Shown one piece after another: positions 1 through 32,821 of a DNA stretch of 32,821 nt; the stretch's first letter is position 1, and the number at the start of each line of letters is the position of its first letter. The notes beneath the pieces were generated by a model that did no database searches, had not been told where the DNA came from, and worked only from the letters and a program-made list of their open reading frames with translations. The stretch lies in NCBI GenBank assembly GCA_016869145.1, contig VGEU01000028.1, forward strand, positions 1-32,821, in the 5' to 3' direction. The stretch comes from Alphaproteobacteria bacterium. Lineage in GTDB: Bacteria; Pseudomonadota; Alphaproteobacteria; MPNO01; VGEU01. The translations under genes were made by a program, and so were the position numbers.

Positions 1-463
1 CGACCGAGAGCGACGGCCGGCCGGCCATCTGCTGGCCGCCGGCCTGCTGGCGGTCTTCGCGACGGGTGGACGCGGCCGACATCTCCTCGACCAGGGTCTG
101 GAGCACACGGACCTCGGCGACTACGGTGTCGAGATCCTTCTCCCAGTCCTTCGACGGGCGTCGGCCGACGAGGTCGGCGATCGCGCCGTGGATTCGGGCC
201 ACCTCGTCGCGCGCCTGGGCGAGCTCGCGCATGATCATCGTCTGGTGCTGGCGGATCTCGTGCACCTCGTCGGCGATCCGCCCCGATTCCTCCTGGCGCG
301 CGAACACCTCGTGGAGGAGCGCGGCCGCGATGAAGGCGACGCCGCCGAGCACGAGCGCGAGGTGGGGATCGACCTCGGGCAGGAAGCGCGGCAACAGGAG
401 GGCGACGCCCGCCGAGAGCACGGCGTAGCTGAAGGCGATGGCAACGTGTCGGACAAACGCCAT
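1..463 (-). CDS. Membrane-anchored coiled-coil protein, N-terminal part (possibly TipF-like EAL protein), cut by window edge
   Basis: The ATG at 463-461 opens a minus-strand frame that stays open for 154 codons to the left edge, so only the N-terminus is visible. It begins MAFVRHVAIAFSYAVL. It has two hydrophobic segments (about residues 5-27 and 35-52), then a long charged, heptad-like stretch (about 54-135) rich in Glu, Arg and Gln, consistent with a coiled coil. This layout (two membrane helices, coiled coil, then a C-terminal domain outside the window) resembles alphaproteobacterial EAL-domain proteins of the TipF type, which help position the flagellum. The EAL domain itself is not visible, so that name is an inference. 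The start lies about 50 bp from the pyrD stop on the same strand, so co-transcription is possible. Confidence 0.65.
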   Translation of the reverse strand, partial: MAFVRHVAIAFSYAVLSAGVALLLPRFLPEVDPHLALVLGGVAFIAAALLHEVFARQEESGRIADEVHEIRQHQTMIMRELAQARDEVARIHGAIADLVGRRPSKDWEKDLDTVVAEVRVLQTLVEEMSAASTRREDRQQAGGQQMAGRPSLSV

Positions 464-512
464 GGCGTCTCGATCTCGACTGACAATCCGGCGGGCGCCG
501 ACAAGATCGGCG

Positions 513-1628
513 TTAAGGCCTTGATAATGTATTAACGGACCGGAAACCTTGGTGAATCGTCATCGAGACATCGACACCCACCGCCTCGGCGACGGAGCGG
601 AAGCCGTCGGCCCGGAGACGCTGGGCGAGATCGCGCTTGATCCGGACCGCGAGCCCCGGCCCCTCATAGACGAGCGCCGAGTAGAGCTGCACCAGGCTCG
701 CGCCGGCGCGGATCATGCGGTAGGCATCCGCGCCCGAGGCGACGCCGCCGGCGCCGACGATCGGGATCGCGCCCTCGGTCAGGCGGCGGAAATCGGCGAC
801 CGCGGCGAGCGCGATCGGGAATAAGGGCCGCCCCGACAACCCGCCCGCGCGGTCCTTGTGGCGGTCGCGGAGGCCGGCCGGCCGCTCGACCGTCGTGTTG
901 CAGACGATCAGCCCGTCGACGCCGCGCGCGATCGCGACGGCGGCGACGTCCTCGCGCGCCGCCGCATCGAGATCGGGGGCGATCTTGACCAGAAGCGGCG
1001 GCGTCCGGCCGCTGACGGCGCGGTCGCGCGCCGTCGTCACGGCCTTGAGGAGCGCATCGAGGCTCGCCCGGCGCTGCAGATCGCGGAGCCCCTGGGTATT
1101 GGGCGAGGAGATGTTGACCACGAGATAGTCGGCGACCGGCGCGGTGGCGGCGATCCCGGTCACGAAATCGGCGATCGCGTCGTCGGTGACGGCGTTTCGC
1201 CCGACATTGGCGCCGACGATGCCCGGCCGGCCGGCGGCGCGACGGGCGGCGAGACGGCCGACGAAGCTCTCGAGCCCGCCGCTGTTGAAGCCGAGCCGGT
1301 TGATCACCGCCCGGTCGCGGGCGAGGCGGTGGAGGCGCGGGCCGGCATTGCCGGGCTGTGGTTTCGGCGTGACGGTGCCCGCCTCGACCAGGCCGAAGCC
1401 GAGCCGGAGCATGGCATCGCACACCACGGCCTCCTTGTCGAAGCCGGCCGCGAGACCGATCGGGTTGGGGAAGGTCATGCCCCACAGCCGGACCGCGAGG
1501 GCGAGATCGTCGGGCACCGGCCGCGCCGGCACCAGCCCATGCTCGAGCACGAACAGCGCCGCCCTGTGCGCGGCCTCGGGCGGCAGCGCGCGAAGGCACG
1601 GTCCGACCAGGGTATAGGGATCGATCAC
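513..1628 (-). CDS. pyrD: Dihydroorotate dehydrogenase, class 2 (quinone-dependent)
   Basis: Oxidises dihydroorotate to orotate in pyrimidine synthesis, passing electrons to membrane quinone through FMN. From the GTG at 1628 the product is 371 residues. Class 2 features are visible: an N-terminal amphipathic segment (about residues 3-45), the GLAAGFDKEA motif (about 58-67), GTVTPKPQPGN (85-94), INRLGFNSGG (109-118) and VNISSPNTQG (171-180) with the catalytic serine. FMN-phosphate loops such as GAGGV occur near the C-terminus. I prefer the GTG because the peptide after it (IDPYTLVGPCLRAL) fits the family N-terminus, while the longer open frame upstream (to 2051) encodes arginine-rich, non-family sequence. 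The C-terminus carries about 15 residues beyond the usual end. Confidence 0.93.
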   Translation of the reverse strand: MIDPYTLVGPCLRALPPEAAHRAALFVLEHGLVPARPVPDDLALAVRLWGMTFPNPIGLAAGFDKEAVVCDAMLRLGFGLVEAGTVTPKPQPGNAGPRLHRLARDRAVINRLGFNSGGLESFVGRLAARRAAGRPGIVGANVGRNAVTDDAIADFVTGIAATAPVADYLVVNISSPNTQGLRDLQRRASLDALLKAVTTARDRAVSGRTPPLLVKIAPDLDAAAREDVAAVAIARGVDGLIVCNTTVERPAGLRDRHKDRAGGLSGRPLFPIALAAVADFRRLTEGAIPIVGAGGVASGADAYRMIRAGASLVQLYSALVYEGPGLAVRIKRDLAQRLRADGFRSVAEAVGVDVSMTIHQGFRSVNTLSRP

Positions 1629-1775
1629 TGGGGCCCCACTTGTCGGGTAATCAAATCGAAGGGAAGCGCCCGCATGCTGATCGTGCGCCGGCGCCCGATA
1701 GCCTGGGAAGCCTAGCGCAGGGACCGATTCCCAACAAGCGCGGCCGCCCCGCCGGCCCCGCGATGGAGCGCCGTC

Positions 1776-1982
1776 GTGACCCGTCCCGCCGATCATTCCG
1801 GACCTTTCCAATCGGCGCTCGCCGTGCTCGAATCGATCGCGCGCTCGGGCCTCGTCATCGTGCCGGTCGAGCCGACCGCGGCGATGATCGAGGCGGGCGC
1901 GCTGATCGGCCGGCTCGATCCCGAGCAGGCCGCGCGCGTGTGGCGTGCGATGGTGCGCGCGGAGAGCGATCCCGAGGCGTGA
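1776..1982 (+). CDS. Small hypothetical protein
   Basis: A 68-residue frame from a GTG start, divergent from pyrD. It contains VIVPVEPTAAMIEAG, a pattern I associate with small alphaproteobacterial and phage hypothetical proteins (a VP-x-EPT-x-x-M-x-x-AG stretch). The rest is moderately charged with no membrane segment or Cys/His cluster. No clear ribosome binding site stands out and the function is unknown. It ends just before the sufE promoter candidate. The composition looks protein-like rather than a high-GC shadow, but the gene is short and the call is tentative. Confidence 0.5.
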   Translation: MTRPADHSGPFQSALAVLESIARSGLVIVPVEPTAAMIEAGALIGRLDPEQAARVWRAMVRAESDPEA

Positions 1983-1992
1983 CCGGCCGGCG

Positions 1993-2021
1993 TTGATCGC
2001 CGGCATCGAGGCCGCTATATC
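1993..2021 (+). promoter_or_regulatory. Candidate sigma-70 promoter for sufE
   Basis: TTGATC (1993-1998) and TATATC (2016-2021) are separated by 17 bp. Transcription would start near 2028 and leave a leader of about 43 nt with a GC-alternating run before the GTG at 2071. Pattern match only. Confidence 0.45.
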
Positions 2022-2070
2022 GGGATCGAGCGCGCGAGCGCGCGCGCGCAACCAGGCGAGCGGCCAATCC

Positions 2071-2535
2071 GTGACCGACAGCGCGTCGATCCAAGATGAG
2101 ATCCGCCGGATCGTCGACGAGTTCGCGATCTTCGACGACTGGATGGGCCGCTACGAATATCTCGTCGATATCGGCCGTGCGTTGCCGGCGCTCGCCGAGG
2201 CGAGACGCCAGGACAGCCACCGCGTGCCGGGCTGCCAGTCGAAGGTCTGGTTCCACGCCCGCCGCGAGGGCGAGCGCATCGTCTACGAGGCCGACAGCGA
2301 CGCGCTCATCGTCAAGGGTCTGATCGCGCTCCTTCTGCGCGTCTATTCGGGGCGGCGGCCCGAGGACATCCTAGCGACGCCGACCGATTTTCTCGCCGAG
2401 ATCGACCTCGGCTCGCATCTCACCGGGAGCCGCGCCAACGGCCTCCACGCGATGATCCGGCGCATCAAGGCCTATGCCGCCGCCTTCGCCGCCGACCGCG
2501 CCGCCGCCGCGGTCGATCCCGCCGCCCTCGCCTGA
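2071..2535 (+). CDS. sufE: SufE family Fe-S cluster assembly sulfur acceptor
   Basis: Accepts persulfide sulfur from the cysteine desulfurase SufS and passes it to the SUF scaffold for Fe-S cluster assembly in the cytoplasm. The 154-residue product matches SufE length. It shows the core pattern IQDEIRRIVDEFAIFDDWMGRYEYLVDIGR at the N-terminus (read in two parts, residues 8-36), then HRVPGCQSKVW (50-60) with the active-site cysteine at about residue 55. GTG 2071 is chosen because homology begins right after it and AGGCGAG lies just upstream. The open frame to 1945 is not SufE-like. It stands alone here: no other suf genes are in the window. The aminotransferase gene follows after 58 bp on the same strand. 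Confidence 0.93.
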   Translation: MTDSASIQDEIRRIVDEFAIFDDWMGRYEYLVDIGRALPALAEARRQDSHRVPGCQSKVWFHARREGERIVYEADSDALIVKGLIALLLRVYSGRRPEDILATPTDFLAEIDLGSHLTGSRANGLHAMIRRIKAYAAAFAADRAAAAVDPAALA

Positions 2536-2593
2536 ACGGCCGCCGCGGTCTATCCTCGTCTCCTCCCGCGACGCCGGCAGGGCGCGAGGCGCG

Positions 2594-3445
2594 ATGGACG
2601 GCTTCAAGATCAACTATATCGACGGGCGCGGGGTCGCGGGCAACCCGCCGCTCCTCGGGCCGATGAGCCATTCGGTCTGGATGGCGTCCTCGGTGTTCGA
2701 CGGCGCGCGCGCCTATCGCGGCCTCGTGCCCGACCTCGACCGCCATTGCGCCCGCGTCGTCGCCTCGGCGCTCGCGATGGGGCTTCGGCCGATGTTGACC
2801 CCGGGCGAGGTCGAGGCGATCGCGCGCGAGGGCATCGACCGCTTCCCGCCCGACGCCGCGCTCTATATCCGCCCGATGTTCTGGGCCGAGGAGGGCTTCA
2901 TCGTGCCGAAGCCCGAGACCACGCGCTTCGTGATGACCATCGTCGAGGCGCCGATGCCGACCGCGCGGCGTCTGTCGGCCTGCCTGTCGCGCTACCGCCG
3001 GCCGGCGCCCGACATGGCGCCGACCGACGCCAAGACCGGCGCGCTCTACGCCAATGTCGCGCGCATGCTGCGCGAGGCCAAGGCGCGCGGCTTCGACACC
3101 ACCGTCACGCTCGACGGGCTCGGCCATGTCGCCGAGTTCGCGACCGCGAACCTCTTCATCGCCAAGAACGGGATCGTGCGCACGCCGGCCGCCAACGGCA
3201 CCTTCCTCGCCGGCATCACCCGCGCGCGCGTGCTCGGGCTCCTCCGCGAGGACGGCGTCGCGGTCGAGGAGGTCTCGCTCGGCATCGACGACGTGCTCGA
3301 GGCCGACGAGGTGTTCGCGACCGGCAATTACGCGAAGGTCGTCCCCTGCATCAAGGTCGAGGACCGGCCCTTCCCCGCCGACGGCGCGATGACGGCACGC
3401 GCCCGGACGCTCTACGACGCCTTCGCCGAGCGCACGCGGCGCTGA
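2594..3445 (+). CDS. ilvE: Branched-chain amino acid aminotransferase-like, fold-type IV PLP enzyme
   Basis: Predicted class IV aminotransferase exchanging amino groups between branched-chain amino acids and 2-oxoglutarate; 283 residues, cytoplasmic. Visible features: SSVFDGARAY (32-41), YIRPMFWAEEG (91-101), DAKTGALYANV (145-155) with the PLP lysine at about K147, the E-x-x-x-x-NLF segment near 180-187, GTFLAGITRARVL (about 198-210) and EVFATGNYAKVVP near the C-terminus. Family members include BCAT, D-amino-acid transaminase and aminodeoxychorismate lyase. The YIRP and NGTFLAGITR patterns favour BCAT, though this short form differs from E. coli IlvE, so substrate choice is inferred. The start at 2594 is the ATG after a GCGAGGCGCG spacer. 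Confidence 0.85.
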   Translation: MDGFKINYIDGRGVAGNPPLLGPMSHSVWMASSVFDGARAYRGLVPDLDRHCARVVASALAMGLRPMLTPGEVEAIAREGIDRFPPDAALYIRPMFWAEEGFIVPKPETTRFVMTIVEAPMPTARRLSACLSRYRRPAPDMAPTDAKTGALYANVARMLREAKARGFDTTVTLDGLGHVAEFATANLFIAKNGIVRTPAANGTFLAGITRARVLGLLREDGVAVEEVSLGIDDVLEADEVFATGNYAKVVPCIKVEDRPFPADGAMTARARTLYDAFAERTRR

Positions 3446-3453
3446 CGCGCCCC

Positions 3454-3504
3454 AGTCCCACCGGGAGGTCTGGTCCGAGCGGAAAGTCTGATCCCGCGGG
3501 ACGG
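3454..3504. repeat. Degenerate 18-19 bp tandem motif between convergent genes
   Basis: Three loosely matching units occur in a row: AGTCCCACCGGGAGGTCTG, GTCCGAGCGGAAAGTCTG and ATCCCGCGGGACGGC. They share TCC-N3-CGG(G/A)A and, in the first two, GTCTG. The third holds the palindrome TCCCGCGGGA. They lie in the gap between the convergent ilvE and paiB-like genes. I cannot tell whether this is a mobile or interspersed repeat or a chance pattern. Confidence 0.4.
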
Positions 3505-3546
3505 CGGCGGGATCGGAGACGCGGCGAGAGGCGCGGCGCGCAAGCG

Positions 3547-4179
3547 CTACTCGATCGCGCGCTCGACGGCATCGGCGAGCGTGTGATCGTCGCCTTCGCC
3601 CCGCGCGCGGAGACCCGCGACGACGCCGGCGCGATCCTTGTGCGCACGGTTCTGGCTCAGCTTCCACTTGCCCTCGAGCCGCGTGATCTCGATCCGGATG
3701 CCGACGATGCCGCGGATCTGCACCGCGGTGAAATCGGCCGGCGCATCCGCAACCGCCCAGGGTTCCGCCGCGCCCCGCTCCTGCTGGCGGGTGAGCGCCT
3801 CGATCTGGCGGCGGAGCCAGTCCCCGTCCTCGACCGCCTGGGCGCGGCCATAGGCATGCACCGTCACATAGTTCCACGTCGGCACGACCTTCCCGTGCGC
3901 CGCCTTCGACGGATACCAGCGCGGCGTCACGTAGGCCTCGACGCCGTGGAAGATCATCAGCGCGTCGGCGCCGGTGACGAACTCGCGCCACTGCGGGTTG
4001 GCGCGCGCACAATGGCACTCGATCACGCCGAGCGGGCCATCGTCTCTGAGAACGGTCGGCAGATGCGAGGCGAGGAGGCCCGCGCCGCCGGCGGAGACGA
4101 GCGTCGCGAACGGCCGCTCGCGCATCAGGCCATGGAGGCGCGGCACGTCATCGACGCGAAAGGCCGGCGGACGGTACAT
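3547..4179 (-). CDS. FMN-binding negative transcriptional regulator, PaiB family
   Basis: The product has 210 residues from the ATG at 4179, preceded by GGAGACCTCG as ribosome binding site. The split-barrel FMN-binding fold is recognisable from MYRPPAFRVDD at the start, FATLVSAGGAGLLASHLP (about 24-41), the conserved WYPSKAAHGKVVPTWNYVTVHAYG block (about 87-110) and the C-terminal KLSQNR (about 173-178). In Bacillus subtilis PaiB is linked to repression of sporulation and protease genes. In proteobacteria the family is mostly uncharacterised and may act as a flavin-dependent enzyme. The gene sits 31 bp downstream of lysS on the same strand, so co-transcription is likely. Confidence 0.88.
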   Translation of the reverse strand: MYRPPAFRVDDVPRLHGLMRERPFATLVSAGGAGLLASHLPTVLRDDGPLGVIECHCARANPQWREFVTGADALMIFHGVEAYVTPRWYPSKAAHGKVVPTWNYVTVHAYGRAQAVEDGDWLRRQIEALTRQQERGAAEPWAVADAPADFTAVQIRGIVGIRIEITRLEGKWKLSQNRAHKDRAGVVAGLRARGEGDDHTLADAVERAIE

Positions 4180-4210
4180 CGAGGTCTCCCTGTCTCCGGT
4201 GGGCGGCGTC

Positions 4211-5803
4211 CTAGGCGGCCGCGGACCGGCCGGCGAGCGCATCGCGGATCAGCGCGATCATCTCGCGCTTGCCGTAGAGCGCGATGAACGAGCCCATGCG
4301 CGGCCCCTCGGTCTGGCCGAGAAGAACCTCGTAGAGCGCCTTGAACCAGGCGCGCAGATTCTCGAGCGGGTGGCGCTTGCCGACCTCGTAGACCTCGTTC
4401 TGGATCGCCTCCGCGCTCGCCTCCGGAGGGAGCGCCTCGAGCGTCGCGGCGAGATCCTCGAGCGCGGCGCGCTCAGCCGCGCTCGGCGCGCGGTAGTGCT
4501 TCTCCGGCTTCACGACGTCGCGGTAATAGGCGATCGCGTGACCGACCAGCGCATCGAGGATCGGCGCGCTCGCGGGCGTCGCCGCCGGCACGTAGCGCGT
4601 GATGAAGCCCCACAGCACCGCGCGATCCTCGGTGTTGCAGACGCTCGCGAGGTTGAGGAGAAGGCCGAACGTCACATGGCCTTCCGCCGCGGGCACGTCG
4701 GCGCCGTGGATGTGCCAGACCGGGTTCTCGAGCCGCGCCGCGCGGTCGTCCTTGTCGTACTTGGCGAGGAGATCGAGATAGTCGTCGACCTGCCTCGGGA
4801 TCACGTCGAAGAAGAGCTTCTTCGCCTTGCGCGGCGCGTTATACATGAACAGCGCGAGGCTCTCCGGCGTCGCGTAGGTCAGCCACTGCTCGACAGAGAG
4901 CCCATTCCCCTTCGACTTCGAGATCTTCTCGCCGTTCTCGTCGAGGAAGAGCTCGTAGGTGAAGCCCTCCGGCGGACGGCCGCCGAGAATCGTGCAGATG
5001 CGGCTCGACAGCTTGACCGAATCGATCAGATCCTTGCCCGACATCTCGTAGTCGACATCGAGCGCATGCCAGCGCATCGCCCAGTCCGCCTTCCACTGGA
5101 GCTTGCACCGCCCGCCGGTCACCGGCGTCTCGACGAGGCTTCCGTCCTCGTCGCGGTAGACGATCGTGCCGGCATCGACATCGCGCGCGACGACCGGCGC
5201 CTGGAGGACGCGCCCGGTCTTCGCGCACACCGGCAGGAACGGGCTGTAGGTCGCGCGCCGCTCCGGTCCGAGCGTCGGCAGGATGACCGCGATCACGTCG
5301 TCGTAGCGCTCGAGGACGCGGCGGAGCGCGGCATCGAAACGGCCGGCGCGATAGCACTCGGTCGCGCTCTGGAACTCGTAGTCGAAGCCGAAGCGGTCGA
5401 GAAAGGCGCGCAGCCGCGCGTTGTTGTGGTGGCCGAAGCTCTCGTGCGTGCCGAACGGATCGGGGATCGCGGTCAGCGGCTTGCCGAGATGCGGCGTGAT
5501 GCGCTCGGGGTTCGGGATGTTGTCGGGCACGCGGCGGAGCCCGTCCATGTCGTCGGAGAAGGCGTAGAGCCGCGTCGGCACGTCCGACAGCGCGCGGAAG
5601 GCGCGGCGCACCATCGTCGTCCGCACCACCTCGCCGAACGTCCCGATATGGGGGAGCCCCGACGGGCCGTAGCCGGTCTCGAACAGGACATGGCCCTTGG
5701 CCGGCGCGCCGGCGCCGATCCGCGCCAGGACCTTGCGCGCCTCCTCGAACGGCCACGCGCGCGCCGCCGCCGCCAGCTCCCGATCGACCGACCCCGACAC
5801 CAC
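4211..5803 (-). CDS. lysS: Class I lysyl-tRNA synthetase
   Basis: Charges tRNA-Lys with lysine in the cytoplasm. The 530-residue product carries class I signatures, not class II: the HIGH-type motif SGLPHIGTF (48-56) and the KMSKS-type motif KISKSKG (293-299). Between them are [13 protein letters not shown] (83-95) and an SGKDLIDS block (255-262) typical of archaeal-type LysRS. The C-terminal helical domain is complete. The GTG start at 5803 has GGAGAGAGC directly upstream. Class I LysRS occurs in archaea, spirochetes and many alphaproteobacteria and replaces the usual class II enzyme. A paiB-like gene follows on the same strand. Confidence 0.95.
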
Positions 5804-5822
5804 GCTCTCTCCGATTCCTCAG

Positions 5823-5842
5823 GCGCCGCCCTGCGGCGGCGC
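5823..5842. other. Perfect GC-rich inverted repeat between divergent lysS and helicase genes
   Basis: GCGCCGCC (5823-5830), loop CTGC and GGCGGCGC (5835-5842) form an 8-bp perfect stem. There is no T-run on either side, so it is not a convincing terminator. It lies in the roughly 100-bp divergent spacer and could affect either transcript. Confidence 0.4.
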
Positions 5843-5891
5843 GGCGTTTGCAGTCCCGCCGCCCGCCCCTCCGGCGCCGCGGCATATGCAG

Positions 5892-5897
5892 TATAAT
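5892..5897 (+). promoter_or_regulatory. TATAAT -10-like element directly before the helicase gene
   Basis: A perfect TATAAT sits 7 bp before the ATG at 5905, so initiation there would give a nearly leaderless transcript. No good -35 lies 16-18 bp upstream (the sequence is GC-only). The element stands out in a very GC-rich spacer, but its function is unproven. Confidence 0.3.
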
Positions 5898-5904
5898 CGC
5901 GGCG

Positions 5905-8652
5905 ATGGACGACCGCGCCCCCGATCAGCACCGGCTCGCCGTCGAGCGGTCGGGACCGCCGGCGATCGTCGCCGGCCACGACGCAGCGGTCGTCTTGGAG
6001 CCGGGCGGGGTGCCGCGCCGGATGACGCGTGCCGCCGCCGCGGAGCGGGCGAAGGTCGCGGTGCCCGTCGTCTGCCACCGGCCTTCGCTCGCCCGCCGGC
6101 TCGGCCTCACGCCGTTTGCCGCCCACGACGTCCTCGAGCTCTACGCCTTCGTCCACCCGGCGCGCGCCGCGATCCCGACGCCGAACGGCCTCGCCCGCGC
6201 GCTCGGGCTCGCGCCGGCCGCCGATCTCGAGGGCGAGGCGGCGCTCCTCGTCGCCGTCGCCGACCGGCTCCTCGCGCGCCTCGCCGAGCGCGCGCCCGAT
6301 CCCGACATCGCCGGCATCGCAACGACGATGGCCGCGGCCGGTTGGCCGTGGGGACCTTCCGTCCTCGCCGCGCTCGCCGCCATGCGCCGCGATGGCGGCG
6401 CGGGGCTCGCTGTGTGGCGCAACCTCCCCGAATGGGCCGAGCACGCGCCGGAGCCGCCACCCGGCAACGTGCCGGTCGACCCGGCCGAGGCGCGCCGGCG
6501 GCTCGCCCTCCTGATCGGCCCCGACGCCGAGCCCCGCCCGCAGCAGGGTGACTACGCCTCCGCCGTGAGCTTCGCCTTTCAGCCGCGCGATGCCGCCAAC
6601 GCGCCGACGCTCGTCCTCGCCGAGGCCGGCACCGGCGTCGGCAAGACGCTCGGCTATATCGCGCCGGCGAGCGTGTGGGCGGAGAAGAACGAGGGCGCGG
6701 TGTGGCTCTCGACCTACACGCGGAACCTGCAGCGCCAGATCGACGGCGAGCTCGACAAGCTCTATCCGGACGCCGAGGTCAAGGCGCGCAAGGTCATCGT
6801 GCGCAAGGGGCGCGAGAACTATCTCTGCCTCCTCAGCTTCGAGGAGGCGGTCGCCTCGACGCGGCTCCGCGCCCAGGACACGATCGCGCTCGGCCTCGTC
6901 GCCCGCTGGGCGCGCGCGAGCCGCGACGGCGACATCGCGGGCGGCGATTTCCCGGGCTGGCTCCCCGATCTGGTCGGCACGCGCGCGACGATCGGGCTCA
7001 CCGACCGCCGCGGCGAATGCATCTATTCCGCCTGCGCGCATTATCATCGCTGCTTCATCGAACGCACCGTGCGCCGGGCGCGGCGGGCGGAGATCGTGGT
7101 CGCGAACCATGCGCTGGTGATGGCGCAGGTGGCGCTCGGCGGCATCGACGATGCGAACGTGCCGACGCGCCTCGTGTTCGACGAGGGCCACCACGTGTTC
7201 GACGCGGCCGACCAGGCCTTCGCGTCCCATCTCACCGGTCTCGAGGCGGCCGAGCTCCGCCACTGGCTGATCGGCGCCGAGGAGGGACGGCGGAGCCGCG
7301 CACGCGGGTTGCGCCGGCGCATACTCGACTTCGCCGAGGCCGACGGCGCGGTCGCCGAGGCGCTGGAGACCGCGCTCGGCCACGCCCGCGTCTTGCCGGC
7401 GCCGGGCTGGCTGCAACGGATCGCAGGCGGCGGCCCGCAAGGATCGGCCGAGCGCTTCCTCGCCGGCGTCCGCCAGCAGGTGCATGCGCGCGCCAGGGAG
7501 GCCGCCGCCTATGATCTCGAGACCGAGGCGCGGCCGCCGGTCGAGGGCGTTCTCGACGACGCGCGCGCGCTCGCGGCCGCGCTCGAGCGGCTCGCGGCGG
7601 CGCTCCACGCCCTCGTCGCGCGGCTCGGCGCCTATCGCGACCGCGAGGCGGAGACCCTCGACACGGCCGCGCGCAACCGCATCGAGGCGGCCCAGCGCGG
7701 CATCGCGCGGCGGGCCGACGGCGCGCTCGCCGCCTGGGGCGCGATGCTCGCATCGCTCCCGGGCGCCGAGCCCGAGACCTTCGTCGACTGGTTCGCGATC
7801 GCGCGCGCCGGCGGACGCGAGACCGACGTCGGCATGCACCGCCATTGGATCGACCCCACCATCCCGTTCGCGAAGGCAGTGATCGCGCCCGCGCACGGCG
7901 TCGTCCTCACCTCGGCGACGCTCCGCGACGGAACCGGCGACACCGAGACCGACTGGCGCGCGGCCGAGGCGCGGACCGGCGCCCGCCATCTCGCGACACC
8001 GGCGCGCCGCGCGCAGACCGCCTCGCCGTTCGACTACGCGATGCGCACTCGCGTGTTCATCGTGACCGACGTCGGGAAGGCCGACGCCGCGGCCGTCGCC
8101 GCCGCCTATCGCGCGCTCTTCCTCGCCGCCGGCGGCGGCGCGCTCGGTCTGTTCACCTCGATTGCGCGCCTCCGCGCCGTGCACACGCATATCGCGGCGG
8201 CGCTCGAGGCCGACGGCATCCGGCTCCTCGCCCAGCATGTCGACTCGATGGATACGGCGAGCCTGGTCGACATCTTCCGCGCCGAGGAGGAGACCTGTCT
8301 CCTCGGCACCGACGCGGTGCGCGACGGCATCGACGTGTCGGGACGCGCGCTCCGCCTCCTCGTGTTCGACCGCGTGCCGTGGCCGCGCCCGACCATCCTC
8401 CACCGCGCCCGGCGCAAGGCCTTCGCCGATACCGACCATGACGACATGATCACGCGGCTCCGCCTCAAGCAGGCCTATGGTCGGCTGATCCGCCGCGCCG
8501 ACGACATCGGCGTCTTCGTGATGCTCGATCCGGCGCTGCCGTCGCGGCTGCTCGGCGCCTTCCCGCCCGGCGTCCCGGTCGCGCGCGTCGGCCTCGCCGA
8601 TGCGGTCGCCGCGACCCGCGATTTCCTGGCACGCCCCGGCGCGCAGGCTTGA
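5905..8652 (+). CDS. ATP-dependent DNA helicase, DinG/XPD family with Fe-S domain
   Basis: Predicted superfamily 2 DNA helicase (5'-3' in characterised DinG/XPD members) acting in repair or R-loop/G4 processing; 915 residues. Walker A is AGTGVGKT (241-248) and the DEAH-type Walker B is DEGH (426-429). Four cysteines, at about 308, 372, 377 and 383, give C-x63-C-x4-C-x5-C; the x4 and x5 spacings match the [4Fe-4S] site of DinG. The C-terminus holds the helicase motifs LTSATLRD (near 670), GTDAVRDGIDVSG (about 806-818) and QAYGRLIRR (about 856-864). The first 230 residues are family-variable. ATG 5905 follows a TATAAT; a longer frame from 5848 is Arg-rich and less likely. Divergent from lysS. 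Confidence 0.9.
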   Translation: MDDRAPDQHRLAVERSGPPAIVAGHDAAVVLEPGGVPRRMTRAAAAERAKVAVPVVCHRPSLARRLGLTPFAAHDVLELYAFVHPARAAIPTPNGLARALGLAPAADLEGEAALLVAVADRLLARLAERAPDPDIAGIATTMAAAGWPWGPSVLAALAAMRRDGGAGLAVWRNLPEWAEHAPEPPPGNVPVDPAEARRRLALLIGPDAEPRPQQGDYASAVSFAFQPRDAANAPTLVLAEAGTGVGKTLGYIAPASVWAEKNEGAVWLSTYTRNLQRQIDGELDKLYPDAEVKARKVIVRKGRENYLCLLSFEEAVASTRLRAQDTIALGLVARWARASRDGDIAGGDFPGWLPDLVGTRATIGLTDRRGECIYSACAHYHRCFIERTVRRARRAEIVVANHALVMAQVALGGIDDANVPTRLVFDEGHHVFDAADQAFASHLTGLEAAELRHWLIGAEEGRRSRARGLRRRILDFAEADGAVAEALETALGHARVLPAPGWLQRIAGGGPQGSAERFLAGVRQQVHARAREAAAYDLETEARPPVEGVLDDARALAAALERLAAALHALVARLGAYRDREAETLDTAARNRIEAAQRGIARRADGALAAWGAMLASLPGAEPETFVDWFAIARAGGRETDVGMHRHWIDPTIPFAKAVIAPAHGVVLTSATLRDGTGDTETDWRAAEARTGARHLATPARRAQTASPFDYAMRTRVFIVTDVGKADAAAVAAAYRALFLAAGGGALGLFTSIARLRAVHTHIAAALEADGIRLLAQHVDSMDTASLVDIFRAEEETCLLGTDAVRDGIDVSGRALRLLVFDRVPWPRPTILHRARRKAFADTDHDDMITRLRLKQAYGRLIRRADDIGVFVMLDPALPSRLLGAFPPGVPVARVGLADAVAATRDFLARPGAQA

Positions 8653-8677
8653 CGGCGCCGGGCCGGCGACGCTTTAT
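8649..8677 (+). promoter_or_regulatory. Candidate sigma-70 promoter for the TerB gene
   Basis: TTGACG (8649-8654) overlaps the helicase stop codon and is followed after 17 bp by CTTTAT (8672-8677). The Shine-Dalgarno GGAGG (8689-8693) and ATG (8702) follow at fitting distances, although read-through from the helicase gene is also possible. Confidence 0.45.
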
Positions 8678-8701
8678 CCCCCGAACCTGGAGGACGCGCC
8701 G

Positions 8702-9130
8702 ATGCTGAGCGTGCAAGAAGCCCTGATCTACACTATGGTGCTGATGGCCGCGGTCGACCGCGACATGAGCGACATCGAGCTCGACCGCATCGGTGACATG
8801 GCGAAGCACCTGCCGGTGTTCCGCGACTACGACCCCGACCGGCTGGGCGCCACGGCGCGGACCTGCGCCGAGCGCGTCAACGCGCCCGACGGCATCGAGA
8901 CCGTGTTCGCCGAGATCGAGGGCGCGCTGCCCGGCCATCTGCGCGAGACGGCCTATGCGCTCGCCTGCGACGTCGCGGTCGCCGACCGGCGCATCCCGGT
9001 GGAGGAGCGCCGGCTCCTGATCTTCATCCGCGACCGGCTCGGCCTGTCGCGGCTGGTCGCCGCGGCGATCGAGCACGCCGCGCGGGTCCGGTTTATCCAG
9101 CCGCCCGCACCGCCCCGCCTGCCGGCCTGA
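8702..9130 (+). CDS. TerB-domain (tellurite resistance TerB-like) protein
   Basis: A 142-residue, wholly helical-looking protein that matches the TerB-like superfamily by its two acidic repeat segments: AAVDRDMSDIELDRI (about residues 17-31) and VAVADRRIPVEERRLL (about 95-110). In TerB these carry conserved Asp/Glu for metal or effector binding. Despite the family name, single TerB-domain proteins outside ter operons have no proven tellurite role, and no other ter genes are present. A strong GGAGG lies 8 bp before the ATG. It sits 49 bp downstream of the helicase gene on the same strand. The proline-rich C-terminal tail (QPPAPPRLPA) is likely disordered. Confidence 0.8.
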   Translation: MLSVQEALIYTMVLMAAVDRDMSDIELDRIGDMAKHLPVFRDYDPDRLGATARTCAERVNAPDGIETVFAEIEGALPGHLRETAYALACDVAVADRRIPVEERRLLIFIRDRLGLSRLVAAAIEHAARVRFIQPPAPPRLPA

Positions 9131-9161
9131 TCGACGCCGCTCGACGCCGTCGCGCATCCTG

Positions 9162-9177
9162 GCAGCACTCGTGCTGC
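9162..9177. other. Short perfect hairpin between TerB gene and usg
   Basis: GCAGCAC, TC and GTGCTGC form a 7-bp perfect inverted repeat at the start of the 150-bp gap. It is not followed by a T-run. A direct repeat TCGACGCCG occurs twice just upstream (9131-9149). It may be an mRNA 3'-end structure or a protein site. Confidence 0.35.
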
Positions 9178-9189
9178 GTGGATGCTAAG

Positions 9190-9220
9190 CTCTTGAAAAT
9201 AATAGAACATTCATTGATCG
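9190..9220 (+). promoter_or_regulatory. AT-rich patch upstream of usg, probable promoter region
   Basis: An AT-rich island (TTGAAAATAATAGAAC, then ATTCATTGAT) stands out against high-GC flanks about 70 bp before the usg ATG. TTGAAA (9193-9198) could be a -35, but no convincing -10 is found at 16-18 bp. Confidence 0.25.
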
Positions 9221-9280
9221 GCGGCGATGCTCTCGGCATCCTCGACGTGTGAGGCTCGTGAGCGACGGAGTGGTACGACG

Positions 9281-9544
9281 ATGCGTGACATCGAGCGTCA
9301 GTTGCAGGGCTACCGGTTGACGACCGCCGAGATCACCTACCGGCTGCCCGATTTCCCCGAGTTGTTGCAGATCTTCGTGTGGCAGAAGCTCGCCCTCGCC
9401 CCGCGCTTCCCCGAGCTCAAGCGCTTCCTCGCGTATTGGGAATCGAACCTCGACGGCCGCATCCACTCGGTGCGGGTCGCGGGCGCGGGGATCATCGCGC
9501 CGGCCGCGCTGCGCCATGCCCGCGCGGAATATCGGCTGCACTGA
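9281..9544 (+). CDS. Usg family protein
   Basis: An 87-residue protein of the Usg-like family, a small conserved alphaproteobacterial family of unknown function. Family sequence runs through the whole length: LQGYRLTTAEITYRLPDFPELLQ (split across residues 8-30), FVWQKLALAPRFPELKRFL (32-50) and a C-terminal LDGRIHSVRVAGAGIIAP (about 57-74). ATG 9281 is preceded by GACGGAG and begins where family homology begins; the longer frame from 9227 adds unrelated residues. Immediately downstream lies an array of four terminator-like hairpins, so transcription from usg probably ends there. Confidence 0.88.
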   Translation: MRDIERQLQGYRLTTAEITYRLPDFPELLQIFVWQKLALAPRFPELKRFLAYWESNLDGRIHSVRVAGAGIIAPAALRHARAEYRLH

Positions 9545-9548
9545 GGCG

Positions 9549-9672
9549 CCCGCCGCGCATCGGCGCGGCCTCTTGCACGTGCGCCGCACATGAGCGCGGC
9601 CGCTTTAGTACCCGCCGCGCATGAGCGCGGCTTTTTGCCACCCGCCGCGCATGAGCGCGCGGCCTCTTTCGC
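9549..9672 (+). repeat. Four tandem ~31-bp repeats, each a terminator-like hairpin
   Basis: Four copies of a 30-31 bp unit follow usg. Each has a 6-bp GC stem CCGCGC, a 4-nt loop and GCGCGG, then a short T-rich tail. Stems lie at 9553-9568 (loop ATCG), 9584-9599 (CCGCAC, one mismatch, loop ATGA), 9615-9630 (perfect, loop ATGA, followed by CTTTTTG) and 9645-9660 (loop ATGA, 3' arm GCGCGC). T-rich tails occur only in the plus direction, so all four are oriented to end usg transcription. The near-identical units point to local duplication. They could also attenuate transcription into ctaA. Confidence 0.75.
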
Positions 9673-9806
9673 GATTGCCGGGCGGGGCGGCGGCCGCTAA
9701 GTAGCCGGGGCGCTGCAACCAGGCTCCGGCACCCGCCATCGCCACCGCGGTCTCCGCCTCGACCCGAAACCGCCCGATCATCGCGTGGCTCATTGTCTGC
9801 TGCGCG

Positions 9807-10799
9807 ATGGTCTTTGCGATGGTGGTGATCGGCGGGCTGACACGGCTGACCGAATCCGGTCTCTCGATCGTCCGCTGGCAGCTCGTCACCGGCACGCTGC
9901 CGCCGTTGAGCGAGGCCGCGTGGCAGGAGCAGTTCGATGCCTACCGCGCGACGCCGGAATTCCAGAAGCGGAACTTCTGGATGGGTCTCGACGACTTCAA
10001 GTCGATCTTCTGGCTCGAATATCTCCACCGCCTGTGGGGCCGGATGATCGGCCTCGTCTTCGCGCTGCCCTTCGCCTGGTTCCTGTTCCGGGGCCGCCTC
10101 GACCGCCCGCTCGCCTGGCGGCTCGGCTTCGTCTTCTCCCTCGGCGCGCTCCAGGGCGCGCTCGGCTGGTTCATGGTCGCGAGCGGCCTGGTCGACCGTC
10201 CGGACGTGAGCCACTACCGGCTCGCGATGCATCTTCTCCTGGCGCTCGTGATCTACGGCTTGCTGCTCCGGATCGCGCTCGGCCTCCGCGACGGGCCGGC
10301 GCTGCCGTCCGCCGACCGCCGCCACATCGGGCTCGGCCGTGTCCTCCTCGGCTGGATCGGGCTGACCCTCGCCTGGGGTGCCTTCGTCGCCGGGCTCGAT
10401 GCCGGGGCGATCCACAACACCTTCCCGCTGATGGGCGAGGGGCTCATTCCGCCCGGGGCCTTCGCCTTCGAGCCTTGGCCGCTCAACCTGGTCGAGAACC
10501 CGGCGACGGTGCAGTTCATCCACCGGGTGCTGGGGACCGGCGTACTCGTCCTCGCGCTCGCGCTCTGGCTCACCGCGCGGGGCGCGTCGGGCCGGCTCGA
10601 GCCGGCGGCGCTCGGCATCCTCGCCATGGCCGCCATCCAGGTCGGGCTCGGCATCGCGACGCTCCTGACCGGCGTCGCCCTCGCGCTCGGCGTCCTCCAC
10701 CAGGCCGGCGCCGTCGTCCTCCTCAGCCTCGTCCTCTGGTATCTCCATCTCGCCCACCGGCGACGGCGTGTCGCATCGGGGTTCGAGCCGGCGGCTTGA
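9807..10799 (+). CDS. ctaA: Heme A synthase (CtaA/COX15); true N-terminus probably upstream
   Basis: Membrane enzyme that oxidises heme O to heme A for aa3-type cytochrome oxidase. From the first ATG (9807) the product is 330 residues. Four likely heme-ligand histidines are visible in YLHRLWGRMIG (about 78-88), HYRLAMHLL (about 136-144), FIHRVLGTG (about 237-245) and VLHQAG (about 300-305), with about seven or eight hydrophobic helices. The ATG falls inside the first helix. In-frame codons upstream (9738-9806) encode RNRPIIAWLIVCCA, which looks like the real helix start, yet between the in-frame TAG (9702-9704) and 9807 there is no ATG, GTG, TTG or CTG. ATC 9738 or ATT are the only non-standard options. 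An in-frame ATG at 9651 precedes the TAG. Confidence 0.85.
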   Translation: MVFAMVVIGGLTRLTESGLSIVRWQLVTGTLPPLSEAAWQEQFDAYRATPEFQKRNFWMGLDDFKSIFWLEYLHRLWGRMIGLVFALPFAWFLFRGRLDRPLAWRLGFVFSLGALQGALGWFMVASGLVDRPDVSHYRLAMHLLLALVIYGLLLRIALGLRDGPALPSADRRHIGLGRVLLGWIGLTLAWGAFVAGLDAGAIHNTFPLMGEGLIPPGAFAFEPWPLNLVENPATVQFIHRVLGTGVLVLALALWLTARGASGRLEPAALGILAMAAIQVGLGIATLLTGVALALGVLHQAGAVVLLSLVLWYLHLAHRRRRVASGFEPAA

Positions 10800-10824
10800 C
10801 CGCGCGCCGCCGCGGCGCTAATGG
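10796..10824 (+). promoter_or_regulatory. Candidate sigma-70 promoter for the metZ riboswitch transcript
   Basis: TTGACC (10796-10801) overlaps the ctaA stop codon. GCTAAT or TAATGG (10817-10824) follows after 15-17 bp. Start of transcription near 10829 would coincide with the first base of the SAM-II aptamer. Confidence 0.5.
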
Positions 10825-10829
10825 ACGGG

Positions 10830-10884
10830 CGTGGTGATTTGGCCCGACTGGCTTGCAGCCACGTTAAACAACTCGCTAAAAGGT
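10830..10884 (+). ncRNA. SAM-II riboswitch (metA element) upstream of metZ
   Basis: The stretch fits the SAM-II aptamer, a pseudoknot that binds S-adenosylmethionine in alphaproteobacterial methionine genes. P1 is formed by CGTGG (10830-10834) and CCACG (10859-10863). The conserved TGATTTG loop follows P1 (10835-10841), TTGCAG precedes the second P1 strand, and the conserved tail TTAAACAACTCGCTAAAAGG (10864-10883) completes the pseudoknot. The length of about 55 nt and the position before metZ are typical. Recognition is by consensus from memory, not a covariance model. Confidence 0.85.
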
Positions 10885-10900
10885 CGGCGCGGAACGATGA

Positions 10901-10927
10901 CCCTGGCCCGCCGGCCGGGGTTTTTTT
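10901..10927 (+). terminator. Intrinsic terminator of the metZ SAM-II riboswitch
   Basis: CCCTGGCC (10901-10908) pairs with GGCCGGGG (10913-10920) across a CGCC loop, giving 8 bp with one G-T pair. It is followed directly by seven T (10921-10927). It lies 16 nt after the aptamer and 26 nt before the metZ start, so it is the likely expression platform: high SAM should favour termination. A short GGTC (10882-10885)/GACC (10899-10902) pairing could act as antiterminator, but this is weak. Confidence 0.85.
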
Positions 10928-10953
10928 GTTCGCCGGGTCGCGCGGAGGACGCA

Positions 10954-12150
10954 ATGAAGGCACCCGATCCCAACGACACCCAGCGCTGGCGCATGCAGAC
11001 GCGGATGGTGCGCGGCGGCACGCGACGCTCGCAGTTTGGCGAGACGTCGGAGGCGATGTATCTCACCTCGGGCTTCGTCTATGGCGCCGCCGAGGAGGCC
11101 GAGAGCGCGTTCAAGGGCGAGGTCGAGCGCTTCATCTATTCGCGCTACGGCAACCCGACGGTCGAGATGTTCCAGGACCGGCTGAAGCTCGCCGAGGGCG
11201 CCGAGGCGTGCATGGCGATGGCGAGCGGCATGGCCGCGGTGTTCGCCGCGCTCGCCTGCCAGGTGCGCGCCGGTGACCGCGTCGTCGGCTCGCGCGCGCT
11301 GTTCGGCTCGTGCCTCTACATCCTGACCGAGCTCCTGCCGCGCTACGGCGTCGAGACGATCATCGTCGACGGCACCGATCTCGACCAGTGGGCGCGCGCG
11401 CTCGCCAAGCCGACGCGCTGCGTCTTCCTCGAGACGCCGTCGAACCCGGGGCTCGAGATCATCGACCTCGCCGCGGTCTCCGCGCTCGCGCACGCGGCCG
11501 GCGCCTCGGTCGTGATCGACAACGTGTTCGCGACACCGGTGCTGCAGCGCCCGCTCGAGTTCGGCGCCGACATCGTCGTCTACTCGGCGACCAAGCACAT
11601 CGACGGCCAGGGCCGCTGCATGGGCGGCGCCGTCCTCGGCAGCCGCGCGTTCTGCGACAAGACGCTGATGCCGTTCATGCGCCACACCGGCCCGGCGATG
11701 AGCCCGTTCAACGCCTGGGTGCTCCTCAAGGGGCTCGAGACGCTCGAGCTCCGCGTCCGGCGCCACTGCGACAATGCGCGCCGGATCGCCGACTTCCTGA
11801 GCGGCCAGCGGGGCATCGTCCGGGTCATCTATCCCGGCCGCGCCGACCACCCGCAGCACGCGCTCGCCCTGAAGCAGATGGACGATTTCGGCAGCGTCGT
11901 CTCCTTCGAGCTCGACGGCGGCAAGGAGCGCGCCTTCCGCTTCCTCAACGCCCTCCGTCTGGTCGACATCTCGAACAATCTCGGCGATTGCAAGAGCCTC
12001 GTCACGCATCCGGCGACGACCACCCATCAGCGGCTCGCGCCCGAAGACAGGGCACGGCTCGGCATCACCGACGGCTTCGTCCGCATCTCGGTCGGGCTCG
12101 AGGACGTCCGCGACATCGAGGAGGACATCGTCGGCGCGCTCGCGGCCTGA
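10954..12150 (+). CDS. metZ: O-succinylhomoserine sulfhydrylase
   Basis: PLP enzyme of the Cys/Met metabolism family that makes homocysteine from O-succinylhomoserine and sulfide in methionine synthesis; 398 residues. Visible features: YSRYGNPTVEMFQ (62-74), the ASGMAA motif (90-95), ETPSNPGLEI (160-169), VVIDNVF (186-192) and SATKHIDGQGR (211-221) with the PLP lysine at K214. The C-terminal LGDCKSLVTHPATTTH block is intact. GGAGG sits 6 bp before the ATG. Expression is predicted to be under SAM-II control through the terminator just upstream. MetZ is separated from MetB/MetC mainly by overall similarity, and the riboswitch supports a methionine role. apaG follows after 119 bp. Confidence 0.95.
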   Translation: MKAPDPNDTQRWRMQTRMVRGGTRRSQFGETSEAMYLTSGFVYGAAEEAESAFKGEVERFIYSRYGNPTVEMFQDRLKLAEGAEACMAMASGMAAVFAALACQVRAGDRVVGSRALFGSCLYILTELLPRYGVETIIVDGTDLDQWARALAKPTRCVFLETPSNPGLEIIDLAAVSALAHAAGASVVIDNVFATPVLQRPLEFGADIVVYSATKHIDGQGRCMGGAVLGSRAFCDKTLMPFMRHTGPAMSPFNAWVLLKGLETLELRVRRHCDNARRIADFLSGQRGIVRVIYPGRADHPQHALALKQMDDFGSVVSFELDGGKERAFRFLNALRLVDISNNLGDCKSLVTHPATTTHQRLAPEDRARLGITDGFVRISVGLEDVRDIEEDIVGALAA

Positions 12151-12184
12151 CCGGGGCGGCGCCGACCACGGCCCGGACCATGGC

Positions 12185-12212
12185 CTTTGAAACTACGGCC
12201 GGCCGATATAGA
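12185..12212 (+). promoter_or_regulatory. Candidate promoter for apaG
   Basis: CTTTGA (12185-12190), a 16-bp spacer and TATAGA (12207-12212) stand out in the GC-rich metZ-apaG gap, 58 bp before the apaG ATG. Pattern match only. Confidence 0.35.
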
Positions 12213-12269
12213 TTCCTGCTGTGACCGTGGGGTGCCGACCGGCCCCGGCGGCCCGGCAAGGATGAGGGC

Positions 12270-12662
12270 ATGTATTCCGAGACCACCCGCGACATCCGCA
12301 TCACCGTCCGGCCGTCCTATCTCGAGGACCAGTCGACGCCGGGCGACAACCACTATGTCTGGGCCTACCATGTCCGGATCGACAATGGCGGCGGGGAGAC
12401 CGTCCAGCTCCTCAGCCGCTACTGGCACATCACGGATTCGCTCGGCCGGGTCCAGGAGGTGCGCGGCGCCGGTGTCGTCGGCGAGCAGCCCGTCCTCAAG
12501 CCGGGTGAGTCCTACGAGTATACGAGCGGCACGCCGCTGCATACGCCGTCCGGGATCATGAAGGGTAGCTACGAGATGCGCACCCCCGAGGGCGAGCGCT
12601 TCGCGGTCGCGATCCCAGCCTTTTCGCTCGACAGTCCGCACCAGAGGCGGCTGATCAACTAG
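12270..12662 (+). CDS. apaG: ApaG family protein
   Basis: A 130-residue single-domain protein with the fibronectin III-like ApaG fold. Diagnostic segments: [18 protein letters not shown] (5-22), [13 protein letters not shown] (29-41), [13 protein letters not shown] (45-57), [19 protein letters not shown] (69-87) and [10 protein letters not shown] (about 98-108). ApaG has been tied to cobalt resistance and magnesium efflux in Salmonella, and ApaG-like domains occur in F-box and polymerase-delta-interacting proteins; the biochemical role is not settled. AAGGATGAGGGC precedes the ATG as ribosome binding site. From memory, apaG often lies near hslO and metZ in alphaproteobacteria, and here metZ is directly upstream. 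Confidence 0.95.
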
Positions 12663-12727
12663 CGCCATCGCCGAGGCGGCGCCCCGCAGCCCTGCACCGT
12701 CTTCCACCTTTATCAGAGGATCGCGTC

Positions 12728-13369
12728 GTGAAGCCTTCCAACGTCGATATCGAGCCCCGCCCCTTCTCCCTCGACGCGCGCCCGACCAAGGGCGAGGCGA
12801 TGGAGGCGATCCGGACGCTGATCCTCTATGCCGGCGACAATCCGCACCGCGAGGGTCTCCGCGACACGCCCGACCGCGTCGCACGCGCATTCCGCGAGTG
12901 GTTCTCGGGCTACGACATCGACCCGGCGGACTATCTCGCGCGCACGTTCGAGGAGGTCAACGGCTATGACGAGATGGTCGTGCTCCGCAATATCCGCTTC
13001 GAATCGCATTGCGAGCACCACCTCGCGCCCATCATCGGCCAGGCCCATGTCGGCTATATCCCGGACCGGCGCGTCGTCGGCATCTCCAAGCTCGCGCGCC
13101 TCGTCGAGGTCTACGCCAAGCGGCTCCAGATCCAGGAGAAGATGACGAGCCAGATCGCCGGCACCATCCAGGACGTGCTGCGGCCGAAGGGCGTCGCGGT
13201 CGTCATCGAGGCGACCCACCAGTGCATGTCGACGCGCGGGGTGCACAAGGCGGGCATGACCATGGTGACCAGCCAGATGATCGGCGCCTTCCGCGACATC
13301 GAGGCGACGCGGCGCGAGTTCCTCGCCGTCATCGGCAATCCCACCTCGGGCCACGTCCACACCGCGTAG
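12728..13369 (+). CDS. folE: GTP cyclohydrolase I
   Basis: Converts GTP to 7,8-dihydroneopterin triphosphate, the first step to folate and, in many bacteria, queuosine. The product has 213 residues. Zinc ligands are visible: Cys95 and His98 in ESHCEHH (92-98) and Cys166 in HQCMSTRG (164-171). Other family blocks are [11 protein letters not shown] (42-52), [16 protein letters not shown] (109-124) and [11 protein letters not shown] (134-144). The start is GTG 12728 with AGAGGAT upstream. The Zn-dependent type IA enzyme is indicated, not the metal-flexible FolE2. Its 65-bp distance from apaG on the same strand allows co-transcription; trkH follows after 37 bp. Confidence 0.95.
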
Positions 13370-13406
13370 ACGAACGGCCCGGGCAAATCGGGCCGCGACC
13401 GGCGCC

Positions 13407-14855
13407 ATGCCCGATCTTCGCCCGATCCTCTTCGTCGTCGGCATCCTCCTCGCGACGCTCGCGGTCGGCATGTGCCCGCCGGCGATCGTCGATGCCATCA
13501 ACGATCATCCCGACTGGCGCGTGTTCGCGACCGCCGCCGCGCTCACGATGTTCGTCGGCGTCTCGCTCATCCTCACCCACGCGACGCGCGACACGCGTCT
13601 CACCATACGCCAGGCGTTCATCCTGACGACGCTGAGCTGGGTCGCGACAGCGGCGTTCGCGGCGCTGCCGTTCGCCTTCTCCGACCTCCAGCTCTCCTAC
13701 GCCGACGCCTATTTCGAGGCGATGAGCGGGATCACGACGACCGGATCGACCGTGATCGCCGGCCTCGAGAAGGCACCCGAGGGCATCCTCCTGTGGCGCG
13801 GCATCCTGAGTTGGTTCGGCGGCATCGGCATCATCGCCGTCGGCGTCGCGATCCTGCCGATGCTCCAGGTCGGCGGCATGCAGCTCTTCCGCATGGAATC
13901 GTCCGACCGGTCGGAGAAGGTCCTGCCGCGCGCCCAGCGGATCGTCTCCGGGATCGGCGTCGTCTATGTCGGGCTCTCCCTCGCCTGCATTGCACTCCTG
14001 TGGATCGTCGGCCTGTCGCCGCTCGATGCGATCGTGCACGGCATGACGGCGGTCGCGACCGCCGGGTTCACCAACCACGACGCCTCGATCGGCGTCTACG
14101 GCGATGCCGAGACGGAGCTGATCCTGATCGTGTTCATGCTCGCGGGCGCGCTGCCGTTCGTCGTCTATATCCGGATGATCGGGGGGCGGCCGTCGGCGCT
14201 CTTCCGCGACCGTCAGGTGCGCGGCTATCTCGGCGCGCTCGCGCTCGCCGTCGTCGTCATCGCGCTGTGGCGGCACTGGACGAGCGAGGACTCGCTCTTC
14301 ACCGCGCTCCGCCATGCGGCCTTCAGCCTCGTCTCGATCGTGACGACGACGGGCTTCGTCACCGTCAACTACGAGATCTGGGGCAGCTTCGCCACCACCT
14401 TCTTCCTCATCGCGATGTTCGTCGGCGGCTGCTCGGGCTCGACCTCGGGCGGGCTCAAGGTCTACCGGTTCCAGATCCTCTACACCGCCGCGAAGACCGA
14501 GGTCTGGCGCCTCCTCCAGCCGCACGGCGTGCGGGTGCCGCTCTACAACGGCGGACCGGTCGACGACGCGATCGTGCGCTCGGTGCTCGCCTATTTCTTC
14601 CTCTACATCATCGCCTTCTCGGCGATCGCGATCGTGCTCGCGCTCCTCGGTCTCGACGCCATCACCGCGATCTCGGGTGCCGCGACTGCGATCGGCAATG
14701 TCGGTCCGGGGCTCGGCGACATCATCGGGCCGCAAGGCAATTTCTCGACGCTGCCCGAGCTCGCGAAGTGGGTCCTGTCGGCCGGCATGCTGCTCGGCCG
14801 GCTCGAGATATTCACCGTGCTGGTGCTGTTGTCGCGGACCTTCTGGCGCGGCTGA
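13407..14855 (+). CDS. trkH: TrkH family potassium uptake protein
   Basis: Inner-membrane K+ channel subunit of the Trk system; 482 residues with repeated M1-P-M2 units. Four selectivity-filter segments can be read: TTTGST (110-115), ATAGFT (217-222), TTTGFV (313-318) and GNVGPG (430-435). The intramembrane gating loop rich in Gly/Ser appears as GGCSGSTSGGLK (340-351). SWFGGIGIIAVGVAILPMLQ (135-154, TrkH-type) is also conserved. TrkH normally works with the cytosolic regulator TrkA, which is not in this window. The gene ends 13 bp from the stop of the convergent lipoprotein gene, with no clear terminator in the gap. Confidence 0.95.
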   Translation: MPDLRPILFVVGILLATLAVGMCPPAIVDAINDHPDWRVFATAAALTMFVGVSLILTHATRDTRLTIRQAFILTTLSWVATAAFAALPFAFSDLQLSYADAYFEAMSGITTTGSTVIAGLEKAPEGILLWRGILSWFGGIGIIAVGVAILPMLQVGGMQLFRMESSDRSEKVLPRAQRIVSGIGVVYVGLSLACIALLWIVGLSPLDAIVHGMTAVATAGFTNHDASIGVYGDAETELILIVFMLAGALPFVVYIRMIGGRPSALFRDRQVRGYLGALALAVVVIALWRHWTSEDSLFTALRHAAFSLVSIVTTTGFVTVNYEIWGSFATTFFLIAMFVGGCSGSTSGGLKVYRFQILYTAAKTEVWRLLQPHGVRVPLYNGGPVDDAIVRSVLAYFFLYIIAFSAIAIVLALLGLDAITAISGAATAIGNVGPGLGDIIGPQGNFSTLPELAKWVLSAGMLLGRLEIFTVLVLLSRTFWRG

Positions 14856-14868
14856 TCGCGGCGCGCGC

Positions 14869-15477
14869 TCAGCGCAGCATGTCGCCGAGATGCTCGCGGA
14901 TCTGACGCTCGAGCGAGGCGTCGAGATCGGTCATCAGCGCTTCCGTCATCTCGTGCCAGACGCGCTCGCGACCCTGGAGCGTGATGTCCTCGGCGACGGT
15001 ACGCGACCGCTCGGCGCGCGCGGCGACGAGGCCACGCCGCGCGCCGCGGCCGCCCACGACCTCGATCCGCATCTCGAGGACCGCGTCATAGCGCTCGGTC
15101 TGATCGGTCGTGAACGCACCGCGCAACCCGCCGGTGCGCGGCAGCGGAACCTCGACCACGCTCGCGGTACGGACGATCGCGCGCGCGGTACCGGCGGTCC
15201 CGGCCGCGCGGAGCCGGTCATCGGCCCAGCGCTCGGCCGCCGCCGCCGGTGTCACGCGGAACAGGTGATCGACATGGGGCTTCGCCGCCGGCGCGACGTA
15301 GTCGCGCACCACCTCGATGCGGGCGACGTCGAGGCGGATCGGGCCGCGCGCGGCGAAGGACGGCGGATCGAAGCGAAAAACCGGCGGCGGTTGCGCGCAG
15401 CCCGACACGGCGAGGCCCGTGGCGAGCAGCGCGAGAACGACGGAACGGCGGCTTCGATGGATCATGGGATGGATCAT
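14869..15477 (-). CDS. Putative lipoprotein of unknown function
   Basis: A 202-residue product with a lipoprotein signal peptide: basic n-region (HRSRR), hydrophobic core (about residues 13-23) and lipobox AVSGC with the lipidated cysteine at position 27. The mature part has no enzyme motif I recognise; it contains IRLDVARIEVVRDY (47-60) and a C-terminal helical region ending REHLGDMLR. It resembles conserved alphaproteobacterial hypothetical lipoproteins found behind hslO. Two in-frame ATGs (15477 and 15465) compete; GGAGG about 11 bp upstream favours the first. It lies 33 bp downstream of hslO and is probably the last gene of the argD-argF-hslO operon. Confidence 0.8.
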   Translation of the reverse strand: MIHPMIHRSRRSVVLALLATGLAVSGCAQPPPVFRFDPPSFAARGPIRLDVARIEVVRDYVAPAAKPHVDHLFRVTPAAAAERWADDRLRAAGTAGTARAIVRTASVVEVPLPRTGGLRGAFTTDQTERYDAVLEMRIEVVGGRGARRGLVAARAERSRTVAEDITLQGRERVWHEMTEALMTDLDASLERQIREHLGDMLR

Positions 15478-15510
15478 GGAAGGCGGCGCCTCCGCGATTT
15501 CCGGACCCTA

Positions 15511-16473
15511 TCAGACGCAATAGAGACCGTCGAGCGTGGCGACGTCGAAGCGGTATTTCTGGCTGCAGAACTCGCACGTCACCTCGAGCGCGTCGTCGAT
15601 CAGGAACTCGTCGAGCTCGCGGCGCGGGAACGAGCGCAGCATCGTCCGCACGCGCTCGGGCGTGCAGCGGCATTCCATCCGCAACAACGCCGGGTCGAAC
15701 ACGCGCACACCGTCCTCGTGGAACAGCCGGTAGAGGAGGCGGTGCGGATGGAGCGCCAGATCGGCGAGCTCGGCCGTCGTCGCACTCCCCATCAGGATCA
15801 CGGCGCGGCGCCAGCCGTCCTCGGCCTCCTCATCGACCGGCGCGCCGGCGATGCCCTGGATGCCCTGGCGGCCGATCCGCTGCACCATGATCGCGCCGGC
15901 ACGCCAGCGCCCGTCGCCGCCCTGCGCGCGGGCGACCGCGAGCTTCACCACCGCCTCGAGCTGCTGCGACTGGCGGAAATAGCGGTGCGCGCAGTCGGCG
16001 AGCGTCGCGCCGTCGAGATCGACGATGCCCTGATAGCGCTCCATCTCGGCGCCCTGGTCGACGGTGAAGGCGAGATAGCCGCTGCCCAGGAGGCGCGGCA
16101 CCGACGCCTCTGCATCGCCGGCGTCGGCGCCAGCGTCGGCGATGGCGAGCGCGGCGAGCCGGTCGCGGTCGAACTGGACATAGCCGCGCATGCCGCCGTC
16201 GGTCGTGACGTCGGCCACGAGGAGCCGGATCAGCCCGTCGCCCTTGGCCTGGAGCGTAAAGATGCCGTCATACTTGAACACGTCCGACATCACGGCCGCG
16301 AGCACCAGCGCCTCGGCGAGTAGACGCGCCACTGGCGGCGGGTAGTCGTGATAGCCGAGGATGCGGTCGAGCACGGGACCGAGCCGGACGAGCCGCCCGC
16401 GCGCGGCGAGGGTGTCGAGCTGGAACGGCTGCACGAGATCGTCGGTCGCGGGGACGGCGCGCGTGTCGTCCAT
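15511..16473 (-). CDS. hslO: Redox-regulated chaperone Hsp33
   Basis: Cytosolic holdase chaperone activated by oxidative unfolding. The 320-residue product has the Hsp33 core from FQLDTLAARGRLVRLG (17-32) through ILGYHDYPPPVARLLAEA (38-55) and LQAKGDGLIRLLVADV (74-89). The C-terminal zinc switch shows CRC at 268-270 and CEFC at 300-303, the four zinc-binding cysteines (C-x-C and C-x2-C) needed for redox sensing. The ATG (16473) directly abuts the argF stop codon, so translational coupling is likely. The YCV C-terminus adds one further cysteine outside the motif. Confidence 0.95.
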   Translation of the reverse strand: MDDTRAVPATDDLVQPFQLDTLAARGRLVRLGPVLDRILGYHDYPPPVARLLAEALVLAAVMSDVFKYDGIFTLQAKGDGLIRLLVADVTTDGGMRGYVQFDRDRLAALAIADAGADAGDAEASVPRLLGSGYLAFTVDQGAEMERYQGIVDLDGATLADCAHRYFRQSQQLEAVVKLAVARAQGGDGRWRAGAIMVQRIGRQGIQGIAGAPVDEEAEDGWRRAVILMGSATTAELADLALHPHRLLYRLFHEDGVRVFDPALLRMECRCTPERVRTMLRSFPRRELDEFLIDDALEVTCEFCSQKYRFDVATLDGLYCV

Positions 16474-17376
16474 TCAGGCGAGACACCAGAGAAGGATGCT
16501 CTTCTGCACGTGGAGGCGGTTCTCCGCCTCGTCCCAGACCACCGACTGTGGCCCGTCGATCACGCCGTCGGTGACCTCCTCGCCACGATGGGCGGGCAGG
16601 CAGTGCATGAAGATCGCCTCGCGCCGGGCGCGCGCCATCAGCCGTTCGTCGACGCGGTAGGGCGACAGCACGCGGTGGCGCTCCTCGGTCGCCTTGTCGC
16701 CCATCGACACCCAGGTGTCGGTGACGACGCAATCGGCGCCGGTCACCGCATCGACCGGCGATTCGACCGCGACGATGCGCCCGCCGTTCCGGCGCGCCCA
16801 CTCGATCTCGGTGGCGGCGGGAAAGCGCGTCGGCGGGCAGGCGAGGCGGAGCTCGAAGCCGAAGCGCGCCGCGGCGTGGATCCAGCTCGTCGCCACGTTG
16901 TTGCCGTCGCCCGACCACGCGACCACCTTGCCCGCGATCGGTCCGCGATGCTCCTCGAAGGTCATCACGTCGGCCATGATCTGGCACGGATGCGACCGGT
17001 CGGTGAGGCCGTTGATGACCGGCACGCTCGCGTGGCGCGCGAAATCCTCGATCTTCGCGTGCGCGTTGGTGCGGATCATGACCGCATCGACATAGCGCGA
17101 CAGGACGTGCGCGGTGTCGGCGATCGTCTCGCCGCGGCCGATCTGCATGTCGTTCGGGTTGAGGACGAGCGCGTGGCCGCCGAGCTCCATCATGCCGACC
17201 TCGAACGAGACGCGCGTCCGGGTCGAGGGCTTCTCGAAAATGAGCGCGAGCGACCGGCCTGCCAAGGGCCGCTCGGCACGGCGCGCCTTCTTGAGCGCGC
17301 GCGCCGTCTCGAGGATCGCGCGGAGCGTCGGCGCGTCGATCTCGGTGAGATCGAGGAAGTGGCGGACCGTAGCCAT
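16474..17376 (-). CDS. argF: Ornithine carbamoyltransferase
   Basis: Makes citrulline from ornithine and carbamoyl phosphate in arginine synthesis. The 300-residue product carries the carbamoyl-phosphate motif STRT (51-54), HPCQ (129-132), the ornithine-side DxxxSMG segment ([10 protein letters not shown], near 222-231) and HCLP (258-261). These mark OTCase rather than aspartate carbamoyltransferase. Start ATG 17376 is chosen because it overlaps the argD stop (TGATG) and family homology begins with RHFLDL. Sequence further upstream in this frame is an argD shadow. It is the middle gene of the argD-argF-hslO operon. Confidence 0.96.
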
Positions 17377-18545
17377 CACGCGAAGCTCGCGGCCGCCTTC
17401 TCGAGCGCGGTGACCGCATCGTCGACTTGCGCGCGCTCGATGTTGAGCGGCGGCAGGAAACGCACCACGTTGTCGCCGGCCGGCACGGTGAGGAGACCGT
17501 GATCGCGAAGCCGCGTCGTCATCTCGGCATAGGGCACGACGCACTTGACGCCCCACATCATGCCGGTCCCGCGCACGGTCTCGATCGCCTTCGGGAACCG
17601 CGTGGCGGTCGCTGCGAGCCGTTCGCCGAGATAGCGGCCGGTCTCCTGCACGCGCTCGAAGAAACCGGGCGCCAACATCACGTCGAGGACCGCGTTCGCC
17701 GCCGCCATGGCGAGGAGATTGCCGCCGAAGGTCGAGCCGTGCGTGCCCGCGGTCATCGCCGCCGCGGCGCGCTCGGTCGCGAGGCAGGCGCCGATCGGGA
17801 ACCCGCCGCCGATGCCCTTGGCGACCGCCATCACGTCGGGCGCGATCCCTTCCCATTCATAGGCGAAGAGCTTGCCCGTCCGGCCCATGCCGGTCTGAAC
17901 CTCGTCGAACACGAGGAGGAGGCCGTGCTCGTCGCACGCCTCGCGGAGCGCCTTGAGGAAGCCGCGCGGCGCCGGATGGATGCCGCCCTCGCCCTGCACC
18001 GGCTCGACCAGGATCGCCGCGGTCTCGCCGGTGATCTTGGCCCGCACCTCGTTCATGTTGCCGAAGGCGCAGTGGTCGAAACCCTGCACCAGCGGATCGA
18101 AGCCCTTCTGGTGCGCGGCATTGGTGCCGGCCGAGATCGTCGCCAGCGTGCGGCCGTGGAACGCGTTCTCGAACGTGATGACGCGATAGCGTTCGGGGCT
18201 GCCGACATGGTCCTGGTATTTCCGCGCCATCTTGAGCGAGGCCTCGACCGCCTCGGCGCCGGAGTTGCAGAAGAAGACCGTGTCGGCGAAGGTGCGCTCG
18301 ACGAGGCGCGCCGCCATCTGCTCCTGGCCCGGAACGCGATAGAGGTTCGAGTAGTGCCACACGCGCTTGGCCTGCTCGACGAGCGCTGCGACGAGATGCG
18401 GATGGCCGTGGCCGAGCGCGTTGACGGCGACCCCGGCGGCGAAGTCGAGATAACGGCGGCCCTCGGCGGTGAAGAGGTAGGGTCCCTCGCCCCGCTCGAA
18501 CGCGATGTCCGCGCGCGCGTAGTTCGGCATCAACGCTGGGATCAC
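17376..18545 (-). CDS. argD: Acetylornithine aminotransferase
   Basis: Class III PLP aminotransferase of arginine synthesis (acetylornithine/2-oxoglutarate; may also serve succinyl-diaminopimelate). The product has 389 residues from GTG 18545, which is preceded by GGAGA five bases upstream and begins [15 protein letters not shown], the usual ArgD N-terminus. Visible features: [15 protein letters not shown] (94-108), [13 protein letters not shown] (212-224) and [14 protein letters not shown] (240-253) with the PLP lysine at K243, then [10 protein letters not shown] near 266-275. The open frame extending to 18992 is out-of-family sequence over the divergent promoter. First gene of the argD-argF-hslO-lipoprotein operon. 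Confidence 0.95.
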
Positions 18546-18604
18546 GGCCGTCTCCAATGGCGTCGGGCGGCCGATCCGGGCCGCCGCGTTCCGGCAAAAA
18601 TCGA

Positions 18605-18634
18605 ACCCTACGGGCCGGCGCCGACCTTCGTCAA
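18605..18634 (-). promoter_or_regulatory. Candidate promoter for the argD operon
   Basis: On the minus strand TTGACG (18634-18629) is followed after 18 bp by TAGGGT (18610-18605). Transcription would start near 18598, giving a leader of about 50 nt before the GTG. No ARG-box-like operator is evident. Confidence 0.4.
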
Positions 18635-18664
18635 TAACCGGCCCCGTCGCGGCGCCGAGGGCGC

Positions 18665-18693
18665 TTTGCAGACCCGCCACCCATCCGCATACT
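18665..18693 (+). promoter_or_regulatory. Candidate promoter for the first CoxL-like gene
   Basis: TTTGCA (18665-18670), 17-bp spacer and CATACT (18688-18693) lie 28 bp before the ATG. They are divergent from the argD promoter candidate in the same 175-bp gap. Weak pattern match. Confidence 0.3.
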
Positions 18694-18720
18694 AGCCCGG
18701 GCACGGCAACCGGAGGCACC

Positions 18721-21063
18721 ATGAAACCCCTGATCGGCCAGTCGCTCCGCCGCAAGGAGGATGAACGCCTGCTGACCGGCCGCGGGGCGTTCAGCGACGA
18801 CGTCGGCTTCCCCGGCCAGACCTTCGCGGTGATGGTCCGCTCGCCCCACGCCCATGCTCGGCTCCGCGCCGTCGCGACCGAGGCGGCGCGCGCGGTCCCG
18901 GGCGTCCTCGCCGTCCTCACCGGGCGCGACGCCCGCGCCGATGGTCTCAAGTCGATCCCGCACAACCCGCTGCATTCGAGACCATCCGACATCCCGGTCG
19001 CGAACCGCGACGGCAGCCCGATCTACGTGCCGGCCCATTTCGCGCTCCCCGACGACAAAGCCCGCTTCGTCGGCGAGGCGGTCGCGATGGTCGTCGCCGA
19101 GACGATCGAGGCGGCGCGCGACGGGGCCGAGCGGGTCGCGATCGACTGGGAGGTGCTCGGCGCGGTCACCGCGACCGTCGCCGCGGCCGGACGCGGCGCG
19201 GCCCGGGTCTTCGAGGACCGGCCGAGCAATCTCGGCCTCGATGCCGACATCGGCGATCGCGCCGCGACCGAGGCGGGCTTCGCCAAGGCCGCCCACATCG
19301 CCCGGCTCGACACCACGCTCGCCCGCGTCACCGGCGTGCCGCTCGAGCCGCGCGCGGCGGTCGCGGCCTTCGATCCCGCGACCGGGCGCTACACCATCCA
19401 CGCCGGCTCCGGCGGCACGGTTCGACACAAGCGCGAGATCGCCCACGTCCTCGGCGTGCCGCTCGAGGCGGTCCGCGTCCTGGCCCAGGACGTCGGCGGT
19501 AATTACGGCACCCGGAACGCGCTCTATCCCGAGTTTCCGCTGGTCGCCTGGGCGGCGCGCCGGGTCGGCCGGCCGGTCAAGTGGACCGCCGACCGCACCG
19601 AGTGCCTCCTCACCGACTACCAGGCGCGCGACCTCGTGGTCTCGGCCGCGCTCGCCTTCGACGCCGACGGGCGCATCCTCGCGCTCCGCTCCGACAACCT
19701 CTCCAACATCGGCGCCTACGCGATCTCCTATCTGCCCCTGATCAAGGGCATCGAGATCATGAACCTCACCTACCGCATCCCGGCCGCGTTCGTGCGCGCC
19801 CGCGCAGTGTTGAGCAACACCCCGCCGACCTATCCCTATCGCAGCGCCGGCCGGCCCGAGGTCGTCTATGTGATCGAGCGGCTGATCGACCGCGCCGCGC
19901 GCGCGCTCGGCCTCGACCGCGCCGAGATCCGCCGCCGCAACCTGATCCCGAGATCGGCGGTTCCTTACGACAACCGGCTCGGCATGACCTACGATTCGGG
20001 CGATTTTCCGTTTGTGTTCGAGACCGCGGCGCGGCTCGGCGACTGGACCGGCTTCGCCGCGCGCCGCCGCGACGCGGCGGGACGCGGCCGGCTCCGCGGC
20101 ATCGGCATCGCGAACTATATCGATCTGTCGACCGGCGCGCCGGTCGAGCGCGCCGAGATCGACGTGGTGCCGAGCGGACGGCTCGATGTCGTGATGGGCA
20201 CGCAGGCCTCCGGCCAGGGTCACGAGACCTCGTTCGGCCAGGTCGTCGCCGACCTGATGGAGGTGCCCTTCGACGCGATCACGCTGATCACCGGCGACAC
20301 CGACGTGGTCAAGGCCGGCGGCGGCACGCATTCCGGGCGCTCGATGCGGATGGGCGCGATCGTCCTCAGCGAGGCCGCGCGCGAGGTGCTCGACAAGGGC
20401 CGGCGCATCGCCTCCGTCATGCTCGAGGCCGCGGTCGGCGACATCGGCTATGGCGACGGGCGGTTCCGCGTCGTCGGCACCGACCGCAGCGTCGGATTGT
20501 TCGAGGTCGCCGCGGCCGCGCGGACGCGCGCCGATCTTCCCGCGGCGATCAAGGGACCGCTCCGCGGCCTCTGTCAGATCAACCAGCCGATCGCCGCCTT
20601 CGGCAATGGGTGCCATGTCTGCGAGGTCGAGGTCGACCCCGATACCGGCGTGGTCGAAATCGCGCGCTATTCCGCGGTCGACGACGTCGGGCGCGCGATC
20701 AACCCCCTCACCATCGACGGCCAGACCCATGGCGGCATCGCCCAGGGTTTCGGCCAGGCGCTGCAGGAGCATTGCGTCTACGAGCCGGCGACCGGCCAGA
20801 TGACGAGCGCGACGTTCATGGACTACGCCATGCCGCGCGCCGACCAGCTGCCCAATTTCGTGACCGAGATCGTCGAGGTGCCGGCGCCGACCAACCCGCT
20901 CGGCGTCAAGCCGGGCTCGGAGGGCGGCACCGCGCCCTCGCCCGCCGTCATCACCAACGCGATCGTCGATGCGCTGTCCGACCTCGGCGTCGATCACGTC
21001 GAGCTGCCGGCGAGCCCCGAGCGCGTGTGGCACACGATCCAGGCCGCGCGCGCACGGGGCTGA
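18721..21063 (+). CDS. CoxL-like molybdopterin-binding subunit, xanthine dehydrogenase family (paralog 1)
   Basis: Large molybdenum-cofactor subunit of an aldehyde/xanthine/CO dehydrogenase-type hydroxylase; 780 residues, complete. The ATG has CCGGAGGCACC upstream. Features: RRKEDERLLTGRGAFSDDV (10-28), RSPHAHARL (40-48), GGNYG in the Mo-cofactor loop (259-263), active-site loop YRSAGR (373-378), ASGQGHETSFGQV (about 495-507) and catalytic glutamate E734 in SEGGT. The loop is neither the CSFR loop of true CO dehydrogenase (form I) nor the usual GAGR of form II, so the substrate is unknown and probably not CO. No FAD or 2Fe-2S partner gene is nearby. The HIT/GalT-like gene follows after 8 bp. 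Confidence 0.9.
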   Translation: MKPLIGQSLRRKEDERLLTGRGAFSDDVGFPGQTFAVMVRSPHAHARLRAVATEAARAVPGVLAVLTGRDARADGLKSIPHNPLHSRPSDIPVANRDGSPIYVPAHFALPDDKARFVGEAVAMVVAETIEAARDGAERVAIDWEVLGAVTATVAAAGRGAARVFEDRPSNLGLDADIGDRAATEAGFAKAAHIARLDTTLARVTGVPLEPRAAVAAFDPATGRYTIHAGSGGTVRHKREIAHVLGVPLEAVRVLAQDVGGNYGTRNALYPEFPLVAWAARRVGRPVKWTADRTECLLTDYQARDLVVSAALAFDADGRILALRSDNLSNIGAYAISYLPLIKGIEIMNLTYRIPAAFVRARAVLSNTPPTYPYRSAGRPEVVYVIERLIDRAARALGLDRAEIRRRNLIPRSAVPYDNRLGMTYDSGDFPFVFETAARLGDWTGFAARRRDAAGRGRLRGIGIANYIDLSTGAPVERAEIDVVPSGRLDVVMGTQASGQGHETSFGQVVADLMEVPFDAITLITGDTDVVKAGGGTHSGRSMRMGAIVLSEAAREVLDKGRRIASVMLEAAVGDIGYGDGRFRVVGTDRSVGLFEVAAAARTRADLPAAIKGPLRGLCQINQPIAAFGNGCHVCEVEVDPDTGVVEIARYSAVDDVGRAINPLTIDGQTHGGIAQGFGQALQEHCVYEPATGQMTSATFMDYAMPRADQLPNFVTEIVEVPAPTNPLGVKPGSEGGTAPSPAVITNAIVDALSDLGVDHVELPASPERVWHTIQAARARG

Positions 21064-21071
21064 CCGTCGCC

Positions 21072-22007
21072 GTGAGCGCCTTCCGCCTCAACCCGATCAC
21101 CGGGCGGCGCATCGTCCTCGCACCGGTGCGGCGCGGCCGGCCGAACGATTTCCTCGCCTCGCCCGCCGTCGCGCCGGCACGCTGCCCGTTCTGTCCCGAC
21201 AACGAATCCGAGGTCGAGACCATCCTCGAGGAGATTCCCAACGCCGATGGCAGATTCTGGCAGGCACGCGCGGTCGCCAACCGCTTTCCGATCGTCGCCG
21301 CGCCGGCCGGCCGCCACGAGGTGATCGTCGAGACGCCCGACCACGACCGCGACCTCGCCGATTTCGACGACGACGAGCGCGCCACCGTGCTCGAGCTCTA
21401 TCGTCGCCGCATCGTCGCGCTCGAGGCCATGCCCGGCGCCGAGGCCGTCGTCCTGTTCCGCAACCGCGGGCCGCGCTCCGGCGCCTCGCTCCAGCATCCG
21501 CACGCGCAAGCGATCGCGCTCACCTCCGTGCCGCCGGAGACCGACCGCCGCGCGCGGCAGGCGCGGCTGTTGTGGGCACGGACGCGACGCTGCCCGGTCT
21601 GCGATCTCCTCGGCGCCGAGCGCGCGCACGGCGCACGCATGGTCGAGGACGACGGCGGCTTCATCGCCTTCGTCCCCGAGCGCGCCGAGACGCCGTGCGA
21701 GATCTGGATCGTGCCCGAGCGCCACGACGCCGATTTCGGCACGCTCCATGCCCACGAGATCGCGGCACTCGCGCGCGTCCTCGGGCGCGTGCTCCGCCGG
21801 CTTCGCGCCGCGCGCGGCGATCCCGACTACAACCTGATGCTGCTCGCGCCGCCGCTCGCACTCCGCCCGCGCCCCGAATCGCACTGGTTCTTCCGCCTCC
21901 TGCCGCGGACCGGCGGGCCGGCCGGCTTCGAGATCGCCTCCGGGCTCGCCGTCTACGCTTCGACCGCCGAGGCCGATGCGGCGCTCCTCCGCGCGCAACC
22001 CGGCTGA
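21072..22007 (+). CDS. Galactose-1-phosphate uridylyltransferase-like (HIT superfamily) nucleotidyltransferase
   Basis: A 311-residue GalT-type protein. N-terminal FRLNPITGRRIVLAPVR (4-20) is a classic GalT start. Zinc-type cysteine pairs CPFC (38-41) and CPVC (174-177) are present. WQARAVANRFPIV (63-75), GRHEVIVETPDH (80-91) and the nucleotidyl-histidine motif HPHAQ (142-146, H-P-H-x-Q) complete the active site. Near the C-terminus, ESHWFFRLLPRTGGPAGFE aligns with the H-W-H-x-x-x-x-PR block of bacterial GalT-like enzymes, but the second His is Phe. Activity on galactose-1-phosphate is not assured; an ADP/UDP-sugar phosphorylase is possible. Start GTG 21072 lies 8 bp after the preceding CoxL-like stop, suggesting coupling. 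Confidence 0.82.
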   Translation: MSAFRLNPITGRRIVLAPVRRGRPNDFLASPAVAPARCPFCPDNESEVETILEEIPNADGRFWQARAVANRFPIVAAPAGRHEVIVETPDHDRDLADFDDDERATVLELYRRRIVALEAMPGAEAVVLFRNRGPRSGASLQHPHAQAIALTSVPPETDRRARQARLLWARTRRCPVCDLLGAERAHGARMVEDDGGFIAFVPERAETPCEIWIVPERHDADFGTLHAHEIAALARVLGRVLRRLRAARGDPDYNLMLLAPPLALRPRPESHWFFRLLPRTGGPAGFEIASGLAVYASTAEADAALLRAQPG

Positions 22008-22010
22008 GCG

Positions 22011-22039
22011 TTGGCGCCGGGCGCCGCATCGCCTAGTAT
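22011..22039 (+). promoter_or_regulatory. Candidate promoter for the second CoxL-like gene
   Basis: TTGGCG (22011-22016) and TAGTAT (22034-22039) are spaced by 17 bp. A start near 22046 would give a leader of about 39 nt with AGGAGGTCG before the ATG at 22085. This implies the second CoxL-like gene can be transcribed apart from the first. Confidence 0.45.
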
Positions 22040-22084
22040 CGCGCCGCCACACCAGACGAGACACGCATCAGGAGGTCGCCCCCG

Positions 22085-24415
22085 ATGGGCCAGTTCGCGA
22101 TCGGCCAGCCCGTTCCCCGTACCGAGGACCCGCGTCTCTTGAAAGGGCTCGGCCGCTATGTCGACGACGTCAATCTGCGCGGCCAGGCCCACGCCTATGT
22201 CGTCCGCTCGCCGCACGCGCACGCGCGGATCGTCTCGATCGACAGCCGCGCCGCATCCGCTGCGCCGGGTGTCGTCCTGGTGCTGACCGGCGAGGACTAT
22301 GCCCGCGACGGGCTCGGTTTTCTCCCGGTCGAGGTGCAGCGGAAGCGGAAGGACGGCGCACCGATGGTCCAGCCGCCCCACCCGGCGCTGGTGAAGGACC
22401 GCGTGCGGCTGGTCGGCGACTATGTCGCGTTGATCGTCGCCGAGACCTACGCCGAGGCGAAGGACGCGGCGGAGCTGCTCGAGGTCGGCTACGAGCCCTT
22501 GCCCGCGGTCGTCTCCACCGCCGAGGCGATCAAGCCCGGCGCGCCCCGGGTCTGGGACGATTGCCCGGACAATGTGAGCTGGTATGCCGAGCTCGGCAAC
22601 CGCGCCGCCGCCGACGCCGCGTTCGCGTCCGCCGCCCACGTGACGCGCGCGCATCTCGTCATTCCGCGCATCACGGCGAACACGATGGAGCCGCGCGGCG
22701 CGATCGGCGACTACGACCCGCACGAGGAGCGGATGATCCTCCATGTCGGGCCGCAGAACCCGCATCAGCAGCGCCAGCAGCTCGCCGAGATCTTCAAGGT
22801 GCCCGAGACGCGCATCCGCGTCGTCGCGACCGACGTCGGCGGCTCGTTCGGCATGAAGGGCGGCTGCTACCACGAGAACGTGCTCGTGGTGTGGGCGGCG
22901 CGGAAGCTCGGCCGGCCCGTCAAGTGGGTGAGCGAGCGGAGCGAGGGCCTGATGAGCGACGACCAGGCGCGCGACAACATCACCGACGCCGAGCTCGCGC
23001 TCGACAAGGACGGAAAGTTCCTCGCGCTCCGCGTGCGCACGATCGCGGCGATGGGCGCCTATCTCGCGATCCGCGGGCCGATGCCGCCGGTCAACAATCT
23101 CGGCACGCTCGCCGGCGTCTACACGACGCCCGCGATCCATGTCGAGGTGACGGCGGTGTTCACCAACACCAACTCGACCGCGCCCTATCGCGGCGCCGGG
23201 CGGCCCGAGGCGGCCTATGTGATCGAGCGGCTGATCGACAAGGCCGCGGCCGAGATGGGGTTCGATCGCGTCGCGCTCCGCCGCCGCAATACGATCCCGC
23301 CGTCGGCGATGCCGTTCAAGACCGGGCTCGTCTTCACCTATGACTGCGGCGAGTTCGAGAAGAACATGGACATGGCGCTCGAGATGGCCGACTACGCGGG
23401 CTACCCCGCGCGCGCCGCCGCGACGAGGACGCGCGGCCGGTTGCGCGGCCTCGGGATCACCAACACGATCGAGCAGGCGGCCTCGCCCAATATCGAGAGC
23501 GCGGCGGTGCGCTTCGATCCGTCCGGCACGGTGACGCTCCTGATCGGCTCGGTCTCGCACGGCCAGGGCCACGACACGACGTTCAAGCAGATCCTCTCCG
23601 AGAGGCTCGGTCTCGATACCGACCTCATCCGCCTCGTCGCCGGCGACACCGACAAGATCACCTATAGCCGCGGCACCTTCGGCTCGCGCTCGGCGACCAC
23701 CGCCGGCACCGCGCTCGTCATCGCCGCCGACAAGGTGATCGCCAAGGCGAAGAAGATCGCCGCCCACGTGCTCGAGGCGTCCGAGGGCGACATCGTGTTC
23801 GCGGGCGGCCGGCTCACCATCGCCGGCACCGATCGCGGCATCGGGCTGATCGAGGTCGCGAAGATCGCCTATAACCCGGCAAAGCTTCCGGCCGAGATCG
23901 AGCCCGGGCTCGACGAGACCGGCCAGTTCCTGCCCAAGGTGCCGAACTTCCCCAATGGCTGCCATGTCTGCGAGGTCGAGGTCGACCCCGAGACCGGGCA
24001 GATCACGGTCGAGCGCTACGCCGTCGTCGACGACGTCGGCACCGTGATCAACCCTCTTCTCCTCAAGGGCCAGGTGCATGGCGGCATCGCGCAGGGTCTC
24101 GGCCAGGCGCTGATGGAGTATGTCCACTGGGACCACGGCTCGGGCCAGCTCGTGACCGGCTCGTTCATGGACTACGCGATGCCGCGCGCTGACGATCTCT
24201 GCGCGATCGAGGTCAAGGCGAACGCGGTGCCGACGAAGACCAACTCGCTCGGCGTCAAGGGTGCGGGCGAGGCGGGAACCGTCGGCGCGTTGCCGGCGGT
24301 GATGAACGCGGTGATCGACGCACTCGCGCCGCTCGGCGTCGGCCATATCGACATGCCGCTCACGCCCGAGCGGGTGTGGTCGGCGATCCGCGCGAACGAA
24401 CGGAGGCGGGCATGA
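22085..24415 (+). CDS. CoxL-like molybdopterin-binding subunit, form II (paralog 2)
   Basis: A 776-residue molybdenum hydroxylase large subunit. Key elements: RTEDPRLLKGLGRYVDDV (12-29), RSPHAHARI (40-48), GGSFG (252-256), PYRGAGR active-site loop (367-373, form II type), SHGQGHDTTFKQ (about 490-501) and catalytic glutamate E729 in GAGEAGT. Substrate unknown; form II CoxL proteins are mostly not CO oxidisers. Strong AGGAGG precedes the ATG. Its stop overlaps the SDR start (ATGA), implying translational coupling. Motif positions are identical to those of paralog 3, so the two are close, colinear relatives, whereas paralog 1 is more distant. Confidence 0.92.
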   Translation: MGQFAIGQPVPRTEDPRLLKGLGRYVDDVNLRGQAHAYVVRSPHAHARIVSIDSRAASAAPGVVLVLTGEDYARDGLGFLPVEVQRKRKDGAPMVQPPHPALVKDRVRLVGDYVALIVAETYAEAKDAAELLEVGYEPLPAVVSTAEAIKPGAPRVWDDCPDNVSWYAELGNRAAADAAFASAAHVTRAHLVIPRITANTMEPRGAIGDYDPHEERMILHVGPQNPHQQRQQLAEIFKVPETRIRVVATDVGGSFGMKGGCYHENVLVVWAARKLGRPVKWVSERSEGLMSDDQARDNITDAELALDKDGKFLALRVRTIAAMGAYLAIRGPMPPVNNLGTLAGVYTTPAIHVEVTAVFTNTNSTAPYRGAGRPEAAYVIERLIDKAAAEMGFDRVALRRRNTIPPSAMPFKTGLVFTYDCGEFEKNMDMALEMADYAGYPARAAATRTRGRLRGLGITNTIEQAASPNIESAAVRFDPSGTVTLLIGSVSHGQGHDTTFKQILSERLGLDTDLIRLVAGDTDKITYSRGTFGSRSATTAGTALVIAADKVIAKAKKIAAHVLEASEGDIVFAGGRLTIAGTDRGIGLIEVAKIAYNPAKLPAEIEPGLDETGQFLPKVPNFPNGCHVCEVEVDPETGQITVERYAVVDDVGTVINPLLLKGQVHGGIAQGLGQALMEYVHWDHGSGQLVTGSFMDYAMPRADDLCAIEVKANAVPTKTNSLGVKGAGEAGTVGALPAVMNAVIDALAPLGVGHIDMPLTPERVWSAIRANERRRA

Positions 24416-25242
24416 GCATCGATCTCGGCGGCAAGGTCGTCATCGTCACCGGCGGCGGGCGCGGGCTCGGCCGCGCGATGACGCTCGCGCTCGCCGGCGC
24501 CGGCGCCCGCGTCGTCGCCGCGATGCACATCGCGAGCGACATCGAGAAACTCGCGGCCGATGCCGTCGGCCTTCCCGGCAAGGTGCACGGGCTCACCGCC
24601 GACGTCCGTCGCGCCGAGGACGCGACGCGTATCGTCCGCGAGACGCTCGCCGTGTTCGGCGCGCTCCACGTCGTCGTCAACAACGCGGGCGTCGGCATGC
24701 TCCTGATCTCCGAGACCTATAACCGCGTGCCGGTGAAGTTCTGGGAGATCGAGCCGGCGCCGTGGCGCGAGATCATCGAGACCAACGTCAACGGGCCGTT
24801 CCACATGGCGCGCGCCGCGGTGCCGCACATGCTGGCCGCGGGCTGGGGCCGCATCGTCAACGTGACGACCTCGATCACGACGATGCAGCGCGCGGGCTAT
24901 TCGCCCTATGGCTCGTCGAAGGCGGCCCTCGAGGCGCAGAGCGCATCCTGGGCGGGCGATCTCGAGGGCACCAGCGTCACGGTCAACATCCTGGTGCCGG
25001 GCGGCGCGGCCGACACCAACCTCCTCCCAGGCGCGGTCGGCGACAAGTCGCGCTCGGGCGCCGACGGCAATCTCCTCGATCCCGCGGTGATGCGGGCGCC
25101 GATCCGCTGGCTCGCCTCCGATCTCTCGAACGGCGTCAACGGACGGCGCTTCATCGGGCGCTTGTGGGACGACACGCTGCCGCCCGCCGAGGCGGCCAAG
25201 AAGTGCGGCGCCCCGATCGGCTTCGATCCGAAGAAGGCGTGA
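24412..25242 (+). CDS. Short-chain dehydrogenase/reductase (SDR family)
   Basis: NAD(P)-dependent oxidoreductase of the classical SDR type; 276 residues. The nucleotide-binding motif is TGGGRGLG (13-20), the NNAG motif lies at 90-93, and the catalytic triad is S154, Y166 and K170 (YGSSK). ATG 24412 has GGAGGCGGGC upstream and overlaps the stop of the CoxL-like gene by 4 bp, so the two are probably made together. A natural reading is that the SDR produces or consumes an aldehyde/ketone intermediate of the molybdenum hydroxylase pathway, but the substrate cannot be read from sequence. It converges with the Fic gene 23 bp downstream. Confidence 0.93.
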   Translation: MSIDLGGKVVIVTGGGRGLGRAMTLALAGAGARVVAAMHIASDIEKLAADAVGLPGKVHGLTADVRRAEDATRIVRETLAVFGALHVVVNNAGVGMLLISETYNRVPVKFWEIEPAPWREIIETNVNGPFHMARAAVPHMLAAGWGRIVNVTTSITTMQRAGYSPYGSSKAALEAQSASWAGDLEGTSVTVNILVPGGAADTNLLPGAVGDKSRSGADGNLLDPAVMRAPIRWLASDLSNGVNGRRFIGRLWDDTLPPAEAAKKCGAPIGFDPKKA

Positions 25243-25265
25243 GCCGGGGTGGCGACGGCCGAGGC

Positions 25266-26420
25266 TCAGTCCGGCGCGCGGTCGCGCGCGTCGATCGCAT
25301 CCATGTCGAAGGGATCGGTCGCGACGCGCGGCTCGCGTGCGCGCTCCCGGATCCGCATTATCCACTCGGCCGCGACATAGGATCGTCCGCGCTTCGCCCC
25401 GACCGCGCGGAGAAGGCCCTGGTCGACCAGCACCTTCGGATCGCGGCTCGCGGTGTTCTCCGTGATCTCGGCCGCGCTCCGATAGGTCGCGTTGCGCACC
25501 CGCCAGCCGAACGCCGCATCGAAGAGCGCCATCACCATGCGCTCGGGCAAGCAGCGGCGGCGCGCTTCCGTCTCGAGGTGGTCCCAGACGCGCACCATCT
25601 CGCGGCTCCGCCGGAGGAGCGACGGCGCCTGCCGGTAGTGGGCGACGAGGCAGAAGCGGACCCAGGGCAGCGCGTCGTTCCGCGGCTGCCTCGCGCCGCC
25701 GCCGACCGCGGCGAGGACCGCGTAGTAGTCGAGCGTGTTGCGGCCGAGATATTCCTCGATGCTCGAAAAGCGCGGGTCGAGCACGCCTTCGCGCGCGAGC
25801 ACCATCGTCTGGAGCGCGCGCGCCATCCGGCCGTTGCCGTCCGAGAACGGATGGATCATCACGAGATTGAGGTGGGCGAGCGCCGCGCGCACCATCGCCG
25901 GCAGGCCGTCGTCGTGGTTGAGCGCGGCGACGAGCTCGGTCATCAGCGCCGGGACCAGCGCCGCGTCGGGGCCCTCGTAGACGATGTCGCCGTCGGGGTC
26001 GCGCCGGACGAAGCTCGCGCCTGGCCGCCAGCGCCCCGGGTGCTCCGTGAGCTCGTGGCCCAGCATCATGTAGTGGAGGCCCTTGATCACGCCCTCGCCG
26101 TAGGCAAAGTGCGGGTCGGCGGCGAGCTGCAGGATGTAACTGAGGGCATTGCGATAGCCGACCACCGCCTGCCACGCGGTCGCGTCGGCATCGTCCGAAC
26201 TTTCGCCGATGATCGCGTCGATCGCCGCGTCGCGGGTCACGACGTAGCCCTCGATGCTGTTCGAGCCCTGGATGGCGCGGGCGAAGGTGGTCCGGCGCAG
26301 GAGGCCGGTCCAACGCTGCGGCGCCTGCCGCGTCTGATAGCGGAGCTGCGCGCGCAGGGAGTCGATCCGCGCCACGACCGCGGCGAAGTCGGGCGGCAAT
26401 TCTCTAACAACGAAGATCAT
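25266..26420 (-). CDS. Fic family protein (probable AMPylase)
   Basis: A 384-residue Fic protein. The catalytic motif HPFSDGNGRMAR (190-201) matches HPFx(D/E)GNGRxxR, so AMP transfer to a target hydroxyl is expected. An inhibitory-helix motif SNSIEG (53-58) precedes the Fic core, which marks the class II type in which the Glu blocks ATP until relieved. The C-terminal third (about 300-384) looks like a winged helix, with ASRDPKVLVDQGLLRAVG resembling a recognition region, as in Fic proteins with DNA-binding tails. Target unknown; no antitoxin gene is adjacent. It is the only minus-strand gene between plus-strand CoxL-like genes, behind an AT-rich upstream region. Confidence 0.92.
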   Translation of the reverse strand: MIFVVRELPPDFAAVVARIDSLRAQLRYQTRQAPQRWTGLLRRTTFARAIQGSNSIEGYVVTRDAAIDAIIGESSDDADATAWQAVVGYRNALSYILQLAADPHFAYGEGVIKGLHYMMLGHELTEHPGRWRPGASFVRRDPDGDIVYEGPDAALVPALMTELVAALNHDDGLPAMVRAALAHLNLVMIHPFSDGNGRMARALQTMVLAREGVLDPRFSSIEEYLGRNTLDYYAVLAAVGGGARQPRNDALPWVRFCLVAHYRQAPSLLRRSREMVRVWDHLETEARRRCLPERMVMALFDAAFGWRVRNATYRSAAEITENTASRDPKVLVDQGLLRAVGAKRGRSYVAAEWIMRIRERAREPRVATDPFDMDAIDARDRAPD

Positions 26421-26438
26421 TTCTTATGCCAGCTTAAA

Positions 26439-26475
26439 TCAGTTAAAAACTGACTTCTTCCCCCTCTGCAACTGA
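26439..26475. promoter_or_regulatory. AT-rich inverted repeat upstream of the Fic gene, candidate operator
   Basis: TCAGTT (26439-26444), AAA and AACTGA (26448-26453) form a perfect 6-bp inverted repeat about 20 bp before the Fic ATG. A further AACTGA lies at 26470-26475. The AT-rich block contrasts with its surroundings. Together with the winged-helix-like C-terminus of the Fic protein it could be an autoregulatory site; this is inference. Confidence 0.4.
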
Positions 26476-26509
26476 TTATCCGGCATCGGCACCCGCCGGC
26501 CCCGGCCGG

Positions 26510-26538
26510 TTGCCTCCCCCCGGCCCATGGGCTATGTC
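26510..26538 (+). promoter_or_regulatory. Candidate promoter for the third CoxL-like gene
   Basis: TTGCCT (26510-26515) and CTATGT/TATGTC (26532-26538) are spaced by 16-17 bp. They lie 40 bp before the ATG, with GGGGGACGAC as ribosome binding site. Weak pattern match. Confidence 0.3.
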
Positions 26539-26578
26539 ACGCCGGTCGGACGCAATCCACACATCACCGGGGGACGAC

Positions 26579-28912
26579 ATGGCCAAGTTCGGCATGGGGC
26601 AGGGCATTCCGCGGACCGAGGACCCCCGGCTGCTCCGCGGCGGCGGGCGCTATGTCAGCGACATCGTCCTGCCGCGGGAGGCCGCCGGCCACGCCCTCCG
26701 CTCGCCGCACGCCCACGCCCGCATCCGCGGCATCGACACCGCCGCCGCCGCCGCCGCGCCCGGGGTGATCGCGGTCCTGACCGGGGCTGATTACGCCGCC
26801 GACGGGCTCGGCGACATGCCGGTCGCGATCATGCGCAACCGGAAGGACGGCACGCCGATGTACGTGCCGCCGATGCCGGCGCTGGTGAAGGATCACGTCA
26901 AGCTGGTCGGCGACATGGTCGCCTTCGTCGTCGCCGAGACGGCGGCCCAGGCGAAGGACGCGGCCGAGCTGATCGAGGTCGACTACGAGCCGCTGCCGGC
27001 GGTCGCCGACACCGCGGCGGCGATCAAGCCCGGCGCGCCCGCCGTGTGGCCCGCCAACCCGGACAATGTCTCGTTCTATTTCGAGATCGGCAACCGCGCC
27101 GGCGTCGAGGCCGCGTTCAAGGCCGCACATCACGTGACGACGCTCGACCTCGTCATCACGCGCGTCGCCGTCAACCCGATGGAGCCGCGCTCGGCGCTCG
27201 CCGACTACGACGCGTGGACCGGCCGCTACACGCTCTATGCCGGCGTGCAGGGCCCGCACGCGATGCGCGCGATGGCGGCGGCGATCTTCAAATTGCCCGA
27301 GGACAATTTCCGCATCGTCAGCCCCGACATGGGCGGCGGCTTCGGCATGCGCTCGAGCCCCTACCGCGAATACGTGCTCTGCCTGTGGGCGTCGCGGCGC
27401 ACCGGCCGGCCGGTCAAGTGGGTGAGCGAGCGGTCGGAGGCCTTCGTCTCCGACGACCAGGCGCGCGACAACGTGACCACGATCGCGCTCGCCCTCGACA
27501 AGGACGGCAAGTTCCTCGGCCTCCGCGTCGAGACCGTCGCCGCGATCGGCGCCTATATGGCCAATCTCGGCGCGCATTCGCCGACCAACAATCTCGGCAG
27601 CCTGTCCGGCGTCTACACAACCCCCGCGGTGCTCGCACAGGTGACGGCGGTCTGGACCAACACGCCCTCGACCGCGCCCTATCGCGGCGCCGGCCGGCCC
27701 GAGGCGACCTATGTGCTCGAGCGGGTCATCGACAAGGCGGCACGCGAGATGAAGATCGACCGGTTCGAGCTCCGCCGCCGCAACCTGATCCCGGCGAGCG
27801 CGATGCCGTACAAGACCGGCTTCGTCTTCACCTATGATTCGGGCGATTTCGCCAAGAACATGGACGACGCGCTCCGGCTCGCCGATGTCGCGGGCTTCGC
27901 GCAGCGCAAGGAGGACTCGCGCCGGCGCGGGCGTTTGCGCGGGCTCGGCTTCGCCAACGCGATCGAGCAGTCGGCGGGCGCGTTCGAGGAGACGGCCGAG
28001 ATCCGGATCGACGCGAGCGGGTTCCTTACCTTGCACATGGGCACGCACAGCCACGGCCAGGGCCACGACACCGCCTTCCGCCAGATCCTCTGCGATCTCC
28101 TCGGCGTCGAGTTCGAGAACATCCGCCTCGTCCAGGGCGACACCGACCAGGCGATCCACGGCCGCGGCACCTTCGGCTCGCGCTCCTCCGGCGCCGGCGG
28201 CGCGGCGATGAAGCGCGCGGCCGAGCGCATCATCGAGAAATGCCGCAAGATCGCCGCGCACCGGCTCGAGGCGGCGGTCGACGACATCGCGTTCAAGGAC
28301 GGCGTGTTCGCGGTCGTCGGCACCGATCGGCGGATGACCATCAAGGAGGCCGCCGCCGCCGCCTATTCGCCGATGATGCTGCCGAAGGACGTCGAGGCGG
28401 GGCTCTCGGAATATGCCGTCTGGGTGCCGCCGGCGCCGACATTCCCCAATGGCTCGCATGTCTCGGAGGTCGAGATCGACCCCGAGACCGGCACGCTCCA
28501 TCTCGATCGCTACATCGTCGTCGACGACGTCGGCACGATCGTCAACCCGCTCCTCCTCAAGGGCCAGCTCCACGGCGGCATCGTCCAGGGCGTCGGCCAG
28601 ATCCTGATGGAGACGATGGTCTATGACAGCGACTCCGCGCAGGTGCTGTCGGGCTCGTTCATGGACTACACCATGCCGCGCGCCGACGACCTGCCGTTCT
28701 TCGAGATCGGATCGAACATCGTGCCGTCGCCGACCAACCCGCTCGGCATCAAGGGCGCGGGCGAGGCGGGATGCGTCGGCGCGATGCCGTGCGTGATGAG
28801 CGCGGTCGTCGATGCGCTGGCCGATGCCGGCGTCGCGCATTTCGACATGCCGGCCTCGCCCGCGCGCATCTGGGCGGCGATCCGGGCGGCGCGCGGGGCG
28901 CGCGCGGCCTAA
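26579..28912 (+). CDS. CoxL-like molybdopterin-binding subunit, form II (paralog 3)
   Basis: A 777-residue molybdenum hydroxylase large subunit, closely similar to paralog 2. Features: RTEDPRLLRGGGRYVSDI (12-29), GGGFG Mo-cofactor loop (252-256), PYRGAGR active-site loop (367-373), HSHGQGHDTAFRQ (about 489-501) and catalytic glutamate E729 in GAGEAGC. The loop is form II, so a CO dehydrogenase role is unlikely; substrate unknown. ATG 26579 follows GGGGGACGAC, and the longer frame from 26510 overlaps the promoter candidate. The Fic gene is upstream and divergent; the DUF1232 gene follows after 21 bp, perhaps co-transcribed. No CoxM or CoxS partner is present. Confidence 0.92.
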   Translation: MAKFGMGQGIPRTEDPRLLRGGGRYVSDIVLPREAAGHALRSPHAHARIRGIDTAAAAAAPGVIAVLTGADYAADGLGDMPVAIMRNRKDGTPMYVPPMPALVKDHVKLVGDMVAFVVAETAAQAKDAAELIEVDYEPLPAVADTAAAIKPGAPAVWPANPDNVSFYFEIGNRAGVEAAFKAAHHVTTLDLVITRVAVNPMEPRSALADYDAWTGRYTLYAGVQGPHAMRAMAAAIFKLPEDNFRIVSPDMGGGFGMRSSPYREYVLCLWASRRTGRPVKWVSERSEAFVSDDQARDNVTTIALALDKDGKFLGLRVETVAAIGAYMANLGAHSPTNNLGSLSGVYTTPAVLAQVTAVWTNTPSTAPYRGAGRPEATYVLERVIDKAAREMKIDRFELRRRNLIPASAMPYKTGFVFTYDSGDFAKNMDDALRLADVAGFAQRKEDSRRRGRLRGLGFANAIEQSAGAFEETAEIRIDASGFLTLHMGTHSHGQGHDTAFRQILCDLLGVEFENIRLVQGDTDQAIHGRGTFGSRSSGAGGAAMKRAAERIIEKCRKIAAHRLEAAVDDIAFKDGVFAVVGTDRRMTIKEAAAAAYSPMMLPKDVEAGLSEYAVWVPPAPTFPNGSHVSEVEIDPETGTLHLDRYIVVDDVGTIVNPLLLKGQLHGGIVQGVGQILMETMVYDSDSAQVLSGSFMDYTMPRADDLPFFEIGSNIVPSPTNPLGIKGAGEAGCVGAMPCVMSAVVDALADAGVAHFDMPASPARIWAAIRAARGARAA

Positions 28913-28933
28913 ACCGACGCGCGGCCGGGTGCC

Positions 28934-29317
28934 GTGGCGAAGCCGCCGCTCCGCGTCCGCCTCCGCAACTGGGCCGGCCACCTCAAGCGCGAGGTGGTCG
29001 CGCTCGGACTCGCCGCGCGCGATCCGCGCGTGCCGTGGTATGCCAAGGCGGTCGCGCTCGCGGTCGTGGTCTATGCGCTGTCGCCGATCGACCTGATCCC
29101 CGACTTCATCCCGGTGCTCGGCCTTCTCGACGACGTCATCCTGGTGCCGCTCGGCGTTCTCGTCGCGGTGCGGCTCATTCCGCGCCCGGTGATGGCCGAG
29201 CTTCGCCGGCGCGCCGCCGACGAGACGGTGCGAGGCTCGAGCCGAACGGGCGTCGTCGCGGTCGTCGTGGTCTGGATCGTGCTCGCGGCACTTCTCGCCT
29301 GGTGGCTCCTCGGCTGA
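28934..29317 (+). CDS. DUF1232 (YkvA-type) membrane protein
   Basis: A 127-residue protein from a GTG start. It contains the DUF1232 signature [34 protein letters not shown] (34-67, read in parts), with two hydrophobic stretches flanking the conserved SPIDLIPDF element. A clear C-terminal membrane helix follows ([21 protein letters not shown]). Inner-membrane location is likely; the function of the family is unknown. It lies 21 bp after the third CoxL-like gene on the same strand. Confidence 0.9.
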
Positions 29318-29409
29318 GCGCCGCGGCTATCGAAACGCTGCCCGCTCGGCATTTCCCGCCCGACCGCCGCCTTGCGACCCTGGTCTTCGCCAGAGACCGG
29401 GAGCGCCTC

Positions 29410-30063
29410 ATGACCACCGCCGTCCGCGACACCATCCGCCGCATCCTCGCCGCTCATGCCGCACTCGACCGCGACCGCGCGCTCCTCGTCGGACTGAGCG
29501 GCATCGACGGAGCCGGCAAGGGTCACGTCGCCGCCCTCCTCGCCGCCGCGCTCCGTGCCTCCGGACGCCGCGTCGCGCCGATCGGCGTCGACGGCTGGCT
29601 CAACCCGCCGGCGGTCCGCTTCGCCCGCGCCGATCCGGCGCGTCACTTCTACGATCACGCGCTCCGCTTCGAGACGCTGTTCGACGATCTCCTCCTGCCG
29701 CTCCGGGCGCGCCGCTCGATTCGTCACGAGGCGCTTCACATGGACGAGACGGCGACCGAGCCCTATCCGCGCCGCTATGCGTTCGACGCCATCCATATCG
29801 TCCTGGTCGAGGGGATCTTCCTGTTCAAGCGCACGCTGCGCCCGCACTTCGATCTCGCCGTCTGGATCGACTGCTCGTTCGAGATCGCGCTCGAGCGTGC
29901 GATCGATCGCGCCCAGGAGGGCCTCTCCCCGGCCGAGACGATCGCCGCGTACCGGACGATCTATTTCCCGGCGCAGGCGATCCACCTCGCGCGCGACGCC
30001 CCGCGCGAGCGGGCCGACGCCTTCCTCGTCAACGATCGCCGCCGCGGCGCGCTTGCGGCGTAG
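29410..30063 (+). CDS. P-loop kinase, uridine-kinase-like
   Basis: A 217-residue P-loop NTPase. The N-terminal phosphate loop reads GLSGIDGAGKGHVA (28-41). It has GxxGxGK but Gly-His where most kinases have Ser/Thr after the lysine, a variant I recall in uridine-kinase-like proteins with a GIDGSGKG loop. DGWLNPP (about 60-66) resembles the D-x-F/W substrate segment of uridine/pantothenate kinases. The Walker B-like IHIVLVEGIFLFK (about 127-139) and a LID-like R-x-x-R-D segment fit the same superfamily. Substrate cannot be assigned. ATG 29410 has GGGAGCG upstream; the stop lies 3 bp from the stop of convergent senA. Confidence 0.75.
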   Translation: MTTAVRDTIRRILAAHAALDRDRALLVGLSGIDGAGKGHVAALLAAALRASGRRVAPIGVDGWLNPPAVRFARADPARHFYDHALRFETLFDDLLLPLRARRSIRHEALHMDETATEPYPRRYAFDAIHIVLVEGIFLFKRTLRPHFDLAVWIDCSFEIALERAIDRAQEGLSPAETIAAYRTIYFPAQAIHLARDAPRERADAFLVNDRRRGALAA

Positions 30064-30066
30064 CGG

Positions 30067-31371
30067 CTAGAGCGCGCAGGTGCGGAAGCCGGCGAACAGA
30101 TCGCGGCGCTGCGGTTGGTAGAAGTTCCGCCACGTGTTCCAGATGCAGCGCCCGCGCGTCGTCCACGACCCGCCGCGCAGCACCTTGTGGTCGTAGAACC
30201 AGGGCGCAGAGTATTCCCGGTAGGGATCGGCGGAGAAGCCGGGGAACGGCGCGAACGCGTCCGCGGTCCATTCCCAGACATTGCCGATCATCTGCCGGCA
30301 GCCGAACGCGCTGTCGCCGTCGGGAAAGGCCGCGACATCGACCGGCCCCGCGACAGTCGCATCGAGCGCGGCGCGCGTCGCATCGGGGGCCGCATCGCCC
30401 CACGGGTAGCGGCGCTTCTCCGGCGCGAGGCCGCCACGGCCGTCGGGCGCGCGCGAGGCCGCGACCTCCCACTCGGCCTCGGTCGGCAGTCGTCGTCCGG
30501 CCCAGCGGCAATAGGCGTTCGCCTCGTGCCAGTTGACGTGGACCATGGCCGCGTGTGGCGCGACCGGCTCGATCGCATCGAAGCGGCGCACCAGCCAGCG
30601 CGTGCCGTCGCGCTCCCAGTAGAGCGGCGCCTCCGCGCCGGCGCGCACCCGCCACGCCCAGCCGTCGTCCGACCACCATTCGCGGCGGCGGTAGCCGCCG
30701 TCGTCGGCGAAGGCGGCGAACGCGCCGGCGGTGACGGTCGCGCGCGCGATCCGGAACGGCGCCACCGCGAGCGTGTGGCCCCATTTCTCGTTGTCGAACA
30801 CGAAGGGCTGGTCGGGCCGGCCGCCGAGGAGGTGCGTGCCGCCCGGGATCTCGGCATCGCCCGGCCACGGCCCGGCACCCGCCGTCGCCGCGCGCGCGAA
30901 GCGCGGCGCCGGGTAGCCGAGCGTCTGGCGGCCATAGGTGAACGCCTCGTCGTGCATGTCCTCGTGATAGACGGCAAGCTGCGTGAAATAGCTGTCGCGC
31001 GGGCTCGCGGTTCCGGCGCCGAGGCGATCGACCAGCGCGTCGCGCACAGAGGCCCGGTAATCGAGCGTCGCCGCGAGCGTCGGCAGCGGGATGTCCCAGC
31101 GGAGCGAATGATAGATCCGGATCGAATCGTAGAGCGGATCGGCGTTGGCGAGGAACGACGGACGGCCGTCGACAGTGCGCAGCACGAAATACTCGCTGAA
31201 CCACGCGACGTGGCCGATCTCCCACAGAAGCGGATTGACCGTCGCGAGCCGCGGCCCGATAAGCTGGCGCTCGTCGAGATCGGCGACGAGCGCCCCGGTG
31301 CGGGCGTCGGCGTCGCGGATCATCGCCACGAGCGCCGCCGCCGGAAGCGGCGCGGCAGTCTCCACACGCAT
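30067..31371 (-). CDS. senA: SenA-like selenoneine synthase (EgtB/OvoA-type nonheme iron enzyme)
   Basis: A 434-residue two-domain protein. The DinB-like N-terminal domain (about 10-160) carries the likely iron-binding triad His54 (in WEIGHVAWF) plus His136 and His140 (YHEDMHDE). The C-terminal FGE-sulfatase domain (about 170-434) shows GGTHLLGG, VNWHEANAYCRWAGRRLPTEAEWE, GNVWEWT and KVLRGGSW (split over 270-420). EgtB makes the ergothioneine C-S bond, while SenA makes the C-Se bond of selenoneine from hercynine and a selenosugar. I choose SenA because the divergent neighbour is a SenB-like glycosyltransferase; EgtB is the alternative. EgtD (hercynine) and senC (selenophosphate) are not in the window. 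Confidence 0.75.
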   Translation of the reverse strand: MRVETAAPLPAAALVAMIRDADARTGALVADLDERQLIGPRLATVNPLLWEIGHVAWFSEYFVLRTVDGRPSFLANADPLYDSIRIYHSLRWDIPLPTLAATLDYRASVRDALVDRLGAGTASPRDSYFTQLAVYHEDMHDEAFTYGRQTLGYPAPRFARAATAGAGPWPGDAEIPGGTHLLGGRPDQPFVFDNEKWGHTLAVAPFRIARATVTAGAFAAFADDGGYRRREWWSDDGWAWRVRAGAEAPLYWERDGTRWLVRRFDAIEPVAPHAAMVHVNWHEANAYCRWAGRRLPTEAEWEVAASRAPDGRGGLAPEKRRYPWGDAAPDATRAALDATVAGPVDVAAFPDGDSAFGCRQMIGNVWEWTADAFAPFPGFSADPYREYSAPWFYDHKVLRGGSWTTRGRCIWNTWRNFYQPQRRDLFAGFRTCAL

Positions 31372-31382
31372 GCGGTGAACCC

Positions 31383-32339
31383 TTGCGTATCGCGCTCGTC
31401 ACGCCCGCACCGCCGCGCTCGCTCAACGGCAACCGCAACACGGCGCTGCGATGGGCCGGCATCTTGCGGCGGCTGGGCCACCGAGTCCAGGTTTCGCTCG
31501 ACTGGGACGGCGCGCCCGCCGATCTGATGGTCGCGCTGCACGCGTGGCGGAGCGCCGCCGCGATCGCCGCCTTCGACCGGGCGGTTCCCGACCGCCCGCT
31601 CGTCGTCGCGCTCACGGGCACCGACATCTACCGCTTCCAGGCGAGCGATCCGGCGCCGACGCTCGCCTCGATGCGATGTGCCGATCGCCTGATCGGCCTG
31701 CACGACCGCGTCGCCGCCGACATCCCGGCCGCGTTCGCGGGGAAGCTCCGCGTCATCCACCAGTCGGCCGCGCCGCTCCGCCGCACGGCGCCGCGCACAC
31801 GCCGCTTCGAGGTCGTCGTCGTCGGCCATCTCCGCGACGAGAAGGACCCGCTCCGCGCCGCGCTCGCCGCACGGCTCGCGCCCGCGTCCTCGCGGCTTGC
31901 CGTCACCCATCTCGGCAAGGCGCACGAGGCGGCCTGGGCGGCGGCGGCCGAGGCCGAGATGGCGGCCAACCCGCGCTATCGCTGGCGGGGCGAGGTGGCG
32001 CACGCCGAGGTCCGCCGCGTGATGGCGCGCGCCCGGCTGATGGTTCTCTCCTCGATCATGGAGGGCGGCGCCAACGTGATCTCGGAGGCGGTCGCGGCGG
32101 ATCTGCCGGTGATCGCCTCGGCGATCCCGGGCTCGATCGGCCTCCTCGGCGACGACCACCCGGGCTACTACGCGGCCGGCGACACGGCGGCGCTGGCGCA
32201 GCTCCTCGCGCGCGCCGAGCGCGAGCCCGCGTTCCTCGCAGCGCTCGGTGCCGCCGGCCGGCGCCGCGCCCGCCTGTTCACCCGCGACCACGAGACCGCC
32301 GCGTGGCGGGCGCTCCTCGCCGAGCTCGGCGTCGGCTAA
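31383..32339 (+). CDS. senB: SenB-like selenosugar synthase (GT4-type glycosyltransferase)
   Basis: A 318-residue glycosyltransferase-like protein. The N-terminus MRIALVTPAPPRSLNGNRNTALRWAGILRRLGH (in parts, 1-33) is typical of the family found next to senA. It has an ALTGTDIYRF segment (about 78-87), a GHLRDEKDP motif (about 149-157) and a C-terminal SSIMEGGANVISEAVAADLPVIAS block (about 222-245), the E-x7-E donor site of GT4 enzymes. SenB joins selenophosphate to a UDP-sugar to give a selenosugar for SenA. The start is a TTG at 31383, because no in-frame ATG or GTG fits the conserved N-terminus. It lies 11 bp from the senA ATG, head to head. Confidence 0.75.
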   Translation: MRIALVTPAPPRSLNGNRNTALRWAGILRRLGHRVQVSLDWDGAPADLMVALHAWRSAAAIAAFDRAVPDRPLVVALTGTDIYRFQASDPAPTLASMRCADRLIGLHDRVAADIPAAFAGKLRVIHQSAAPLRRTAPRTRRFEVVVVGHLRDEKDPLRAALAARLAPASSRLAVTHLGKAHEAAWAAAAEAEMAANPRYRWRGEVAHAEVRRVMARARLMVLSSIMEGGANVISEAVAADLPVIASAIPGSIGLLGDDHPGYYAAGDTAALAQLLARAEREPAFLAALGAAGRRRARLFTRDHETAAWRALLAELGVG

Positions 32340-32403
32340 GTTGGGGCTTTGCAAGCGCGGGCAAGCTTGGCACAACACGGTCGGACAACGAGGAGAACGC
32401 ACC

Positions 32404-32821
32404 GTGGAGTTCGACAACAGGTTTGAGGTTCCGGTCCCGGTCGACGAGGCGTGGAAGGTCCTGATGGACATCCCGCGGATCGCGCCGTGCCTGCCCGGCG
32501 CCGAGCTCACGGAGGTCGTCGACGCGAGCACCTTCAAGGGCAAGGTCTCGGTGCGGCTCGGCCCGGTCGCCCTCACCTTCGCCGGCACCGCGAAGATCGA
32601 GAACCGCGACGACGTCAACCACAGCGCGCGCGTCAAGGCGCAGGGCGCCGATTCCAAGGGCCGCGGCGGCGCCAACGCCGAGGTCGACTTCCGCCTCGTT
32701 CCCGCCGGCACGGGCTCGGCGGTCCTGATCCACACCAATCTCAATCTGTCGGGCTCGGTCGCGCAATATGGCCGCGGCGTCGGCATGATCGCCGATCTCT
32801 CCTCGGCGCTGATCAAGCAGT
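32404..32821 (+). CDS. coxG: CoxG family (SRPBCC) protein, 3' end beyond window
   Basis: GTG 32404 with GAGGAG upstream opens a frame that runs off the right edge after 139 codons. The sequence (EFDNRFEVPVPVDEAWKVLMDIPRIAPCLPGAELTE in parts, residues 2-37; KGKVSVRLGPVALTFAGTAKI, about 46-66) is the CO dehydrogenase subunit G family, an SRPBCC-fold protein linked to membrane recruitment or maturation of CoxLMS-type enzymes. About 150 residues are usual, so most of the domain is present. It fits the CoxL-like cluster to its left and suggests that other cox-type genes may lie to the right. Confidence 0.88.
   Translation, partial: MEFDNRFEVPVPVDEAWKVLMDIPRIAPCLPGAELTEVVDASTFKGKVSVRLGPVALTFAGTAKIENRDDVNHSARVKAQGADSKGRGGANAEVDFRLVPAGTGSAVLIHTNLNLSGSVAQYGRGVGMIADLSSALIKQ

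Follow-up and report, generated by a model that had tools for sequence, protein, structure and literature searches.

Tandemly copied terminator-like hairpins between usg and ctaA, and private hairpin arrays at other gene 3' ends of an alphaproteobacterial genome

Introduction

Why does the gap between two genes hold the same terminator-like hairpin four times over? The question is raised by the region between usg and ctaA, the gene for heme A synthase, in an alphaproteobacterial window of 32,821 nucleotides, by which we mean the whole stretch of DNA that was analysed. An original prediction had described a tandem array of four terminator-like hairpins in this gap and had proposed tunable attenuation, slippage-driven variation in copy number or the local expansion of a small repeat. 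In this study, the anatomy of the array, the distribution of its unit and the occurrence of similar arrays in the same genome were analysed.

Results and Discussion

The usg gene (positions 9281–9544, plus strand; Pfam PF06233, E 6e-34) is an open reading frame whose start at 9281 was set by its relatives. The array (9545–9676, plus strand) comes straight after its TGA stop codon (9542–9544, plus strand) and consists of four hairpin units with a period of 31, 31 and 30; the reading frame of ctaA (9705–10799, plus strand; Pfam PF02628, E 4e-103), the start of which is uncertain, lies 3' of it. TRF called the array at 9582–9659 with a period of 30 and a score of 105, as compared with a maximum of 87 among 2000 dinucleotide shuffles of 9545–9806, none of which reached 105. 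The head-to-tail copying exceeds chance, as at a tandem repeat locus, and the four near-identical units are found where they had been predicted.

Hairpin 1 (9552–9569, plus strand) has a 7-bp stem, the loop ATCG and the tail CTCTTGCACG; hairpin 2 (9583–9600, plus strand) has a stem with an A·C mismatch, the loop ATGA and the tail CGCTTTAGTA; hairpin 3 (9614–9631, plus strand) has a 7-bp stem, the loop ATGA and the tail TTTTTGCCAC; and hairpin 4 (9644–9663, plus strand) has a 7-bp stem, the 6-nt loop ATGAGC and the tail CTCTTTCGCG. Their distances from the usg stop are 7, 38, 69 and 99 nt, respectively. The arms are GCCGCGC and GCGCGGC in units 1, 3 and 4, in which the stem is 7 bp and not 6 bp as had been predicted. 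The left arm of unit 2 is GCCGCAC, and its mismatch, which adjoins the loop in the plus-strand RNA and is a G·U pair on the minus strand, goes together with a folding energy of −8.8 kcal/mol as opposed to about −14 kcal/mol in the other units. The predicted 4-nt loop, ATCG or ATGA, is present in units 1–3 but not in unit 4.

As in intrinsic terminators, the four GC-rich stem-loops lie 3' of usg on the transcribed strand, and their T-rich tails are present on the usg strand only, right behind the usg stop. The 10 nt past hairpins 1–4 contain 3, 4, 5 and 4 T, and a genuine T-run is confined to unit 3. This unit (TTTTT), which had been singled out for its T-run, is the best terminator and the only one to pass a terminator scan. 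Like intrinsic (Rho-independent) terminators, including natural tandem ones, the array places a GC hairpin with a T-rich tail behind a gene, several in a row; it differs from natural tandem terminators in that its copies arose by tandem duplication of a single unit, mostly have weak T-runs and are not independent terminators. One good T-run in four units and one unit with a weakened stem are the weak points of the terminator reading. The weak T-runs of three of the four units would also fit mRNA-stabilising 3' hairpins with a REP-like effect, in which case Rho would terminate transcription further on and exonucleases would trim the transcript back to the hairpins. This is further favoured by the finding that only 55 of the 770 3' regions in this genome had a hairpin with at least four T in the next eight bases; canonical intrinsic terminators may be few in this genome. 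The good T-run of unit 3 and the T-richness of all four tails argue against a purely stabilising role, which we regard as possible, albeit on the unlikely side.

As a whole, the region has a folding energy that is ordinary for its composition (z = −0.9 to −1.15), so that the case for the array lies in its repetition and conserved arms rather than in overall stability. In the usg array, departures from the consensus were found in 1 of the 42 stem cells and in 15 of the 36 loop and spacer cells (Fisher, 2e-5), the final spacers being excluded from these and the following counts. In the five arrays that were found by TRF with no hairpin criterion, the respective numbers were 2 of 128 and 9 of 114 (p 0.03), and in all of the arrays pooled they were 3 of 180 and 24 of 154, although this conservation of the arms is partly biased by the arrays that were spotted through their hairpins and rests on few substitutions in every array except that of usg. 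The steadier arms are consistent with a published survey in which the inverted-repeat arms near terminators were less variable than their spacers (PMC13155455). They also bear on a neutral explanation, in which slippage would have copied whatever separated usg and ctaA, the hairpins would be passengers without effect, and the conservation of the stems would be a mere appearance that arose from recent duplication or from the way in which the arrays were found. However, the extent to which the usg-array spacers have drifted while the arms have not indicates that the duplication is too old to account for the conserved stems.

A genome search for the unit, which had been suggested as a check, confined it to the usg–ctaA locus, so that it is not the abundant genome-wide repeat that would have spoken against the prediction. 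The perfect 16-base core had no second locus in a pattern search of the whole genome, and a DNA search of this genome and 26 others from its order revealed no other copy of the full array, the other matches being short fragments with an E of 0.001 or worse. Among plasmids, nothing resembled the unit, and none of the usg–ctaA pairs that were found adjacent in other bacteria had such an array in the gap. The array is authentic and apparently lineage-specific. A chance insertion after usg from a family of dispersed palindromic repeats, such as REP or BIME, would explain a palindromic, intergenic unit, but it is contradicted by the presence of the unit at this locus alone; this candidate was rejected and we give it next to no credence. 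REP and BIME elements are likewise palindromes 3' of genes that are able to form 3'-end hairpins, but REPs share their sequence over hundreds of loci. The TAACTGA direct repeats of the Beggiatoaceae (PMC4679880) share a single heptamer that mostly lies immediately before start codons, whereas each array that is described here has its own sequence, carries hairpins and lies at the 3' end of a gene. Among the open-access papers that were searched for tandemly duplicated terminators, no direct precedent was found.

The proposed tunable attenuation, here of ctaA, was not supported. An attenuator in this position would set the read-through from usg to ctaA, with either a signal or the number of copies doing the tuning; the array does lie between two same-strand genes, and its identical arms could pair across units in an alternative fold. 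Against this, no aptamer or other known RNA was found by Rfam at the array, the array is not conserved with the usg–ctaA pair in other genomes, and similar arrays occur between convergent genes, a setting that offers no downstream target for attenuation. We consider attenuation to be very unlikely.

A scan of 1.96 Mb, about half of the genome, in which the genes were called by a simple codon-usage method, revealed at least six further arrays with a like architecture (24–31 bp units, 2–4 copies), each with a private sequence; all of them sit at gene 3' ends and none at 5' ends. The array after a zinc dehydrogenase gene (L135, 13443–13540) has its first hairpin starting 2 nt past the stop, and in the array after an alpha/beta hydrolase gene (L172, 2027–2108) the hairpin starts 0 nt past it. 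The first hairpin has the stop codon within its loop in the array between the genes for an FAD enzyme and an ABC ATPase (L187, 19465–19535), in that at L222 (19374–19457) and in that after ubiD (L144, 2354–2404). After pntB, between convergent genes (L197, 16985–17071), the first hairpin is about 40 nt past the stop. Most of the flanking genes were recognisable and their functions are unrelated (UbiD, PntB, zinc dehydrogenase, alpha/beta hydrolase and ABC ATPase). The usg array is one case of a tendency in this genome for several unrelated genes to end in private tandem hairpin arrays.

A mechanical search for pairs of similar hairpins 18–65 bp apart at both gene ends gave eight matches at seven loci in 770 3' regions, while there were none in 963 5' regions or in shuffles. 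The array of the window was given and L144 was chosen through a pattern hit, and the other five loci came from an unbiased scan; these five, set against zero at 5' ends, give a p of 0.017. Six of the seven arrays begin with a hairpin that overlaps the stop or is at most 7 nt from it (background 31%, p 0.005), and without the two preselected loci this holds for four of the five (p 0.04). Additionally, hairpins of at least 5 bp were present in six of the nine 3'-end arrays as compared with 22% of random 3'-end stretches, which argues against hairpins being mere passengers; both this test and the comparison of the arms with the loops and spacers are post hoc on few loci and provide moderate evidence. 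A stop codon in a hairpin loop was also considered as a genome-wide rule and was not supported (with stems of 5 bp or more, 107 cases as compared with 88 in shuffles; with 7-bp stems, 11 vs. 10.6).

Intergenic minisatellites abound in this genome. In its non-coding DNA, 26 minisatellites of any kind were counted in 275 kb, as compared with 1 (about 122 kb) and 3 (93 kb) in the comparison samples (p about 0.001), and this higher density suggests that the arrays are probably made by a general slippage-type duplication. No tandem hairpin pair was found in 507 3' regions from comparison genomes (0.75 Mb of the same order plus 0.5 Mb from an assortment of 80 ctaA loci), a contrast that is not significant by itself (p 0.16). 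Like bacterial minisatellites or VNTR loci, the arrays have head-to-tail units of 24–31 bp in 2–4 copies with a private sequence per locus; they differ in carrying a conserved hairpin and in lying at gene 3' ends, often from the stop codon. A copy number that differs between strains, as at VNTR loci, would be plausible. The abundance of minisatellites favours the neutral explanation, as does the fact that several are hairpin-free, some of these lying between divergent genes, which means that duplication does not require a hairpin. Moreover, duplications of a gene end would be tolerated because the first copy retains the stop codon. Taken with the drift of the usg spacers and the hairpin frequency at gene 3' ends, we hold a wholly neutral origin to be fairly unlikely.

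Other minisatellites were recorded during the survey. At L159 (11388–11515), a 15-bp unit (TGACGTTACGATGCC) is repeated 6.5 times between two divergent genes with no hairpin and is followed by an 18-bp tandem repeat. At L171 (19338–19429), a 25-bp unit that is repeated 3.7 times takes in the final codons of a gene for a GMC oxidoreductase together with its TGA stop; this array is a duplicated extreme gene end and its hairpin is only short. In another alphaproteobacterium, a Zavarzinia contig (L109, 3950–4013) has an 18-bp unit (GCCGGGCCTGAGGCGCTG) repeated 3.6 times that overlaps the end of ctaA, i.e., a tandem array over a stop codon.

We consider it rather probable that local tandem duplication multiplied the 3'-end hairpin of usg and that selection has maintained its stems as redundant signals of the 3' end. 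The array would then be the 3' end of the usg transcript. The ancestral 30–31 bp just past the usg stop would have comprised a GC hairpin and a pyrimidine-rich tail, from which local tandem duplication, probably by replication slippage, would have produced the four copies. The loops and spacers have drifted and the arms have been retained, which we infer to be the work of selection. In the plus-strand RNA, each copy is predicted to fold and could serve as a terminator or as a hairpin that protects the 3' end. The expansion by tandem duplication of terminator-like hairpins in the direction of usg is the part of the original interpretation that found support, and that interpretation was, as a whole, partly supported.

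The position of the copies suggests what the repetition may offer. In E. coli, the lambda terminator tR2 was almost fully repressed when it was placed a few nt past a stop codon, where the ribosome blocks the hairpin; the repression was gone and termination was maximal beyond about 27–30 nt from the stop (PMC4824070). By analogy, the folding of copy 1, which is 7 nt past the usg stop, may be hindered by a ribosome on the stop codon, while copies 2–4, at 38, 69 and 99 nt, would be outside the ribosome zone and could, hence, act as a backup in forming the 3' end and protect ctaA from read-through. Since the first hairpin is stop-proximal and the later copies are further out, the first copy would be weak and the repeats useful; this putative advantage is drawn from the anatomy and from one published system. 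The array after pntB does not fit this idea, as its first hairpin is already about 40 nt past the stop.

Extended to the lineage, tandem copying of stop-proximal hairpins could be a selected route to working transcript ends, in which the ribosome blocks the hairpin at the stop codon, duplication puts copies past its reach and each gene acquires its own array. We find this extension doubtful. By itself, the usg–ctaA gap offers modest biology in the form of redundant 3'-end hairpins. If the genome-wide pattern holds, however, it shows that simple local copying is a way for transcript ends to evolve, and the arrays would provide a natural series of two to four hairpins at known distances from the stop for studying the interference between ribosomes and termination.

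Two further features of the window lie downstream of the array. The ctaA frame (9705–9809) has no in-frame ATG, GTG or TTG ahead of the ATG at 9807, only ATT and ATC codons being present upstream of it, and a start at this ATG would truncate the first membrane helix (IIAWLIVCCAMVFAMVV), so that the frame either begins at an unusual start codon or contains a sequence error. The sole Rfam match in the window is a SAM-alpha (SAM-II) riboswitch at 10821–10899 (67 bits). It is followed by a strong terminator-like hairpin with TTTTT (10899–10922), and both lie upstream of a gene that encodes a Cys/Met PLP-enzyme (metZ-like).
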